Below, piece after piece: positions 1-64,000 of a stretch of DNA of 64,000 nucleotides. Positions within the stretch are counted from its first letter, which is position 1, and each line of letters begins with the position of its first letter. The stretch is taken from contig CAIUWA010000018.1 in the NCBI GenBank assembly GCA_903902745.1, positions 1-64,000 of the forward strand, in the 5' to 3' direction. Source of the stretch: an uncultured Opitutia bacterium. GTDB taxonomy: Bacteria; Verrucomicrobiota; Verrucomicrobiia; Opitutales; Opitutaceae. The position numbers and the translations under genes are program-made. The notes under the pieces were generated by a model, which was given only the letters and a program-made list of their open reading frames with translations, had not been told where the DNA came from and ran no database searches.

Positions 1-45
1 CTCATAACCTGAAGGTCGCTGGTTCAAATCCAGCCCCTGCACCCA
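1..45 (+). tRNA. initiator tRNA-Met (CAU), 3' part only
   Basis: The window opens inside the anticodon loop CTCATAA (1-7, anticodon CAT at 3-5). It continues with the anticodon-stem strand CCTGA, a five-base variable region, a T arm (GCTGG / CCAGC around TTCAAAT, 18-34), the acceptor strand CCCTGCA (35-41), discriminator C and an encoded CCA (43-45). Base-by-base similarity to bacterial initiator tRNAs, including the A at position 72 that gives the unpaired 1-72 end, points to fMet rather than elongator Met or Ile2. The 5' half lies outside the window. Confidence 0.9.
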
Positions 46-53
46 ATTTCCCG

Positions 54-87
54 AAACCCTGCCCTTTCCCGGCAGGGTTTCCTTTTT
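54..87 (+). terminator. Rho-independent terminator after the tRNA
   Basis: A 10-bp perfect stem, AAACCCTGCC (54-63) with GGCAGGGTTT (71-80), encloses a 7-nt loop and is followed by CC and five T residues. It sits 9 bp after the tRNA CCA end, so it most likely ends the tRNA transcript. Confidence 0.85.
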
Positions 88-120
88 ATCCAAGTCCGTC
101 CCGTTTCAGATCGGCCGCCT

Positions 121-1086
121 TCAACTCTGTTTACCCTGTCTCAGACGGTCGAGGAATACGGCCACGATGATTACCAAGCCGATGATGATCTCCTGGAAAT
201 AAGTCGGCCAGCCCATCTGCTGTGAGCCGTTGCGCAAGACGGCCATGATCAAGGCCCCAATCATCGATCCAAGGATGGTGCCCACGCCGCCCGACAGACT
301 CGCCCCGCCGATGATGACCGCCGCGATGATATCGAGCTCGAGGCCGACCGCGACCGTCGGGTCGCCCTGTCGCAGGCGCGAGAGCTGGAAAAGTCCGGCC
401 AACCCGAAATAACAGCCCGCCACCGCGTAGATCAAAACCTTCACCCGCCGGGTCGGCACGCCGCACAGCCGCGCCGCGGCCTCGTTGGAGCCCAGCGCAA
501 AAATATGCCGCCCAAAGATCGTGTTGCGCAGGAGCAGGGAGGTGAGCACCGCCAGCACCAGCAGCACCCATACTCCCGAGGGGAGCGCCCGGCTGAAGGG
601 GTCTACCGTGGTCATCCAGCTGTTGATGGGCGAACCCGCATAGTTGACCGTCTGGTCGTCGGCGAGCCACTTGGCCGTGCCACGCGCCACGCCCAGGGTG
701 CCGAGTGTGATGATGAACGGCGTCATGCGCAGGCCCGCAATCGCCGCGCCGTTGAGCAGGCCGATCACACCGCCCGACGCCACCACCACCAGCAACACGG
801 GCACCGGGCCCCAGCCCCGCTGGATCAGCTGCGCACCGACCACGCTCGTGAGTGCCACGCAGGAACCGACCGAGAGATCGATGCCGCCGCTGACAATGAT
901 CATCGTCATCCCGAGCGCACCAATTGCCACGATGACCGTCTGGGTGAAGATGATCTTGAAGTTGTGGTAGGTCAGGAAAAATTCCCGCATCGGGGCCGGG
1001 ATCGTGAACAACCCGATCACCAGGATGAGCCCGAGAAACGGACCGCCCTGCGCGAGGATTTTTTTCAAGGTGCCTTTCATCGTCAT
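121..1086 (-). CDS. sugar ABC transporter permease (RbsC-like, CUT2)
   Basis: This 321-residue polytopic inner-membrane protein is of the ribose/xylose permease type (BPD_transp_2). Hydrophobic segments run throughout, and the region around GIDLSVGSCVALTSVVGAQ and the later GGASLSGGVGTILGS are typical of RbsC-like permeases. It is the last gene of a three-gene minus-strand operon and starts 20 bp after the ATPase stop. The ORF stays open for 37 codons upstream into the ATPase gene, but those residues are Arg/Pro-rich and unlike the family, so I chose the ATG at 1086 (MTMKG; a second ATG lies at 1080). The substrate cannot be told from sequence. Confidence 0.9.
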   Translation of the reverse strand: MTMKGTLKKILAQGGPFLGLILVIGLFTIPAPMREFFLTYHNFKIIFTQTVIVAIGALGMTMIIVSGGIDLSVGSCVALTSVVGAQLIQRGWGPVPVLLVVVASGGVIGLLNGAAIAGLRMTPFIITLGTLGVARGTAKWLADDQTVNYAGSPINSWMTTVDPFSRALPSGVWVLLVLAVLTSLLLRNTIFGRHIFALGSNEAAARLCGVPTRRVKVLIYAVAGCYFGLAGLFQLSRLRQGDPTVAVGLELDIIAAVIIGGASLSGGVGTILGSMIGALIMAVLRNGSQQMGWPTYFQEIIIGLVIIVAVFLDRLRQGKQS

Positions 1087-1105
1087 TCCGGGGTCGCGCG
1101 ATGCT

Positions 1106-2614
1106 TTAGCCCGCGCCGCCTGCGCCGCCGGTAGCCACCCGCATGATCTCGGCCTCGTTCCATTGGGCGCGCGGGCGCACGGCGGCAAGCTCTCCACGGC
1201 ACATCACGCCAATGGTGTCACACAGGCCGAGCAGCTCGGGCAGGTAGGAAGTGACGACAATCACCGCCTTGCCTGCCGAGGCCAGGGCACCGATGAGCTC
1301 GTAAATCTGCGCCTTGCTGCCGACGTCGATGCCGCGCGTGGGCTCGTCCAGCAGGAAAATCCGGGCGGAATGCTCCAGCAGGCGGGCCAGGGCGATTTTC
1401 TGCTGGTTGCCACCCGAGAGCTCGGTCATCGGCTGGCTGGCATCGCGGCACTTCACCCCGAGTTCGTTCACCCAGCGCCGGACCGTCGCCTGCTGGCGAC
1501 GGCGGCTGATCCAGCCCAGCCGACCGAAGGTCTCCATCCTGGTCAGCGTGAGATTGTCGGCAATGGACTGGTTGAGCATCAGGCCCTCCTCCTTCCGGTT
1601 TTCACTGAGAAAGCCGATGCCCTGCTGCCAACGCTCACGGGGCGTGGGGCGACCGGCCGGTGCATCGATCACACACACCTCGCCCGCCTCCAGCCGGTCG
1701 AGCGAGAAAATTGTCCGCAACAGTTCCGTGCGGCCGGCGCCGATCAGTCCGCCGAGGCCGAAAATTTCACCCGCGCGCACCTGCAGGCTTGCCTGTCGGA
1801 GGCGCGGAGCGCTGGCGGCGGATTTCACCTCGAGCACCACCTTTCCCGCGGTATGCGCAGTACGCGGGTAAAGGTCCTTCACCTCACGGCCCGTCATGAG
1901 GGCCACCAAATGGCCAAGGCTGGCCTCCTGCATCGCCCCGGTGCCGACCGTCTCGCCATCCTTGAGCACGGTATAACGGTCGGCGATGCGGCGGCACTCC
2001 TCCAGAAAATGACTGATATAGATGATGCCCACCCCCTGCCCCCGCAGGCGGAGGATGGTGGCAAAGAGTTTTTCCGTGTCGGCCTGCGTGAGACTGCTGG
2101 TCGGCTCATCCATGATGAGCACCTTGGGCTTTGTCAGCAACGCGCGGGCGATCTCGATGATCTGTTGCTCGGCGATGGAAAACGCCCCGGCCGCACGGTC
2201 CAAATCGAGCCCTTCATGCCCGAGCTGCGCGAGGGCGGCGCGGGCTCGCTCCCGGGAGGCTTTCCGGTCGATCCAGCCCAGCCGCGTGGATTCGGCGCCC
2301 AGCAGGATGTTTTCCTGCGCGCTCAGGTGCAGCCCGAGGTTCAGTTCCTGGTAGATCATCGCCACGCCCTTCAGGCGCGCATCGTGGGGCCCGGCCGGTG
2401 CGTAGGGCCGGCCGCCCAGTTCCATCGTGCCGGCGTCGGCGGAGTGCGCCCCGCTGAGAATTTTCATCAGCGTGCTCTTGCCCGCGCCGTTCTCGCCGAT
2501 GACCGCGTGGATCTCGCCGGGAAGGATCTCCAGCGACACCCCCCGCAATGCGCGGGTCGCGCCAAAGCTCTTCTGGATGCCCGCCAGCCGCAGGCTCGCG
2601 GCGGTCGTGGTCAT
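1106..2614 (-). CDS. sugar ABC transporter ATP-binding protein (RbsA/MglA-like)
   Basis: This 502-residue protein has the duplicated-ATPase architecture of CUT2 importers. The first half has a Walker A (GENGAGKST, about residue 41) and a Walker B (VLIMDEPTSSL). The second half has the degenerate Walker A GLIGAGRTEL, the signature LSGGNQQKIALARLL and IFLLDEPTRGID. A weakened second P-loop is normal for RbsA, XylG and MglA. Its ATG directly abuts the stop of the binding-protein gene, which indicates tight co-expression. It would sit on the cytoplasmic face of the membrane and power the permease encoded downstream. Confidence 0.95.
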   Translation of the reverse strand: MTTTAASLRLAGIQKSFGATRALRGVSLEILPGEIHAVIGENGAGKSTLMKILSGAHSADAGTMELGGRPYAPAGPHDARLKGVAMIYQELNLGLHLSAQENILLGAESTRLGWIDRKASRERARAALAQLGHEGLDLDRAAGAFSIAEQQIIEIARALLTKPKVLIMDEPTSSLTQADTEKLFATILRLRGQGVGIIYISHFLEECRRIADRYTVLKDGETVGTGAMQEASLGHLVALMTGREVKDLYPRTAHTAGKVVLEVKSAASAPRLRQASLQVRAGEIFGLGGLIGAGRTELLRTIFSLDRLEAGEVCVIDAPAGRPTPRERWQQGIGFLSENRKEEGLMLNQSIADNLTLTRMETFGRLGWISRRRQQATVRRWVNELGVKCRDASQPMTELSGGNQQKIALARLLEHSARIFLLDEPTRGIDVGSKAQIYELIGALASAGKAVIVVTSYLPELLGLCDTIGVMCRGELAAVRPRAQWNEAEIMRVATGGAGGAG

Positions 2615-3598
2615 TTACTTCAGGTACCGATCGAGCGGTGGAACAATCAGGTCGGCAATCGCCGGATCGTTCATGTTCTCCCGGGTCACAAAGCCCACGC
2701 CGGTATCGATGCTCGTCTCCACCTTCTCCCCATGCAGCACGGCCACGGCGGTCTTTACCCCGAGATAGCCCATCCGGAGCGGGTCCTGGATGACGAAGCC
2801 CTCGACGTCCCCCTTCTTGAGCCCGTCGAGTGGCATTTCGCCGGCGTCAAACGCGACAAACTTCACCTTCCCGCCGGCGAGGCCGGCGTCGCGCAGGGCC
2901 AGCAGCATGCCGGAGGCGGAGGATTCATTGGAGGCAAAGATGCCGTTCACTTCGCGGCCAAAACGGTTGAGCAGCGTTTCCGCGACCCGCTTCGCGCTGT
3001 CGCGCGTGGCCCCGGCATGCTGGTCGGTCGAGATCAGCTTGATGGCCGGGAAATCCTTTTTCATCACCTCGAGAAACCCCTCCTCCCGCTCCTCCGTGCT
3101 CGCCGAGCCCACCTGGTAGCGGAGCAGGATGGCGTTGCCTTTGCCGCCCATGAATTTGCCGAGGTTGCGCGCCGCGATCCGGCCGCCCTCCTTGTTGTCG
3201 GTGGCGATGTAACTGGCCTGCGCCTTGGAATCGAGGGCCGAGTCGACGATGATGACCGGAATCTTGCCGCGCACCGCGGTCTCAACCGGACCGACCAGTG
3301 CCTTGCGGTCGAGCGGCGCGAGCACAATCGCGCTGACATGCCGGCCGATGAAATTTTCCACGACCTGCACCTGCTGCTCGCGGTCATCCTCCTTCAGCGG
3401 ACCCTGCCAGATGATATGCACCGTGTCCTTGCCGGCGGCATTCAACTCGCGTTCCGCCTTCACCGCCCCGGCATGGATGGATTTCCAAAACTCATGCGTT
3501 GATCCTTTCGGGATGACCGCGATTTGATAGGTTTCAGCCCTCGCGGTCGGCGAGGTGACAGCCGCAGCCAGGGCCAGCGCAAAAAGAAGTTTTTTCAT
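2615..3598 (-). CDS. sugar ABC transporter substrate-binding protein (RbsB-like)
   Basis: This 327-residue periplasmic binding protein is first in the operon. A signal peptide (MKK then a hydrophobic core, predicted cleavage after TARA, about residue 21) precedes the typical opening YQIAVIPKGSTHEFWKSI. The mid-region motifs GRHVSAIVLAPLD, IPVIIVDSALDSK and FASNESSASGMLLALRDAG match the Peripla_BP_4/LacI-like fold. Family ligands include ribose, xylose, galactose and related sugars; the exact ligand is unknown. No Shine-Dalgarno site is visible; the leader just before the ATG is C-rich. Confidence 0.93.
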   Translation of the reverse strand: MKKLLFALALAAAVTSPTARAETYQIAVIPKGSTHEFWKSIHAGAVKAERELNAAGKDTVHIIWQGPLKEDDREQQVQVVENFIGRHVSAIVLAPLDRKALVGPVETAVRGKIPVIIVDSALDSKAQASYIATDNKEGGRIAARNLGKFMGGKGNAILLRYQVGSASTEEREEGFLEVMKKDFPAIKLISTDQHAGATRDSAKRVAETLLNRFGREVNGIFASNESSASGMLLALRDAGLAGGKVKFVAFDAGEMPLDGLKKGDVEGFVIQDPLRMGYLGVKTAVAVLHGEKVETSIDTGVGFVTRENMNDPAIADLIVPPLDRYLK

Positions 3599-3992
3599 GG
3601 GGTGGGGTTGCGGAAAAACCTGTGTTCAAACTCAGGCCGCGCAAGCATCAATAGCGGCTGATTTCTTCGTCACTCCACGCCGAATAGCCAATGCTGGCGG
3701 GAGAACCGCTTGCCCGCCATTCTGCCCGGGCCGTAACCGACTTGTTGTACCCGGCCTGCACTCTGGGTGCCGCCCCTGCCTTGGATTGATCAATCATTTC
3801 TGCATGCGCGTTGCACGAATGCCTCCAAGGCGTCGTTCAGTTTGCACGATTTTCGGCCCCACTTCGCCGGTCGATATCACCGCCTACTTTTTTAACCACT
3901 TTGCTTCAAAATGGTTGCGAATGCTTCCCGGCCGGTGGCACGCATCGAGTTATAGGCTGGGTGTTAAATCAACCACCAACCCTCTCCTCATC
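3599..3992. other. 394-bp divergent intergenic region, no gene seen
   Basis: This gap separates the minus-strand ABC operon from the plus-strand sigma factor gene, so it should carry promoters for both. I see no convincing sigma-70 pair, no LacI-type palindrome and no RNA gene. Short ORFs here have no recognisable protein. The last 30 bp before the sigma ATG are A/C/T with almost no G. Confidence 0.5.
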
Positions 3993-4706
3993 ATGTCAAC
4001 CTGCACTTCCATCGCAGCCTCCTCCTCCGCCCAGGAAGCCCTCATCGATGTCGCGCTTGTCCAACGCTTCAACACCGGCGATGAGTCCGCCTTTGTCGAG
4101 ATCATGAACCGTTACCGGAGCAAAACCTTCAGCATCGCCCTCGGTCTGCTCCGTAACCGTTCCGACGCCGAGGAAATCACCCAGGACACGTTCATCCGCG
4201 CCCATCGGGGGCTCGCCCGCTTCCGGGGCGATTCTTCCCTGGCCACGTGGCTGCACCGCATCGCAGTGAACCTGGCGCGCAACCGCTACTGGTATTTCTT
4301 CCGCCGCCGCCGCCAGGACTCCCTGTCGCTGGACCACGCTATTGGCGATGGCAGCGGATCCGAGGGCACCTTTGCCGACTTGATCGCGGCGGACACGCGA
4401 GATCCCGCCCAAGAAAGCGCGAGCGACGAGTTTACGAAGCTCGTGGGCACCTGCATGGAGAAGCTGGACAAGAAGCACCGTGAAATCCTCACCCTGCGCA
4501 ATGTGCTCAATCTGCCCTACGAGGAGATCGCCCAGATGCTGGGCATCAACGTGGGCACGGTCAAAAGCCGGATCGCCCGCGCCCGGGAAAACCTGCGCGA
4601 CCTGCTCGGTGAAATGTGCCCGGAATTTGAAAAGGCCAAAACCAGCGCCGATTATTTCCTCACCGCACGGGCCGCCTACGGCCGCCCCGCCCTCGCCCAC
4701 GCTTAG
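3993..4706 (+). CDS. RNA polymerase ECF sigma factor (sigma-70 family)
   Basis: This 237-residue ECF sigma factor recruits core RNA polymerase to its own promoter class. Region 2 (about residues 25-95) contains YRSKTFSIALGLLRNRSDAEEITQDTFIRAHRG-type helices and the promoter-melting stretch ending LATWLHRIAVNLARN. Region 4 (about 150-205) has the helix-turn-helix YEEIAQMLGINVGTVKSRIARAR. The linker between them is long and acidic. The ATG at 3993 begins just before the conserved domain; the ORF is open further upstream but without homology. No anti-sigma factor lies next to it, which is unusual for an RpoE-like sigma. A terminator follows directly. Confidence 0.9.
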   Translation: MSTCTSIAASSSAQEALIDVALVQRFNTGDESAFVEIMNRYRSKTFSIALGLLRNRSDAEEITQDTFIRAHRGLARFRGDSSLATWLHRIAVNLARNRYWYFFRRRRQDSLSLDHAIGDGSGSEGTFADLIAADTRDPAQESASDEFTKLVGTCMEKLDKKHREILTLRNVLNLPYEEIAQMLGINVGTVKSRIARARENLRDLLGEMCPEFEKAKTSADYFLTARAAYGRPALAHA

Positions 4707-4742
4707 CCCTCGGCCCACGCCTCTCTGTTTGGTCATCGTAAC

Positions 4743-4775
4743 AGCCGCCTCCTGCAAGGGGCGGCTTTTTATTTT
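4743..4775 (+). terminator. Rho-independent terminator of the sigma factor gene
   Basis: AGCCGCC (4743-4749) pairs with GGCGGCT (4760-4766) around a 10-nt loop, followed by a T tract. It lies 37 bp after the sigma factor stop codon. Confidence 0.8.
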
Positions 4776-4859
4776 CATCCCGAATTCAGCGCGAGCGGAT
4801 CAAATGATGAAAGAAATCTGGGCCACCGCCCGTTTCTCATCATACCTGACCCTTGCTCC

Positions 4860-6701
4860 ATGCCCGCCGTCGCGTCCTCTCTCGCCCTCCAGCTCAAGCA
4901 AACCTTCGGCTACGCGTCGTTCCGGCCGCTGCAGCGCGAGATCATTGAGGCCACGCTGGCTGGCCAGGATGTGTTCGCCCTGCTCCCCACGGGTGGCGGC
5001 AAATCGCTCTGCTTCCAGCTGCCCGCGCTCGTGCGGCCTGGGCTGACCGTCGTCGTCTCGCCGCTCATCGCCCTGATGAAGGACCAAGTCGATGCGCTGC
5101 AGGCCAGCGGCGTCGCCGCGACCTTTCTCAACTCCTCCCTCGACCCCGACGAAACCCGCCGCCGGCTGAGCGGACTACACCGGGGGGAATTCAAACTGCT
5201 CTACGTCGCGCCCGAGCGTCTCATGCTCGAGGGCTGGGCCGAGAACCTGAAGGCCTGGAACGTCACCTGCCTCGCCATCGACGAGGCGCACTGCGTTTCC
5301 GAGTGGGGCCACGACTTCCGCCCGGAATACCGCCAGCTGGCGCGGCTGCGGAACACGCTGCCCGGTGTGCCGCTGATGGCCCTCACCGCCACCGCAACCG
5401 GTCGCGTGCGTACGGACATCATCAGCCACCTGAAGCTGCGCGAGCCGGCGACTTTCGTCGCGAGTTTCAACCGCCCTAACCTCACCTACCGTGTCGTCCC
5501 GAAGGACCAGCCCCTGAAGCAGATCATCGAGTTCGTGAAGAGCCGCGAGCACGAGAGCGGAATCGTCTATTGCGCCAGCCGGGCTGCCGCCGAACGCACG
5601 GCCGAGGGTCTCACGGGCCGCGGTTTCACCGCCCGGCCCTATCACGCCGGCCTCACCAGCGAGGAGCGCTGCCGCCATCAGGAGCAGTTCCTTCGCGACG
5701 ACACGCGGATCATCTGCGCGACGATCGCATTCGGCATGGGCATCAACAAGCCGAACGTCCGCTGGATCATTCACCACGACCTTCCAAAGAACATCGAGGG
5801 CTACTACCAGGAAACCGGCCGCGCCGGTCGCGACGGCCTGCCGGGCGACTGCCTCCTGCTCTTCAGCGCGGGAGACATTGCAAAGCAGACCCATTTCCTC
5901 GACGAGATCACGAACGAGCACGAGCAGTCGGTCGCCCGCGCCCAGCTCCGGCAGATCGTGCACTACGCCGAGAGCGCCGCCTGCCGCCGGGTCGAGTTGC
6001 TGGAGTACTTCGGGGAGAAATTCCCTTCCGCCACCTGCGGCGCGTGCGACAACTGCCTCGAGCCGCGCGCCACTTACGATGGGACCCTCGCGGCCCAGAA
6101 ATTTCTCTCCTGCGTTTACCGCATCCGGCAAGCCAGCCAGTTCGGGGCGGGCATGAATCATGTGATCGAGGTTCTCACCGGCGCCGACACCGACAAGATC
6201 CGCCGCTGGGGCCACGAACGGCTCACCACCTATGGCATCGGCCAGGAACTCTCCCGCCCGCAATGGGCCGCCGTCGGCCGCGAGCTCATGCGCCTCGGCC
6301 ACGTGACCGTGAGCGAGGGCGAATACGCCACCCTCGAACTGACCGATGACGGTCTCGCCGCCCTGAAAAACCGCACGCCCGTCACGCTCACCAAGCCGAT
6401 GGATCTGCCGAAATCGAAACGCGTCACCACCCGCCGCGAGGGCGACATCGCCTGCGACGAGATCCTCTTCGAGCGCCTGCGCGCCCTCCGCAAGCGCCTC
6501 GCCGACGAACGCAAGGTTCCCGCCTACATTGTCTTTGGCGACACCACCCTCCGCGCCATGGCGCGCCTCTACCCAGATGCGCCCGCCGCCATGGAGGGCA
6601 TCCCGGGCATGGGAGAAAAGAAGCGCGCCGAGTTCGGCGAAATCTTCGCCGCGGAAATCTCCAGCTATCTCCAGTCTAATTCGCGCCAGGCGTTTGAGTA
6701 G
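4860..6701 (+). CDS. recQ: ATP-dependent DNA helicase RecQ
   Basis: This 613-residue 3'-to-5' helicase acts in recombination and fork repair. Motif I is LLPTGGGKS (residues 41-49) and motif II is DEAH (141-144) followed by the RecQ-specific CVSEWGHDFRPEY aromatic loop. Motif VI is QETGRAGRDGLPGDC. A RecQ-Ct zinc site (CRRVELLEYFGE with CGACDNC) and a winged-helix region follow. The C-terminal part from about residue 535 is an HRDC domain (LRALRKRLADE, IPGMGEKKRAEFGE). The length is usual for the family. The leader is pyrimidine-rich with no clear Shine-Dalgarno site. Confidence 0.96.
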   Translation: MPAVASSLALQLKQTFGYASFRPLQREIIEATLAGQDVFALLPTGGGKSLCFQLPALVRPGLTVVVSPLIALMKDQVDALQASGVAATFLNSSLDPDETRRRLSGLHRGEFKLLYVAPERLMLEGWAENLKAWNVTCLAIDEAHCVSEWGHDFRPEYRQLARLRNTLPGVPLMALTATATGRVRTDIISHLKLREPATFVASFNRPNLTYRVVPKDQPLKQIIEFVKSREHESGIVYCASRAAAERTAEGLTGRGFTARPYHAGLTSEERCRHQEQFLRDDTRIICATIAFGMGINKPNVRWIIHHDLPKNIEGYYQETGRAGRDGLPGDCLLLFSAGDIAKQTHFLDEITNEHEQSVARAQLRQIVHYAESAACRRVELLEYFGEKFPSATCGACDNCLEPRATYDGTLAAQKFLSCVYRIRQASQFGAGMNHVIEVLTGADTDKIRRWGHERLTTYGIGQELSRPQWAAVGRELMRLGHVTVSEGEYATLELTDDGLAALKNRTPVTLTKPMDLPKSKRVTTRREGDIACDEILFERLRALRKRLADERKVPAYIVFGDTTLRAMARLYPDAPAAMEGIPGMGEKKRAEFGEIFAAEISSYLQSNSRQAFE

Positions 6702-6881
6702 TGTGGCGCCAGTTTGTCGACGGTAGGGACGGGCGGCCCGCCCGTCCGGGCTTACAAGAGGCCCCGCCTCTCCGAACAGATGTGCGGAGTCCGCCCTTAC
6801 TAGGCGGTTGCATCGCGTTCGTTAAATATTTTCTCTTCCGGGCTTCCCCACCCCGGCCCGGCAGCCGTATCGCCTCCTTCC

Positions 6882-8153
6882 ATGCCCAAAACCTCCGTCA
6901 GCGGTCTCAAAACGATCACCTCCAAGGTGCAGCCCCTCGTCGAGGCGGCGCTCGCGGATTCCGGCGGCCTCCTGCGCCTCGCCCCCTGTTGGGTGCCGCG
7001 CTCGTTTCTCCAGCCCGGCAAGCGTCTCAAGCTCCACCCCGACGACCTCTACGCCTTCGGCCTCAACCGCGGCGGCATTGACGAGCGCTGGTTCGCATCC
7101 ACCACGCCTGCCGCCAACGACAACCGCACCCCCGACGAGGGCCTCAGCTACGTCGTAGCCGGCGGCCGGCTCTTCACGCTCGCCCAGGCTGTCGCCGAAT
7201 GCGGCGCGGGGCTCATCGGTCCGTCGATTTGGAAAAAATACCGGAAGTGGCCCGTTTACTCGAAGTTCTTCGATAACATGGGCCCGATCCCGCACCACAT
7301 GCACCAGTCCGCCGCGCAGGCCAAGCGGGTCGGACTGGAGGGGAAGCCCGAGTCGTACTACTTCCCGCCGCAACACAACAACGTCGGTAATAATTTCCCC
7401 TACACCTTCATGGGCCTCGAGCCCGGTACCACCAAAGCGCAGGTCCGCCGCTGCCTCGAAAACTGGAACCGCGGCGACAACGGCATCCTCGACCTCTCGC
7501 GCGCCTACCGGTTGAAGCCCGGCACCGGCTGGCTCATCCCGCCGAGCGTCCCCCACGCGCCCGGTTCGCTCTGCACTTACGAGCCGCAGTGGGGGTCGGA
7601 CGTCTTCGGCATGTACCAGTCGCTCGTCGAGGGCCGCGAGGTGCCGTGGGCGCTGCTCGTGAAGGACATGCCGAAGGAGAAACACCACGACCTCGACTTC
7701 ATCGTCGACCAGCTCGACTGGGACGAAAACACCGACCCGAATTTCAAGGACAACCATTACCTCGAACCCGTCCCGATTGCCGACACGCGCAGCGAGGGCT
7801 ACGTCGACCGCTGGATCGTCTACGGCAAAGTGAAGGGCGAGCAGCTCTTCACCGCCAAGGAGCTCACCGTCGAGCCCGGCGCGAAATGCACCATCAAGGA
7901 TGGCGGCGCCTACGGCCTCATCACCGTCCAGGGCAAGGGCCGGATGAACCGGCTCACCCTCGACTGCCCGAAGCTCATCCGCTTCCTCGAGCTCACTGAG
8001 GACGAGGTGTTCTGCACCGAGACCGCTGCGAAGGCCGGCGTCACCTTCGAAAACACCAGCACCGTGGAGCCGCTCGTCGTCCTCCGCTACTTCGGCCCCG
8101 AGGTCCACCCCGACGCCCCCGTCATGGGCGCCTACCGCAAAAATAAATTCTGA
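6882..8153 (+). CDS. cupin-fold mannose-6-phosphate isomerase-like protein
   Basis: This 423-residue protein has no signal peptide and resembles the type I phosphomannose isomerase-like cupins that Verrucomicrobia encode in sugar clusters. The best cupin signal is the stretch [21 protein letters not shown], with the histidine and surrounding small residues of a metal-binding strand; a second barrel-like part (residues about 320-400) contains [15 protein letters not shown]. The neighbours, a TIM-barrel isomerase and a Gfo/Idh/MocA dehydrogenase in the same direction with gaps of 37 and 114 bp, support a role in sugar conversion. The substrate is unknown and PMI activity itself is not shown. 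Confidence 0.75.
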
Positions 8154-8190
8154 TCCACCTTCACCTCCACTTTCACTTTCACTTTTCCCC

Positions 8191-9228
<1,038 letters not shown>

Positions 9229-9242
9229 TGGCGGCGCTAAAG

Positions 9243-9310
9243 CAGTTGGTAGTTGGTGATCCCACTCGAGCTCTCTTCCCTAGGAACCAACTGCAAACTC
9301 CCAACTGCCA
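9243..9310. repeat. TAGTTGG-type intergenic hairpin (family F, copy 1)
   Basis: The sequence begins with AGTTGGTAGTTGG and ends with CCAACTGCAAACTCCCAACTG, forming an imperfect inverted repeat in the 114-bp gap between the TIM-barrel and dehydrogenase genes. A relative with the same arms lies at 53220-53301. Confidence 0.65.
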
Positions 9311-9342
9311 AATACCTCCCCCTCACTTTCACCCCCTCTCCA

Positions 9343-10482
9343 ATGAAACCCCTCAACATCGGCATGATTGGCTACGGCTTCATGGGCCGGGCCCACTCGA
9401 ATGCCTTCCGCAAGGTCGGTAACTTCTTCCCCATCGACCGCCGCATCGTCCTCAAGGCCGCCTGTGGCCGCGACGGCGCCAAGACCCAGGCTTTCGCCCA
9501 CACCTGGGGCTATGAGTCCGTCGAGACCGACTGGCGCGCGCTCATTGCGCGCGATGACATCGATCTCATCGACATCGCCGCGACCAACAATGTCCACGCA
9601 GAGATCGCCCTCGCCGCGGCCAGGGCCGGCAAGATGGTCCTCTGCGAAAAACCCCTCGCGATGAATCCCGCCGAGGCCCTGAAGATGGTGAAGGCCGTCG
9701 AGAAGGCGAAGGTGCCGAACATGGTCTGGTACAACTACCGCCGCGTTCCTGCTGTCACCCTCGCCAAGCAGCTCATCGACGAGGGCCGTCTCGGGAAGAT
9801 TTTCCACTACCGCGCGAAATTTCTGCAGGACTGGACCATCTCCGCCGACGTCCCACAGGGCGGCCAAGGCACTTGGCGGCTCGACGCCGCCGTCGCCGGC
9901 AGCGGCGTCACCGGCGATCTTCTCGCCCACTGCATCGATACCGCGCTCTGGCTCAACGGCGGCATCAAGGAGGTGACCGCCATGACGGAGACCTTCGTCA
10001 AGGAGCGCCAGCACGCCCTCACCGGCAAAAAACAGAAGGTCGGCATCGACGATGCCAGCGCCTTCCTCGCCCGTTTCCGCAACGGCTCGCTCGCGACCTT
10101 TGAGGCCACGCGCTATGCCCGTGGCCACAAGGCGCTCTACACGTTCGAGATCAATGGCGAGCACGCCTCGATCTTCTGGGACCTCCACGACCTGCACCGC
10201 CTGCAATACTTCGACCATCGCGACGACGGCGTGATCCGCGGCTGGCGCTCGATCCATGTCAGCGACGGCGACCAGCCCTACATGAAGAACTGGTGGGTGC
10301 CCGGCCTGCAGATCGGCTACGAGCACAGCTTCGTCCACCAGGTCGCCGATTTTCTCGCTGGTGTCGCCAGCGGCCAGCTCGCCGCTCCCACCTTCCGCGA
10401 CGGCCTCGCCACGGACTATGTTACGGACGCCGTCCTTAAATCCGCCCGCTCGGGCCAGTGGACCAAAGTCAAATCAGCCTAA
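9343..10482 (+). CDS. Gfo/Idh/MocA family NAD(P)-dependent oxidoreductase
   Basis: This 379-residue dehydrogenase has an N-terminal Rossmann fold, [12 protein letters not shown] (residues 7-18), and the family hallmark EKP ([15 protein letters not shown]), followed by the C-terminal alpha/beta domain with the substrate-facing region [19 protein letters not shown]. Family members oxidise sugars, inositols or sugar acids. The ORF is open for 30 codons further upstream across a repeat; the ATG at 9343 begins exactly at the Rossmann strand and is preferred. It is the third gene of the sugar cluster. Confidence 0.9.
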
Positions 10483-10556
10483 ATGCCGATTCGGCCCAAT
10501 CCGTAATCAAGACTCATTCGCCTTCGGTCTTTCGTTTTATTTTGCGAGTTTCATCC

Positions 10557-11717
10557 ATGAACCATCCGGTACGTCCCGTTCTCCATGATGTCCAGGGCGC
10601 CGCTTCGTGGCGGCTCGCCAACGATGCCATCGAGGCGTTTATCACCCGCAATGGCGGGCATCTCGCACCGGTCACGTTTCAGACTCCGCGCGGTCCGGTG
10701 CAGCCGTTCGCGGTTGCGCCCTGGCGTGGCGCCAGCCTCGCCGCCGGCACTCCACCGGTGCTCCGTCCGTTGCGCGGGGATTTTTTCTGCCTGCCGTTTG
10801 GGGCCAATGCCAAGCCGTGGCGAGGCAGGCAGCAGCCGGTGCATGGCGAGTCCGCCGGCTCGCGCTGGAAATCAGCACGGATTGAGCGGAGTGATGGGAC
10901 CACGGCGCTGGTCACGGAACTTGCCCCGACCCTGCTGCCCGGCCGCATTGTGAAACGCATCGAGCTGCGCGCGGGGGAAACCAACCTCTACTGCCGGCAC
11001 GAACTCTCCGGCTTCTCCGGCCCGATGTCGTTCGGCCACCATGCCCTGCTGAAATTCCCGGCCGGCACCACCGCTCGTCTCGCCTTCAGCCCGTGGCATC
11101 ACGGACAGGTGAGTCCGCTGCCGTTTGAGGATCCCGCAGCAGGCGGATACTGCGCATTGAAGACCGGCGCTCAGTTCGCAAATCTCCAGCGCGTTCCCCT
11201 CGCCACAGGTGGGACGAGCGATCTCACCCACTACCCCGCAAGGGAAGGTTTCGAGGATCTCGTGATGCTATGCTCCCGTGCGCGCCGCGGGCTTGCTTGG
11301 TCCGCCGCGACCGTCAGCGCCGGCGCGGGACATCCCCGTTACGTGTGGTTCGCACTGAAGAATCCCCGCGTGCTCGCGTCGACGCTCCTCTGGCACTCCA
11401 ACGGCGGGCGCAACTACCCGCCGTGGTCGGGCCGCCACCGGCGCGTGCTCGGCGTCGAGGAGGTCACGAGTTATTTCCATTTCGGCCTCGCCGAGTCCGC
11501 GCGGCCCAATCCGCTTTCCGCCCGCGGCGTGCCCACCGTGCTGCAGCTCACGCCCAAGACTCCCACCGTCGTCGACTACGTCATGGGCGTGGCCGTGCCG
11601 GGACCGCGCTTCGATCGCGTGCGCACGATCAAGTTCGGTCGGAATGAGATCATCCTCGTGGCCGCCTCCGGCGCCACGCACCGGCATCCCGTCGACCTGA
11701 CCTTCTTCGAGTCTTAG
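10557..11717 (+). CDS. galactose mutarotase-like protein
   Basis: This 386-residue cytoplasmic protein begins with a beta-rich segment (FITRNGGHLAPVTFQTPRG) that resembles galactose mutarotase-like beta-supersandwich proteins. FSGPMSFGHHALLKFP and the late HSNGGRNYPPWSGRHRRVLGVEE are conserved-looking pockets with His and acidic residues. It closes the catabolic cluster, where anomer interconversion would fit, but no catalytic assignment can be made. The ORF extends 33 codons upstream into and past the dehydrogenase stop; the ATG at 10557 is the better start. Confidence 0.6.
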   Translation: MNHPVRPVLHDVQGAASWRLANDAIEAFITRNGGHLAPVTFQTPRGPVQPFAVAPWRGASLAAGTPPVLRPLRGDFFCLPFGANAKPWRGRQQPVHGESAGSRWKSARIERSDGTTALVTELAPTLLPGRIVKRIELRAGETNLYCRHELSGFSGPMSFGHHALLKFPAGTTARLAFSPWHHGQVSPLPFEDPAAGGYCALKTGAQFANLQRVPLATGGTSDLTHYPAREGFEDLVMLCSRARRGLAWSAATVSAGAGHPRYVWFALKNPRVLASTLLWHSNGGRNYPPWSGRHRRVLGVEEVTSYFHFGLAESARPNPLSARGVPTVLQLTPKTPTVVDYVMGVAVPGPRFDRVRTIKFGRNEIILVAASGATHRHPVDLTFFES

Positions 11718-11746
11718 ACCCGGAATATTCGGGTACTCCTCCGAAT

Positions 11747-13666
11747 TCACCGAAGCCGCGCCTTTGCCCGCTCCAAGTTGGCCAGAGCCAGAGTGTCACC
11801 CGGCCTTAAACGCAGCACCTGCTCATACACGGCCACCGCTTCGGCGGCGCGGTTCAACAGCAGGAGCGCGCCACCCAGGTTGACTTGCGCTTCATAAAAC
11901 GCGGGATCAAGTCGCACCGCCTCCCGATAGGCCGCGACCGCCCCCTCCAGTTGCTGCGCCCTCAACCTCGCATTGCCGAGGCGAAAGTGGGTCGGCGCGG
12001 AGTCGGGCTTGAATTGGACCGACAGCTCATACTGCCGGATCGCCTCCGGCAGGCGTCCGGCCTCGAGGAGCGCCTGGGCGATATTGAAGTGATCCTCCGC
12101 GGACTGGGGCAGCAGGCGCAGGACAATATCATATTCGCGGATCGCTTCCTCCCAATGCCCGAGTCGGACATGGAGCACCCCAAGGTGAATGTGTGAATCG
12201 GCGATGCCGGGTTCGAGCCGCCCCGCCTCCTGGTAGTGGACAATCGCCTCGTCCGGCCGGCCAGCCAGCACCAGATCATGCGCCAGGTTGGAATGCGCGT
12301 TCACATAATCGGGCTTCAACCGCAGCGCCGACTCATAGCTCGCGATGGCCTCCGGCAGACGCCCCTGTTCATCACAGATCATCGCCAGCCCGTAATGCGC
12401 GCGTTCGTTGCTGGGCTGCTTCGCGATGGTGTCGCGCCAGATGCCCTCCGCACTCAGGTAGTCCCCGTTGCGCCGGTAAGTCGTCAGTCCCAGCACGACC
12501 GCCAGCGCCGCAAGCACCACCAGGCTGCGCCGGCCGGCCAGGGCGTGAACGACCCCCACGATCAGCACCACCACGGCCGCCAGCGGGAGATACATCCGGT
12601 GCTCCGCGATGGTCTGTGTGACAAGTGGCACCACGCTCGAACTCGGGACGAGAATCAGGAAAAACCACGCGCCGATGAATCCAATCACCGGCCGGCGCCA
12701 CAGCGCGAACACCGTGCCCGCGCCGAGCGCCAGCAGCAGCAATCCCTGCGGCAACACGGCCAGCGGCGTGCGGACAACGGCCGTGCCGTAGTCCAACACC
12801 AGCGGATGCGGCCACAACGACAGCCGCAGATAGAACGCGATCGCCCGGCATTGCGTCAGCAGATATTCCCACCCCGCCACCCCATGGCCGAACCCGACCG
12901 TCCCGCCCCGCCCCTCCGAGCGCAGCACGACCGCGGCGAGCAGGCTCCAGGTCGCGGCAAGCGCCAGGTGTTGCTTCGCGCGCTGCCGCCAGGCCTCGCG
13001 GAACGAGCCGGCGACAAACGTGCGGTCGTAAAGCAGGACGACCAGCGGCGCGGAAACCATCACCTCCTTGGTGACCATCCCCAGTGCACACGCCGTCCAG
13101 CTCAGCACCTGCCAGCGGCCCGGCATCCGCGATTCGGTGCTGCGGATGAAGGCGTACAGCGTCAGCAGGTAGAACCATCCCATCTGCGACTCCGTGCGCT
13201 GCACCACGCAGGTGACGGACTCGGTCTGCAGTGGATGCAGCGTCCACAGGAGCGCACCCCCTAAGGCGAGCGGTAGCGAGGAGTCGCCGAACCGGGTGGC
13301 CAGCACCGGCTGCCGGAACGTGCGCCGCAGCACGCCGAACAGCGCGAGGCCGGCTCCGAGGTGAATGAGCAAGTTCAATGCATGATAGCTCCAGACCCGC
13401 TCGCCACTGATCGCGTAATTGATGGCGAGCGACAAATTGACGAGCGGCCGGCCGGCGGCGCCCGAACCGTTGAGGCGCGTGGGCCGCAGCACTTCACCGA
13501 GGTCCGCCAGATGGCGGATCTGCGGATTCTGCGTGATCGCAGGGATGTCGTCGAAAATGAACGGCGCCGAAAAAGTCCGGCCATAGGCGGCTAATGCGGC
13601 GAGGACAATGACCGCCGCGGCCAGCCGGATTTTCCGCACCGGGGTTGTGGCAGGTTCGTCGGACAT
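11747..13666 (-). CDS. TMTC-like membrane protein with C-terminal TPR repeats
   Basis: This 639-residue protein has about ten membrane segments in residues 12-400 followed by roughly six TPR units (from about residue 410: repeated patterns of AHYGLAMICDEQG, NAHSNLAHDLVLAG, YEAQVNLGGALLL). The loop FIFDDIPAITQNPQI after the first membrane segment carries the acidic DD pair of the GT-C glycosyltransferase fold. The layout matches TMTC-type O-mannosyltransferases (GT105), which join a multi-span GT-C core to TPRs. Glycosyltransferase activity is inferred. A second member of this type lies at 28388-30208. Confidence 0.75.
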   Translation of the reverse strand: MSDEPATTPVRKIRLAAAVIVLAALAAYGRTFSAPFIFDDIPAITQNPQIRHLADLGEVLRPTRLNGSGAAGRPLVNLSLAINYAISGERVWSYHALNLLIHLGAGLALFGVLRRTFRQPVLATRFGDSSLPLALGGALLWTLHPLQTESVTCVVQRTESQMGWFYLLTLYAFIRSTESRMPGRWQVLSWTACALGMVTKEVMVSAPLVVLLYDRTFVAGSFREAWRQRAKQHLALAATWSLLAAVVLRSEGRGGTVGFGHGVAGWEYLLTQCRAIAFYLRLSLWPHPLVLDYGTAVVRTPLAVLPQGLLLLALGAGTVFALWRRPVIGFIGAWFFLILVPSSSVVPLVTQTIAEHRMYLPLAAVVVLIVGVVHALAGRRSLVVLAALAVVLGLTTYRRNGDYLSAEGIWRDTIAKQPSNERAHYGLAMICDEQGRLPEAIASYESALRLKPDYVNAHSNLAHDLVLAGRPDEAIVHYQEAGRLEPGIADSHIHLGVLHVRLGHWEEAIREYDIVLRLLPQSAEDHFNIAQALLEAGRLPEAIRQYELSVQFKPDSAPTHFRLGNARLRAQQLEGAVAAYREAVRLDPAFYEAQVNLGGALLLLNRAAEAVAVYEQVLRLRPGDTLALANLERAKARLR

Positions 13667-13691
13667 GCGGGAGGAGAAAGCTTATTTCCCC

Positions 13692-14789
13692 TCAATAACC
13701 CAGCTTGCGTCGGTTCGCCCAGAGCTGCCGCGGCCGGAAGATTCCCACCGGGGTGATGATGCCGGTGATTAGGTCCGGCGGCGTCACATCGAAGCCGGGA
13801 TTCCGGGCGTCACTGCCCGGATTGGCCACGCGCACGTATTCGCGCCGTCCGCACTGGTTCACGCCCCACGCGCCGAGGACTTCGTCCGCACTCCGTTCCT
13901 CAATCGGGATGGCCCGGCCCGACTTCAATTTCCAGTCGATGGTCGAAAGCGGGATGGCCACGTAAAACGGAATGCCATGCCGCTGCGCGAGCACTGCCTT
14001 CGTGTAGGTGCCGATCTTGTTCGCCACTTCCCCGGTGCGGCCCAGCGTGCGGTCGCTGCCCACGATCACGAGGTCAATCTCGCCCCGCGCCATCAGGTGG
14101 CGGGCGGCATTGTCGGCGATGATGTGGTGCGGGATTTTCTGCTGGGCCAGCTCCCAGGCCGTCAGCGTGGCCCCTTGCGAACGCGGGCGGGTTTCGTCGC
14201 AAAAGACATGGAATTTTTTGCCCTGTGCCTGCGCCGCATACAGGGGCGCAGTCGCGCTGCCGATGTCCACGAACGCCAGCCAGCCGGCATTGCAGTGCGT
14301 CAGCACATTCATGCCGCGGCGAATGAGGCTGGCCCCGTGCCGGCCAATCGCGGCGCAGTGGGCCGCGTCGGCGTCCGCGAAATCCTCCGCGGCGGCCAGC
14401 GCGAGCGCCTGTTGCTGCGCCACCGTCCCGCCGTTGCGCATCGCGCGCCGGACACCGTCCATCGCGTTCACCGGATCCACCGCCGTGGGCCGCGCGGCCT
14501 CGAGGGTGCGGTAGACGGCCTCAACGTGCGTGGAAAATTTTCTGCCATCCCGGCCGCGAAAAGCCCGTGCCCCCTGGGCGAGGCCATAGGCCGCCGTGGC
14601 GCCGATCGCCCCGGCCCCGCGCACGATCATGTCCCGAATGGCCCGCGCCGTTTCGCGGTAATCCCGCATCGCCACGACTTTGAACTCATGCGGCAGCAGG
14701 CGCTGCTCGATCAGCCGCACGGAGTTTTTCGCAGCGTCAAACGCCACGGTGCGGTAATGCCGGGTGCGGCCGCCAACTCTGACGTTCAT
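13692..14789 (-). CDS. mtnA: S-methyl-5-thioribose-1-phosphate isomerase
   Basis: This 365-residue methionine-salvage enzyme isomerises 5-methylthioribose-1-phosphate to the ribulose form. Family motifs are all present: RGAGAIGATAAYG (57-69), THCNAG with the catalytic Cys166, ETRPRSQG (199-206), VGSDR with catalytic Asp246, and NKIGTY (258-263). The usual motif near Asp is VGADR; the Ala-to-Ser change is mild. No other salvage gene adjoins it, but methionine synthase and a B12 receptor lie just beyond, so the 13.7-21.3 kb stretch reads as a methionine block. Confidence 0.93.
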   Translation of the reverse strand: MNVRVGGRTRHYRTVAFDAAKNSVRLIEQRLLPHEFKVVAMRDYRETARAIRDMIVRGAGAIGATAAYGLAQGARAFRGRDGRKFSTHVEAVYRTLEAARPTAVDPVNAMDGVRRAMRNGGTVAQQQALALAAAEDFADADAAHCAAIGRHGASLIRRGMNVLTHCNAGWLAFVDIGSATAPLYAAQAQGKKFHVFCDETRPRSQGATLTAWELAQQKIPHHIIADNAARHLMARGEIDLVIVGSDRTLGRTGEVANKIGTYTKAVLAQRHGIPFYVAIPLSTIDWKLKSGRAIPIEERSADEVLGAWGVNQCGRREYVRVANPGSDARNPGFDVTPPDLITGIITPVGIFRPRQLWANRRKLGY

Positions 14790-14871
14790 GATCTCAAGCT
14801 AGGGGCGGCCACGGGACAAAACCAGCGGAGAATTATTGGATCCCCTAGGATCCGAAAAACTTGTCGCCCAA

Positions 14872-14910
14872 AGGTAGGGCGAGGCGTCCCCGCCGAGCCG
14901 CGGCTCCTCT
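14872..14910. repeat. partial copy of the GTAGGGCG repeat (family C, copy 3)
   Basis: In the gap between MtnA and the TonB receptor, GTAGGGCGAGGCGTCCC followed by GCCGAGCCGCGG reads as the reverse complement of one end of the repeats at 43123-43225 and 58706-58804. Confidence 0.65.
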
Positions 14911-14914
14911 CACC

Positions 14915-16783
14915 TTACCATTTCCACTCCACGCCACCAAAGACACCGAAGCCGAGGGCGGGATAGCCGTTCACCTCCTCGTATTTTTCATTGAGGAGAT
15001 TCTCGAGCCGCACCTTCAGCGTCAGGCGCTTGGTCGCCGCCCATGCGCCATAGAGCCGCACGACGGTGTAGTCCTCGCCATCAATCGTGGCAAAGGTCCT
15101 GGCATTCACGTCCCGCCGATGGGCCGCAATGACAACGCCTGTCCCTGCACTGAAGCCGCCACCAAAGTCGCGCCAGACATCCGCGGAAAAGCTCTGCCGC
15201 GGCCGGCGCAACAGGCGGGTCTGCGACGTGAGGTTCTGCGCCTCGAGATAGGTGAAGGCCGCGCGCACCTCGATGGCTCCCGGCAGCGTCGTCTGCGCCG
15301 TCAGCTCCGCGCCGCGCGTGCGGGCGCGCTGGATGTTCTCGACGCTAGAAAAACTCGGCGTACTCGCGATGAGATCCGTGAAGTCGGTCGCGAACCATGT
15401 GGCCCCGAGCGCCCCGCGTTTTTGCGGCAGGTAATAATCCACCCCGGCGTCCCAGCCGCGCGCCTTTTCCGGGCGGAGGTTGGGGTTGCCGTTGTAGAAC
15501 GCACTCTTGCCATAAAGGTCCAGGAACCCCGGTGAACGGAACGCCGTGCCGTAACTGGCGCGCAGCTTGAGCGAGCGCTGCGCGAGCAGCCAGGCCGCGG
15601 TCGCCCGGCCGGTCGTGGCGCGGCCAAACGTGTCGAAGTCGTCGCTGCGCAGGCCCGCCGTGAGATAAAGGTCGTCGGCCGGGGAGATTTCATCCTGCGC
15701 AAAGAACGCGAGCAGCCCCTGCTTCTGGTTGATGTCGCCGAAGCCGGTGTTGCGCGTGTGGTTCGCCTCGGCCGTCACGCCCGCGGTGATCCGGTTCCGC
15801 TCCAGCCCGGCATAGGTCGTCTGCGCGTCGAGCACGGCCCGTCGGTTTTTCACGACCGTGATGCCGGTCGCACGGCCCGTGCGCGGCGTCTCCGCCACGA
15901 AACGGCGGTCCTGACCGCCAAGCACGGCGTGCGCGGTCCAGACGTCGGACAGCTTGGCATCGGCAAAGGACGTCACGAGCAGGTTTTCCTCCCGCTCCCG
16001 GTTGTCCGGATCATTGGTGAAGCGATCGCCCGGATCGCCATAGACGCCGTGGAACCAGCGCACGGTGCCACCCACGGCAACACGCTCGCTCACCTTGCGG
16101 TCGAGCCGCACGGTGACATTGGCGCTGTCGAATGCATTGTTCACCCGCTGGTTGTCGGTCTGCCCGCCTTGGGCGGAAAAATTGTAGGCATTGCTACCCA
16201 CCTCACCTTGGGCCGTGACCGTGCCCTGCAACGTGCCAAAGCTGCCGGCTTCGAAGGCGACATGCCCCGCCGAGGCCCCCGCGCCGCGCTGCGCGCGCAA
16301 AGCCACGACTCCGCCGATGGCTTCGCCGCCGTAAAGCGTGCTCTGCGGCCCATGCGCCACCTCCAGGCTGTCGCAGGCCGACACGCACGCGCCGCCGAGG
16401 AAGACGTTGTAGTCGGTGTTGGGGTCGTTCAACCGGATGCCGTCGACGAGGAAGAGCGTCTGGTTCGAATTCGCCCCGCGCAGGAAGAGCGACGCCACCG
16501 CGCCTGACTGTCCCGAGGCAAACAACGGCACACCGGGAATGCCGCCCAGGGCATCGGACAGCGAACTGACCTGCCGGCGCGCGAGGTCGGCCGCGGTAAT
16601 CACATCCACCACGGAGCCGATGGTCAGCGGCGATTCCGCCGTACGCGTGGCCGTGGTGACGATCGGCGCAAGCTGCGGCGGCACGACAAAATTCTGGGCA
16701 CGCAAGGGCACAAGGGCCCCGCCCGCGGCAAGGACGAGGAGGAACCGGCGCGCGGGGCGCGCCAGCGTGGCAATAGGTTTCAT
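14915..16783 (-). CDS. TonB-dependent outer-membrane receptor, probably for cobalamin (BtuB-like)
   Basis: This 622-residue receptor has a signal peptide (RRFLLVLAAGGALVPLRAQ), a TonB-box-like APIVTTATRT, a plug domain (LSDALGGIPGVPLF, FLRGANSNQTLFLVDGIRLND, GPQSTLYGGEAIGGVVAL) and a beta-barrel ending with the aromatic C-terminus GGVEWKW needed for outer-membrane insertion. A cobalamin riboswitch in its leader makes vitamin B12 or a precursor the likely ligand, a role that fits the B12-dependent methionine synthase next door. The start at 16783 is chosen because the open upstream codons are not signal-peptide-like and fall within the leader. Confidence 0.9.
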   Translation of the reverse strand: MKPIATLARPARRFLLVLAAGGALVPLRAQNFVVPPQLAPIVTTATRTAESPLTIGSVVDVITAADLARRQVSSLSDALGGIPGVPLFASGQSGAVASLFLRGANSNQTLFLVDGIRLNDPNTDYNVFLGGACVSACDSLEVAHGPQSTLYGGEAIGGVVALRAQRGAGASAGHVAFEAGSFGTLQGTVTAQGEVGSNAYNFSAQGGQTDNQRVNNAFDSANVTVRLDRKVSERVAVGGTVRWFHGVYGDPGDRFTNDPDNREREENLLVTSFADAKLSDVWTAHAVLGGQDRRFVAETPRTGRATGITVVKNRRAVLDAQTTYAGLERNRITAGVTAEANHTRNTGFGDINQKQGLLAFFAQDEISPADDLYLTAGLRSDDFDTFGRATTGRATAAWLLAQRSLKLRASYGTAFRSPGFLDLYGKSAFYNGNPNLRPEKARGWDAGVDYYLPQKRGALGATWFATDFTDLIASTPSFSSVENIQRARTRGAELTAQTTLPGAIEVRAAFTYLEAQNLTSQTRLLRRPRQSFSADVWRDFGGGFSAGTGVVIAAHRRDVNARTFATIDGEDYTVVRLYGAWAATKRLTLKVRLENLLNEKYEEVNGYPALGFGVFGGVEWKW

Positions 16784-16924
16784 GGTGTCTGCTTTCCGTA
16801 GCCGGCAAGAGCAGAACCACCCGCCGTCGCCGGGAGATGTTGCCACTCTCACGCTTCATTTTGGCGATGAAGTTTTCGCGAACGACACGCCTGGCTGGTC
16901 ATCAGCCGGACGCCGGACGCGTGA

Positions 16925-17205
16925 GTTTCCCGGGGCAGGTGTTCGGACTCCGCATGTGGGGCCGCTTGGCGGCAAGTTCCAAGGGCCAAGGATCATATAT
17001 CAGGAGTTCGGTCCCTCCTTGTTACTTGCCCCTTGTCACTTGCTACTTGCGCGCAAAGCGCGCCCTTCCTCGCCCCCGCCTTCACCGGGACTGGTGTCCC
17101 GATTGGCTGTGCTCCCGCTGAAGCGGAATGGGGGTCTGTGATGCGTTACCGCAGCGCAACTGTGGCCGGTTTTCACGGCCTTCCCTGCTTGCCGGAAATT
17201 AAAAA
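16925..17205 (-). promoter_or_regulatory. cobalamin riboswitch with an internal insertion
   Basis: Read on the minus strand, the 5' core GCAGGGAAGGCCGTGAAAAC then CGGCCACAGTTGCGCTGCGG (17192-17146) matches the conserved aptamer core, and GAGTCCGAACACCTGCC (16950-16934) is a clear B12 box at the 3' end. The usual aptamer is about 200 nt; this one spans about 280 because a repetitive segment (17017-17050, copies of CAAGTRRCAAG) sits between core and B12 box, probably in a peripheral stem. It ends about 150 nt before the receptor start codon. B12 binding would be expected to shut off the receptor gene. Confidence 0.85.
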
Positions 17206-17270
17206 AGAACGTCGAACAGCGCGACCCTCTTTGACCATCCGCCACTCGGCAACAAAATTCATATCAACGA

Positions 17271-17286
17271 ATCGTCATATGACGAT
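17271..17286. promoter_or_regulatory. 16-bp perfect palindrome upstream of the split metH, candidate operator
   Basis: ATCGTCATATGACGAT is fully self-complementary and lies 55 bp before the metH N-terminal start, in the shared 558-bp region between the B12 receptor and metH. An AT-rich flank with another ATATC/GATAT pair surrounds it. A dimeric repressor site is plausible; an ArsR-family regulator is encoded 4 kb downstream, but a link is only a guess. Confidence 0.45.
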
Positions 17287-17341
17287 ATGTCATCTTGCCA
17301 AAGGTCGTGTCCTGGGAGATTGTCCACCAAATCCTACTGCC

Positions 17342-18418
17342 ATGGCCACCGCGACCACCCGCCCGCCCGACTCCTTCCCCGCCCTTCAGGTGCTGTTCAA
17401 GCAGCGCATTGTCGTGCTTGATGGCGCCATGGGCTCGATGATCCAGACCTACAAGCTGGAAGAGCCCGACTTCCGCGGCGAACGCTTCAAATCCCATCCG
17501 CACGATCTCAAGGGCAACAATGACCTGCTCTGCCTCACCCGCCCCGATGTCATCGAGGGGATTCACTCCCAGTATTTCGCTGCGGGCGCCGATATGGTTG
17601 AGACGAACACCTTCAGCTCCACTTCCATCGCGCAGGCCGACTACAAGCTCGAGTCCATCGTCACCGAGCTGAATCTCGCGGCCGTCGCCGTCGCCCGCCG
17701 CGCCGCGCAAAAGGCTGAGGCCGCCACGCCCGGCCGCCGCTGCTTCGTCGCCGGTGCCATCGGGCCGCTCAACCGCACGCTCTCGATGTCCCCGGATGTC
17801 AACCGCCCCGACTTCCGCGCCGTCGTTTGGGACCAGGTCGTCACCGCCTATGCCGAGCAGATTCGGGCGCTGCTGGACGGCGGCGTGGACACGCTCCTCG
17901 TCGAGACGATCTTCGACACCCTCAACTCCAAAGCCGCCCTCTTCGCCATCGAGTCGGTCTTCGACGAGCGCGGGTACCGCGTGCCCGTCATGATTTCCGT
18001 GACGATCACCGACGCCTCCGGCCGCACCCTCTCCGGCCAGACCATCGGCGCGTTCTACAACAGCATCCGCCACGCGAAGCCGTTCAGTGTCGGCATCAAC
18101 TGCGCCCTCGGCGGCCGCGCCATGCGCCCCTACGTCGAGGAACTCGCCAAGATTGCCGAGTGCTACGTCACTTGCTACCCGAATGCCGGCCTGCCCAATG
18201 CCTTCGGCGGCTACGATGAGACACCCGCCGACATGGCCGCCGTGCTCGGCGAATTTGCCGCGAGCGGTTTCGTCAACCTCGTCGGCGGCTGCTGCGGCTC
18301 CACGCCGCCGCACATCGCCGCCATCGCCCAGGCCGTCAAGGGCAAGGCGCCGCACCAGGTCCCGCCGCATTCCCCCGCGATGCAGCTCAGCGGCCTCGAG
18401 GTGCTGACGGTTGCCTGA
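17342..18418 (+). CDS. metH: methionine synthase, homocysteine S-methyltransferase part (MetH N-terminal half)
   Basis: This 358-residue protein equals the first domain of MetH: it binds zinc and homocysteine and receives the methyl group. It has the opening [25 protein letters not shown] with Cys254, and [11 protein letters not shown] with Cys317 and Cys318; together these are the three zinc-binding cysteines. It ends at [10 protein letters not shown], exactly where single-chain MetH passes into the pterin domain. The remaining domains follow as a separate ORF 102 bp downstream. The ORF is open upstream of the ATG at 17342, but those codons lie in leader sequence. Confidence 0.95.
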
Positions 18419-18420
18419 CG

Positions 18421-18515
18421 AAATCGTTCTCGTTCTTCGTTCTCTTTCCCGTTCTCTCAATGGATCGGGAAAGCGACCGAGAGAACGAGAACGATTAAGA
18501 GAACGAGAACGATTT
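18421..18515. repeat. AATCGTTCTCG inverted repeat (family A, copy 1) between the metH halves
   Basis: AAATCGTTCTCGTTCT (18421-18436) has its exact reverse complement at 18500-18515, and inner arms (CGTTCTC runs against GAGAACG runs, CTTTCCCG against CGGGAAAG) allow a long cruciform or RNA hairpin. It fills almost all of the gap between the two metH ORFs. Two relatives lie at 39234 and 42215. Confidence 0.85.
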
Positions 18516-18520
18516 CCTTC

Positions 18521-21277
<2,757 letters not shown>

Positions 21278-21369
21278 GCGGTTGGTAGACTTAATCCACG
21301 CATCGAGTCCCAAGCTTGCGACCGGCTCTGGAACGAAAAATTCGAGAAACTGTATTTTAGTGCTTGCTT

Positions 21370-21389
21370 AATTAAGTTTATACTTAATT
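21370..21389 (+). promoter_or_regulatory. promoter and operator of the ArsR/SRPBCC pair
   Basis: AATTAAG (21370-21376) and CTTAATT (21383-21389) form an inverted repeat that overlaps a good -10 hexamer TATACT (21379-21384); the -35 is weak. The first codon of the ArsR gene is only about 15 bp from the -10, so the transcript would have a very short leader. Overlap of operator and -10 suggests autorepression. Confidence 0.6.
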
Positions 21390-21398
21390 GTTGCCGGC

Positions 21399-21740
21399 AT
21401 GCAAAGCCTCCTCGCCATCGCCGACCCGACGCGGCGCCGCATTATTGAGCTGCTCGCCGAGCGCGAGCGGACGGCGGGCGAACTCGTCGAGGAATTCGAC
21501 ATGAGCGCGCCGGCGATTTCCCAGCATCTCAATGTCCTCCGTGACGCCGGCCTGGTTGTCACCCGGGCCCAGGGCCAGTCGCGCATCCAATCGCTCAACC
21601 CCGACGGGTTCAACGATCTCGATGCCTGGCTGGAAAAGACGCGGGCCATCTGGTCGCGCCGGCTCGACGCCCTCGAACGGGAGTTGCGCGCCGAAGACGA
21701 AGCGAACGAACGCGCCAAGAAAAAGAAATCTTCCTCATGA
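21399..21740 (+). CDS. ArsR-family helix-turn-helix transcriptional regulator
   Basis: This 113-residue winged-helix protein opens MQSLLAIADPTRRRIIELLAERERTAGEL, with the recognition region MSAPAISQHLNVLRDAGLVVTRAQGQSRIQSLNPDG. The C-terminal tail is Lys/Glu-rich. No metal-binding CVC motif is present, as in the ArsR subgroup that pairs with SRPBCC proteins. Its stop overlaps the start of the next gene by 4 bp (ATGA), so the two are translationally coupled. An inverted repeat overlaps its promoter. Confidence 0.9.
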   Translation: MQSLLAIADPTRRRIIELLAERERTAGELVEEFDMSAPAISQHLNVLRDAGLVVTRAQGQSRIQSLNPDGFNDLDAWLEKTRAIWSRRLDALERELRAEDEANERAKKKKSSS

Positions 21741-22279
21741 AAACCAACGAACAATACGGCAAATTCACCAGCCCCGCTGAAGTACGCATCGTCCGCACCC
21801 TCCCCGGCCCCATCGAGCGGGTCTGGGATTACCTGACCGACCCTGAGAAACGTGCCCGCTGGTTCGCCGGCGGGGCGATGGAGCCGAAGAAGGGCGGCAC
21901 GCTGGAGCTGTTCTTCAAGCATAAGAACATCGCGCCCGATGAGACGCCGCCGGAGGACCACAAGCACGTCCAGGATCCCGGCTTCACGATGTCCGCCACT
22001 GTGCTGCGCTGGGAGCCGCCTCACGTGCTGAGCTACACGTTCGACGAGGATTCCGATGTCACGTTTGAGCTCACGGAACAGGGCAAAAACGTGCAGCTGG
22101 TCCTTACCCACCGCGCTCGTGGTGGAGATCTGCCTTTCCTTCACGGCTACGCGAGCGGCTGGCACACACACCTCGCTCTGCTCATCGCGCTGCTCGAAGG
22201 CTCGCCGCGTCCGCCCTTCTGGCCGATGCATGCCAAGCTCAAGCCGGAATACGAGAAACTCCGCGCCGCCGTGAAATAG
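21737..22279 (+). CDS. SRPBCC / AHSA1-like ligand-binding protein
   Basis: This 180-residue START-like protein begins its domain at about residue 13 with AEVRIVRTLPGPIERVWDYLTDPEKRARWFAGG, the usual AHSA1 opening, continues with VLRWEPPHVLSYTF and ends in the C-terminal helix region YASGWHTHLALLIALLEG. These proteins bind hydrophobic ligands in a deep cavity; the physiological ligand is unknown. The ArsR-SRPBCC coupling is a common two-gene unit. Confidence 0.88.
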   Translation: MKTNEQYGKFTSPAEVRIVRTLPGPIERVWDYLTDPEKRARWFAGGAMEPKKGGTLELFFKHKNIAPDETPPEDHKHVQDPGFTMSATVLRWEPPHVLSYTFDEDSDVTFELTEQGKNVQLVLTHRARGGDLPFLHGYASGWHTHLALLIALLEGSPRPPFWPMHAKLKPEYEKLRAAVK

Positions 22280-22283
22280 AAAC

Positions 22284-22359
22284 GTAGGGGCGTCGCTTGC
22301 CGACGCCCTGGGATTTCCGTCCCTCACGGGGAAAGGGCGCGCACGAGGCGCGCCCCTAC
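22284..22359. repeat. intergenic hairpin with GTAGGGGCG/CGCCCCTAC ends
   Basis: GTAGGGGCG at 22284 is mirrored by CGCCCCTAC ending at 22359, with two inner small hairpins (GGCGTCGCTTGCCGACGCC and GGCGCGCACGAGGCGCGCC). It has no T tract and so is not a typical terminator. It belongs to the large set of REP-like elements in this window. Confidence 0.7.
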
Positions 22360-22446
22360 AAATTCAACCAAGGCTACTGCCTTGCCTATCCATCAACCTG
22401 TCCTGAATCCGTCCACTCCCAATCGTCCTAGCTCAATCCACCCACC

Positions 22447-23181
22447 ATGAAAAACAATCCGATCAATAATCCGACCGTCGTCTCCCCCGACAAATGGCTC
22501 GCAGCCCGGCGCGAGTTCCTCCGTGAAGAAAAAGAGTTCTTCCGTCTGCGTGACCGCCTCGCCCAACACCGCCGCGAGCTGCCGTGGGTGAAGGTCGACC
22601 AGGCCTACACCTTCGACTCGCCCAACGGTCCGGTGTCGCTGGCCGACCTGTTCGAGGGCCGCAGCCAGCTCATTGTCTATCACTTCATGCTCGCACCCGG
22701 CTGGGAGGAAGGCTGCCGCGGCTGCTCCTACGTGTCGGACCACTTCGACGGCGCACTCCCGCACATGCAGGCCCGCGACGTATCCTTCACGGCGGTTTCC
22801 TCCGCGCCGCTCGACGAGATCCAGCGCTTCCAGGCGCGCATGGGCTGGAAGTTCAACTGGGTGTCTTCGCACGGCACGACGTTCAACCGCGATTTCCGCG
22901 TGTCGTTCACCCCCGCGGAAGTCGAGATCGGCGTGGCCGACTATAATTTCGGCATGAACGAAATCGGCGCCGACGAGATGCCCGGCCTCAGCGTCTTCGC
23001 CCGCGGCGCGGACGGCACCGTCTACCGCACCTACTCCACCTACTCGCGCGGACTCGACCTGCTCATCGGCACCTACAACCTGCTCGATCTCGTGCCGAAG
23101 GGCCGCGACGAGGATGCCGAGGCGCCGATGAAGTGGGTTCGTCTCCACGACCGCTACGACCATGCCGCGCTGGCTACCTGA
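22447..23181 (+). CDS. DUF899 family thioredoxin-like protein
   Basis: This 244-residue protein is of the DUF899 family, distantly thioredoxin-like. Typical features are VVSPDKWLAARREFLREEKEF at the start, LIVYHFMLAPGWEEGCRGCS with a CxxC pair (Cys90, Cys93), and the later DYNFGMNE...GLSVFARG. No signal peptide is present. Its function is unproven; a redox role is only suggested by fold and the CxxC. The last 20 bp overlap the next ORF in another frame. Confidence 0.88.
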   Translation: MKNNPINNPTVVSPDKWLAARREFLREEKEFFRLRDRLAQHRRELPWVKVDQAYTFDSPNGPVSLADLFEGRSQLIVYHFMLAPGWEEGCRGCSYVSDHFDGALPHMQARDVSFTAVSSAPLDEIQRFQARMGWKFNWVSSHGTTFNRDFRVSFTPAEVEIGVADYNFGMNEIGADEMPGLSVFARGADGTVYRTYSTYSRGLDLLIGTYNLLDLVPKGRDEDAEAPMKWVRLHDRYDHAALAT

Positions 23182-23422
23182 TTTCCGCCGGCGCTCCGCG
23201 CTCTGGCTCACGGCGTCAGCGCTGCTTGCGCTGACGCCCAAGTGCCTCTTGTGCCTGCTGGCCTACGCCGGCCTTGGCGCCGCGCTTGGCCTGGGTGGTC
23301 CGGAGATGTGCGGCGCACCGGCCACTTCGACCGGATCTTGGACCGCGGCCCTCGCACCGGTTGGCGTCACCCTTGCAGTCCTCGGATTCCTGACAATCCG
23401 GGTCCGGAAGAAAACCGGCTAA
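23162..23422 (+). CDS. small membrane protein with a CxxC motif
   Basis: This 86-residue protein has two predicted membrane helices (about 12-47 and 60-80) and Cys28/Cys31 in TPKCLLCLLAYAG plus a third cysteine in PEMCGAP. Its start overlaps the DUF899 gene by 20 bp, so coupling is likely. It recalls small MerC-like or metal/thiol-related membrane proteins, but I do not recognise a defined family. It meets the converging DUF1552 gene with stop codons overlapping by 4 bp. Confidence 0.7.
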   Translation: MPRWLPDFRRRSALWLTASALLALTPKCLLCLLAYAGLGAALGLGGPEMCGAPATSTGSWTAALAPVGVTLAVLGFLTIRVRKKTG

Positions 23423-24825
23423 ATATTCCCCAGCCGCCCGCTGGAGTCGCCGAAGCGCTCCACGGTCCGGCCGCCGACGCGGTCCATCATGCTGAGATAA
23501 AGGTTCGAGAGCGGCTGGTCCTTGAACTGCGTGTAACGTCCCGGTTTCAGGGTGCCGCCGCCGCCACCCGCGAGGATGACCGGCAGGTTGGTGTGCGTGT
23601 GCCGGTTGCCGTCGGCATTGCCGCTCCCGTAGATGATCTGCGAATTGTGCAGCAGGGAATTCCCGTCGATGTCCTTGGTCTGCTCCATCTTTTCCAGGAA
23701 ATACCCGAGCTGCCGGACATACCATTGGTCGATCTGCGCGACTTTTTCGATCCAGTCGGGCTTGTTGCCGTGGTGGGTGAGGTTGTGGTGGCCGTCGGCG
23801 ATGCCGATTTCGCTGAAGTCGCGGTTGCTGCCGTCACCGGCGATCATGAACGTGGCCACGCGCGTCGAGTCGGTTTGGAACGCCAGCAGGAGCATGTCAT
23901 ACATCAGCCGGACATATTCCGCGTAGCTCGCCGGGATGCCGTCCGGCACGTCGGCCGCCGGTTGGGGCCGTGCGGCGCGGGAGCGCTCGGCGCTTTGGAT
24001 GCGCAACTCGATGTCGCGGACGCTGCCGAGGTATTCGTCGAGCTTTTGCCGGTCGCGGCCGGACAGGTCCTTCGCGACGCGCTTGGTGTCACTCTGGATG
24101 AAATCGAGGATCGAGCGTTTTTGCGCCTGGCGGGTCAGAAGGTTTTGCGCGCGTTCCTTCGGCGAGCCGGCCCCGAAGAGCCGCTCGAAGAGCAGGCGGG
24201 GATTGATCTCGGGGGTCAGCGGCGTCGTCGGCGAACTCCACGCGAGGTTGTGCTGGTAGACGCAGGCGTAGTCGGTGTCGCAGCCGCCGATGTTCAGGAT
24301 GGTGTCGCAGGACAGCTCCAGCGAGCGGAAGGGCGTAAGGAGACCGACCTGCTGCGCGATGACCTGGTCGGCGGAAACCCCGGCGTGAAAATCCGCGCCA
24401 TTGGTCTTCTTGATGCGCACGCCGGTAAGAAAGGTGCCGTTGGCCCGGGCATGGTCGCCGCCGCCATCCGCCCCGCCATCAGCCGAGAGATCCGTCAGGC
24501 CGCCGAGAACCTGGATGTGGTCCTTCAAGCCGGCGAGGGGTTCCATCGTGCGGTTGAGCGTGAAGTCGGTCCCGCCGCCCGTGGGCCACCACGCGGCCGG
24601 GATCGCGCCGTTGGGAAAATAGAGGAACGCCGTGCGCAGCGGCGCGCCGGTCGCCGTCGTGGCGGCCGTGACCGGGCCACCGGCCGGGACGGTCGCACCC
24701 CATCCTTTGGTCGGAAAAAACGATTCCATCGCCGGCAGCGCCAGGCACACGCCGAGGTTGCGCAGGAAACGGCGGCGGTCCAGGGACGCGGCCGGATGAT
24801 CGGTACGATGGGGCATGGGGTTCAT
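23419..24825 (-). CDS. DUF1552 domain protein, Tat-exported
   Basis: This 468-residue protein begins with a twin-arginine signal (DRRRFLRNLG, residues 16-25) and continues with the DUF1552 pattern: RTAFLYFPNGAIPAAWWP, HIQVLGGLTDLSADGGADGGGDHARA, a central GGCDTDYACVYQHNLAWSS and a late HHNLTHHGNKPDW. The family is widespread in Planctomycetes and Verrucomicrobia, always near DUF1592 cytochromes; the biochemical role is unknown. Export in folded form suggests cofactor or metal loading in the cytoplasm. Its ATG overlaps the stop of the DUF1592 gene upstream (ATGA), so the two form one transcription unit. Confidence 0.9.
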   Translation of the reverse strand: MNPMPHRTDHPAASLDRRRFLRNLGVCLALPAMESFFPTKGWGATVPAGGPVTAATTATGAPLRTAFLYFPNGAIPAAWWPTGGGTDFTLNRTMEPLAGLKDHIQVLGGLTDLSADGGADGGGDHARANGTFLTGVRIKKTNGADFHAGVSADQVIAQQVGLLTPFRSLELSCDTILNIGGCDTDYACVYQHNLAWSSPTTPLTPEINPRLLFERLFGAGSPKERAQNLLTRQAQKRSILDFIQSDTKRVAKDLSGRDRQKLDEYLGSVRDIELRIQSAERSRAARPQPAADVPDGIPASYAEYVRLMYDMLLLAFQTDSTRVATFMIAGDGSNRDFSEIGIADGHHNLTHHGNKPDWIEKVAQIDQWYVRQLGYFLEKMEQTKDIDGNSLLHNSQIIYGSGNADGNRHTHTNLPVILAGGGGGTLKPGRYTQFKDQPLSNLYLSMMDRVGGRTVERFGDSSGRLGNI

Positions 24826-27479
24826 CGAGATGGGCCGGTTTGAGACGTGAGCAAGGCAGGTTTGGCGTCAGGTGTCACTGCGTTTGAGTTCAGTCGCCGC
24901 TGCTGGAACGGTACGGATTCGAGAACTCCCAGCAGGAGCGTGGAAAAGCGCCCGTTGTCCTTCTCGAGCTGACCGACGATGCGGTCCACCGCCGGTACAT
25001 CATAATATTCCATGCCGCGCCCGAGGGCATAGGTGAACAGTTTCTCGGTGAGGGTGCGGTAGAACTCGATCCGGTGACCCTCCACGAGGGCGCGCTTCAC
25101 CTCGCGTACGCCGTTGAATTTCTCCCCCGTGGCCAGTTCTCCCGCGGGCTCGATCGGCACGCCGTTTTCCTGGGTGCGGGCGCGGCCGAAGGCGTTGAAA
25201 TTTTCCAGTGCGAGCCCGAGCGGATCCATCCGGGCGTGGCAGGAGGCGCACTTGGGGTCGGCACGGTGCAGGGCGAGGAGTTCGCGCTGCGTCACAGGGC
25301 GGTCGGCCAGTTTGGCCTGCGCCTCCTCGAGCGCCGGGATATTCGGCGGCGGCGGCGGGGGCGGCGAGCCGAGGATGTTCTCGAGGATCCATTTGCCGCG
25401 CTTGACCGGCGAGGTCCGCGTCGGGTTCGACGTCACGGTCAGGACACTGCCCATCGTGAGCACGCCGCCGCGCAGATCGCCAGGCGGCAGGGTGACCCGG
25501 CGCATTTCCGGTCCGCTGATATTGGGAATGCCGTAGACCGCCGCGAGCTGGTCGTTGACGAACGTGTAGTCGCTGTCGAGGAGTTCGAGCACGCTGCAGT
25601 CGTCATGGATGATGTGGGAGAAGTAAGCTTCCGTCTCGCGCTTCATCGCTGCGCGGATTTCAGGGGTCAAAGCCGTTCCGGACAACACCGCCGGCCCGCG
25701 GCCGCGGCCACGACCGGGCGCGGCGTTGGGTGCCGGCGCTCCGGCGCGGCCCGGAGCCGCGCCCGCCCGGGCGTTGCCCACGGCGACGGGCGCTGCCGCC
25801 GGCGCGGGGCTGACGGCCGGAAGCACCGCGACCACTGCATCCGGCACGGGCGCATCGACCACGACGGCGACCGGGGGCGAACGGGGCGTCTCGCGCGCCA
25901 TGACTTCGGCGGAGTTGATCGGCGTGTCGAGGACGCCGCGGGACTGGAGCCATTGCCCGGAAAAGTTCTCGGCGAGGGCCTGCGCCTTCGGGTCGGCCAG
26001 CATGCGCTGCACCTGCGCGCGGAAATTTTTGCGCAGTTCCCCGCGGGCGGCGAGGCCGGTCAGCTCCTCATCCGGCATCGACGACCACAGGCAATAGGAC
26101 AGGCGCTCCGCCAGGGTGTATTCGTCAACCTGGGCGGACTGCTGCCCGCGCGCGGCTGGCTCCGCGTTTTCGAAGTGGAAGAGAAACCGCGGCGAGGCGA
26201 GCGCCGCGACCATCGCCTGGGCGATGCCCTTTTCAAACGCGTTGCCGGGAGTCGAATAGGTCTTCTCAGCCAGATCGACCAGTTGCTCCACCGTGGCGCG
26301 GTCCACGGGGCGGCGGTAGGCCTTGGTGACAAACCGGGTCAGGGTCTCGCGGGCGTAGGTCCGGCGCGCGGCGGGCTTTTCAGGCGGCACATCACGCGAG
26401 TAGAAGCGCCGGTAGCCGGGCGCCTGCTCCCAGTCCTTCCGGTCGAGCGGACCCTCGAGGCGGACATAGAGAATCTTGTATTCCATCTTGGTCTTCAGCG
26501 GCTGGAGATCCAGCAGCGGCTGGGTGGCGAGGCCGATCTCATGTTCGCCCTGCTCCCAGTGCACGATCCGCTCGTCGTTGTAATACTCGGCATCACTCCA
26601 GTGGTATTCCGCCCGGAAAAATTCCTTGCCGTCGGACAGGCCCGTGATCCGGACCTGCTGCGGGTCGGGATTCGCCTCCCCATCGACCTTGGACGAAATT
26701 ATCACGCGATAATCGCCCGTCGCCTTCGCCTGGTACCGGTGCGTGACGGTGCGCACCTGATAGAACGAGAGGTGCTCGGCGGTTTGCGCCCCGTCGGCCG
26801 TGTGAAAATCCGTGGGGAGGGTGAGTTGCGCCGGGATAACCACGGTGTCCTTCGGCACGCCTTTCTCGACCGCAGCCATGGCGGCCTCGATGAACTTTTC
26901 CATCCGCATCGGCGAAATGCTCAGGACGTCCCCGATGTTGTCGAAGCCGTAGCCGATGTCGTCCGGCGGCAGCGCCGCCTCCGCGTCGAAGTCCACGCCG
27001 AGGAGGTCGCGGATCGTGTTGCGGTACTCGGTGCGATTGAGCCGGCGGACGGTCACGCGACCGGGATCGGGCCTGGCCGGATTGAGGCCGAAGCCGGCCG
27101 TCGTGATCCATTGTTCCAGCACCAGCTGCTCGGCCGCGGTCGGCGGCGCATGATCCGCCGGCGGCATGAGGTGCGAGCGCGTGTTCCGGAGCACCTTGAG
27201 CCACACCTCCGGATTGTGGAGCACCTTGCCCTCGGTCACGAGGTCGTCGAAGGCGAGCCCCGCGCGACTTGAGCCGTCGCCATGACAGTCATAGCAATGC
27301 TCCCGCAAGATCGGCTCAACCATCTTGTGAAACTGGGCCAAGGCGGGATCCTCCGCCGTGCGCGAGGATCGCGATATATCCGCTGCGGTCAGCCGCGGAC
27401 CCATCGCCACAAGCAGGAGGATGGCCATGGCGAAGCCTGGGTTCAGCCTGATTCCAAAACGACGCGCGCGATGACTCAT
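24822..27479 (-). CDS. two-heme DUF1592/DUF1588 cytochrome-like protein (PSD1-type), copy 1
   Basis: This 885-residue exported protein has a signal peptide (about residues 13-34), an N-terminal cytochrome c site HCYDCHGDG (about 62), the DUF1587 motif LNRTEYRNTIRDLLGV, a beta-rich insert (about 200-340), DUF1595 (FVTKAYRRPVDRATVEQLVDLAEKTY), DUF1592 (SYCLWSSMPDEEL), DUF1588 with the second heme site KCASCHARMDPLG (about 745) and DUF1585 at the end. An Ala/Pro/Gly/Arg-rich island (about 546-600) interrupts DUF1592. Electron transfer is inferred from two CxxCH sites. The start at 27479 follows a GCAGGAA Shine-Dalgarno-like stretch; an in-frame ATG 10 codons earlier is less likely. Confidence 0.9.
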   Translation of the reverse strand: MSHRARRFGIRLNPGFAMAILLLVAMGPRLTAADISRSSRTAEDPALAQFHKMVEPILREHCYDCHGDGSSRAGLAFDDLVTEGKVLHNPEVWLKVLRNTRSHLMPPADHAPPTAAEQLVLEQWITTAGFGLNPARPDPGRVTVRRLNRTEYRNTIRDLLGVDFDAEAALPPDDIGYGFDNIGDVLSISPMRMEKFIEAAMAAVEKGVPKDTVVIPAQLTLPTDFHTADGAQTAEHLSFYQVRTVTHRYQAKATGDYRVIISSKVDGEANPDPQQVRITGLSDGKEFFRAEYHWSDAEYYNDERIVHWEQGEHEIGLATQPLLDLQPLKTKMEYKILYVRLEGPLDRKDWEQAPGYRRFYSRDVPPEKPAARRTYARETLTRFVTKAYRRPVDRATVEQLVDLAEKTYSTPGNAFEKGIAQAMVAALASPRFLFHFENAEPAARGQQSAQVDEYTLAERLSYCLWSSMPDEELTGLAARGELRKNFRAQVQRMLADPKAQALAENFSGQWLQSRGVLDTPINSAEVMARETPRSPPVAVVVDAPVPDAVVAVLPAVSPAPAAAPVAVGNARAGAAPGRAGAPAPNAAPGRGRGRGPAVLSGTALTPEIRAAMKRETEAYFSHIIHDDCSVLELLDSDYTFVNDQLAAVYGIPNISGPEMRRVTLPPGDLRGGVLTMGSVLTVTSNPTRTSPVKRGKWILENILGSPPPPPPPNIPALEEAQAKLADRPVTQRELLALHRADPKCASCHARMDPLGLALENFNAFGRARTQENGVPIEPAGELATGEKFNGVREVKRALVEGHRIEFYRTLTEKLFTYALGRGMEYYDVPAVDRIVGQLEKDNGRFSTLLLGVLESVPFQQRRLNSNAVTPDAKPALLTSQTGPSR

Positions 27480-27602
27480 GGGAATTCCTGCAAGGGGGCA
27501 AAACAACATCCGGGGTATGCGGGCATAACCAGCCAGCTCAAGGTTGGGCGGGCAAGCAAATGAGCATCCATGGGATCAAGGGTGAGTGGTTCATTTTGCA
27601 CT

Positions 27603-27653
27603 CGTAGTCCCGGCTTCAGCCGGAATTTCGGACCGGCTGAAGCCGGGACTACG
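27603..27653. repeat. perfect 21-bp stem hairpin
   Basis: CGTAGTCCCGGCTTCAGCC and two more G residues (27603-27623) pair perfectly with 27633-27653 around a 9-nt loop. There is no T tract. It lies between the DUF1592 gene start and the DoxX-like gene and would form a very stable structure in RNA from either strand. Confidence 0.85.
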
Positions 27654-27758
27654 AACCGGAAGACCTCAAGCTGTGCCATCACCCAAAACCTCGACCGCTT
27701 GCCAAAGGTCTGTCTCACTCGTCCGAAATCGCAGTCCCTACCCACCGAGGAAAAATCC

Positions 27759-28157
27759 ATGGAATCAAACACCCCGCTCTCCCCCGTCTCGAAGAAAGCG
27801 CTCTGGACCGGCCGCATCCTGAGCGCGATCCCGGTGCTGATGCTGCTCCTCAGCGCCGCCATGAAGTTTGCCAAGCCACCCAGCGTCACGGAAGGCTTTG
27901 TCCAGCTCGGCTGGCCGCTCACTTCCATCGTCGGCCTGGGCATTCTCGAACTCGTCTGCACGATCCTGTACATGATTCCGCGCACCGCAGTGCTGGGAGC
28001 CATCCTGGTCACCGCCTATCTCGGCGGCGCGATTGCCACCACCCTGCGGTTGGGCGATCCCGCGTCGGCCTTCACGGTCCTTCTGGGCGTGATGGTGTGG
28101 GGCGGACTCTACCTGCGCGACCCGCGCCTGCGCGCACTCATTCCGCTCACGCGCTAA
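27759..28157 (+). CDS. DoxX-like membrane protein
   Basis: This 132-residue protein has four hydrophobic segments (LWTGRILSAIPVLMLLLSAAM, STIVGLGILELVCTIL-like, TAVLGAILVTAYLGGAIATTL and AFTVLLGVMVWGGLYL), the layout of DoxX-like/DUF4267 proteins. The ATG at 27759 follows CGAGG by 8 bp, one of the few good ribosome sites here. The ORF is open for 63 codons upstream over a hairpin repeat; that part is not coding-like. The function is unknown. Confidence 0.8.
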   Translation: MESNTPLSPVSKKALWTGRILSAIPVLMLLLSAAMKFAKPPSVTEGFVQLGWPLTSIVGLGILELVCTILYMIPRTAVLGAILVTAYLGGAIATTLRLGDPASAFTVLLGVMVWGGLYLRDPRLRALIPLTR

Positions 28158-28220
28158 GGCAGCGAGCCTTTTCTCGCGAAGCCGCAAAGAAGGCGAAGGG
28201 TGATCCCATCGTCGTAAGAG

Positions 28221-28319
28221 GTTTCGCGCAGAGGCGCCGTGACGCAGAGCCGGCAGAAACCCCCTGAAGGTTTGAATGCCTGAGGGTTTTCTCCGCGCCC
28301 CTGCGCCTCTGCGCGAAAC
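28221..28319. repeat. TTTCGCGCAGAGGCGC inverted repeat (family E, copy 1)
   Basis: GTTTCGCGCAGAGGCG (28221-28236) and its exact reverse complement (28304-28319) bracket about 67 bp that includes GACGCAGAGC and a small CTGAAGG/TGAGGG hairpin. A relative stands on the other side of the next gene at 30229-30347. Confidence 0.85.
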
Positions 28320-28387
28320 CGATCCGGTGTCCGGGCCCTTGGTTTTAAACGTTTGCGGGCCGGAAGGGCCCGACCTTTGCTTTTTGC

Positions 28388-30208
28388 ATGGCGAAACCCC
28401 GTCCCGTCCCCGCCGCGAGCCCCGCGCCCGCCCGGTCCGGGAACCTGAAGGCGGCCGTCCTGCTGTCCCTTGCGACCCTGTTCGCCTATCTGCCTTCGTT
28501 CCGGGGGGAGATCATCTGGAACGACAGCGACTACATCACCGCCCCGGAACTGCGCTCCCTCTCCGGCCTTGGGGAGATCTGGACCAAGCTCGGGGCCACC
28601 GAGCAATACTACCCTCTTCTCCACAGTTTCTTCTGGTTCCAGCACCAGCTCTGGGGCGACCACACCTTCGGCTACCATCTGGTCACCCTTCTTCTCCACA
28701 CCTCCGCCGCCATCCTCTTCGCCCTGGTCCTCCAACGGCTCGCCATCCCTGGCGCTTGGATCGGAGCCCTGATTTTCGCCCTCCATCCCGTCCACGTCGA
28801 ATCCGTCGCCTGGATCACCGAGCAGAAGAACACCCTCTCGATCGTCTTCTATCTACTCGCGGCCCTGTTGTATCTCCGCTTCGACCAGACCCGCAGTTCC
28901 AAGACCTACGCTTTCGCCTTCACCTGGTTCGTCCTCTCTCTCCTCTGCAAAACCGTCACCGCCTCCCTGCCGGCTGCTCTCCTCGTAGCCTTCTGGTCGA
29001 AACGGGGCCGGCTCGACTGGCGCCGGGACTGGATGCCCCTGATCCCTTGGCTGGCTACCGGCGCCGCCATCGGCTTGTTTACCAGTTGGGTCGAACAACA
29101 CTACCTCGGAGCTAAGGGCCAGGACTTCAACCTGCCTTTGTTGGAACGCGGCCTCATCGCCGGCCGGGCGATCTGGTTCTACCTGGGCAACCTCATCTGG
29201 CCCTTCAACCTCAACTTCATCTATCCCCGCTGGGTGCCGGACCACACTGTCTGGAGGCAGTGGCTCTTCCCCCTCGGCGTGTTCCTGGTCCTCCTCGGCC
29301 TTTGGGCCCTTCGGCATCGCAGTCGCGCACCGCTCGCCGCGTGTCTCTTCTTCATCGGCTCGCTGTTCCCGGTCCTCGGCTTCGTCAACCTCTACGGCGC
29401 ACTCTACTCCTTCGTCTGGGACCATTGGCAGTATCTGCCCGACTTGGGACCGATCGCCTTGGCCGCCGCCGGCCTCGCCCTCGCTTGGGAGCGGCTCGCA
29501 CCGCGCCTCCGCGGGATGGGCCCTGTGCTGGTCTCAGTTCTCGCACTCGGCCTCGGCGCCCTCACTTGGGCGCACTGCGGCATGTTCCACGATGACATCA
29601 CGCTCTACCGCGAGACCCTCCGCCGCAACCCGGGCGCCTGGATGGCGCAGTACAATCTGGGAAACATCCTGGTGAAAATTCCCGGACAGGAAGTGGAGGC
29701 GATCGCGCATTATGAAGCGACTCTGCGCCTCAAGCCCGATCACGCGGGAGCACACACCAATCTGGGCAACATCCTGAAAGCCATGCCCGGCCGACTGCCG
29801 GATGCGATCACCCACTATCAGGCGGCGTTGCAGATCAACCCGGCCATCGCCGAATCCCATTACAATCTGGCTTCCGCGCTCGCGATCATTCCCGAGCGCC
29901 TGCCGGAGGCGATTGCGGAGTTTGAAGCGGCGCTCCGGATCTCACCCCAAGTCGCGGAGGTACATTACAACCTGGGCAACGTCCTGATGAAAACACCCGG
30001 CCGGCTGCCGGACGCGATCGTCCAATATCGGGAGGCGGTGCGGATCAACCCCGGTCTGGCAGAAGCGCACTATAACCTGGGGATCGCCCTCATCAGCGAC
30101 CCGCGACTGGTCCCCGAGGCCATTCCCCATCTTGAGGCGGCACTCCGGATCAAGGACTTTCCCCTCGCCCGCCAAATCCTGGACCGCTGGCACGCGGCCC
30201 AGCGATAA
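28388..30208 (+). CDS. TMTC-like membrane protein with TPR repeats, second copy
   Basis: This 606-residue protein has a multi-span membrane core (about residues 22-390) and about five TPR units from about residue 410 (AQYNLGNILVK, AHTNLGNILKA, SHYNLASALAI, VHYNLGNVLMK, AHYNLGIALIS). IIWNDSDYITAP after the first helix and HPVHVESVAWITEQKNTLS are hallmark loops of TMTC-type GT-C proteins. Protein O-mannosylation or another lipid-linked sugar transfer is an inference. It stands alone, flanked on both sides by family E repeats. Compared with the 11747-13666 protein the motif is ND rather than DD. Confidence 0.78.
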   Translation: MAKPRPVPAASPAPARSGNLKAAVLLSLATLFAYLPSFRGEIIWNDSDYITAPELRSLSGLGEIWTKLGATEQYYPLLHSFFWFQHQLWGDHTFGYHLVTLLLHTSAAILFALVLQRLAIPGAWIGALIFALHPVHVESVAWITEQKNTLSIVFYLLAALLYLRFDQTRSSKTYAFAFTWFVLSLLCKTVTASLPAALLVAFWSKRGRLDWRRDWMPLIPWLATGAAIGLFTSWVEQHYLGAKGQDFNLPLLERGLIAGRAIWFYLGNLIWPFNLNFIYPRWVPDHTVWRQWLFPLGVFLVLLGLWALRHRSRAPLAACLFFIGSLFPVLGFVNLYGALYSFVWDHWQYLPDLGPIALAAAGLALAWERLAPRLRGMGPVLVSVLALGLGALTWAHCGMFHDDITLYRETLRRNPGAWMAQYNLGNILVKIPGQEVEAIAHYEATLRLKPDHAGAHTNLGNILKAMPGRLPDAITHYQAALQINPAIAESHYNLASALAIIPERLPEAIAEFEAALRISPQVAEVHYNLGNVLMKTPGRLPDAIVQYREAVRINPGLAEAHYNLGIALISDPRLVPEAIPHLEAALRIKDFPLARQILDRWHAAQR

Positions 30209-30228
30209 CTCCGGGTTTCAGGAAATTA

Positions 30229-30347
30229 TTTCGCGCTGAGGCGCAAGGACGCAGAGCGGGAGCAGGATGAGGGATACAAAGCGGGCCAGCGCTTAAAATT
30301 CATTCATCACTTCGCTTGCTCCGCGCCTTTGCGCCTCTGCGCGAAAC
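30229..30347. repeat. TTTCGCGC-type inverted repeat (family E, copy 2)
   Basis: TTTCGCGCTGAGGCGCAAG at the left end is mirrored by TTTGCGCCTCTGCGCGAAA at the right end, with GGACGCAGAGC next to the left arm as in copy 1. Confidence 0.82.
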
Positions 30348-30368
30348 CAGTTTGAATCCGTGTCCGCC

Positions 30369-31322
30369 TTACAGCCCGAGTTTCTTCCGGGTGAAGGGAC
30401 GGGCAAATGCCGCCGGCGGATTGTGTGCGGTGGCCAGGCCGTGGGCCTTCGTGTAAAGCTCCTTGGCCTTGTCCGCCTGCCCCAACTTCTCGTGGGTCAT
30501 CGCCAGCTGACTCGTCATGAACGGATCGCTGGCGTTGGCCGCCACGGCCTTCGTCAGTTCCGTCTCCGCCGTCTTCAGGTCATTCGTGTAGAGGGCGACG
30601 TAGCCGACCAGATAGGGGAAGTAACGCTCCTGCTGCGCGGCCATGGAGGGATCGCCATCCAGCGCTTTCCGCGCCACCGCGATCTGCCGCTGGGCCTCGG
30701 CTTTGTCCCCGCGCCTCGCCGCGACCCGGCCGAGCGCATGCGCCAGGCGGTAGTCCCACAGGCTTTTCGGGTGCGTCTTCGGTTCCGGTTCCTTGAGTCC
30801 CAGCTCGGTGCCCTTGCGATACCAAAGCTCGGCGGCGGCAAGATCGCCGGAGTCGATGCAAACCCGCGCCGCTTCGTTCGCCATCTCGCCCTGCTGGTAA
30901 AAAGCATTCTGCGGCTCGGCGGCCTCGCGCGTCACCCAATAGGCGATCACGAGCTGCTCGTATTTCACGGTGTTCGCGCTGTCGCCGTCGAAGGCGTACG
31001 ACATCGCCATCGCGCGCTGCGCCACCGCCTTCGCCGCCGGGTCGGCCGCCGTGTCGATGCGCTGCTGCCAGATCGCGCGCGCCTCCGCCGTAACGCCCAG
31101 CACGTCGAGCAGGTTGGCCGCCGCCGCCGAGGTAGGCGTGGCGGTCACTTCGCGCCGCACCGCAGTGAGCGCCTCGGTGGTCTTGCCGGCGCGGATCAAC
31201 TCGGAGGCTTCGCGAAGGTTGGCCGACTGCTGGTTGCCTTGGGCCGCGAGGAAACCGGGGGTGGCGAGCAAGGCGAAGAGGGGGAGGTGCAAACCGCGGG
31301 CGAATCGGATCAGTGTATTCAT
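30369..31322 (-). CDS. exported TPR-repeat protein of unknown function
   Basis: This 317-residue protein has a signal peptide (LHLPLFALLATPGFLAAQG, cleavage near residue 28) and several TPR-like helix pairs (ANLREASELIRAGKTTEAL, DYRLAHALGRVAARRGDKAEAQ, YLVGYVALYTNDLKTAETEL, SQLAMTHEKLGQADKAKELY). It probably acts as a periplasmic scaffold. I chose the ATG at 31322 over the GTG/ATG 66 codons upstream because the signal peptide begins there and the upstream part is repeat-derived. Confidence 0.7.
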   Translation of the reverse strand: MNTLIRFARGLHLPLFALLATPGFLAAQGNQQSANLREASELIRAGKTTEALTAVRREVTATPTSAAAANLLDVLGVTAEARAIWQQRIDTAADPAAKAVAQRAMAMSYAFDGDSANTVKYEQLVIAYWVTREAAEPQNAFYQQGEMANEAARVCIDSGDLAAAELWYRKGTELGLKEPEPKTHPKSLWDYRLAHALGRVAARRGDKAEAQRQIAVARKALDGDPSMAAQQERYFPYLVGYVALYTNDLKTAETELTKAVAANASDPFMTSQLAMTHEKLGQADKAKELYTKAHGLATAHNPPAAFARPFTRKKLGL

Positions 31323-31422
31323 GGGGTATGGGATAAGGCCAAAACCGTAGTGGCGCGCGAAAGCCGCGCGCAAGGCGCCAAACCGGGAACGGAAAAATTC
31401 CGCAAATTTCCAACGGAGCCGT

Positions 31423-31470
31423 TGTAGGCCACCTCGCTGAGGTGGCACCAGGTCACCGACCTGGCCTACA
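31423..31470. repeat. TGTAGGCCA intergenic hairpin
   Basis: TGTAGGCCA at the left and TGGCCTACA at the right bracket two inner hairpins (CCACCTCGCTGAGGTGG and CCAGGTCACCGACCTGG). It is another REP-like element just upstream of the TPR protein gene. Confidence 0.7.
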
Positions 31471-31493
31471 GCTCGGCATCCATTAGACTGGGC

Positions 31494-31518
31494 GAAAAAG
31501 CGGGTCGGAGACCCGCCC
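31494..31518 (-). terminator. Rho-independent terminator of the ThuA-like gene
   Basis: On the minus strand GCGGGTC pairs with GACCCGC around a 3-nt loop and runs into TTTTT. It begins about 10 bp after the ThuA-like stop codon. Confidence 0.75.
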
Positions 31519-31527
31519 ACCCCGGCG

Positions 31528-32367
31528 TCAGCGGCCGTCCCAGATGATCGCGTTCAGGATCATTTGGGAGATGTTGGGATTCTCGTACTCCTCGCTGAAA
31601 TGCCCGGATTGGAAATAGAAGATCATCCCGGCCCCGGATTTTTTGAACCAGGCCGTCCGGTCCTGCTCGAAAAACGTGTGGGTGCGCGGATCAGTGTACT
31701 GGAAACCGATCAGGACGGTCTTTTCCCGGCCATCGGTGTATTTGTGGTTCATGTAGGCCTCGGATTTCGGGAGCACGATGGACGGATATTCCCGCGCCAC
31801 GGCCAGCGCATCGCTGGACTGGTAGCGGATCGGTGCGCCCCATTGCACATCGTGCGTCACGATGAAATGCGTCGGATGCAGCCGCACCAGCGTCACCTTC
31901 ACGCCGGGTTCCCCCTCGCCGCCCGTGTACCAGCCGTAGCCCGCGCCGGGCGCCACCGGTGCGCTGGATTCCTTGGGGCTGTCCAGCTGGATGCCCATGA
32001 AATCGAAGTAGTATTTGTTCTCCGCCTTGCCGCTGGAGATCATGTGATGCAATGCGACGAAGCGGCCGCCTTTTTTCGTGTAGTCGATGATCGCCAGCTC
32101 GGTCGGCTCCAGCAGACGGTTGTGGATATAACCCAGCACGGCCCGATACCCGCTCCAGTCCGCCGGCAGGTGCGCCTGGTCCACCACCGTGGTGTCGAAG
32201 CCACCCTTGGCCTTCAGGAACGCCACCAGCGGCTCGACCGGCTTCGCCTCGTCATGCACCAGCAGGAGGCGGTTGTCCGCCGCCGCCACGCCGTTGAACA
32301 GGAGGCCGGCGGCAAAAATGAAACCAAGCCAAGGGAGGAAGGAGCGGCGCAGGGTAGTCGTGATCAT
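31528..32367 (-). CDS. ThuA-like domain protein, exported
   Basis: This 279-residue protein has a signal peptide (LPWLGFIFAAGLLFNGVAAAD) and a glutamine-amidotransferase-like ThuA fold: RLLLVHDEAKPVEPLVAFLK, GGRFVALHHMISSGK, HPTHFIVTHDVQWGAP and GMIFYFQSGHF near the end. ThuA-like proteins are linked to sugar use (trehalose utilisation) but many are uncharacterised; no catalytic Cys triad is evident. The ORF is open further upstream across a repeat; ATG 32367 starts the signal peptide. Confidence 0.78.
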   Translation of the reverse strand: MITTTLRRSFLPWLGFIFAAGLLFNGVAAADNRLLLVHDEAKPVEPLVAFLKAKGGFDTTVVDQAHLPADWSGYRAVLGYIHNRLLEPTELAIIDYTKKGGRFVALHHMISSGKAENKYYFDFMGIQLDSPKESSAPVAPGAGYGWYTGGEGEPGVKVTLVRLHPTHFIVTHDVQWGAPIRYQSSDALAVAREYPSIVLPKSEAYMNHKYTDGREKTVLIGFQYTDPRTHTFFEQDRTAWFKKSGAGMIFYFQSGHFSEEYENPNISQMILNAIIWDGR

Positions 32368-32431
32368 GGGTGGGAAAGCCAACCCACAACCCCGCCCGCT
32401 GCAAAGAAAGAAAGCGGCCCAGCAGCAGCTC

Positions 32432-32540
32432 AACTGTAGGAGCGGCTTTACGCCGCGATGATCAGGTCTGTCGGGCAATCTGTCCGCCATAGCGCTGGCG
32501 ACGACGGAAACCATCGCGGCGTAAAGCCGCTCCTACAGTT
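32432..32540. repeat. 29-bp perfect inverted repeat, GTAGGAGCGGC type (family B, copy 1)
   Basis: A 29-bp arm beginning AACTGTAGGAGCGGC (32432-32460) has its exact reverse complement at 32512-32540, enclosing 51 bp that contain TCCGCCATAGCGCTGGCGACG, a piece resembling family D. It sits between the ThuA and DTW genes. Confidence 0.85.
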
Positions 32541-32549
32541 TCTCTCCCC

Positions 32550-33218
32550 TCACGCCCGCGAACGCCTTTGGTTGAGCCTTTCCAGCAGCTCCGGAAATGC
32601 CTCTCGCACGGGCGACTCCGCCAGGAATTTCTCCGCGGCCGCCTTCTCACCGCGGGCGCGCAGGCCCGCATAAACGTGAAGCTCGAACTGCAGGCGGAGT
32701 TGCGCGTGCTCCTGCGTCCGGCCGAGCGCAGCCAGCAGAAAGAGCAGCGACTCCACCGTGGAATATTTCCCCTCCCCCTGCTGGTCGCGCAGCAGGTAAC
32801 GACTCGGGCCCGCCATCGGGAGGCTTACCGGGCGGCCCCAGCGCTCGACGCCATGCAGCATCCGCGCGGCCTCGCGCCAGCTGCCGTCGAGGAGCAGCAC
32901 CTGCAGGTTCTCCGGCGGCGCTCCCGCCGGCAGTGCGTCGCCGAGCGGATGCAGGATCCAGAGGGTGCGCCCGGGCTGCACGATCGCCGCCCGGTTGAGC
33001 GGGAGGTCGTGGCGGAAAACATGGCCGCGCGACGACGGGATCACGCGGTTGATCAGCCGGCCCGTGCTGGTCGGCCGCCAGAATTCGCGGTGGTGGATCA
33101 GCACGTCCACCTGCAGCGGACAGTCGATGGCCTGGAACCCGTCGCAAATGCACCACCGGGGTGAGTACCGGCACCGCTCGCAACGGGGATTGTTTCCCAG
33201 CACAACGCTTCGCGACAT
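32550..33218 (-). CDS. DTW domain protein, predicted tRNA-uridine aminocarboxypropyltransferase
   Basis: This 222-residue protein has a four-cysteine zinc-like cluster near the N-terminus (Cys13, Cys16, Cys23, Cys25) and the motif LLLDGSWREA (Asp111-Trp114), which corresponds to the family DxTW with Ser replacing Thr. DTW enzymes transfer the aminocarboxypropyl group of SAM to uridine in tRNA. IHHREFWRPTSTGRLIN and LSTVE-like GKYSTVESLLFLL are also typical. The mild Thr-to-Ser change probably does not abolish activity. Confidence 0.85.
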   Translation of the reverse strand: MSRSVVLGNNPRCERCRYSPRWCICDGFQAIDCPLQVDVLIHHREFWRPTSTGRLINRVIPSSRGHVFRHDLPLNRAAIVQPGRTLWILHPLGDALPAGAPPENLQVLLLDGSWREAARMLHGVERWGRPVSLPMAGPSRYLLRDQQGEGKYSTVESLLFLLAALGRTQEHAQLRLQFELHVYAGLRARGEKAAAEKFLAESPVREAFPELLERLNQRRSRA

Positions 33219-33274
33219 GATCCGCCCATCCGGAGCGGCATCGCCCCCCGGGTCAACCCCGACAAGCCGGGTTT

Positions 33275-33362
33275 AGCCACAAAGGCACGGAGATACGAAG
33301 ATCGGGCTGCAACAGGGATTCCTCACCCGATCGAACTTCGTGCCTCCGAGTCTTTGTGGCCA
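33275..33362. repeat. GGCCACAAAG-type intergenic inverted repeat
   Basis: AGCCACAAAGGCACGGAG at the left and CTCCGAGTCTTTGTGGCC at the right form imperfect arms around an inner AAGATCGGG/CCCGATCGA pair. It lies in the 251-bp gap before the GH2 gene, where I see nothing else. Confidence 0.6.
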
Positions 33363-33469
33363 AAAGATCCGGGGCGATCGCTGCTGCCCCGCGGCACGGA
33401 TGACTCGACAAGCGGCGCCGGACTCCGGCAAATCAAGCCGCTTTCCCCGTCAGCCAGCCCCTTTACCCC

Positions 33470-35377
33470 ATGAAAATCTCCGCCCGGTTACGGTCCCGCG
33501 TTCCCTTCCACCGGTTTTTGTCGCCCGCACGCACGATGATCCGTCCTGCCCTCCTGGGCGTGGCCGTGGCGCTCGCCGGACTCGCGGCCAGTTGCACCAC
33601 GTCTCCCGACACCGGCGCCAAGCCGGGTGCGCCCGCCAGCCAGTCTCCCCTCACGCTGTCCAGGGGCTGGCAGTTGCAGGACATCGCCAAGGTGCCTGAG
33701 CCCGGCGAGGTCGTTTCGACCGCGGCCTACACGCCGGCCGGCTGGTTCAAGGCCACGGTGCCGGGCACGGTGCTGACCACGCTCGTCAACAACGGCGTCT
33801 ATCCCGAGCCGCTCTACGGCGAGAACAACCGTCCGGATAAAATCCCCGAGAGCCTGTGCCGCACGTCCTACTGGTATCGCACACCGCTCACCGTGCCGCG
33901 CGATTACGCCGGCCGGCGGGTATGGCTCAATTTCGAGGGTATCAACTACACCGCCGAGGTCTGGGTGAATGGCCGCCGCGCCGGCGCTATCCGCGGCGCG
34001 TTTGCCCGCGGCATTTTCGACGTCACTTCGCTCGTGCAACCCGGCGCCACCGCCGTGCTCGCCGTCCTCATCCAGCCGCCGCCGCACCCAGGCGATCCCG
34101 CCGAGCAGACGCAGGCCGCGGGCACGGGTGGCAACGGCGGCCCATTTTCCAAGGACGGCCCGACGTTCATCGCCACGCAGGGCTGGGACTGGATCCCCGG
34201 CATCCGCGACCGCAACATGGGCATCTGGCAGAAGGTGTCGCTCGCCGCCTCCGGCCCGGTCGTCGTCGAAAATCCGCTCGTGGTTTCCCACCTGCCGCTC
34301 CCGCGCACTGACACCGCCGACCTGACGGTCGAGACGACCGTGCGCAATGTCACCGACACCGTGCAATCCGGCGTGCTCTCCGGCACGTTCGAGGGCGGCA
34401 CTTTCTCTGCGCCCGTGACGCTGCAGCCCCGCGAGGAGCGGCTCGTCCGTTTCACCTCGGTCACCACTCCGCAACTGCATGTCACCCACCCGCGTCTCTG
34501 GTGGCCCAACGGCTACGGCTCACCCGAACTCTACTCGCTGCACCTCGGCTTCGCGCTCAACGGCGCGGTGTCCGATACGCGCGACGTGAGCTTCGGCATC
34601 CGCGAGGTCACGTACCAGTTGCCCGGCTCGGAAAACCTCGCGCTCTCCATCAACGGCGTGCCCGTGATGTGCCGCGGCGGCAACTGGGGCATGGACGAGG
34701 CGATGAAGCGCATCCCGCGCGAGCGGCTCGAGGCGCAGGTCCGTTTCCACCAGCTCGCCAACTGCAACATGATCCGCAACTGGGTCGGCCAGAGCACCGG
34801 CGAGGATTTCTATGACTTGTGCGACCGCTACGGCATCATGGTCTGGGACGAGTTCTTCGAGCCAAACCCCAGCGACAGCGGCCGCATCAGCCGCAACGAC
34901 GGCAGCGAGGATGTCCACGATGTCCCGCTCTATCTCGCCAACGTGCGCGAGAAGGTCCTGCGCTTCCGCAACCACCCGAGCATCGTCCTCTGGTGCGGCC
35001 GCAACGAGGGCGACCCCGCGCCCGCGCCGGTCGCCGAGGGCATCAAGCAGATCATGGCGGAGCTGGAGCCCGCGCGGCTCTACCATCCGAACTCCAACGA
35101 CGGCAAGGGCGTCCGCTCCGGCGGGCCGTATTCCTGGCGCCCGCCCGCGGCATTCTACACCTATCCTGCGACGGGCCCGCGCGTCGAGGCGTTCAAGACG
35201 GAGCTCGGCAGCGTTTCGATCCCCACGCTCGAGGCCGTCCACGCGATGATGCCGGCGAAGGACTGGGACACGATCAACGACGACTGGGCCGAGCACGACC
35301 TCTGCCGCGGCGCGCAGGAAGTGGAAGGAGGTGCTGGCTCGCACCGCGCTTCCACTTGGGCAAAAATCGGAATTTGA
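33470..35377 (+). CDS. C-terminally truncated GH2 family glycosidase (beta-mannosidase/exo-glucosaminidase type)
   Basis: This 635-residue lipoprotein-like protein (signal with box LAGLAASC; alternative start ATG 33536) has the GH2 sandwich domain (WYRTPLTVPRDYAGRRVWLNFEGINYTAEVWVNG), immunoglobulin-like domain and the start of the TIM barrel. The acid/base motif WCGRNEGD and nucleophile strand FKTELGSVSIPT are present. Homology stops at DDWAEHDLCRGAQ (about 35319); the final 19 residues are unrelated and come from the integrase gene read in another frame. The last barrel strand and the C-terminal domains, some 200-300 residues in relatives, are missing, so the enzyme is probably inactive. 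It can be regarded as a gene remnant. Confidence 0.85.
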   Translation: MKISARLRSRVPFHRFLSPARTMIRPALLGVAVALAGLAASCTTSPDTGAKPGAPASQSPLTLSRGWQLQDIAKVPEPGEVVSTAAYTPAGWFKATVPGTVLTTLVNNGVYPEPLYGENNRPDKIPESLCRTSYWYRTPLTVPRDYAGRRVWLNFEGINYTAEVWVNGRRAGAIRGAFARGIFDVTSLVQPGATAVLAVLIQPPPHPGDPAEQTQAAGTGGNGGPFSKDGPTFIATQGWDWIPGIRDRNMGIWQKVSLAASGPVVVENPLVVSHLPLPRTDTADLTVETTVRNVTDTVQSGVLSGTFEGGTFSAPVTLQPREERLVRFTSVTTPQLHVTHPRLWWPNGYGSPELYSLHLGFALNGAVSDTRDVSFGIREVTYQLPGSENLALSINGVPVMCRGGNWGMDEAMKRIPRERLEAQVRFHQLANCNMIRNWVGQSTGEDFYDLCDRYGIMVWDEFFEPNPSDSGRISRNDGSEDVHDVPLYLANVREKVLRFRNHPSIVLWCGRNEGDPAPAPVAEGIKQIMAELEPARLYHPNSNDGKGVRSGGPYSWRPPAAFYTYPATGPRVEAFKTELGSVSIPTLEAVHAMMPAKDWDTINDDWAEHDLCRGAQEVEGGAGSHRASTWAKIGI

Positions 35378-36632
35378 ACGGGAAATCATAACGTTTCTTC
35401 GTCACTGCAAAATCAGCCATGCGCCCGCGACCATCGCACTGGCCAAGGCATATCTCGGTGGAATTCCGAGGCAAGGGCCGAGTGCGACGGCGCCAGATGG
35501 CAGCGAACCGGCGCGGGAGGCCCTGCGCTGGTTTTTCCGGACCGCCGTCGGTCCCTTCGGCCGCGTCGCACCGCCGGTCGGGTTCGCACCGCAGACTCCA
35601 GACGCGAAAGCACGCGTCCCATTCGCGACTGGGACGCGACGGATGTCCGCTGTGCCGCCACCAGCCGCGGCCGACTTGGGTGGAGCGGACTGGGAACGTG
35701 ACTTGATCAAGGCCTGCCGCGAACGCGGCTTTCTTTGGCGGACCGAGGAGACCTACCGGGGCTGGGCGGCGCGATTTGCGCGGCACGTCGCTCCACAATC
35801 ACCCTATCAGGCCGGCGCCGCCGAGCTTGAGTCGTTCCTGAGCGATCTGGCCGTGCGCCTGCGGGCCAGCCGTTCCACCCAGCGGCAGGCGCTCAATGCC
35901 CTGGTCTTTCTGCTGCAGGAGGGTCTGCACCGTCAGGTCGGCGAGCTCAATTTTCGCCGGGCCGAGGCCGGCCGCCGGGTACCCACGGTCCTCACGCGCG
36001 AGGAATGCGGCCGACTCTTCGCCCAGTTGGACGAAAAGCACCGTCTCATGGCAGAGCTGATGTATGGCAGCGGCCTGCGGCTCATGGAGCTGCTGCGGCT
36101 GCGCATCCATCACGTTGACCTGGCCCGCATGCAACTCACGGTGCATGGCGGCAAAGGCGACAAGGACCGCGTGACCATGGTGCCCGCCCGTCTGGCCGCC
36201 GGACTCGGCCGGCAGATCGAGGATTTGCGCGAAATGTTTGCTGCCGACCGGCGGGAAAACCTGCCCGGAGTCTGGCTGCCGGAAGGACTCGCGCGCAAAT
36301 ATCCGAAGGCCGGTGAACGGTGGGAATGGCAGTGGCTGTTTCCCTCACGCGAGACCAGCGTGGATCCAGCTACGGGCGTCCGCCGGCGGCATCACACCCT
36401 TGACGGCGCTTTTCAAAACGCCATCCGCAGCGCCGCCGCAGCGGCCAAGCTCGACAAGCGCGTGACGCCGCATGTGCTGCGGCATTCGTTTGCGACGCAC
36501 CTGCTGGAGGCGGGGACGGACATCCGCACGGTACAGGATTTGCTCGGGCATGAGAGCGTCGAGACGACCCAGATCTATACCCATGTGATGGTGAAGCCGG
36601 GGATGGGGGTGCGGTCGCCACTGGACGGCTGA
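35331..36632 (+). CDS. intI: integron integrase IntI (tyrosine recombinase)
   Basis: This 433-residue recombinase has the full active site: Arg250 (GSGLRLMELL), Lys275 (GGKGDKDR), His381/Arg384 (HVLRHSF), His407 and Tyr416 (QIYTH). The IntI-only insert is clear at about 311-357 (LARKYPKAGERWEWQWLFPSR then SVDPATGVRRRHH). The N-terminal extension (EFEREIITFLRHCKISHAPATI, then ALRWFF) is of the kind seen in verrucomicrobial IntI. GTG 35331 follows GGAAGGAG; codons upstream in this frame (RRKWKE) also look native, so the true start may have been lost at the junction. The gene overlaps the GH2 remnant by 47 bp. No attC site is visible on either side. Confidence 0.9.
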   Translation: MLARTALPLGQKSEFEREIITFLRHCKISHAPATIALAKAYLGGIPRQGPSATAPDGSEPAREALRWFFRTAVGPFGRVAPPVGFAPQTPDAKARVPFATGTRRMSAVPPPAAADLGGADWERDLIKACRERGFLWRTEETYRGWAARFARHVAPQSPYQAGAAELESFLSDLAVRLRASRSTQRQALNALVFLLQEGLHRQVGELNFRRAEAGRRVPTVLTREECGRLFAQLDEKHRLMAELMYGSGLRLMELLRLRIHHVDLARMQLTVHGGKGDKDRVTMVPARLAAGLGRQIEDLREMFAADRRENLPGVWLPEGLARKYPKAGERWEWQWLFPSRETSVDPATGVRRRHHTLDGAFQNAIRSAAAAAKLDKRVTPHVLRHSFATHLLEAGTDIRTVQDLLGHESVETTQIYTHVMVKPGMGVRSPLDG

Positions 36633-36652
36633 ACCGAACCATTCAATCGTGT

Positions 36653-36720
36653 CACGCGAAGCCGCGAAGGCGAACCAAGGGGAATGGGGCCGATCTTCGC
36701 GCGCTTCGCGGCTTCGCGTG
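36653..36720. repeat. 17-bp perfect inverted repeat after the integrase
   Basis: CACGCGAAGCCGCGAAG (36653-36669) has its exact reverse complement at 36704-36720. It starts 20 bp after the intI stop. It lacks the RYYYAAC/GTTRRRY core of an attC site and resembles the other REP-like hairpins. Confidence 0.75.
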
Positions 36721-36838
36721 AATCAGGCCGAAAAAAGGCGGCCCGACGCCCCGGAACTCCCGTGCGCCAGCGGGGTCGGCCCAATCTTACCGTTTACCTC
36801 CGGCTTGCGTCGCCCTTTCTCCCGCCCACCCTTGTCCC

Positions 36839-37408
36839 ATGAACCCCGGCCGCAGCCTGCTCGGCGCCATTGAAGGCCTGCTGGACCGCATCCTCTGCGT
36901 GATCGGCGCGGTGCTTTTTTCCCAGGCGCCGGAGTTCATGCAGCAATACCTCCAACGCCTCGGCGGCCATCTCGATGAGGCCCGCTTCCAGCTGCAGCAG
37001 TTTCAATCGGCCGCGGCGCAATCCGGCCTCACGCTTGAGCGGCTCATCAGCCAGACTGCCGCCAACGCCGATCCGGCCGTGAACCGGCTCGGCGGGGTCA
37101 TGACGTCCGCTGTCGTCCGGGTCGACTCGCTCGAGGCGGCGCAGTCGGCAATCCAGCACGCTTCGCTCTGGACGCGCCCGTTTGTTTTCCTGCGTCATCT
37201 CGATCCCGCCATCGCGCAGGCCACATGGGGCATCTTCAAGCCGGCGGTGCCCACGACCACCGAGGGGCTGGTCTACGCCCTGCTCGGCATGCTCGTGCTA
37301 ACCGGCCTTTATCATTTCGGCCTCAAATACCCCCTCGCCTGCCTCGCGCGCGGCCGAGCCCGGCGAAAAGCAGGCCGGACCGCCCGCGATCTGGCGGCGA
37401 CGAGCTAG
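36839..37408 (+). CDS. DUF2937 family membrane protein
   Basis: This 189-residue protein shows the DUF2937 layout: an N-terminal hydrophobic helix (LLDRILCVIGAVLFSQAPEF), a long amphipathic/coiled-coil middle (residues 40-110), and a C-terminal membrane segment (LVYALLGMLVLTGLYHFGL) before a basic tail. The function is unknown. The leader is pyrimidine-rich with no Shine-Dalgarno site. Confidence 0.8.
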   Translation: MNPGRSLLGAIEGLLDRILCVIGAVLFSQAPEFMQQYLQRLGGHLDEARFQLQQFQSAAAQSGLTLERLISQTAANADPAVNRLGGVMTSAVVRVDSLEAAQSAIQHASLWTRPFVFLRHLDPAIAQATWGIFKPAVPTTTEGLVYALLGMLVLTGLYHFGLKYPLACLARGRARRKAGRTARDLAATS

Positions 37409-37475
37409 TGCGGCAGAACGGAGGGGCGGATGATCGGATGGTCAGACGGACGGGCCGTCCGTCCCCACCCGCGGC

Positions 37476-38075
37476 TCAGGCTCGGGCGGGGGCGGGTTCC
37501 GTCGCGCGATGGGCGCAGGCGTGCTGCCGCAGGAGGTAAATATGGCTCGAGAGCAGCACCGGCACCACCCACAGCGGAATCAGGGCCAGCGGCAGCCCGG
37601 TGATTTCGACCATGGAACCGGGACGGGTGAGATTCAGCCAGCCAGCCGTTCCCACGGCGACAAACAGGTCGGCCGCGGCGACCAGGTTCCACCAGAAGAG
37701 TCCGCGGCGAAATCCGGCGCCCTCGTGCCAGAAGAGCAGGCCGAGTGCGCCCACGGCCGCCACAATGTCGCCCCAACCCGCCCGCTGGGCGAATTCCACC
37801 GGCAGGCGTCCCTGCACCTGCAGCCACAGGAAATAAATCCCGACGAACCGGACCAGATGGACCGCGAGAATCGCCCGCACGCCGAGGGCCACCGCCGCGG
37901 CCTTCAGTCCACCAGCGCGCGCGAGCGCGACGGAGAATCCAAGCGTCAGGCCGGCGATCAGCAAGGGCGCCCCGACCGGGGGCAGATGGGCGAGGAGATG
38001 GCAGGCCCCCGCGAGCGAGGCGAGGAGGCCCCAGACGGCAAGAACGAGGAATAATTTCCGAGCTGAAGAATGCAT
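37476..38075 (-). CDS. hypothetical multi-span membrane protein
   Basis: This 199-residue protein has five or six predicted membrane helices (FLVLAVWGLLASLAGACHLL, APLLIAGLTLGFSVALA, AVALGVRAILAVHLVRFVGIYFLWLQ, WGDIVAAVGALGLLFW, LVAAADLFVAVGTAGWL, LPLALIPLWVVPVLLSSHIYLL). I do not recognise the family. It is transcribed divergently from an HxlR regulator across 93 bp that contain an inverted repeat, so it is the likely target of that regulator. Confidence 0.65.
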   Translation of the reverse strand: MHSSARKLFLVLAVWGLLASLAGACHLLAHLPPVGAPLLIAGLTLGFSVALARAGGLKAAAVALGVRAILAVHLVRFVGIYFLWLQVQGRLPVEFAQRAGWGDIVAAVGALGLLFWHEGAGFRRGLFWWNLVAAADLFVAVGTAGWLNLTRPGSMVEITGLPLALIPLWVVPVLLSSHIYLLRQHACAHRATEPAPARA

Positions 38076-38132
38076 GGGCAGGAGGGAAATCAGGTGTTAC
38101 TTAAAATTTGAAAGCCAGTGGGATGACAAGTC

Positions 38133-38149
38133 ACTTGCTTTTTGCAAGT
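38133..38149. promoter_or_regulatory. HxlR-type operator candidate
   Basis: ACTTGC (38133-38138) and GCAAGT (38144-38149) form an inverted repeat around TTTTT, 20 bp before the HxlR start, inside the divergent promoter region. Spacing and base composition resemble operators of HxlR-family dimers. Confidence 0.55.
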
Positions 38150-38168
38150 ATAAAGCCATTCCTTCCCC

Positions 38169-38606
38169 ATGCCCGCCCTGCGCCGTCCCGCCAAGCTCTC
38201 CGCCCGCCGCTCGCCCTGCCCCATCGCCGGAGCCTTGGACTTGCTGGGCGATAAATGGACGCTCCTCGTCGTGCGCGACCTGTTCGCCGGCCGGAAGCGC
38301 TACGGAGAGTTTGCCGGCTCGATGGAAAAAATTCCGACCAACCTGCTCGCCGACCGCCTCAAGCGCCTCGAGCAGGCGGGAGTCATCACGAGTTCACCGT
38401 ACCAGGACAATCCCCCGCGCTACGAATACACGCTCACGGCCGTCGGCGAGGAACTGCGTCCCGTGATGCAGGAACTCGTGAACTGGGGCCGCCGCCACCT
38501 GCCCGGCACGAAGGTCCGCGCCGAGATCACGGGCAACCCCTCCGACTCGCCATTTCTTCCCTCCTGGATCCGGCTGCCGGCCCGGCGGGAAAAGAGACTC
38601 CCGTAG
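38169..38606 (+). CDS. HxlR-family transcriptional regulator
   Basis: This 145-residue winged-helix regulator has the conserved HxlR core: CPIAGALDLLGDKWTLLVVRDL, RYGEFAGSMEKIPTNLLADRLKRLE, and YEYTLTAVGEELRPVM. The N-terminal Cys before the domain is the family's redox-sensitive position in several members. It is divergent from a membrane protein gene, with an inverted-repeat operator candidate between them. Confidence 0.9.
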   Translation: MPALRRPAKLSARRSPCPIAGALDLLGDKWTLLVVRDLFAGRKRYGEFAGSMEKIPTNLLADRLKRLEQAGVITSSPYQDNPPRYEYTLTAVGEELRPVMQELVNWGRRHLPGTKVRAEITGNPSDSPFLPSWIRLPARREKRLP

Positions 38607-38619
38607 CTGATGCCTGAAA

Positions 38620-38692
38620 GTCGGAGCGGCTTTATGCCGAGAAGATTTGGTACGCCGAGCGAACATCGCGGCATAAAGCCGCTCCTACAGTT
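38620..38692. repeat. GTAGGAGCGGC-type inverted repeat (family B, copy 2)
   Basis: CGGAGCGGCTTTATGCCG at the left pairs with CGGCATAAAGCCGCTCC at the right (ending in GTAG on the other strand). The arms differ from copy 1 mainly by TACG versus TATG. It lies 14 bp after the HxlR stop. Confidence 0.75.
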
Positions 38693-38801
38693 TCAAAAAC
38701 GACCACCTCCGGGAAATGCACCCGAGAGATTCGCGGATTTTTGATAGAACTTCCGGCGCCGGTCCGAGTCAGTCCTCGCGGCGATATCATCGCCGACCAC
38801 C

Positions 38802-39212
38802 ATGACCACACCGGCGGCAGCACCCGAGGAAAATACTTCGCGCCGGAAGAGCCTGCGGATCCTCTACGCCGACGACCTGCCCGGACTGTGCGAAGTGACC
38901 CGGCTGGCCCTGTCCTCGGAAGGACATGTGATCGAATGCGTCGCGAACGGGCGCGAGGCGATGGCGAAGCTGGCAGCAGACCCGGCGATATTTGACGTGG
39001 TGATCACCGACCACCACATGCCCGGCAAGAGCGGCCTGGAACTCGTCACCTGGCTGCGCACCCTCCCGTTTCCGGGCCGGATCATCGTCATGACCGCCGA
39101 GCTGAGCCCCGCCATGGGCGAGGCTTACCGCAGGCTCTGCGTGGACGGCATCGTCTACAAGCCCGCGTGGCCCTCCGAATTGAGGCAGATGGTGGCTGAA
39201 CTCGGCGGGTAG
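38802..39212 (+). CDS. single-domain response regulator (receiver only)
   Basis: This 136-residue CheY-like protein has the acidic pair Asp24-Asp25 (ILYADDLPGLCE), phospho-acceptor Asp70 (VITDHHMPG), Thr98 (VMTAEL) and Lys120 (IVYKPAWP). It has no output domain. No histidine kinase is encoded nearby; the next gene is a dCache/HAMP membrane sensor that lacks a kinase domain. Confidence 0.9.
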   Translation: MTTPAAAPEENTSRRKSLRILYADDLPGLCEVTRLALSSEGHVIECVANGREAMAKLAADPAIFDVVITDHHMPGKSGLELVTWLRTLPFPGRIIVMTAELSPAMGEAYRRLCVDGIVYKPAWPSELRQMVAELGG

Positions 39213-39233
39213 GCGATTGCGCTGGGCTTTATA

Positions 39234-39326
39234 AAATCGTTCTCGTTCTCGTAATCGTTCTCGTTCTCTCGCTTCGACCAAGAGAGAGAGAGGAGAACGA
39301 GAACGATTACGAGAACGAGGAACGAT
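39234..39326. repeat. AATCGTTCTCG inverted repeat (family A, copy 2)
   Basis: AAATCGTTCTCGTTCTCGTA at the left is mirrored by TACGAGAACGAGGAACGAT at the right, with a second inner pair (ATCGTTCTCGTTCTC / GAGAACGAGAACGAT). It lies between the receiver and sensor genes. Confidence 0.85.
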
Positions 39327-39409
39327 GAAACGGGGAGGCGCCGAGCAAGCTCGGGCCCTACAAACCGCGGGTGTTGCGCATCCGCGGCCCGGCGGATACG
39401 TCCTGCAGC

Positions 39410-40648
39410 ATGATGCACGGAACCCCTTCCTCCGGCCCCGGCCATGAATCGAACGGCGGGTGGTGGATTTTGGATCCGCGCCGCAGCCTCTGCGCGCGCA
39501 CCGCGCTCGCCACCGGCGGCACGGCCATCCTCTTCACGCTGCTCGTCTGCTGGATCGCCGGCGCACTGGTTCACCGCCAGCTCGAGCAACAACTCGGCGC
39601 CTCGTTCGAGAAGCAGGCCTACCAGCTGGGCGAAAAATTCGACCGCTCTATCCACGAGCGATTTAATGAAATCCAGTTCGTCTCCCGGCTCCCCTTGTGG
39701 CGCACGCCCGGCACTTCGGTGGAGGAGCGTCGCAACCTGCTCGAGGCCCTGCGCGAATCGTCGCCGGAATACGCCTGGCTCGGTTTCGCGAATGCCTCCG
39801 GCACCGTGGTCGCGGCGACCCAGCATGTGTTCGAGGGCGGCAGCGCCAGCATGCGCAATTGGTTCCGCAACGGCCGGGGCAGCCCGGTCGCCGGGCCCGT
39901 GCACGAGTACCCCGAACTCGCGCGGGAAACGGCCGACCCGGCTGATCCGTCGCCACGCTTCATTGACCTCAGCGCCCCGGTCGGATCCGCCAGCGGGCAG
40001 TTCCTGGGTGTGCTCGGCGCCCACCTTGCCTGGCCACTCGACCGCGAAGTGCCAGACCCCGCGGCACCGGTGCCGGCGCGGCGCGATCACCTCGGTGTCA
40101 CCCTCTATTCCGCCGCGCGTGAAGTGCTGCTGGATTCCGGCAGCTCGGGCTGGAGCGAGCCCTTCGACGCGCCGGTGCTGCCCGATCCGCCGAAACTCCG
40201 GGGCTCCTTCATCGAAAACACGCCGAACGGCGTGACCTTTCTCACCGGCTACGCCCACAGCCGCGGCTATGGCGGTTTCCCGGGGTTCAACTGGCTCATC
40301 GCCGTGCGCCAGCCCGTGGCGGATGCGTTCGCGCCGGTGGAGGAATTGCAGCGCGGGATCCTGCGGCCGGGCCTGATGCTTTCCGGCCTGGCCGCGGTGG
40401 CCGGCTGGTTTTTCGCGGCCCGCCTCACGCACCGCCTGCGTGTCATCGGCGCCTCGGCCCGGCGCATCCGCGCGGGCGACCCCCTGACCGTGCTCCCCCC
40501 GCCCCGCGACCGGGGCGAAATCTCCGCCATGTGCGCCGAGCTCGGCGACATGGTGCATGAGTTCCGCCAACAGCAGGAAAAGCTCGAGTCCGCCAACCTC
40601 CGGCTCGCCGCCCGCCTCAATGCGCTGGAGAAGCCGCCGAAGTCGTAG
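39410..40648 (+). CDS. dCache/HAMP membrane sensor without output domain
   Basis: This 412-residue protein has an N-terminal membrane helix (TALATGGTAILFTLLVCWIAGALV), a large extracytoplasmic region (about 50-315) of Cache type (FDRSIHERFNEIQFVSRLPLWR, YAWLGFANASGTVVAATQHVFEGGS, FIDLSAPV), a second helix (PGLMLSGLAAVAGWFFAARL) and a HAMP segment with coiled coil to the end. No kinase, cyclase or methyl-accepting domain follows. ATG 39410 is preferred over an upstream GTG. It may signal through a partner, perhaps the lone receiver upstream. Confidence 0.78.
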   Translation: MMHGTPSSGPGHESNGGWWILDPRRSLCARTALATGGTAILFTLLVCWIAGALVHRQLEQQLGASFEKQAYQLGEKFDRSIHERFNEIQFVSRLPLWRTPGTSVEERRNLLEALRESSPEYAWLGFANASGTVVAATQHVFEGGSASMRNWFRNGRGSPVAGPVHEYPELARETADPADPSPRFIDLSAPVGSASGQFLGVLGAHLAWPLDREVPDPAAPVPARRDHLGVTLYSAAREVLLDSGSSGWSEPFDAPVLPDPPKLRGSFIENTPNGVTFLTGYAHSRGYGGFPGFNWLIAVRQPVADAFAPVEELQRGILRPGLMLSGLAAVAGWFFAARLTHRLRVIGASARRIRAGDPLTVLPPPRDRGEISAMCAELGDMVHEFRQQQEKLESANLRLAARLNALEKPPKS

Positions 40649-40782
40649 CGGCGGGAAGCGTAGCAGCCGAGGTAACGAGGCTGGATTGAAGCATCGAACG
40701 GCCGCGAGCGAGCTCGGGCCCTACATTCACAATCTCGCCCTTGTAGGGCCCGACCTTGGTCGGGCCTTCCGTGCAGTTTCAG

Positions 40783-40873
40783 CCGCCGTCGCTGAAGTTT
40801 ACCTGCCCGCTTAGGCGGATAAACCTTTGGCGGCGCCAGAGGCGACCAAGGCTATGGCGGACAAGTAGACTGC
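40783..40873 (-). repeat. TCTACTTGTCCGCCATAGCC repeat (family D, copy 1)
   Basis: Read on the minus strand it begins TCTACTTGTCCGCCATAGCC, continues TTGGTCGCCTC, GGCGCCGCCA and ends AAACTTCAGCGACGGCGG. A second copy lies at 47757-47828 on the plus strand. The rest of this 317-bp gap (40649-40965) holds a GGGCCCTAC/GTAGGGCCC hairpin (40709-40771) and the leader of the MFS gene; I see no gene. Confidence 0.8.
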
Positions 40874-40965
40874 CACTACAACTTTTCACACCAGGTGTCC
40901 TCCACGCCTGCAAGTGAGGGTTTGCCGAGCGCGGGCGGGCGGCCCAGCGTGCCAGCCGTCTCATC

Positions 40966-42186
40966 ATGACTTCCGGTCGCTCAAAGAATTTTATCCCGCC
41001 CCACGGCCTCGCGGCCCTGCTGGCCGGGCTGTCGGCGATCGGGCCGTTTTCGATCGACGCCTATCTGCCGTCGATGGAGGAGATCGGGCGCGAGCTGCAG
41101 GTCACACCTCTCGCAGTGCAGCAGACGCTCACCGCCTACATGGTGCCGTTTGCGCTGATGACCCTCTGGCACGGGTCGATTTCCGACGCGCTCGGACGGC
41201 GGCGGGTGATCCTCTGGGGCATGGCGCTGTTCGGACTCGCCTCCGCGGCGTGCGCCTGCGCGACCAGCATCGGGGCCCTGCTCTTGTTCCGCGCCCTGCA
41301 AGGTGCCACCGCTGGCGCCGGCATGGTGGTGGGCCGCGCCATCGTGCGGGACTTGTACCACGGCGCGGATGCCCAGCGGGTGATGTCTCAGGTCACCATG
41401 TCGTTCGCGATCGCGCCCGCCGTGGCGCCGGTGATCGGCGGCTGGCTGCACGTGTGGTTCGGCTGGCGGGCGGTGTTTGTGTTCCTCGTGGTGTTCACCG
41501 CGGCGTGCTGGGTGCTGTGCCAGCGGATGCTGCCGGAAACCCTGCCGGTGGAACGCCGGCAGCCGCTGCATCCGGTCTATCTCGCGCGTTCCTACTGGAG
41601 CGTGCTGATGTCCGTGCCCTTTGTCGCGGCGTGCCTCGCGGTCACGCTCAACTTCTCCGGGTTCTTCATCTATGTCGTGTCCGCGCCCGTCTTCCTGATG
41701 CAGTACCTGCACGTTTCCGCCACGGGGTTCCTGTGGCTGTTCGGCCCGCTGACGCTCGGGATGGCCGGGGGGGCGTGGCTGTCCGGCCGGCTCGCGGGCC
41801 GGATGTCGCCCGTGCGGACGATGGTCTGGTCCTACGTGATCATGGGCGGCGCGACGGGCGCCAACCTGCTGTATCATTTTCTGCGTCCGCCCGCGTTGCC
41901 GTGGAGCGTGCTGCCGCTGTTCTTTTTAGTGCTCGGCGCGGCGCTGTGCTATCCCACGCTGACGATTCTTGCACTGGATCTCTTCCCCACCAAGCGCGGA
42001 CTGGCGGCGTCGTGCCAGAGCTTCGCCCAGACGGGTGGCGCGGCCGTTAACGCCATCATCGCCCCCCTCCTGTGGGGCAGCGCGCGGACCCTCGCTTTGA
42101 CCCAGACTGTCGCGCTCTCGCTCGGGCTCGCCTGCCTGCTTGTCTATCTACGCTTCGCACGGCCGCCGGCCAGCCCGGGAAGGTAG
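40966..42186 (+). CDS. Bcr/CflA-type MFS drug efflux transporter
   Basis: This 406-residue 12-helix exporter has the Bcr/CflA start (LAALLAGLSAIGPFSIDAYLPSMEEIGREL), the MFS loop 2-3 motif (GSISDALGRRRVILWG) and the antiporter motif C-like stretch (SFAIAPAVAPVIGGWLHVWFGWR) in helix 5. These proteins expel small drugs or metabolites using the proton gradient; the substrate is unknown. A longer ORF in another frame over the same bases is only a shadow. Confidence 0.92.
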   Translation: MTSGRSKNFIPPHGLAALLAGLSAIGPFSIDAYLPSMEEIGRELQVTPLAVQQTLTAYMVPFALMTLWHGSISDALGRRRVILWGMALFGLASAACACATSIGALLLFRALQGATAGAGMVVGRAIVRDLYHGADAQRVMSQVTMSFAIAPAVAPVIGGWLHVWFGWRAVFVFLVVFTAACWVLCQRMLPETLPVERRQPLHPVYLARSYWSVLMSVPFVAACLAVTLNFSGFFIYVVSAPVFLMQYLHVSATGFLWLFGPLTLGMAGGAWLSGRLAGRMSPVRTMVWSYVIMGGATGANLLYHFLRPPALPWSVLPLFFLVLGAALCYPTLTILALDLFPTKRGLAASCQSFAQTGGAAVNAIIAPLLWGSARTLALTQTVALSLGLACLLVYLRFARPPASPGR

Positions 42187-42214
42187 TGGCCGGCTTTCCC
42201 TGCCAGCGTTTCCC

Positions 42215-42299
42215 AATCGTTCTCGTACTTCGTTCTCATTCTCGTTCTCGCTCCAAACTCGGAAGAGAACGACGAACGATTACGAGAATGAGAACGATT
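42215..42299. repeat. AATCGTTCTCG inverted repeat (family A, copy 3)
   Basis: AATCGTTCTCGTACTTCG-type left arm and a right arm ending GAGAATGAGAACGATT are complementary with few mismatches; CATTCTCG/CGAGAATG is also present. It lies between the MFS gene and a secreted protein gene. Confidence 0.82.
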
Positions 42300-42371
42300 A
42301 AAGTCCCGGATTGCGCGGAACTAGGAACGGAACCATTCTCGGGTCGGCGCAGTCCCATCGAGTTCAAGCCC

Positions 42372-43052
42372 ATGTCGTTTTCCCGCCTTTCCCCGCCCCT
42401 TTTCGTCCGCTTCATGGTGGTTCTGGCTTGTGCGCTGACAACGGCGGGCCTGCGGGCGGCGGACGATTCCGAGCCGCGTTTTTCCTCCACGCTCTCCCCG
42501 ACCCAACGGGCGGAAACAGGCCTCGACCAGCTCACTTCCGACAACGTGGCCGTGATCGATGCCCTGGTTCGGCTGGACACCGTCGCGGCGACCCGGCTGC
42601 TGCACAGCACCATCCGCTCCACGCGCTTTTCCCAGCGCCACACCGCACACGAGTGCGAAATCGCCGGCTTCGCCCGCCTGACCGACGCGCAACTCACCAA
42701 GCTCGACCAATTCGTGGCGCTGCGCATTCCCGCTCCGCCCGTGGCCCTGTCCGCCGATCTGCCCTACGCCACCATTGGCTTTGAAAGCCCGCCTGCGCCC
42801 GTCAAGCGCCCGTCGGTTGAAATTCACGGCTCGTTCTCCCTCACCTATGGCTGGAGCAAGGGCGGCAGCGTGCGCGGCGGCAACAGCACGGTGACGATGG
42901 TCGACCCCAAGCATCGTTTTGCGCTGACCGTCGGGTACTCCGAATACCGCGGCAATGGACTCGCCCCTTATCCGCCCTACCTGGGGGACAGCACCTATGT
43001 GCCGTATTATCGCCCGCTGCCCGTGATCATGCCGGACGACCCGGACCGGTAA
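42372..43052 (+). CDS. secreted protein of unknown function
   Basis: This 226-residue protein has a signal peptide (VRFMVVLACALTTAGLRAAD) and no recognised domain. The first half is helical and polar (TLSPTQRAETGLDQLTSDNVAVIDALVRLD); the second half is beta/turn-rich with Pro, Gly and Tyr (SFSLTYGWSKGGSVRGG, NGLAPYPPYLGDSTYVPYYRP). An upstream extension of the ORF runs through a family A repeat, so the ATG at 42372 is chosen. Confidence 0.65.
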   Translation: MSFSRLSPPLFVRFMVVLACALTTAGLRAADDSEPRFSSTLSPTQRAETGLDQLTSDNVAVIDALVRLDTVAATRLLHSTIRSTRFSQRHTAHECEIAGFARLTDAQLTKLDQFVALRIPAPPVALSADLPYATIGFESPPAPVKRPSVEIHGSFSLTYGWSKGGSVRGGNSTVTMVDPKHRFALTVGYSEYRGNGLAPYPPYLGDSTYVPYYRPLPVIMPDDPDR

Positions 43053-43122
43053 TTGCGGTGGGAGGGCTCTATGCCCCACGCTTTGCTCAGCCCCACGAAC
43101 AGTCGGGGCATAATATCCACGT

Positions 43123-43225
43123 CCCTTTTGCTTCTGGATTTTGGGTAGGGCGAACCCTCCGGGTGAGCCGTTCGACAAGGTCAGGGCCCGAGACCGCGGC
43201 TCGGCAGGGACGCCTCGCCCTACCC
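43123..43225. repeat. GTAGGGCGAACCCTCCGGGTGAG repeat (family C, copy 1)
   Basis: About 100 bp here match 58706-58804 nearly base for base, from CCCTTTTGCTT through GGGTAGGGCGAACCCTCCG, GAGCCGTTCGACAAG and GACCGCGGCTCGGCAGGG to GCCTCGCCCTACC. The ends GTAGGGCGA and TCGCCCTAC are inverted. The remainder of the 326-bp gap (43053-43378) has a TATGCCCCA/TGGGGCATA hairpin and no visible gene. Confidence 0.85.
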
Positions 43226-43378
43226 CCAGACTCTTGGCATGAAGCCCACCGTTCGCAAACCGGGTCAGGAAAAAAGACAAACTTGAGTATCAAGCGCAGT
43301 GCTGTCCTCGTAGTCGTCCCCGGCTTCCGCTCCCCAGTTTTCGCGGGCCCCTTAACCCCTGCCGATCGTTTTCTTCCC

Positions 43379-43768
43379 ATGAAATTCGAACACTTCGCCC
43401 TTAACGTCCCCGATCCGCGTGCCATGAGCCAGTGGTACGTCGAAAACGTCGGCTTCAAAATCCTGCGCCAGATGGAGGTTGCACCCTTCACTCATTTTCT
43501 CGGCGACGACGCCGGGCGCGTGGTGTTCGAGGTCTATAACAATCCCAAGGGTCCCATCCCCGACTACGCCGCGAGCCATCCGCTCACGTTCCATTTTGCG
43601 GTCTACACGACGGACGCGCGCGCCGAGCGTGCGCGCCTCGAAAAGGCCGGCGCCACGCTTTTCCTTGAGGATCCCCTGCCCGACGGCTCGCTGCTCATCA
43701 TGCTGCGTGATCCGTGGGGCGTGCCGCTGCAACTTTGCCAGCGGGCCAAGCCTTTTCCCGGTTACTAA
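43379..43768 (+). CDS. VOC family (glyoxalase/dioxygenase-like) protein
   Basis: This 129-residue protein shows the paired beta-alpha-beta-beta-beta modules of the vicinal oxygen chelate fold: MKFEHFALNVPDPRAMSQWYVENVGFKIL in the first half and HFAVYTTDARAERARLEKAGATLF with MLRDPWGVPLQLC in the second. His5 and Glu in the FEVY strand could be metal ligands. The substrate is unknown. The ORF is open for 107 codons upstream over repeat sequence; ATG 43379 starts the domain. Confidence 0.85.
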   Translation: MKFEHFALNVPDPRAMSQWYVENVGFKILRQMEVAPFTHFLGDDAGRVVFEVYNNPKGPIPDYAASHPLTFHFAVYTTDARAERARLEKAGATLFLEDPLPDGSLLIMLRDPWGVPLQLCQRAKPFPGY

Positions 43769-43816
43769 TTGCCCGCGGCCGCGTCTGGCCGCCTGTCCCC
43801 CCTTAACCCTTACCCC

Positions 43817-46800
43817 ATGAGCGTTTCTCCCCGCATCCTGCCCTGCTGCCTCCTGCTATCCCTCGGCCTGGGTCTCACGACCTTCGCCCCCCGAGCTGCC
43901 CTCGGCGCCGAAACCACCGAACCCGGCCTGCTGTTCTATCTCTCCGGAGAAAAGGGCACCACCGCCGATTTCTCCGCGGCCGGAACGACCGTGCCGAACT
44001 TCGAGGCTGAAATCACCCGCATCCCGGACGGCGCGAAGGGCGCCGCGCTGAGCTGCGGCGATTTGGAGAAACTCGCCTACACCGCCCCCGGCAACATCTT
44101 CGCCCAGCGCGGCACGCTCTCGTTCTTCTGGCGCTCGCGCTATGCCGTCGGTCCGACGGAATTCCCCGTCTTCCGCGTGGGCTATGCCGACCACTCCAGC
44201 TGGGACATGGTCTGGCTCCGCATCGACTACAACGGCCACGGCTTCGACGCCTTCGTCACCGACGCCAGCCTCTCGCGTACCCGCGTGTCGGTCACCGTGC
44301 AGCCGTTTCCCAAGCCCAACGAGTGGACCCATCTCGCTCTGGCCTGGGATGAAACCCGCGGCATCCGCTTTTACGTGAACGGCAAGCTCGCGGGAAAAGT
44401 CGAGACCACCGCCGTGTACAATGCCGGCCTCGACCAGTTCGGCCCGCACTCGCGGATCATCAGCCCGTACCAGGTGCATAGTGACTACAATTTCGTCCGC
44501 GGCGGCGACATCGACGAAGTGCGCATCTACGACCGCATGCTGGCCGACGAAAACGTCACCACCCTCGCCCAAGGCAACGCCCCCACCAATCTCCCGGCGC
44601 TGCCGGCGCGCAGCCTCGCCGATGCGCGGACCCGCGAAGAATGGCTCCTGCGCTACGGCTGGAATCGCCCGAACGATGCCCCGCCGGAATTACCCGCCGG
44701 CCCCGCGGTCACGATCCGCAAGGTGGAGATCCACGAGGCCTACGACCTGAAGCGCTGGTGGTGGAAGGCCAACGACGGCATCCGCGAAACCACCTGGCCC
44801 GGCATCTACAACCGCTCGCGCCTACCGGGCCGGCATGACTATTTCACGCTGCCGGACTGGGACTGCTACGTTGATTCCGGCAAGGCCGTCACCTTCGCGC
44901 TGCCCAACGAGCCGTGGAATCATCTCGAGATCTCCGGCGCCGCCTGGGGCAAAATGGAGCTGCTGCCCGCCGGCACCAACCTCGAGACCGCGAGCGAAGC
45001 CCGCGCCGAGTCGCTGCTGTTTCAGCGGCCGAAGGGCCAGGAGAAAACCGTCCATGCGCTGACCCAATCCCTCGCCGGCCGGCAGATCCGTTTCACCAAT
45101 GTCGAGCAGGAGCAGCCGATCGGCGAACTCGCCGCGTACAACGTCACGGCGGGCCGCGAGCCCGCCGGCAGCACCAAGCTTCCCTTTCACCTCGGCTTCG
45201 GCAGTGCCGGTGAAGGCGGCGAGGCCCTCGACCGCTTCATTGCCGGACGTTTCCCGGCCGACGAACGCACCGTGCTGGTCGCCCGGTCCGCCGGCAGTTC
45301 AACGGCCGCGGCTGCCGCGGTCATGCCCGTCGGACCCCATCTTCCTCTTGTCCACGTGGTCATTCCCGATTCGTGGGATCAGCTCACCGATGGACTCGAT
45401 GGCCTCGCCATCGATCTCCCGGCCCTGAAGGTCCAGCCTACGTCCCACGGACTCATCACGCTGAACATCCAGGTCAAGGATCCGCTTTGGCTGCCCCGCG
45501 ATATGCTCGACTTCACCTTCAGCGTGAAGCCCGGCGAGGCGAAGACCCTGTGGATCGACTTGCGCGACCGCCTGCTGCCCGCGAATCGCCCGCTTTATCT
45601 CACCATCGCGAGCGCCAGTCCTGACTTCAGCGGTGCTTCACTCGCCGACGCCAATCTCCGCCTTGTCTTCAAGCCCCGCGATGCCGCCCGCGGCGAGCAC
45701 GAGCTCGACCGCTTCACGCAGGCGAAGGATAGCTATGCCATGCTGGTCGAGGAACATCCGACCAGCCCGAAGATGGATCTCTGGAACCGCTTCAAGGGCG
45801 ACCTGCAGGATCTCCTGCGCGTCAACCCGAACCACGAGCTCGGCATCAAGTACGCCGCCTCCGGCATCGCCGGTTCGCCGCGGCCGGCGTTCACCCAGCC
45901 GGTCGCACCCGCGGGCGTGCCGCTCTGGGCCTTCCGCCAGACCGAGCTGCTCGGGCGCGTGAAGCGTTTCGTCGACTGGTACATTGACCACCGCCAGTCC
46001 GCCTTCGGTGACTTCGGCGGCGGCATTTCCGACGATGTCGACCTGCTCAACACGTGGCCCGGCGTCGCGCTCATGGGTTCCGATCCGGAGAAAATCAAAA
46101 CGTCCCTCACCCGGCTCCTCGACGCCTCCTACACCAACGGCATGTCCACCCGCGGCCTGCCCACGATCCAGGTGGACGAGTTGCACAGCTATGAGGAGGG
46201 CATCAACTGCCTCGCGCAGAACCTCATCCTCGACTACGGCAGCCCGCGGGAACTCGAGCGGGCGATGGAGACCTCCCGCGGCATCGAGACCATCACCGGC
46301 ATCAACGCCGCCGGCCACCGCCACATCATGACCTCGTATTACAGCGGCACGAAAATGGCCACCGACGATCCATGGGGCCGGTCCAAGCCCTACTCCAACC
46401 TCGTGCTCCAGGTTCCGCAGCTGCTGGTCGATTACAACGGCAACCCGGCCGCCAAAAAATACCTCCTCGAACTCGCCGACGGCCTGCTCGCCCATCGTCA
46501 TGTGGATGCGAACGGCAACGCCACGCTGGCGACCACCATTGTATTCGCCACCGATCGCGAGGCCGACGCCACGCGCGGCTTTTTCCCATGGCATGTTTTC
46601 TGGAGCGCATTTAAGTGGACCGGCGACCGCAAATACCTCCAGCCCATCATGGATGGCGGGGCCCAGTCGGCGCTGACCATCAATCCGAACACGCTCGACC
46701 TGCTCGATCTCCGCAAGGAAGTGGGCCCAGCCCTGCTGGCCGGAGCGCCGGGCGGGGCACGCGGCGGCCGGGGCGGGCGCGGCGGGCGCGGCGGCGGCGG

Positions 46801-47653
46801 AGCCGGCGGCGCCAACGGGCACGTGCTCTGGCAGCTCAGCGGCGACAAATCCTATCTTGAGAACCTTTACGCCGGCCAGATCGAGAATTGCGCGGCCATG
46901 GAGTACATTAACACCGAGGGCAGCCTGTGGATCGACCGCGTCAGCGTGCCCACGGGGGAACTCCAGCGCGCGCGCCTCGGCGCCGTGGCGCTCGTGCGCA
47001 ACTCGCTCTTCCCCGGCCACGCCGTGAGCTGGAAATTCGCGGCGCCCGCCAACGACCAGAGCGTCGCCATCCTCGTGCCCGATGCCACGGCAACCTCCTT
47101 CAAGGTGATCGCCTACAACCTCGAGAACTCACCCGTCCACGCCACGATGACCGGCTGGAACATCGACCCCGGCACCTGGGACATCACGCAGGGCATCGAC
47201 ACAGACGATGACGACACCGCCGACGGCACCATCGCCACGAGCACGGCCGTTTTCGAGCGCACCCGGTCCGTCGAGCTCACGCTGGCGCCACGCGCCACCA
47301 CCGTGCTCACGTTCAAGCTCAAGACCCCCGGCACGCCCTACTGGCAGCGCCCCGACCTCGGGATCGACCCGCAGGACGTCACCGTGCGCGGCCGCGAAGT
47401 CCGCGTGAAGATTCACAGCCTCGGCTCCGTGCCTGCGCCCGCCACCACGGTCGCCGTGCGCGATGCCTCCGGACGCATCCTCGCCACGGCCGCCGTGCCG
47501 GCGCTCGCCGCCCCGCTCGACCTGATGCCGAAGACCACCGAGGTCAGCCTCACCCTTCCCGCCGGAGCCACCACGAATGGAGCCCGGGTGGAAATCGACC
47601 CCGATCACGCGCTGACCGAGATCACCGCGCTGAACAACGCGGTGAGCCTGTAA
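43817..47653 (+). CDS. large exported protein with LamG-like and CARDB-like domains
   Basis: This 1278-residue protein has a signal peptide (ILPCCLLLSLGLGLTTFAPRAALG), an N-terminal concanavalin-like LamG domain (about 30-260; WTHLALAWDETRGIRFYVNGKLAG, DIDEVRIYDRML), a long middle part (about 560-1110) with an alpha/alpha-barrel look (DYGSPRELERAMETSRGIETI, RKYLQPIMDGGAQSA), and a C-terminal CARDB-like domain. A Gly/Arg run (about 975-1003, repeats of GGRGGRG) interrupts the middle. It is probably a cell-surface or periplasmic carbohydrate-binding enzyme; no catalytic class can be named. A strong terminator follows. Confidence 0.75.
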   Translation: MSVSPRILPCCLLLSLGLGLTTFAPRAALGAETTEPGLLFYLSGEKGTTADFSAAGTTVPNFEAEITRIPDGAKGAALSCGDLEKLAYTAPGNIFAQRGTLSFFWRSRYAVGPTEFPVFRVGYADHSSWDMVWLRIDYNGHGFDAFVTDASLSRTRVSVTVQPFPKPNEWTHLALAWDETRGIRFYVNGKLAGKVETTAVYNAGLDQFGPHSRIISPYQVHSDYNFVRGGDIDEVRIYDRMLADENVTTLAQGNAPTNLPALPARSLADARTREEWLLRYGWNRPNDAPPELPAGPAVTIRKVEIHEAYDLKRWWWKANDGIRETTWPGIYNRSRLPGRHDYFTLPDWDCYVDSGKAVTFALPNEPWNHLEISGAAWGKMELLPAGTNLETASEARAESLLFQRPKGQEKTVHALTQSLAGRQIRFTNVEQEQPIGELAAYNVTAGREPAGSTKLPFHLGFGSAGEGGEALDRFIAGRFPADERTVLVARSAGSSTAAAAAVMPVGPHLPLVHVVIPDSWDQLTDGLDGLAIDLPALKVQPTSHGLITLNIQVKDPLWLPRDMLDFTFSVKPGEAKTLWIDLRDRLLPANRPLYLTIASASPDFSGASLADANLRLVFKPRDAARGEHELDRFTQAKDSYAMLVEEHPTSPKMDLWNRFKGDLQDLLRVNPNHELGIKYAASGIAGSPRPAFTQPVAPAGVPLWAFRQTELLGRVKRFVDWYIDHRQSAFGDFGGGISDDVDLLNTWPGVALMGSDPEKIKTSLTRLLDASYTNGMSTRGLPTIQVDELHSYEEGINCLAQNLILDYGSPRELERAMETSRGIETITGINAAGHRHIMTSYYSGTKMATDDPWGRSKPYSNLVLQVPQLLVDYNGNPAAKKYLLELADGLLAHRHVDANGNATLATTIVFATDREADATRGFFPWHVFWSAFKWTGDRKYLQPIMDGGAQSALTINPNTLDLLDLRKEVGPALLAGAPGGARGGRGGRGGRGGGGAGGANGHVLWQLSGDKSYLENLYAGQIENCAAMEYINTEGSLWIDRVSVPTGELQRARLGAVALVRNSLFPGHAVSWKFAAPANDQSVAILVPDATATSFKVIAYNLENSPVHATMTGWNIDPGTWDITQGIDTDDDDTADGTIATSTAVFERTRSVELTLAPRATTVLTFKLKTPGTPYWQRPDLGIDPQDVTVRGREVRVKIHSLGSVPAPATTVAVRDASGRILATAAVPALAAPLDLMPKTTEVSLTLPAGATTNGARVEIDPDHALTEITALNNAVSL

Positions 47654-47713
47654 GCAGACGACACAGTTCTAAATTTTGGGCAGAGCCGAACTTCCGGCAA
47701 TCCTCCCATTTCC

Positions 47714-47741
47714 AAGCGCGCCATTCGGCGCGCTTTTTTTT
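47714..47741 (+). terminator. Rho-independent terminator after the LamG/CARDB gene
   Basis: AAGCGCGCC (47714-47722) pairs with GGCGCGCTT (47727-47735) around ATTC and runs into eight T residues. Confidence 0.9.
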
Positions 47742-47756
47742 GCCGGCTGTTGCGGC

Positions 47757-47828
47757 GGTCTACTTGTCCGCCATAGCCCTGGTCGCCTCCGGCGCCGCCA
47801 AGGGCGGGTAAACTTCAGTGACGGCGGA
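47757..47828 (+). repeat. TCTACTTGTCCGCCATAGCC repeat (family D, copy 2)
   Basis: It matches the minus strand of 40783-40873 but lacks about 18 bp in the middle (the segment around TTTATCCGCCTAAGCGGG). The rest of the 413-bp gap (47654-48066) holds a terminator, a GGCGCTCATAGAGCGCC hairpin and a long imperfect inverted repeat (CCAACACACCCCGCC near 47957 against CGGGGTGTGTCGGTTGG near 48040); no gene is seen. Confidence 0.8.
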
Positions 47829-48066
47829 CGACCGCCGCCTCGCAAAGATCGGCGCTCATAGAGCGCCGCTACACCTTCGAACTGCGTGATCGCCGTAGCG
47901 CGAATCCTACCCCTCCGCCGCCGACTCCTCGCGCGACCATTTAGCGCGGACGAGCCAACACACCCCGCCCTTTGCGCATCAGCCTTTGCCAAGGTTACGG
48001 CTGACAGGCCCCTCTTGTTAGAGGGGTGGCGCGCAGCGCCGGGGTGTGTCGGTTGGCGCGCCGCTC

Positions 48067-49815
48067 TTAGCGGCTGGTCGATACGCGCCAGAGCGTGCCG
48101 TTGGCGTCATCGGACACCAGGAGGGCACCGTCGTGGGCCACCGTCACTCCGACCGGGCGGCCCCAGACGCGGGCGTCGTCGATAACGAACCCGGTCATGA
48201 AGTCCTCGTACTCGCCGGTCGACTTGCCGTTCTGCAGATGGATGCGGATCACCTTGGTGCCGGTCCGGCCGGAGCGGTTCCAGGAACCGTGGGACGCCAC
48301 AAAAATGTCGCCGCGGTATTCCGCCGGGAACGCGGACGGGCCGGACACACTGGCGGGATAAAAGGTCAGCTGGAGGGGCGCCGAGTGCGCCTGCAACGGC
48401 ACATCCGGCACGATCGTCTCCTTCGCCAGGTCGGGGCGCTTGCCGGGATGGCGCGGATCCTCGTTATTGCCCATGTAGTACCAAGGCCAGCCGTAATAGC
48501 CGCCCTCCTTCACATGGGTAACGTAATCCGGCACCAATTCGTCGCCGAGGGCGTCACGTTCATTGGTCGCAACCCACACTTCCCCGGTGCCCGGCTGCAC
48601 GGCCAGTCCGACGGGATTGCGGATGCCGGTCGCAAAAATCTTGATGCCCTGCCCGGCGGGATCGCCGACCAGGACATCGGCGCGATTGGCCTCAAAGCCC
48701 CAGGCCGATCCCCGCGCGTGCGAGGCCTCCCAGGCGCGGATTTCTTCCGGGGTTTTGGCCGGAATCCCTTCGGCGACGTTCGAGCCGGAACCGACCGAGA
48801 TGAACATCCGCCGGCCATCGAGCGAAAACCCGACGTCCCGCGTGGTGTGACCCGCCGTGCTGTCAGCGAGCAGGGGCACGATGGTCTCGGCCGGGCCACT
48901 GGCCTTGAGATCACCGGCATGATACGGGAAACGCACCACGGAATTGAGGTTGGCCACGTACACCCACTGCGGATTCACGGCGGGATAGAAGGCGATGCCG
49001 AATGGACCGGTGAGGTGGTCGGCATAGACCGAGTTTTCGGTCGGGGCGTCGGCTCCGTCCGCCGCGCGCAACACCCGGATCCGGTTCTGGGCGGTCTCGG
49101 CAATAAAGATGTCGCCATTGGGCGCGGTGCGCATGAGGCGCGGGCCGGAAAGGCCGGCGAGGAACAGCTTCACCTGAAATCCCGCCGGGACGGAAAGCTT
49201 CGCACCGTCCGGCTGGGGAGAAGTCCGCGCATTGATGCGGGCCGACACGGTTGCAAAAGGAGCGGGCAATTTTGCCACCTCGATGCGGTGGTGCACGCCC
49301 GGGGCGTCATTCGGGTAGTCGCCGGGCGTGGCCTTGCGGGGCATCGCGGACACATCCAAGCCGGGTGTCGGCGGAAGGGCGGGACGCAGGGTGGCGAGAA
49401 AGGCGATCAAATCACGGCGATCCGTCGCATCCGGCACCGGCACGGGCATGACCGTTCCGGGCACTAGGATCGTGGGTCCGGACAGAAAGCGATCCAGCGT
49501 GGCGGTATCCCAGGTGAGATGGGCGGCGGTGAGCGCCGGGGTATAGCCATAATTGGGCACGGAGGCGGACGGACGCCCCACGACGCCCGCCAGGATTGGT
49601 CCCGGCAGGGCGTTTGCTGCCGCGGACGCCGCCGGCGTAGCGCCCGGCGCGCCGGCCTGCCCCGTGGGATGACACAGCGCGCAGCTTTGCTGAAACAAGG
49701 CTCTCCCGCGCTCGGCATTGCCGGCGGCGGGTGTCTGGGCGACTGCTTGGGAAGCGGCACTGAGAACAGCCAGCATTAGAATACTCGGGGCAAGGGCGCG
49801 TGCGGAGGGGTGCAT
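48067..49815 (-). CDS. cytochrome c / PQQ-type sugar dehydrogenase fusion
   Basis: This 582-residue exported protein has a signal peptide ending AVAQ, a class I cytochrome c domain with SCALCHPTG (heme Cys45-His49) and a likely Met ligand in PGTVMPVPVP, then a six-bladed beta-propeller of the glucose/sorbosone dehydrogenase family (PAGFQVKLFLAGLSGPRLMRTAPNGDIFIAET, TRDVGFSLDGRRMFISVGSGSNV, HVKEGGYYGWPWYYMG). It would oxidise sugars or aldehydes in the periplasm and pass electrons to its own heme. The cytochrome-first order is noteworthy. ATG 49815 starts the signal. Confidence 0.85.
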   Translation of the reverse strand: MHPSARALAPSILMLAVLSAASQAVAQTPAAGNAERGRALFQQSCALCHPTGQAGAPGATPAASAAANALPGPILAGVVGRPSASVPNYGYTPALTAAHLTWDTATLDRFLSGPTILVPGTVMPVPVPDATDRRDLIAFLATLRPALPPTPGLDVSAMPRKATPGDYPNDAPGVHHRIEVAKLPAPFATVSARINARTSPQPDGAKLSVPAGFQVKLFLAGLSGPRLMRTAPNGDIFIAETAQNRIRVLRAADGADAPTENSVYADHLTGPFGIAFYPAVNPQWVYVANLNSVVRFPYHAGDLKASGPAETIVPLLADSTAGHTTRDVGFSLDGRRMFISVGSGSNVAEGIPAKTPEEIRAWEASHARGSAWGFEANRADVLVGDPAGQGIKIFATGIRNPVGLAVQPGTGEVWVATNERDALGDELVPDYVTHVKEGGYYGWPWYYMGNNEDPRHPGKRPDLAKETIVPDVPLQAHSAPLQLTFYPASVSGPSAFPAEYRGDIFVASHGSWNRSGRTGTKVIRIHLQNGKSTGEYEDFMTGFVIDDARVWGRPVGVTVAHDGALLVSDDANGTLWRVSTSR

Positions 49816-49949
49816 GATAGAGGGAAGAGACAAAAACGATCCCGGCGAAATTAACAAGTTCTGCGTCCGGCCTCGCCGTGGACCGGGACGCTCTGCAAAG
49901 GTTCAGCGGTCAAAAGAGGTCTGACCGCAGGTGTTAGCCGGCCATCCGG

Positions 49950-50540
49950 TTAGCGGTGGAAGCGACCGGACACGGCGGCCTTGGCAACGATATGGCCGTC
50001 CATCGCCTTGAGCACGTCGGCACGGGTCGCGTCCGGCGTCAGCTCCAGCTTGATGTCGAGGGCATAGAGTTCCCAAGTGTAATGATGGTACGGCCCCGCG
50101 GCACCGGCGCCCGGGCCCATGAAACCAACCGCACCGCGGAAGCTTTTCGCCTGGATCGTGCCATCGGGCATCGTGGCGGTGGCCGGCATGCCCTCGGGCA
50201 GCTCGCGCACGGTTCCGGGGATGTTGAACGCCATCCAGTGGAGGATGTCCTCGACCTTTTTCTGGGGTGCCGTGTCGGGATCATGCATGATCAGGGCAAA
50301 GCTGGCGACATTCGCGGGCACATTCGACCATTCGAGCTTGGGTGAAACGGGAGCGGCGACTTTCTGGGTGTATTTGTCCGGAATCACGGCGCCGTCCTCG
50401 AAAGCCGAGGTCGTGAGGGTCAATCCGGGCCCGGCCGGGGCCTTGGCCGCAGCGGCGGGAGTCGCCGGTTGGGCGGGTGGCTGCGCGAAGGCGGCGCAGG
50501 TCAGAAGGAGCAATCCGGAGGCAAAGGGTAGGAATTTCAT
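49950..50540 (-). CDS. YbhB/YbcL family PEBP-like protein, exported
   Basis: This 196-residue protein has a signal peptide (FLPFASGLLLLTCAAFAQ), a Pro/Ala linker, and the phosphatidylethanolamine-binding-protein fold in its bacterial form: DGAVIPDKYTQ, SPKLEWSNVPANVASFALIMHDPD, DILHWMAFNIPGTVRELPEG and a late GPYHHYTWELYALD. Family members bind anionic ligands; their bacterial role is unclear. The ORF is open far upstream, but ATG 50540 begins the signal peptide. Confidence 0.87.
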   Translation of the reverse strand: MKFLPFASGLLLLTCAAFAQPPAQPATPAAAAKAPAGPGLTLTTSAFEDGAVIPDKYTQKVAAPVSPKLEWSNVPANVASFALIMHDPDTAPQKKVEDILHWMAFNIPGTVRELPEGMPATATMPDGTIQAKSFRGAVGFMGPGAGAAGPYHHYTWELYALDIKLELTPDATRADVLKAMDGHIVAKAAVSGRFHR

Positions 50541-50619
50541 GGGGTGCATTTCTCGGTCAGCCGGCAGGGCGGAGACAATCCTTTTCCTCCCGGCCGGCGG
50601 CAAAAACCAGTGGGGCTGT

Positions 50620-51327
50620 TTATGGCCGCCGTTGCAGTTTGTCCGGTGACACGGCCGCCGGGGTAAACCGCACCTCACGGATCGAGCCCTTGAACCAGTA
50701 GACGAGGTTCTGCCGCACCCCGAGGGACATCTTGCCCTCCCCGATCGGCGCAAAAGCCACCGGGCCTTCCAGCTCCTTCACGCCGTTGATGAAAGAAGAC
50801 ATGAGCTTGCCGTCGTAGCGCAGCGCCACCCAGTGCCACTGATCCGTCGGATGGAGCTTGGTCTTGTCGATCAGCGCCAGGCTGCTGGTGCCGGAGAGCA
50901 AAAACGTGTCGAGGTACCACTGCTTGTCCTCGGTCAGGCGCGTCTCCATCATGGTCCGGTTGCCCTTCGTGTCCTCGACGTGCATGAAACGCTGCTCCGG
51001 GAGACCGCCGGACTCGGGCTTGAACAGCACCTCGATGGTGAACTGGGCCCAACCGGCGTAAGGGATGGCGGGCATGATCAGCCCGTCGCTGCTGCCATTG
51101 AAATGAAGCGCGCGGCCAAGGGAGGCTTCGTTCACCGGTTGCGGCGCACCGAGGACCTGCGGCTCGAGGCGGCCGACCAGCTTGGGGTTTTCCAGCGTCC
51201 AGACCACGGGCGCGGCGGTTTCGGCTGCAACCAACCCGCTGCCGGCGTGGCCGGCCCAAAGCAGGCAGGCCAGCAATCTCAGCCATGACGGAACTGAACG
51301 CGCGAAATCATGCCGGGGTAGGTGCAT
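50620..51327 (-). CDS. exported LamG-like (concanavalin fold) protein
   Basis: This 235-residue protein has a signal peptide (LRLLACLLWAGHAGSGLVAAE) and one LamG-like jelly roll: LGRALHFNGSSDGLIMP, WAQFTIEVLFKPESGG, QWHWVALRYDGKLMSSFINGV and KGSIREVRFTP at the end. Such domains bind glycans or act as adhesion modules. It is adjacent to, and in the same direction as, the PEBP gene, 79 bp apart. Confidence 0.82.
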   Translation of the reverse strand: MHLPRHDFARSVPSWLRLLACLLWAGHAGSGLVAAETAAPVVWTLENPKLVGRLEPQVLGAPQPVNEASLGRALHFNGSSDGLIMPAIPYAGWAQFTIEVLFKPESGGLPEQRFMHVEDTKGNRTMMETRLTEDKQWYLDTFLLSGTSSLALIDKTKLHPTDQWHWVALRYDGKLMSSFINGVKELEGPVAFAPIGEGKMSLGVRQNLVYWFKGSIREVRFTPAAVSPDKLQRRP

Positions 51328-51523
51328 GGCCGAAAAATGAGAAACCCGACCGTCCACCGCGAGCCTCCATTTTTACACCGGTGGTCCCCTACACACCTCG
51401 CCCGCGATGCGCTCCCGCTTCGTCCAAAACAAAGGAAACCTTGGGGCTCATTACCCGTCCTAAGGATATCGCACCCTGTAACCGCTATCTTGTGCTCCGC
51501 CATCTCCTCTATTGCCTATCTAA

Positions 51524-53206
51524 ATGAAAGAGCGGCCCCTTCTTCTCTCCGCGCTCTTCGCGGGCTGCCTTGGCGCCCTGCTGCTGCTGTGGTGGTTGAC
51601 GAGGGGTGGATTTGAAATCTGGGGCACGCGTCAGTTCGCGCCGGGCAAGGCTCCCGCCATTGCCCGGGCACCGGCACCGGTGCGACGCCCGCCGGCCGCT
51701 TCGGCCAGTCGCACTCTCCCGACGAATCTGCTGGCGAATGAACTGCTGGCCTACCTGAAGCTGCGCCTGGAGCGCACGGATGCGCGGCCCAATGAAAGCG
51801 TGCTGACCTTCAAGGACGCGGAGGCCTACCAGCGGTTTCTCGCGCGAGCCAAACAGGCCGGCCTTACCCTGCTGGGGCAGTCGGACAGCCTGCTGACGGT
51901 GCGGGTGCATCATGATTCCCTCGCCGGCCTGCAAAACGACATCCTCGCCAATGCCACGGACTACGAGGCGGTGAGCGGTAACTACCTCGTGCAAATCCCG
52001 CCACTCCCGACCAAGCAGGACCGCGCGGCCGTGAGCCAGGTGCCGTTTGGCAACAGTGCGCTGGGTTTTCTGGGCGCCACCGGTGACCGCACCGACTGGG
52101 GCCGCGGAAGCACCATCGCCATCCTCGACAGCGGCGTCAGCGCGGATGTCACCTTCGCCCCCGGGCAGGTGCGCTACCTCGACATCGGCCTCGGCACCAC
52201 CCCCGGCACGGGCACCGATGACGGCCACGGCACCGCGGTGGCGGCGCTCGCGGGCGGCTTTGCGCCGGACGCCCCCGGTATCGCGCCCTCGGCGGGCATT
52301 CTCAGCATCCGGGTCACCGGCGCGGACGGCACGAGCGACATTTTCACCGTGTCGCAGGCGATCCTGGCCGCGGTAGATGGCGGGGCCCAGATCATCAACA
52401 TCAGCATGGGCGGCTACGATACGAGCGCGGTCCTGACGCGGGCCATCGATTATGCCACCGCCCACGGCGCGGTCATCGTGGCAGCCGCCGGCAACGACCA
52501 GGCCGCGCAGCTCACGTGGCCCGCCGCCGAGCCGCGCGTCATCTCCGTCGGCGCGGTCGACGCGCTGGAGCAACAGGTCCTTTTCTCCAACTCGAGTCCG
52601 CAATTGCAGATCACCGCCCCCGGCTACGGCGTCCAGACCGCCTGGCTGAACGGCCAGCGTGTGATCCTCGACGGCACCTCCGTGAGCGCGCCGCTCGTCG
52701 CTGGAGCCATCGCGGCGGTCATGTCGCAAAACCCCGGACTGAACGCGGCCCAAGCCTGGGACATCCTGCAGCAATACACCAGCGACGGCGGCGCCCCGGG
52801 GGCCGATGCCAGTTTCGGCAAGGGCATTCTCAACCTCGGCTGGGCGCTGAACCACACCGATCCCACGCGCATCGACACCGCGGTCTCCAGCCACTACTAC
52901 GACCCGGCCACGGGCGAGATGGAGTTCGTCGTGCAGAACCGCAGCGGACAGACCGTCACCGGCATGATGCTCAACATCGATGCGGGCGGCCAGAACAGCA
53001 CCTTCCCCATCCCCCCGCTGAAAGCCGGCGCGACCTACATTGCAAAACAACCGGTCGACCAGACCGCGCTCGCCACCACCGGCCGCATCGAATTCCGCAC
53101 CCAGCTCGTCAATCCCACCGGCCTCACCGACCAGGTCCCGGCAAACAACCGGAAGGCAAGTGTGCTGACGCCGCCGGCACCGGCCGGAACGACAAGCGGG
53201 AATTAA
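51524..53206 (+). CDS. membrane-anchored subtilisin-like serine protease (S8)
   Basis: This 560-residue protein has an N-terminal anchor (LLLSALFAGCLGALLLLWWL), a Pro/Ala linker, a prodomain-like part (about 60-165) and a subtilase domain with the triad Asp202 (AILDSGV), His235 (DDGHGTAVA) and Ser386 (GTSVSAPLVAG); the oxyanion Asn is in VAAAGND. A C-terminal beta domain (about 450-560, CARDB-like: MEFVVQNRSGQTVTGMMLNIDAGG) follows. It would act outside the cytoplasm. The 196-bp gap before it has no visible feature other than AT-rich sequence. Confidence 0.9.
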   Translation: MKERPLLLSALFAGCLGALLLLWWLTRGGFEIWGTRQFAPGKAPAIARAPAPVRRPPAASASRTLPTNLLANELLAYLKLRLERTDARPNESVLTFKDAEAYQRFLARAKQAGLTLLGQSDSLLTVRVHHDSLAGLQNDILANATDYEAVSGNYLVQIPPLPTKQDRAAVSQVPFGNSALGFLGATGDRTDWGRGSTIAILDSGVSADVTFAPGQVRYLDIGLGTTPGTGTDDGHGTAVAALAGGFAPDAPGIAPSAGILSIRVTGADGTSDIFTVSQAILAAVDGGAQIINISMGGYDTSAVLTRAIDYATAHGAVIVAAAGNDQAAQLTWPAAEPRVISVGAVDALEQQVLFSNSSPQLQITAPGYGVQTAWLNGQRVILDGTSVSAPLVAGAIAAVMSQNPGLNAAQAWDILQQYTSDGGAPGADASFGKGILNLGWALNHTDPTRIDTAVSSHYYDPATGEMEFVVQNRSGQTVTGMMLNIDAGGQNSTFPIPPLKAGATYIAKQPVDQTALATTGRIEFRTQLVNPTGLTDQVPANNRKASVLTPPAPAGTTSGN

Positions 53207-53219
53207 GGGCCGCGCGGCG

Positions 53220-53301
53220 GGTAGTTGGTAGTTGGGAATTCGTAATTTGGATTTGGCTCCGGCGGTTTGCCACCAACTGCCAATTCCAAACTGCTAACTA
53301 C
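53220..53301. repeat. TAGTTGG-type intergenic hairpin (family F, copy 2)
   Basis: GGTAGTTGGTAGTTGG at the left is mirrored by CCAACTGCC and CTGCTAACTAC at the right, with AATTCGTAATTTGGA inside. It resembles the element at 9243-9310 and sits 14 bp after the protease stop. Confidence 0.65.
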
Positions 53302-53345
53302 GGGTCTTCGGCTCCCAGCCAAACTCCCAATTCCTGGATTCACCC

Positions 53346-53380
53346 ACAAAAAAGCCGCGCCAAAAAAATCGTGGCGCGGC
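53346..53380 (-). terminator. Rho-independent terminator of the lyase gene
   Basis: On the minus strand GCCGCGCCA pairs with TGGCGCGGC around a T-rich 9-nt loop and is followed by TTTTTT. It lies about 36 bp beyond the stop codon of the PL4-like gene. Confidence 0.85.
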
Positions 53381-53415
53381 CGTGAATGCGGGCGCGCCGT
53401 TCAGGCGCGCCGCCC

Positions 53416-55482
53416 TCAATCCGTCTCGAGCACGATCGTGTCGTACATCATGCCGTTGAACCGGCCGGAGGCGCGGTTCGTGCGGAGGCTGACGGTGTTG
53501 GCGCCGGCCTTGAGGACCGAGGCCGGGAAGGTGAACTCGAAACGGGAGTAGACCCCGCTGCGGTTGGCCGCGCGCCGCACGCTGGCGTCGTCGTTGTGCG
53601 TCACACGTCCGACGTCCTGGCCGTTGACGAGCACCTCAACGTCACCGGGCCCGCCGGCCACCGGGATTGTCAGGTAGGCATTGCCCGCCGGGACCTTCGC
53701 GACATTGAAATTGATGTTCCAGTTGCCAGCGACCGGCTTGCCGTCCGGCCCGTTGTTCGGGCCGGGCTGCGCATAGTACCAGTCCTCGGACTCCTTGCTC
53801 TTGCCAATGGTGAACGTGAGGTCGGCCGGGACGTCGTTCATCAACTGGTTGGAGCGCGGAGCGCTGCCGAACTTAAACTCGCCGGCCATGCGGTCGGCCT
53901 TGCCGACTTGGAAAACCAGGTTGGGATGATACGGCGGGTCCCACTCGACGGCGCCGAGATCGAGCTTGTCGCCCTTCACCTCGATGCCGTCCTTCGCGAA
54001 CGACTGCGTGATCGGCCCCTGCGTCGACCACGCGTAGAGCGTATAGGTGCCGGGCCGCACGGCCGGCAGGGTGAATTTGCCGCTGGCATCGGCCTTGACG
54101 TAGAAAATGTAGGCGCCGCCTTGGTTGTAGACAATGCTGGCGCGATCCGCGGCGGGCGCAGGACCGCCTTGCGGAGCGCCCGCGCCACCCATGGGACCGC
54201 TGCCGGCGTCACCGCCTTCGAGCCTGGCCTCGGCCCTTTGGCCCGCCGCCGGCGCACCCTCCGGCGGGGCACCAGCCGCGCCGCCACGCCGGCCCTGCCC
54301 GCGCTGACCCGCCTGGCCGGGCGCACCGCCCGGAGCACCGGGGCCGCGTCCGCCGGCCCGCGCCGGATTGCTGGGCTCGCCGAGGATGATGTAGGCGTAG
54401 GCCGCGGAACGGTTGTGCGAAATCTTGAGCTGCCCCGTGACCGTCGTGCGCTTCACCGGATAGAGCGGCTCCTCCATCCACTGGTAGGGCCACTTGGATT
54501 TCTGCGAGGCCGCGACGGCTTTCGCGTCAGCGATGAGCGCCTCGGGGGTGGCACCCGTGTTGAAATAGAGAAACCAGGGGCCGTGGATTTTCTCGCCGGT
54601 ACGGCTCGTCGCCGAACCGCCGCCACCAAAGTGGCCGCCGCCAATGTAATTGAGGATCAGCGCGTCCTGGTGGACGGCCAGCTCCTGCCGCAGCGGGCCG
54701 CCGGCGTAGGACTCCGTGCTCGGTGCAATGAAAAAAGCCCCGAAGCCGTGGCCAAAGTGGCCCCACATCGGAGTGTCGGCGTAATACAGACAGTAATCGT
54801 ATTTCTGATAGATCGAGCCGTCGGGCAGCTTCCAGGTTTCGTCACCCATGTTGCCCGCCTCGGAGATCGACTGGAGCAAGCCGTACTTCGGCTGCCTGCC
54901 GTAACGTTCGCCGCTGTAGGCCGTGTCGAGGATGTCCATGTCGAAGCGGTACATCGTGCGCGTCTCGCCCGAATTCGCGTCCGGGGTGTTCTTGACGATG
55001 ACATAGGGATGCACGCCGCTCTCGCCCTTCAGCATCACGAAATGGTGCTCGAGATGGAGCTCGCGGTTGTCGACCACCGCGAAGTGGGCCAGGTCCGGCG
55101 TGTTCTTGAACACGCGCACGACGTCCGTGACGAGGTGGTTGCGGCCCGCGCCCGAATCGAGATAAAAGGTGCGGTGGGCATCGACATCGCGCGGCTCGAC
55201 CCCATGGAGGTTGTGCGCGAGTTCGCGGCCGTTCTTGACGACCGAGGTGGCGCTGAAGTCGCCGTTGGCGTCCTTGCCAAACGTGATCGTGAGCAGGCCG
55301 TTCGCCATCACGAGCGACTGGACGTCTGCGGGCTTGAAATCGCCGGGCTGAGCCGGCGCGCCGTTGATGGACATGATGGGCGCGGCATCGGCCGCGTGGA
55401 GCGGAAGGGCGGACACCAGCAGGCCAGCGACCAGGCCGATCCACGCGTACAATCCGAAACTACCTTTGTCGGGGTTATTCAT
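53416..55482 (-). CDS. rhamnogalacturonan lyase-like protein (PL4 type)
   Basis: This 688-residue exported protein has a signal (about 1-30, ending LPLHA) and three modules as in PL4 lyases: an N-terminal beta-sandwich catalytic part (SLVMANGLLTITFGKDANGDF, HPYVIVKNTPDANSGETRTMYRFD, GPWFLYFNTG), a middle fibronectin-like domain (GKFTLPAVRPGTYTLYAWSTQG) and a C-terminal carbohydrate-binding jelly roll (VEVLVNGQDVGRVTHNDD). A Gly/Arg/Ala/Pro island (about 377-437) is inserted at the start of the middle domain. Pectin backbone (rhamnogalacturonan I) cleavage is inferred from architecture. Confidence 0.82.
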   Translation of the reverse strand: MNNPDKGSFGLYAWIGLVAGLLVSALPLHAADAAPIMSINGAPAQPGDFKPADVQSLVMANGLLTITFGKDANGDFSATSVVKNGRELAHNLHGVEPRDVDAHRTFYLDSGAGRNHLVTDVVRVFKNTPDLAHFAVVDNRELHLEHHFVMLKGESGVHPYVIVKNTPDANSGETRTMYRFDMDILDTAYSGERYGRQPKYGLLQSISEAGNMGDETWKLPDGSIYQKYDYCLYYADTPMWGHFGHGFGAFFIAPSTESYAGGPLRQELAVHQDALILNYIGGGHFGGGGSATSRTGEKIHGPWFLYFNTGATPEALIADAKAVAASQKSKWPYQWMEEPLYPVKRTTVTGQLKISHNRSAAYAYIILGEPSNPARAGGRGPGAPGGAPGQAGQRGQGRRGGAAGAPPEGAPAAGQRAEARLEGGDAGSGPMGGAGAPQGGPAPAADRASIVYNQGGAYIFYVKADASGKFTLPAVRPGTYTLYAWSTQGPITQSFAKDGIEVKGDKLDLGAVEWDPPYHPNLVFQVGKADRMAGEFKFGSAPRSNQLMNDVPADLTFTIGKSKESEDWYYAQPGPNNGPDGKPVAGNWNINFNVAKVPAGNAYLTIPVAGGPGDVEVLVNGQDVGRVTHNDDASVRRAANRSGVYSRFEFTFPASVLKAGANTVSLRTNRASGRFNGMMYDTIVLETD

Positions 55483-55711
55483 AGGGGGAATTCGTTATGG
55501 GAAAGCCGCCGGGCGGGAGCGACTGCAATCTTGCCCGGAAAAATGCGGCCGGTGGGGAGACGCAAATCCACCGCCAAGGAGACGAAATTCCCGCGGGAAA
55601 AACGGCCCGGTCCCGTTTTGGATTCTTGCACCCACGGCCGCCGATCATTTGATTTTCTCTGGTCGGCTTCACGCGATCGCCCCTCCCCTAGGAATACATC
55701 CCCGCCCTGTC

Positions 55712-56626
55712 ATGAAACTCTTCACCTGTCTCCTTGCCCTGCTCGCGCCCGTTGCCCTGTCTGCCGCCACCACCGGCATAGACACGGTGGTCAGCGGCAT
55801 CCCAGTGGGCGCCTCCGAGGTCGTGGTGGCGATCGATACGGTCAATGTAATGCCGGCACCGGAATACGAGGAACCGGCGCCTGCGGCCGCGAAAAAGGAG
55901 CCCGCCCTGCCCGTGGCCGCCGCGGCCCAGGATCCGGCAAAGCCTGCCCCACCCGAGGCGCAAGGCCAGCGACGCGGCCGCCGGGGCCGGGGCGGCTTCG
56001 GACAGGCGATGGTTATTGCCTCCCCCATTTTCCGCAACGCCGTCGAGACCAAGGGCGCCACCTCGTTGACGGTGCACACGGAAGTGCCGGCCGGCGTCAA
56101 CTACTGTGTCCGCGTGGTGGCGATCAAGGGTGACGGCTCCTTCCCCAGCGTGCTCGCGGGCGGCCGGACCTTGGGCGTGAAAGTCGACGCCGACCAGATG
56201 GCCAGCACCCAGGTGTTGCTCACGGCTCCCGTCCTGAAGCTCGCCGAGGATCATCCCACGGCAGTAGCCGCCGGTTCCGCCTACACCCTCACGGGCACCA
56301 TCATCGACCCCAGCAATTTCCTCGGCGCCAAGGGGCGGATGCGCGTCTGGTTCAGCACGGGCAAGCCGCCCGCCGCCAACTATGACGGAGTCCAGGTCTC
56401 CACCGTGAATGTCACCACGAAGGACGACGTGGTCACCTTCAACTTCGACCTCAAGGCCCCGAAGGATCCGACCACGCTTTACTTTCAGCTCGGCGAGGTC
56501 AGCCCCGATTTTGTCCGCAAGGACGGCACCCAGGCGGCCTTCCTCGTGCTGCCGGATCTCAGCGCCGGCGCCCAGCCGCTCCAGCTGAAGGTTGAGGCCG
56601 CCAAGCCATCGGTCGCGGCGAAGTAG
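55712..56626 (+). CDS. secreted protein of unknown function with an Arg/Gly-rich island
   Basis: This 304-residue protein has a signal peptide (FTCLLALLAPVALSAAT), a short start (TGIDTVVSGIPVGASEVVVAIDTV), a Pro/Ala/Glu linker with the run RRGRRGRGGFG (about 83-97) and a beta-rich remainder (GVNYCVRVVAIKGDGSFPSVLAGGRT; TTLYFQLGEVSPDF). I do not recognise the family. It is 138 bp before the orphan DUF1592 gene in the same direction, and a longer upstream start is blocked by poor composition. Confidence 0.65.
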   Translation: MKLFTCLLALLAPVALSAATTGIDTVVSGIPVGASEVVVAIDTVNVMPAPEYEEPAPAAAKKEPALPVAAAAQDPAKPAPPEAQGQRRGRRGRGGFGQAMVIASPIFRNAVETKGATSLTVHTEVPAGVNYCVRVVAIKGDGSFPSVLAGGRTLGVKVDADQMASTQVLLTAPVLKLAEDHPTAVAAGSAYTLTGTIIDPSNFLGAKGRMRVWFSTGKPPAANYDGVQVSTVNVTTKDDVVTFNFDLKAPKDPTTLYFQLGEVSPDFVRKDGTQAAFLVLPDLSAGAQPLQLKVEAAKPSVAAK

Positions 56627-56764
56627 AGGCATGCTTTCCTCATTTTGGTAGGGCGAGGACTCCGTTCCGCGCCCTACCGTGCGGTCGCTGCGCCGCCTCC
56701 TGTTCCTGAACATATCCGGTTCCCATCGGAATCTTTTCATCGCAAGAAACGTCCTGCCGTCTCA

Positions 56765-58654
56765 ATGCGCTCCCCTCGCATTCGCCTCTCTCTCCTGCTG
56801 TGCGTAGTGCTGCCCCCGTTCATCCCGGCGGCGCGCGCCCAGCTGGCCGCGCCTTCCCACCAGGACGAGGCTGTGACACTCATCCGGCAGTATTGCTGGA
56901 ACTGCCACGGCGACCGCACGAGCCGGGGCGGGATTAATTTCACGAGTCGCGTTTCAGCGGACGGCATCGCCCTCGATCCGGTCTTCTGGCGCAGGGTGCT
57001 CCGGGTCATCGAGGACCGCTCCATGCCCGAGGACGCCGAGCGGAAAAAATTCACGGAGGTTGAGCGGCAGCACCTGGTGCTCGGCATCCGCCAGAGCCTG
57101 CGCAATCCCGACCTGTCCCGACTCGCCCCCGAGCCGGGCCCCGTGCAGCTGCGGCGGCTCACCCAGTACGAATATGCCAGCACGATCCGCGACCTGCTGG
57201 GCGTCACGTCGAAGAGTGACAAGCTGCCCGCCGATGACGGCGGCCGCGGGCTCGACCCCGACGTGGCCAACATGGGTCTCTCGCCCTTCGTCCTGAACAG
57301 CTACCTGAATGTCGCGCAGGATGCGCTCGACCGCGCGCCGCGCGACCGCGTGGTGCTGGCGGAGCCTTCCGGCAAACTGTCCGGACGCGAGGCCGCGCGG
57401 AAGGTGCTGCAGGTACTGCTGCCCCGGGCCTACCGGCGGCCGGTGGAGGCGGAGGATCTGGAGCATTCGCTCAAGCTGTTCGACTTGGTCGACGGCGTCG
57501 GACGGCCGTATGAGGACACGCTGAAGATCACGCTGTCCGGCGTGCTGGCCTCGCCGCGATTCCTCCTGCACATCGAGCGCCCGCAAGTTGGCGAAGGACC
57601 CCAGCGGGTGGATGATTACAACCTCGCGAGCCGGCTGTCATTTTTCATCTGGTCGTCGATGCCCGACGAGGAGCTGCTGCGCCTCGCCAGCCAGGGCCGG
57701 CTGGCGGACGACAAGGTTGTCGCCCAGCAGGTACGCCGGATGCTGCGGGATCCGAAGGCGAAGGCGCTGGCGGAGAACTTCGGGCTGCAATGGCTCGGCC
57801 TGCGCCGGCTGCGCCAGCCCGTGCGCTTCCAGCAGCCGTCGGCCGTCGATACCGCCCAGCCGCTGCGCGCCGCGATGCAGGACGAGGCGGTGCTGTTTCT
57901 CGATTCGATCCTCCGGGACAACTCCAGCCTGCTCACGCTGTTCGACGCCAACTACACCTACGTGAACGAGGATCTCGCCCGGCACTACGGCCTCAAAGGC
58001 GTGAAGGGGCCGCAACTGCGCCGCGTCGCTGTGCCGCCTGAGCGCAGCGGCGGGGTCCTCACCCTCGGTGGCGTGCAGGTCGTGACTGCGGTCGGCGCGC
58101 GCACCAGTCCCGTGCTGCGCGGAAAATGGGTGACGGAAGTGCTGCTCGGTGAACCGGCATCGCCCGGCTTTTATGAAAGCTGCCGGATCTCCAGGGATGA
58201 CAATGCCCCCCAGGGCGCCGGGCTGCGCGCCAGGCTGGAGGCCAACCGCCAGGACGCCAGCTGCGCGATCTGCCACGACCGGTTTGATCCGCCCGGACTG
58301 GCGCTGGAAAATTTCGACAATCTCGGACGCTGGCGCACGGCCGTGGCGGACCAGCCCATCGACAACACGGCCAGGCTGGCGGGCGGCGCAACCATCAGCG
58401 GTCCCGCCGGGTTGAAGCAGGCGCTGCTCGCGACCGGCAAGGAAGTGCTGATCCGCAATTTGACGGAGCGCATGCTGGCCTTCGCGCTCGGCCGCGAACT
58501 CGAGCCCACCGACCAGCCGGTCGTGCGGCAAATCTGTGACGCCCTTGCGAAGGACAATTTCCGCGCCTCCACCCTGGTCGCTGAAATCACCCGGAGCCTG
58601 CCCTTCACCCACCGCCGGCCGGAAAAGACGGCCGCCGTGGTGCTGACGCGCTGA
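56765..58654 (+). CDS. two-heme DUF1592/DUF1588 cytochrome-like protein, copy 2 (short, unpaired)
   Basis: This 629-residue exported protein has a signal (LSLLLCVVLPPFIPAARAQ), the N-terminal heme site YCWNCHGD (about 43), DUF1587 (LTQYEYASTIRDLLGV), DUF1595 (LLPRAYRRPVEAEDLEHSLKLFDLVDG), DUF1592 (SFFIWSSMPDEELL), DUF1588 with SCAICHDRFDPPG (about 498) and DUF1585. It lacks the beta-rich insert between DUF1587 and DUF1595 and the Gly/Pro-rich island found in the other two copies, and no DUF1552 partner adjoins it. ATG 56765 opens the signal peptide. Confidence 0.9.
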   Translation: MRSPRIRLSLLLCVVLPPFIPAARAQLAAPSHQDEAVTLIRQYCWNCHGDRTSRGGINFTSRVSADGIALDPVFWRRVLRVIEDRSMPEDAERKKFTEVERQHLVLGIRQSLRNPDLSRLAPEPGPVQLRRLTQYEYASTIRDLLGVTSKSDKLPADDGGRGLDPDVANMGLSPFVLNSYLNVAQDALDRAPRDRVVLAEPSGKLSGREAARKVLQVLLPRAYRRPVEAEDLEHSLKLFDLVDGVGRPYEDTLKITLSGVLASPRFLLHIERPQVGEGPQRVDDYNLASRLSFFIWSSMPDEELLRLASQGRLADDKVVAQQVRRMLRDPKAKALAENFGLQWLGLRRLRQPVRFQQPSAVDTAQPLRAAMQDEAVLFLDSILRDNSSLLTLFDANYTYVNEDLARHYGLKGVKGPQLRRVAVPPERSGGVLTLGGVQVVTAVGARTSPVLRGKWVTEVLLGEPASPGFYESCRISRDDNAPQGAGLRARLEANRQDASCAICHDRFDPPGLALENFDNLGRWRTAVADQPIDNTARLAGGATISGPAGLKQALLATGKEVLIRNLTERMLAFALGRELEPTDQPVVRQICDALAKDNFRASTLVAEITRSLPFTHRRPEKTAAVVLTR

Positions 58655-58705
58655 AATTTCGGCCTGAACGCAGGCGGGAGCGGCTTTAAGCCGCGACGGC
58701 TAAAA

Positions 58706-58804
58706 TCCCTTTGCTTTTGGATTTCGGGTAGGGCGAACCCTCCGGGTGAGCCGTTCGACAAGCTCACGGCAGACCGCGGCTCGGCAGGGACGCCTCGCCC
58801 TACC
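58706..58804. repeat. GTAGGGCGAACCCTCCGGGTGAG repeat (family C, copy 2)
   Basis: This is the nearly identical partner of 43123-43225, with the same orientation. It is preceded by a GAGCGGCTTTAAGCCGC hairpin (58679-58696) related to family B. The element fills most of the gap between the DUF1592 gene and the PilZ gene, whose stops converge here. Confidence 0.85.
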
Positions 58805-58818
58805 TCGGACGTGGATTC

Positions 58819-59571
58819 CTAGCGGAGAAACGTGCGCAGGAACCCGCGAAGGCGGTCGGGCACATTCTGCTGCATGTTCAGCGCCGACCAGCGGAAGAGC
58901 TGCTTGATTTCCAGCTCCAGCCCACTGCCCGTCTGGAACAGGGGCGCGGTGTCCTTGGCCCGGTGCGGCCGGTCGTCGTCCACCAGGGAGAATACGCTCA
59001 GCCCACGATCAATGGCCCGGCCGCGGACAAAATATTCCTCCACCTGAAACTCAAAATTCTCCGGCGTCGCACTGCCGTCGCGGCGGCACCAGACCGTAAG
59101 CTTTGAGTCCGATTCGCCCATGAAAGTCAGCTTGTCGAACTCCGGTTCCACGTGCGGCCCCGAGCCGCCCCCTTCCGATTGGACCAGCGTGCTGCCAATG
59201 GCGATGGGCATCAGCAGTTGGAGATAGGACGTCCTGGTGTCGGGCTCGTCGAACGCGAGCGTGAGGCCGCAATGGAAGCCCTGATCCGCCGGCCGGACAT
59301 AGCGCACACTGGCGGACGCCTTGATTTCAAAGCTTTCCAGGATGAAGGCGATCTGCGCCACCGCCGCCGCGTCCACGTCGGGCTTCTGGTCCACAATGAT
59401 GCCGAGGCCGCCAGCGGAAATATTCACGATCCGCCCCCGGAAGTTGCCGCCGCCGGCGGACAATGACACCACCAGGGGAAAGGACGGCCCGACGGCGTAG
59501 CGGTTCTTCAGGCGCCGCTCGGCCTGTTTGTTATCCCCGGAACGCGATTTGAAGAGTTTCTGGAAGATCAT
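58819..59571 (-). CDS. PilZ domain protein (cyclic-di-GMP receptor candidate)
   Basis: This 250-residue cytoplasmic protein has the PilZ signature split as usual: ERRLKNRY (RxxxR, about residues 18-24) and NISAGGLGI (about 50-58), followed by the beta-barrel with VRYVRPADQGFHCGLTLAF. These residues normally bind cyclic-di-GMP. A C-terminal region of about 110 residues without known homology follows. No motility or cellulose gene is next to it, so its target is unknown. Confidence 0.88.
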   Translation of the reverse strand: MIFQKLFKSRSGDNKQAERRLKNRYAVGPSFPLVVSLSAGGGNFRGRIVNISAGGLGIIVDQKPDVDAAAVAQIAFILESFEIKASASVRYVRPADQGFHCGLTLAFDEPDTRTSYLQLLMPIAIGSTLVQSEGGGSGPHVEPEFDKLTFMGESDSKLTVWCRRDGSATPENFEFQVEEYFVRGRAIDRGLSVFSLVDDDRPHRAKDTAPLFQTGSGLELEIKQLFRWSALNMQQNVPDRLRGFLRTFLR

Positions 59572-59699
59572 CGGACGGCCGCGGTGGAATCATGACTTCA
59601 CGCAACAGCGGGAAAAACATGAGGGGGACGCATCCCTGCACGCCAGCCGAAACCATGCCGGATGCAGCCGGGCCCGGCTTGATGGCATGCAATTATTCA

Positions 59700-59728
59700 A
59701 TAAAAAGGGCGGGTCTGAGACCCGCCCT
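59700..59728 (-). terminator. Rho-independent terminator of the second DUF1592/DUF1552 operon
   Basis: On the minus strand GGGCGGGTC pairs with GACCCGCCC around a 3-nt loop and runs into TTTTTATT. It begins about 40 bp after the DUF1552 stop codon. Confidence 0.85.
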
Positions 59729-59766
59729 GCCACAACCGAAATTTGCCGGGATCGACCCGGCAAGGT

Positions 59767-61164
59767 TTACGCGAGAGCAATCCGGCCGGTGCTGTCACCC
59801 AGGCGATCGAGGGACGCGCCCGTGCGGTCCAGCATCGAGAGCCAGAGATTGTTCACCGGGACATTGTCGTAGCGGACGTGACGGCCCGTGCTGACCGTGC
59901 CACCGCCCTTGCCGAGGAGCAGCAGGGGCAGGTTGTCGTGGTTGTGCCGGTTGCCGTCGCTGTTGCCGCTGCCGAAGCTGATGAGGGAGTTGTCGAGGAT
60001 CGAGCTGCCATTGGCCTCCTTGATGCTGTCGAGCCTCTTCATCAGGTAGGCGACCTGCGAAACGTGGTAGGTGTTGATCTTCGCCAGCATCGCCAGCTTG
60101 GCCGGATCCCCCTGGTGGTGCGAGGTGCCGTGATGGGGTACATTAGCGTCCACCCAGCCATAGGTCTGGTTGCTACCCTCGTCGGCGAATGGCATGGTGA
60201 TGACCCGCGTGAGGTCGGCCTGGAACGCGAGGACCATCATGTCGATCATGAGCGGAACGTGAATCGGATACTTCGCACTGGTGGTGGAAATGCCGTTGGC
60301 CCGGACTCCGGTGTGCAAGTCGAACTCGGGGCGCTCAGCTCCGGCCGGAGGCGCCGCTGCGACCTCCTGCGCGGCCTTGCCGAGACGGATTTCGATTTCA
60401 CGGACGGACGTGAGGTACTCGTCCATTTTCTGCCGGTCGGTGGAATCCAACTTCTGCTGGACGCTGTTGGCGTCGTTGAGGACGAAATCGAGGATGCTCT
60501 TGCGGTCGCCCTGGCGGCGAGCGCGGCTTTCGGCCGATTCGCGCGGGTCGCCGTTGGAAAACAGGCGGTCGAAAACGGACTGGGGATCGCAATCCTTCAC
60601 CACGGGCGTGGTGTCGCTGCGCCAGGAGATGGTGTGGGAATAGGCGCAGCTGTAACCGCTGTCACAGCGACCGATCTGCTTGCCTTCCTCGATGCCGAGT
60701 TCGAGCGACGGGAATTTCGTCAGATGGCCAATCTTGTCCGCAGCCGCCTGGTCGGCGGAAATGCCGAGCTTGATGTTGGCCCCCTCGGTCTTGCGCGGCT
60801 GCGCCCCGGTGAGATACGCGGACATGGCACGAGCGTGGTCGCCGGGGCCGTCACCATTCGGGTTGGCCTTGTCGCACACGAGCCCGCTGACCACGGAGAA
60901 CTTGTCCTTGAACGCGGCGAGCGGCTGCAGGGTGGGACTGAGCGCATAGGCGGACCCGACGTCGGTCGGGGTCCACTGGTCCATGTTGATGCCATTGGGC
61001 ACATAGATCCAGCCCACGCGCCGGGGGGCCGTGGCCACCTTGGCCGCCGCCTTGGCGTCCGCGCCCAGCAGACGGGTGGGAACCATTGAATCCAACACGG
61101 GCAGCGCCATGACGGTGCCCAAACCCCTCAACAACGTCCGCCGCGACATGATTAGATTGCTCAT
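59767..61164 (-). CDS. DUF1552 domain protein, Tat-exported, second copy
   Basis: This 465-residue protein has a twin-arginine signal (MSRRTLLRGLG, residues 6-16) and the DUF1552 landmarks RVGWIYVPNGINMDQWTP, DHARAMSAYLTGAQPRKTEGANI, GRCDSGYSCAYSHTISW and VPHHGTSHHQGDPAKL. It parallels the copy at 23419-24825 over its whole length. Its start overlaps the stop of the DUF1592 gene by 4 bp and has the Shine-Dalgarno-like AAAGGTG, unlike most genes in this window. Confidence 0.92.
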   Translation of the reverse strand: MSNLIMSRRTLLRGLGTVMALPVLDSMVPTRLLGADAKAAAKVATAPRRVGWIYVPNGINMDQWTPTDVGSAYALSPTLQPLAAFKDKFSVVSGLVCDKANPNGDGPGDHARAMSAYLTGAQPRKTEGANIKLGISADQAAADKIGHLTKFPSLELGIEEGKQIGRCDSGYSCAYSHTISWRSDTTPVVKDCDPQSVFDRLFSNGDPRESAESRARRQGDRKSILDFVLNDANSVQQKLDSTDRQKMDEYLTSVREIEIRLGKAAQEVAAAPPAGAERPEFDLHTGVRANGISTTSAKYPIHVPLMIDMMVLAFQADLTRVITMPFADEGSNQTYGWVDANVPHHGTSHHQGDPAKLAMLAKINTYHVSQVAYLMKRLDSIKEANGSSILDNSLISFGSGNSDGNRHNHDNLPLLLLGKGGGTVSTGRHVRYDNVPVNNLWLSMLDRTGASLDRLGDSTGRIALA

Positions 61165-63992
61165 GAGTCACCTTTTTTTGATTTACCGTTTCGTTTCTGG
61201 AAAGCATCGCTCCGCACGATCTCCTGGATCATGACGGAAAATTTATTGTCCTGCTGTTTCATCGCCATCGTAATGGCGTCGATCGTGCGGCGGTCGTAGG
61301 ATTCCAGTCCGCGGCCCAGGGCGTAGGTCACCATCTTGCTGGCCAGACAACGGCTGAACTCGTCGCTTTGCGCCTTGATGATCTGACGCAGCTCGGCGGG
61401 CCCATTGAACGTCCGGCCTCCCGGCAGGGTGCCGGCAGCATCGATCTTCTCCGTGCCGTCCTGCGTGCGCCAGGCACCGACAGCGTCGAAATTCTCCAGC
61501 GCAAATCCGATGCCGTCCATCTGCGAGTGGCACGTCGCGCATTTCGGGTTCGCGCGATGCTGCTCCATGCGCTGCCGCAAGGTGCCCGTCAGCTCGGCTT
61601 TGCCGTCCTCGGCCAGCGCCGGCACGTTGGGCGGCGGCGGCGGCGGCGCGGCATCAAGGAGATTTTCCAAAACCCACTTGCCGCGCTGCACCGGGGAAGT
61701 GCGGCCGGGATAGGAGGTGATCGTCAGGATGCTGGCCTGGGTCAGGATGCCGCCGCGCTGGTCCTTCGGGAGCGAAACGCGCCGGAATTCGTCGCCGGTC
61801 ACGCCAGTCAGGCCGTAATGCTTCGCCAGCCGCTCGTTCACGTAGGTGAAGTCGGCATCAATAAAGTCCAGCACACTGTGGTCCTCCTGGACCATGGCGT
61901 TGAAAAACAACTGGGTTTCCTTCGTCATGGCCTCGCGCAGCGACTCGTCAAAGCCGGGGAAACGCTTGGTGTCCGGCGTGACATTCTGCATCGACCGGAG
62001 CTGCAGCCATTGGCCGGCGAAATTCTCCACGAGGGTGGATGACTTGGGGTCCTTGAGCATGCGGCGGACCTGCGCATCGAGGTTCGCGCGGAGCCGGCCC
62101 TTTTCCGCCAGTGCAAACAGCTCGTCGTCCGGCATGCTGCTCCAGAGGAAATACGACAGGCGTGAAGCCAGCTCGTATTCGTTCAGGGTATGAATGCCGT
62201 TCTTCTCACCGGGCTGCGGTTCCAGCTCCGTGCGGAAAAGGAACGAGGGTGACACCATCACGGCCTGCAGCACGAGGTCGATGCTCTGGTCGAAGGTCCG
62301 GCCGTCCTCGTCGGCCTTCGCCCAGACAGCCATCAACTGGGTCATTTCCCCATCCTGCACCGGCCGGCGATAGGCGCGGGTGGCAAAGTTGCGGACGATC
62401 TTTTCCGCCGCCTGCACCTTGGTGACCGTGGCGGAAGGCCGCGCGATCATCACCTGCCGGTAGCTTTCGGGCATGCGGTCGAGCGTGGGCTCCAAGGGCC
62501 CTTCCAATTCAAAATATGTGACCCCCAGCGTGGGCTTGCCCGTCGGCGAGAGTTCGGGACCCGCGAAACGACCACCCTGCGGCGGCACACCAGCTCGACC
62601 GGGCGCTCCGGCTGCGCGCTGTCCGGCTGCTCCGACTGCGGCCTGGGCGCCGGCATTGGCCGGCGCGGCTTGGGGAGCTGGCGGATTGTCGGCTACGGCG
62701 GCGACATCATCAGCTTTGTCCGCGGCATCGTCGGCCGCGGGCTTGGCCGCCGGCGCGTTCGCCCGCCCACCGCGGCGGCCACCCTGAGCACGGGCCGGCG
62801 GAGCGGCTGGATTGGGATTATCCTCTTCGGGGGCACTGGGAGCAGTCGCCGGCTTGGTGCCTTCCGCCGCGGCCTTGGCCGCCGCCAGAACTGCCTCCTC
62901 CGGAGTGGCGCCGTTGAGAAAGGCCAGCGTGAGGCGGTGCTTCCCCGCGGTGATATGCGCTTTTTCCACAGCATAAACCGAGGTATTGCGCTGGTCCTCC
63001 TTGATGGTGAAAGGCTCCTGGACTTTCTGTCCGTCAACGAGGAAGGCCACCGAGGGCCGTTGTTTTGAGGACGATCCCTGCGTTCCATAGGCCCGGATAC
63101 GGAAAACGTACTCACCGTCCGCCGGCACTTCATAGTCGGCGTAGATCTCGCCACTGGCCTCGAACACCCGGCCCTTCGGTAGAACCCGGACTCGCCCGGC
63201 CGGACCCGGTCCGGATTCGGCCACAACGGCCGTGGGATCGCCCTTGGGGAAACTGCCATCCGCGCTCGCCGCATCCCAGCGTTTCAGTGGCGGCGGCAGG
63301 ATCGGCTCCACCAGGATCGCCTTTTCCAGCGAGAGGCTCGCGGCCGTCAGGTATTTCTCCATCAGCACCGGCGCCATCGAGAGCACGTCGCCGTTGTTGT
63401 CGAAGCCGTAGCCGGCGTCGTCCACGGGGAAGCTGTCGGCCGGGCGAAACTTGATCGCGAGCAGATCGCGGACGGTATTGTTGTACTCCGAGCGGTTGAG
63501 CCGGCGGAGGGTGACGCGACCCGGATTGATCGGGGCCGAGGCATCACCGACAAGATGGGTCTGAAGCCAGGCGACAACCGGGGCGACCTCCGCGGCAGCG
63601 GGCTGCGGCTCGTCCTTGGGCGGCATCTTGTGGGCGGTGAGTTTGCTGAACGCCTTTTCCAGTGAACGTGTCCCCTCTTCCAGCGAAGCGGCATCCTTGA
63701 TCACATCGAGGCGGAAATCGTTTTCGGCGTTGGCATCGCCATGGCATTCATAGCAGTGCTTCGCCAGGAACGGCTGCACCGTGCGGTGAAACTCATCCCA
63801 CTGGGTGGCCGGCTTGGCTGCGGCGGCCAGCTGGGCCGCAGGAACTCCCGGTGCTGGCGTGCTGGCGGTGGGGCCAACGCCGCAAGCGGCCAAAATCAGA
63901 CAAAGACCGGTGACGCCAAGCAACAGTCCGGCCGACAAAGCAGGCCGGGCACTTTTCAACGTCGGGACTGGGGTAAAACGGGGGCAGGGCAC
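61161..63992 (-). CDS. two-heme DUF1592/DUF1588 cytochrome-like lipoprotein, copy 3
   Basis: This protein of at least 943 residues has a lipoprotein signal (GLLLGVTGLCLILAAC), heme site HCYECHGDAN (about 82), DUF1587 (LNRSEYNNTVRDLLAI), a beta-rich sugar-binding-like domain (about 235-360; DGEYVFRIRAYGTQGSSSK), a Gly/Ala/Pro/Arg island (about 374-484), DUF1595, DUF1592 (SYFLWSSMPDDEL), DUF1588 with KCATCHSQMDG (about 817) and DUF1585. It is coupled to the DUF1552 gene by ATGA. The start shown is a GTG 8 bp from the window end; the frame is open to the edge, so the true start may lie outside. Confidence 0.88.
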   Translation of the reverse strand: MPCPRFTPVPTLKSARPALSAGLLLGVTGLCLILAACGVGPTASTPAPGVPAAQLAAAAKPATQWDEFHRTVQPFLAKHCYECHGDANAENDFRLDVIKDAASLEEGTRSLEKAFSKLTAHKMPPKDEPQPAAAEVAPVVAWLQTHLVGDASAPINPGRVTLRRLNRSEYNNTVRDLLAIKFRPADSFPVDDAGYGFDNNGDVLSMAPVLMEKYLTAASLSLEKAILVEPILPPPLKRWDAASADGSFPKGDPTAVVAESGPGPAGRVRVLPKGRVFEASGEIYADYEVPADGEYVFRIRAYGTQGSSSKQRPSVAFLVDGQKVQEPFTIKEDQRNTSVYAVEKAHITAGKHRLTLAFLNGATPEEAVLAAAKAAAEGTKPATAPSAPEEDNPNPAAPPARAQGGRRGGRANAPAAKPAADDAADKADDVAAVADNPPAPQAAPANAGAQAAVGAAGQRAAGAPGRAGVPPQGGRFAGPELSPTGKPTLGVTYFELEGPLEPTLDRMPESYRQVMIARPSATVTKVQAAEKIVRNFATRAYRRPVQDGEMTQLMAVWAKADEDGRTFDQSIDLVLQAVMVSPSFLFRTELEPQPGEKNGIHTLNEYELASRLSYFLWSSMPDDELFALAEKGRLRANLDAQVRRMLKDPKSSTLVENFAGQWLQLRSMQNVTPDTKRFPGFDESLREAMTKETQLFFNAMVQEDHSVLDFIDADFTYVNERLAKHYGLTGVTGDEFRRVSLPKDQRGGILTQASILTITSYPGRTSPVQRGKWVLENLLDAAPPPPPPNVPALAEDGKAELTGTLRQRMEQHRANPKCATCHSQMDGIGFALENFDAVGAWRTQDGTEKIDAAGTLPGGRTFNGPAELRQIIKAQSDEFSRCLASKMVTYALGRGLESYDRRTIDAITMAMKQQDNKFSVMIQEIVRSDAFQKRNGKSKKGDS

Positions 63993-64000
63993 AAAGCTGA

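Follow-up and report, generated by a model that had tools for sequence, protein, structure and literature searches.

A heptad palindrome in the facultative arm of a cobalamin riboswitch from an Opitutaceae bacterium

The riboswitch and its gene context

The window, by which we mean the whole 64,000-nucleotide stretch of DNA analysed, contains a cobalamin riboswitch upstream of a btuB-like gene for a TonB-dependent receptor, with metH in divergent orientation (Table 1). The RF00174 covariance model, the check that the original prediction of a cobalamin riboswitch had proposed, matched the minus strand over its full length (17229..16917) and above its gathering threshold, with an E value of 3.2e-5, and thereby supported that assignment. 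No other match is listed for the source genome, an assembly of 52 contigs totalling 3.29 Mb. With its 313 nt it is also the longest full-length match among the matches listed, the next one spanning 259 nt; a copy from the congener G002 (L095) reaches 310 nt, but it lies under the cut-off.

The nearest relatives of the btuB-like gene came from metagenome-assembled genomes labelled Opitutaceae or Opitutae, so the source genome most likely belongs to Opitutaceae. The btuB-like gene is the probable target of the riboswitch and likely functions in B12 uptake. The riboswitch probably belongs to class I with a P6 extension and probably acts as an OFF switch. It resembles other RF00174 members in its full-length model match, its B12-box region, its loops that could form a kissing pair between L5 and L13, and its P6-side extension, and differs from them in that one facultative arm is a heptad palindrome of about 107 nt.

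Two further observations concern the leaders of these genes. An inverted repeat, CATATC...GATATG, lies at 17255-17300 between the riboswitch and metH and is possibly an operator; visual inspection suggests similar inverted repeats upstream of further btuB/metH pairs. The btuB leader of L235 (about 1500-1959) seemingly has no aptamer while the end of the platform (GATGAAGCGTGAGAGTGG) is retained, which could reflect a deletion or an assembly collapse.

Table 1. Features of the riboswitch locus, in window coordinates.
Feature	Position	Strand	Basis
Cobalamin riboswitch aptamer (RF00174, model 1-189)	16917..17229	-	35.0 bits, gathering 31.5
TonB-dependent receptor gene, btuB-like from its position, probable target of the riboswitch	14915..16783, ATG at 16783	-	PF00593, PF07715; orthologues
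metH part 1 in divergent orientation, with homocysteine S-methyltransferase domain	17342..18418	+	PF02574
Facultative arm of ~107 nt, filled by the heptad palindrome and its GC-rich ends	16959..17065	-	model alignment and fold
5' (RNA sense) heptad arm, CAAGTAG CAAGTGA CAAGGGG CAAGTAA CAAG (repeat of the original prediction)	17016..17049	-	sequence, TRF
Heptad arm on the 3' side (RNA sense), complement of the 5' arm	16971..16993	-	14-nt arms 86% complementary; fold
GC-rich inverted repeat GCGCGC-TTT-GCGCGC, 5' edge of arm	17049..17063	-	sequence; similar layout in relatives by eye
GC-rich inverted repeat GCCGC-CAA-GCGGC, 3' edge of arm	16961..16973	-	sequence; similar layout in relatives by eye
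B12-box region (AGCCAATC)	17101..17108	-	model alignment; conserved in relatives
Putative L5 loop (UUGCGC) of the L5-L13 kissing pair	17154..17159	-	inferred from sequence; conserved
Putative P13 hairpin, loop CGC able to pair with L5 GCG	16854..16872	-	inferred from sequence; conserved

The arm hairpin and the aptamer core

Alignment to the covariance model placed a 108-nt insertion (17061-16954) past the B12 box, in the gap that separates model positions 151 and 152. The 34-bp stretch of CAAGT repeats reported in the original prediction is real, with CAAGTRR-type units on the minus strand and TRF periods of 7 and 14 nt, but it is only half of the structure: a second, complementary arm at 16971-16984 had been missed, and the two together form the long hairpin of Table 1. 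In the predicted minimum-energy fold, the GC-rich inverted repeats at both edges extend the stem of the arm and form no hairpins of their own. The segment 16952-17062 folds at -44.1 kcal/mol compared to a shuffle mean of -32.8 (z -3.35), and none of 200 shuffles was as good. Likewise, the lag-7 self-match of a 126-nt segment of the window was 0.45, a value reached by none of 5000 letter shuffles. The number of single hits of CAAGTNNCAAG in the window with one mismatch allowed (8 against 7.6 expected) is at chance level and was dropped as evidence; what is unusual about these hits is that six of the eight cluster at the riboswitch arm, where they form the palindrome. According to PMC11260477, the Mycobacterium tuberculosis metE switch has a P6 extension with a junction of P7, P8, P10, and P11; by analogy, the facultative arm at the 151/152 model gap would lie in the P6 extension and correspond to P11 in that numbering.

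To the side of this insertion the aptamer core appeared intact. Conservation was counted over the region from P3 through the platform, at 113 columns in which 90% or more of 44 leaders, that of the window among them, agree. The window deviates at none of these columns, in agreement with the original statement that the core and the B12 box are preserved, and the mean number of deviations was 1.4 in 11 heptad-armed leaders compared to 3.1 in the 33 others (p 0.13). In silico, the core helices that were checked pair with probabilities of 0.86-1.0 when the arm is present and 0.96-1.0 when it is removed, P4 being at 1.0 in both cases. Thus, neither of the two outcomes named beforehand as speaking against a riboswitch, the lack of a model match or core pairs unable to form, was observed. 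The sequence AGCCAATC corresponds to the B12-box motif. The GCG of the putative L5 loop and the CGC of the putative L13 loop are pairable and conserved; L13 reads CGCC in the window and CGCA in many relatives, its CGC still being able to pair with L5.

Heptads across the source genome and in related leaders

The motif CAAGTRRCAAG occurs 28 times in the source genome (both strands) at 13 places including the window, compared to five matches for the reversed control. We fetched 15 own-genome stretches, of which three (L061-L063) were weak BLAST places without heptads; the remaining 12 contain heptads, and at least seven of them have two inverted arms, making at least eight with the window. In the source genome, a strict two-armed pattern gave 10 overlapping matches per strand at five places and none for its control. 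Among 38 genomes this pattern was present in eight, namely 8/25 of the same family and 0/13 of other families; its control is not always zero, with one match per strand in G001, G003, and G039 and three in G007.

One copy lies in frame in prfC, where 43 residues (211-253) stand opposite 10 in a solved RF3 exactly at the element. In a comparison of nine relatives, this site proved empty in G026 and G012 and short in G009 and G011, and G029 and G017 have a different filling; CAAGT heptads occupy it in G018, and heptads of another sequence in G002 and G005. Within the reading frames of alaS, an ABC transporter, and a sulfatase there are likewise heptad copies or single arrays; comparison with solved structures did not reveal an insertion at their heptads, and the in-frame claim is therefore limited to prfC. 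With the heptad at 13 places, at least eight of them two-armed and one in frame in a protein gene, the window palindrome looks like a dispersed palindromic repeat and not like a local expansion. Because the copies are degenerate, their kinship rests on the heptad, the palindrome, and the layout.

Other repeats were seen in the window. Another family of palindromes, its arms built of hexads (TCGTTC...GAGAAC), is represented by three copies at 18424-18514, 39237-39325, and 42217-42300, one of them between the two metH genes. At 53200-53300, directly after a reading frame that is subtilase-like by eye, there is a palindrome with 7-nt periodicity (GGTAGTT... / ...AACTACC) and an adjoining GC-rich inverted repeat. 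The metH region (17342-21277) consists of two genes, one for the homocysteine-methyltransferase part and one for the pterin, B12-binding, and activation parts, and TCCGTCC heptads lie in the latter at 20336-20371, in the stretch that joins the B12-binding domain to the activation domain. G012 carries a CAAGT palindrome at roughly this place, and G005 some 80 additional nt. A splitting of metH by the hexad palindrome at 18424-18514 was considered and rejected, as a separate second frame of 900-977 aa is present in seven of nine matching relatives (the other two being G012, with 704 and 302 aa, and G026, with 1313 aa), so that the split is not peculiar to the source genome.

A scan for btuB returned 48 loci, 49 with the window, and the arm was measurable in 44. 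The upstream part was cut off in L212 and L225, and the aptamer motif was not found in L204, L232, and L235; L201 and L220, with one letter changed in the 3' motif, were added to the measured set by hand, and the arm of L230, overcounted through a match to an upstream motif, is short either way. The arm was short (33-70 nt) in 31 leaders and long (81-149 nt) in 13, so that its length varies among relatives, in support of the earlier placement of the insertion in a peripheral arm. Periodicity was evaluated by letter shuffling (p < 0.01) in arms of at least 75 nt, and 11 of the 13 long arms have a 7-nt period, L209 and L213 failing the threshold. Apart from the window, the arm is thus long and heptad-built in 10 of 43 measured leaders. 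By eye, eight of the 11 heptad arms are of the CAAGT type, one consists of CGAGTGG (L189), and two are of a CAAA type (L191, L205). Two congeners have a heptad arm at the same site, with CAAGTAA heptads in G001 (L188) and GC-richer CGAGTGG heptads in G002 (L189).

On a quick btuB tree (47 rows, 44 labelled), on which gain and loss are not separable, the arm state requires at least eight changes, six of them forced by starred branches. Shuffled labels required a mean of 9.9, and 35 of 500 shuffles were as low as eight; the arm state is therefore scattered nearly at random over the family, as expected if long arms were repeatedly gained, lost, or both. The flanks on either side align in two pairs of near sisters, L191/L218 and L216/L210, while the arm itself has been replaced, and no target-site duplication is visible in either pair. 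A third pair, L219/L223, is too distant and aligns poorly.

To relate the arm type to the rest of each genome, heptads were counted in the 41 genomes that carry 42 of the measured leaders (all 44 except L201 and L220). CAAGTNNCAAG was at least 1.4 times as frequent as its reversed control in six of eight genomes with a CAAGT arm versus 0/33 others (Fisher 6e-6), with a ratio cut that was chosen after the counts had been seen and a reversed control that is imperfect (43 in G238). Genome-wide enrichment is lacking for L190 and L195, both of which have a CAAGT arm. For the other heptads the link between arm type and genome is weak or absent. CGAGNGG is found 10 times versus 0 for the control in the genome of L189, one of the ten being the arm itself, and it is also enriched in genomes without a CGAGTGG-type arm, such as G261 (31 vs 3), G241 (23 vs 8), and G246 (20 vs 8). 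CAAANNN is not enriched in the genomes with CAAA arms (2 vs 11 for L191, both matches lying in the arm itself, and 3 vs 2 for L205), and is enriched in G000 (14 vs 0) and G238 (22 vs 4), both with CAAGT-type arms.

Origin and role of the arm

We consider it probable that the facultative arm is recurrently occupied by lineage-specific heptad palindromes, which are tolerated as a separate hairpin. The original prediction read the repeat as the expansion of a simple repeat that could alter folding kinetics. In a local expansion, slippage would have enlarged an existing stem in place and hairpin-templated repair would have kept the arms complementary. The short arm of relatives is indeed often already a stem, and PMC4692102 proposes slippage to explain why heptameric repeats are abundant in bacteria. 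The unit, however, is a palindrome of degenerate heptads, and the heptad recurs at 12 other places in the genome, several with both a palindrome and a GC-rich neighbor, one copy being in frame in prfC; most CAAGT arms belong to genomes that are rich in dispersed CAAGT heptads, and the arm was replaced and not lengthened in two near-sister pairs. Together with the changes on the tree, these observations make a local expansion decidedly unlikely. A riboswitch decaying after disruption by the repeat would be consistent with a score only 3.5 bits over gathering and with the Rfam results of the heptad-armed leaders: of 15 loci run against the gathering threshold, three passed (L201, L205, and L220), and L205 was the only one to do so among eight further heptad-armed loci (7/8 below). 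The copies of the two congeners scored 34.5 (L094, for L188) and 26.4 bits (L095, for L189). Yet some short-armed relatives fall under the cut-off as well (L099, 30.5 bits), so the arm is not the sole cause of low scores, and with all conserved columns kept in the window, heptad-armed leaders no more degraded than the others, and core helices that form in silico, decay is highly improbable.

Alternatively, a long stable hairpin could have been selected to tune the riboswitch through pausing, an RNase III site, RNA stability, or a scaffold. This agrees with the recurrent presence of the arm on the btuB tree, with two-sided changes in 7 of 34 consensus pairs of a four-arm alignment, where pairing is kept while the letters change, and with the finding that an arm's own partner was the best one in 6 of 11 riboswitch arms. 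Against it, the covariation term of the same alignment was only -0.12, the own partner was best in only three of eight CAAGT-type riboswitch arms, and 31 of 44 leaders manage with a short arm. Among the copies within the source genome the own partner was best in 0/8 (mean -37.9 kcal/mol with self versus -39.8 with others), and arm-specific coevolution was accordingly rejected for them; within one heptad type, arm pairing can follow from the heptad alone. The compensatory changes therefore hint only faintly at selection on the arm stem. A tuning role is possible, although we regard selection for such a role as an unlikely explanation of the arm.

In the preferred reading of recurrent occupation by heptad palindromes, the arm would hold one copy of a palindromic repeat that is dispersed in the genome; both arms of this repeat consist of degenerate (CAAGTNN) heptads, and its ends are formed by GC-rich inverted repeats. 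The repeat family would spread in the genome, its copies spreading or being swapped by transposition, gene conversion, or recombination, and would persist where a stem or linker is harmless, such as between genes, in a protein linker as in prfC, or in the facultative arm of a riboswitch. The copy is predicted to fold as a long separate hairpin pointing away from the ligand-binding core, and this structural separation may be why the arm is tolerated. As the palindrome folds apart, the core and the downstream platform would be as in relatives; the switch most likely still works, its regulation would be unchanged, and the arm would be an outward hairpin with no role of its own. More tentatively, and with considerable doubt on our part, several families of heptad palindromes could settle preferentially in this riboswitch arm of Opitutaceae and be swapped there as whole arms. 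They might be spread by an undescribed process, one that assembles palindromes out of lineage-specific heptads and also introduces linkers into proteins such as RF3.

The nearest parallel is reportedly found in the STRR heptanucleotide repeats in the RNase P RNA of cyanobacteria (Vioque, 1997). As a class, STRR are direct tandem heptanucleotide repeats. They share with the present arm the 7-nt periodicity inside a structured RNA gene; here, in contrast, inverted and degenerate heptad arrays form a palindrome in an Opitutaceae riboswitch. Like the Rickettsia palindromic elements as described in PMC10969869, which are short dispersed palindromes lying in some cases in frame in protein genes, the prfC copy is a dispersed palindrome in frame in a protein gene; ours differ in being heptad-built and in showing no conserved encoded peptide, and they are likened by description and not by sequence. 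REP/BIME and MITE elements (PMC3733652, PMC2817692, PMC10969869) are also dispersed and palindromic with many intergenic copies, whereas the present elements have long imperfect stems of degenerate heptads; of the MITE traits, the palindrome is present and a duplication is not seen in the two alignable filled/short pairs, in which the old arm was replaced. Opitutaceae heptad palindromes were not found among the matches listed from the open literature on repeats, palindromes, and cobalamin riboswitches, a weak hint that they may be undescribed so far. A term search in PMC4264200 returned nothing.

Since heptad-armed leaders often fall below the Rfam cut-off, such riboswitches may be under-annotated. 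With genomic repeats taking over one side arm time and again and the remainder of the RNA conserved, these leaders amount to a series of natural arm-swap experiments on the modularity of the riboswitch.
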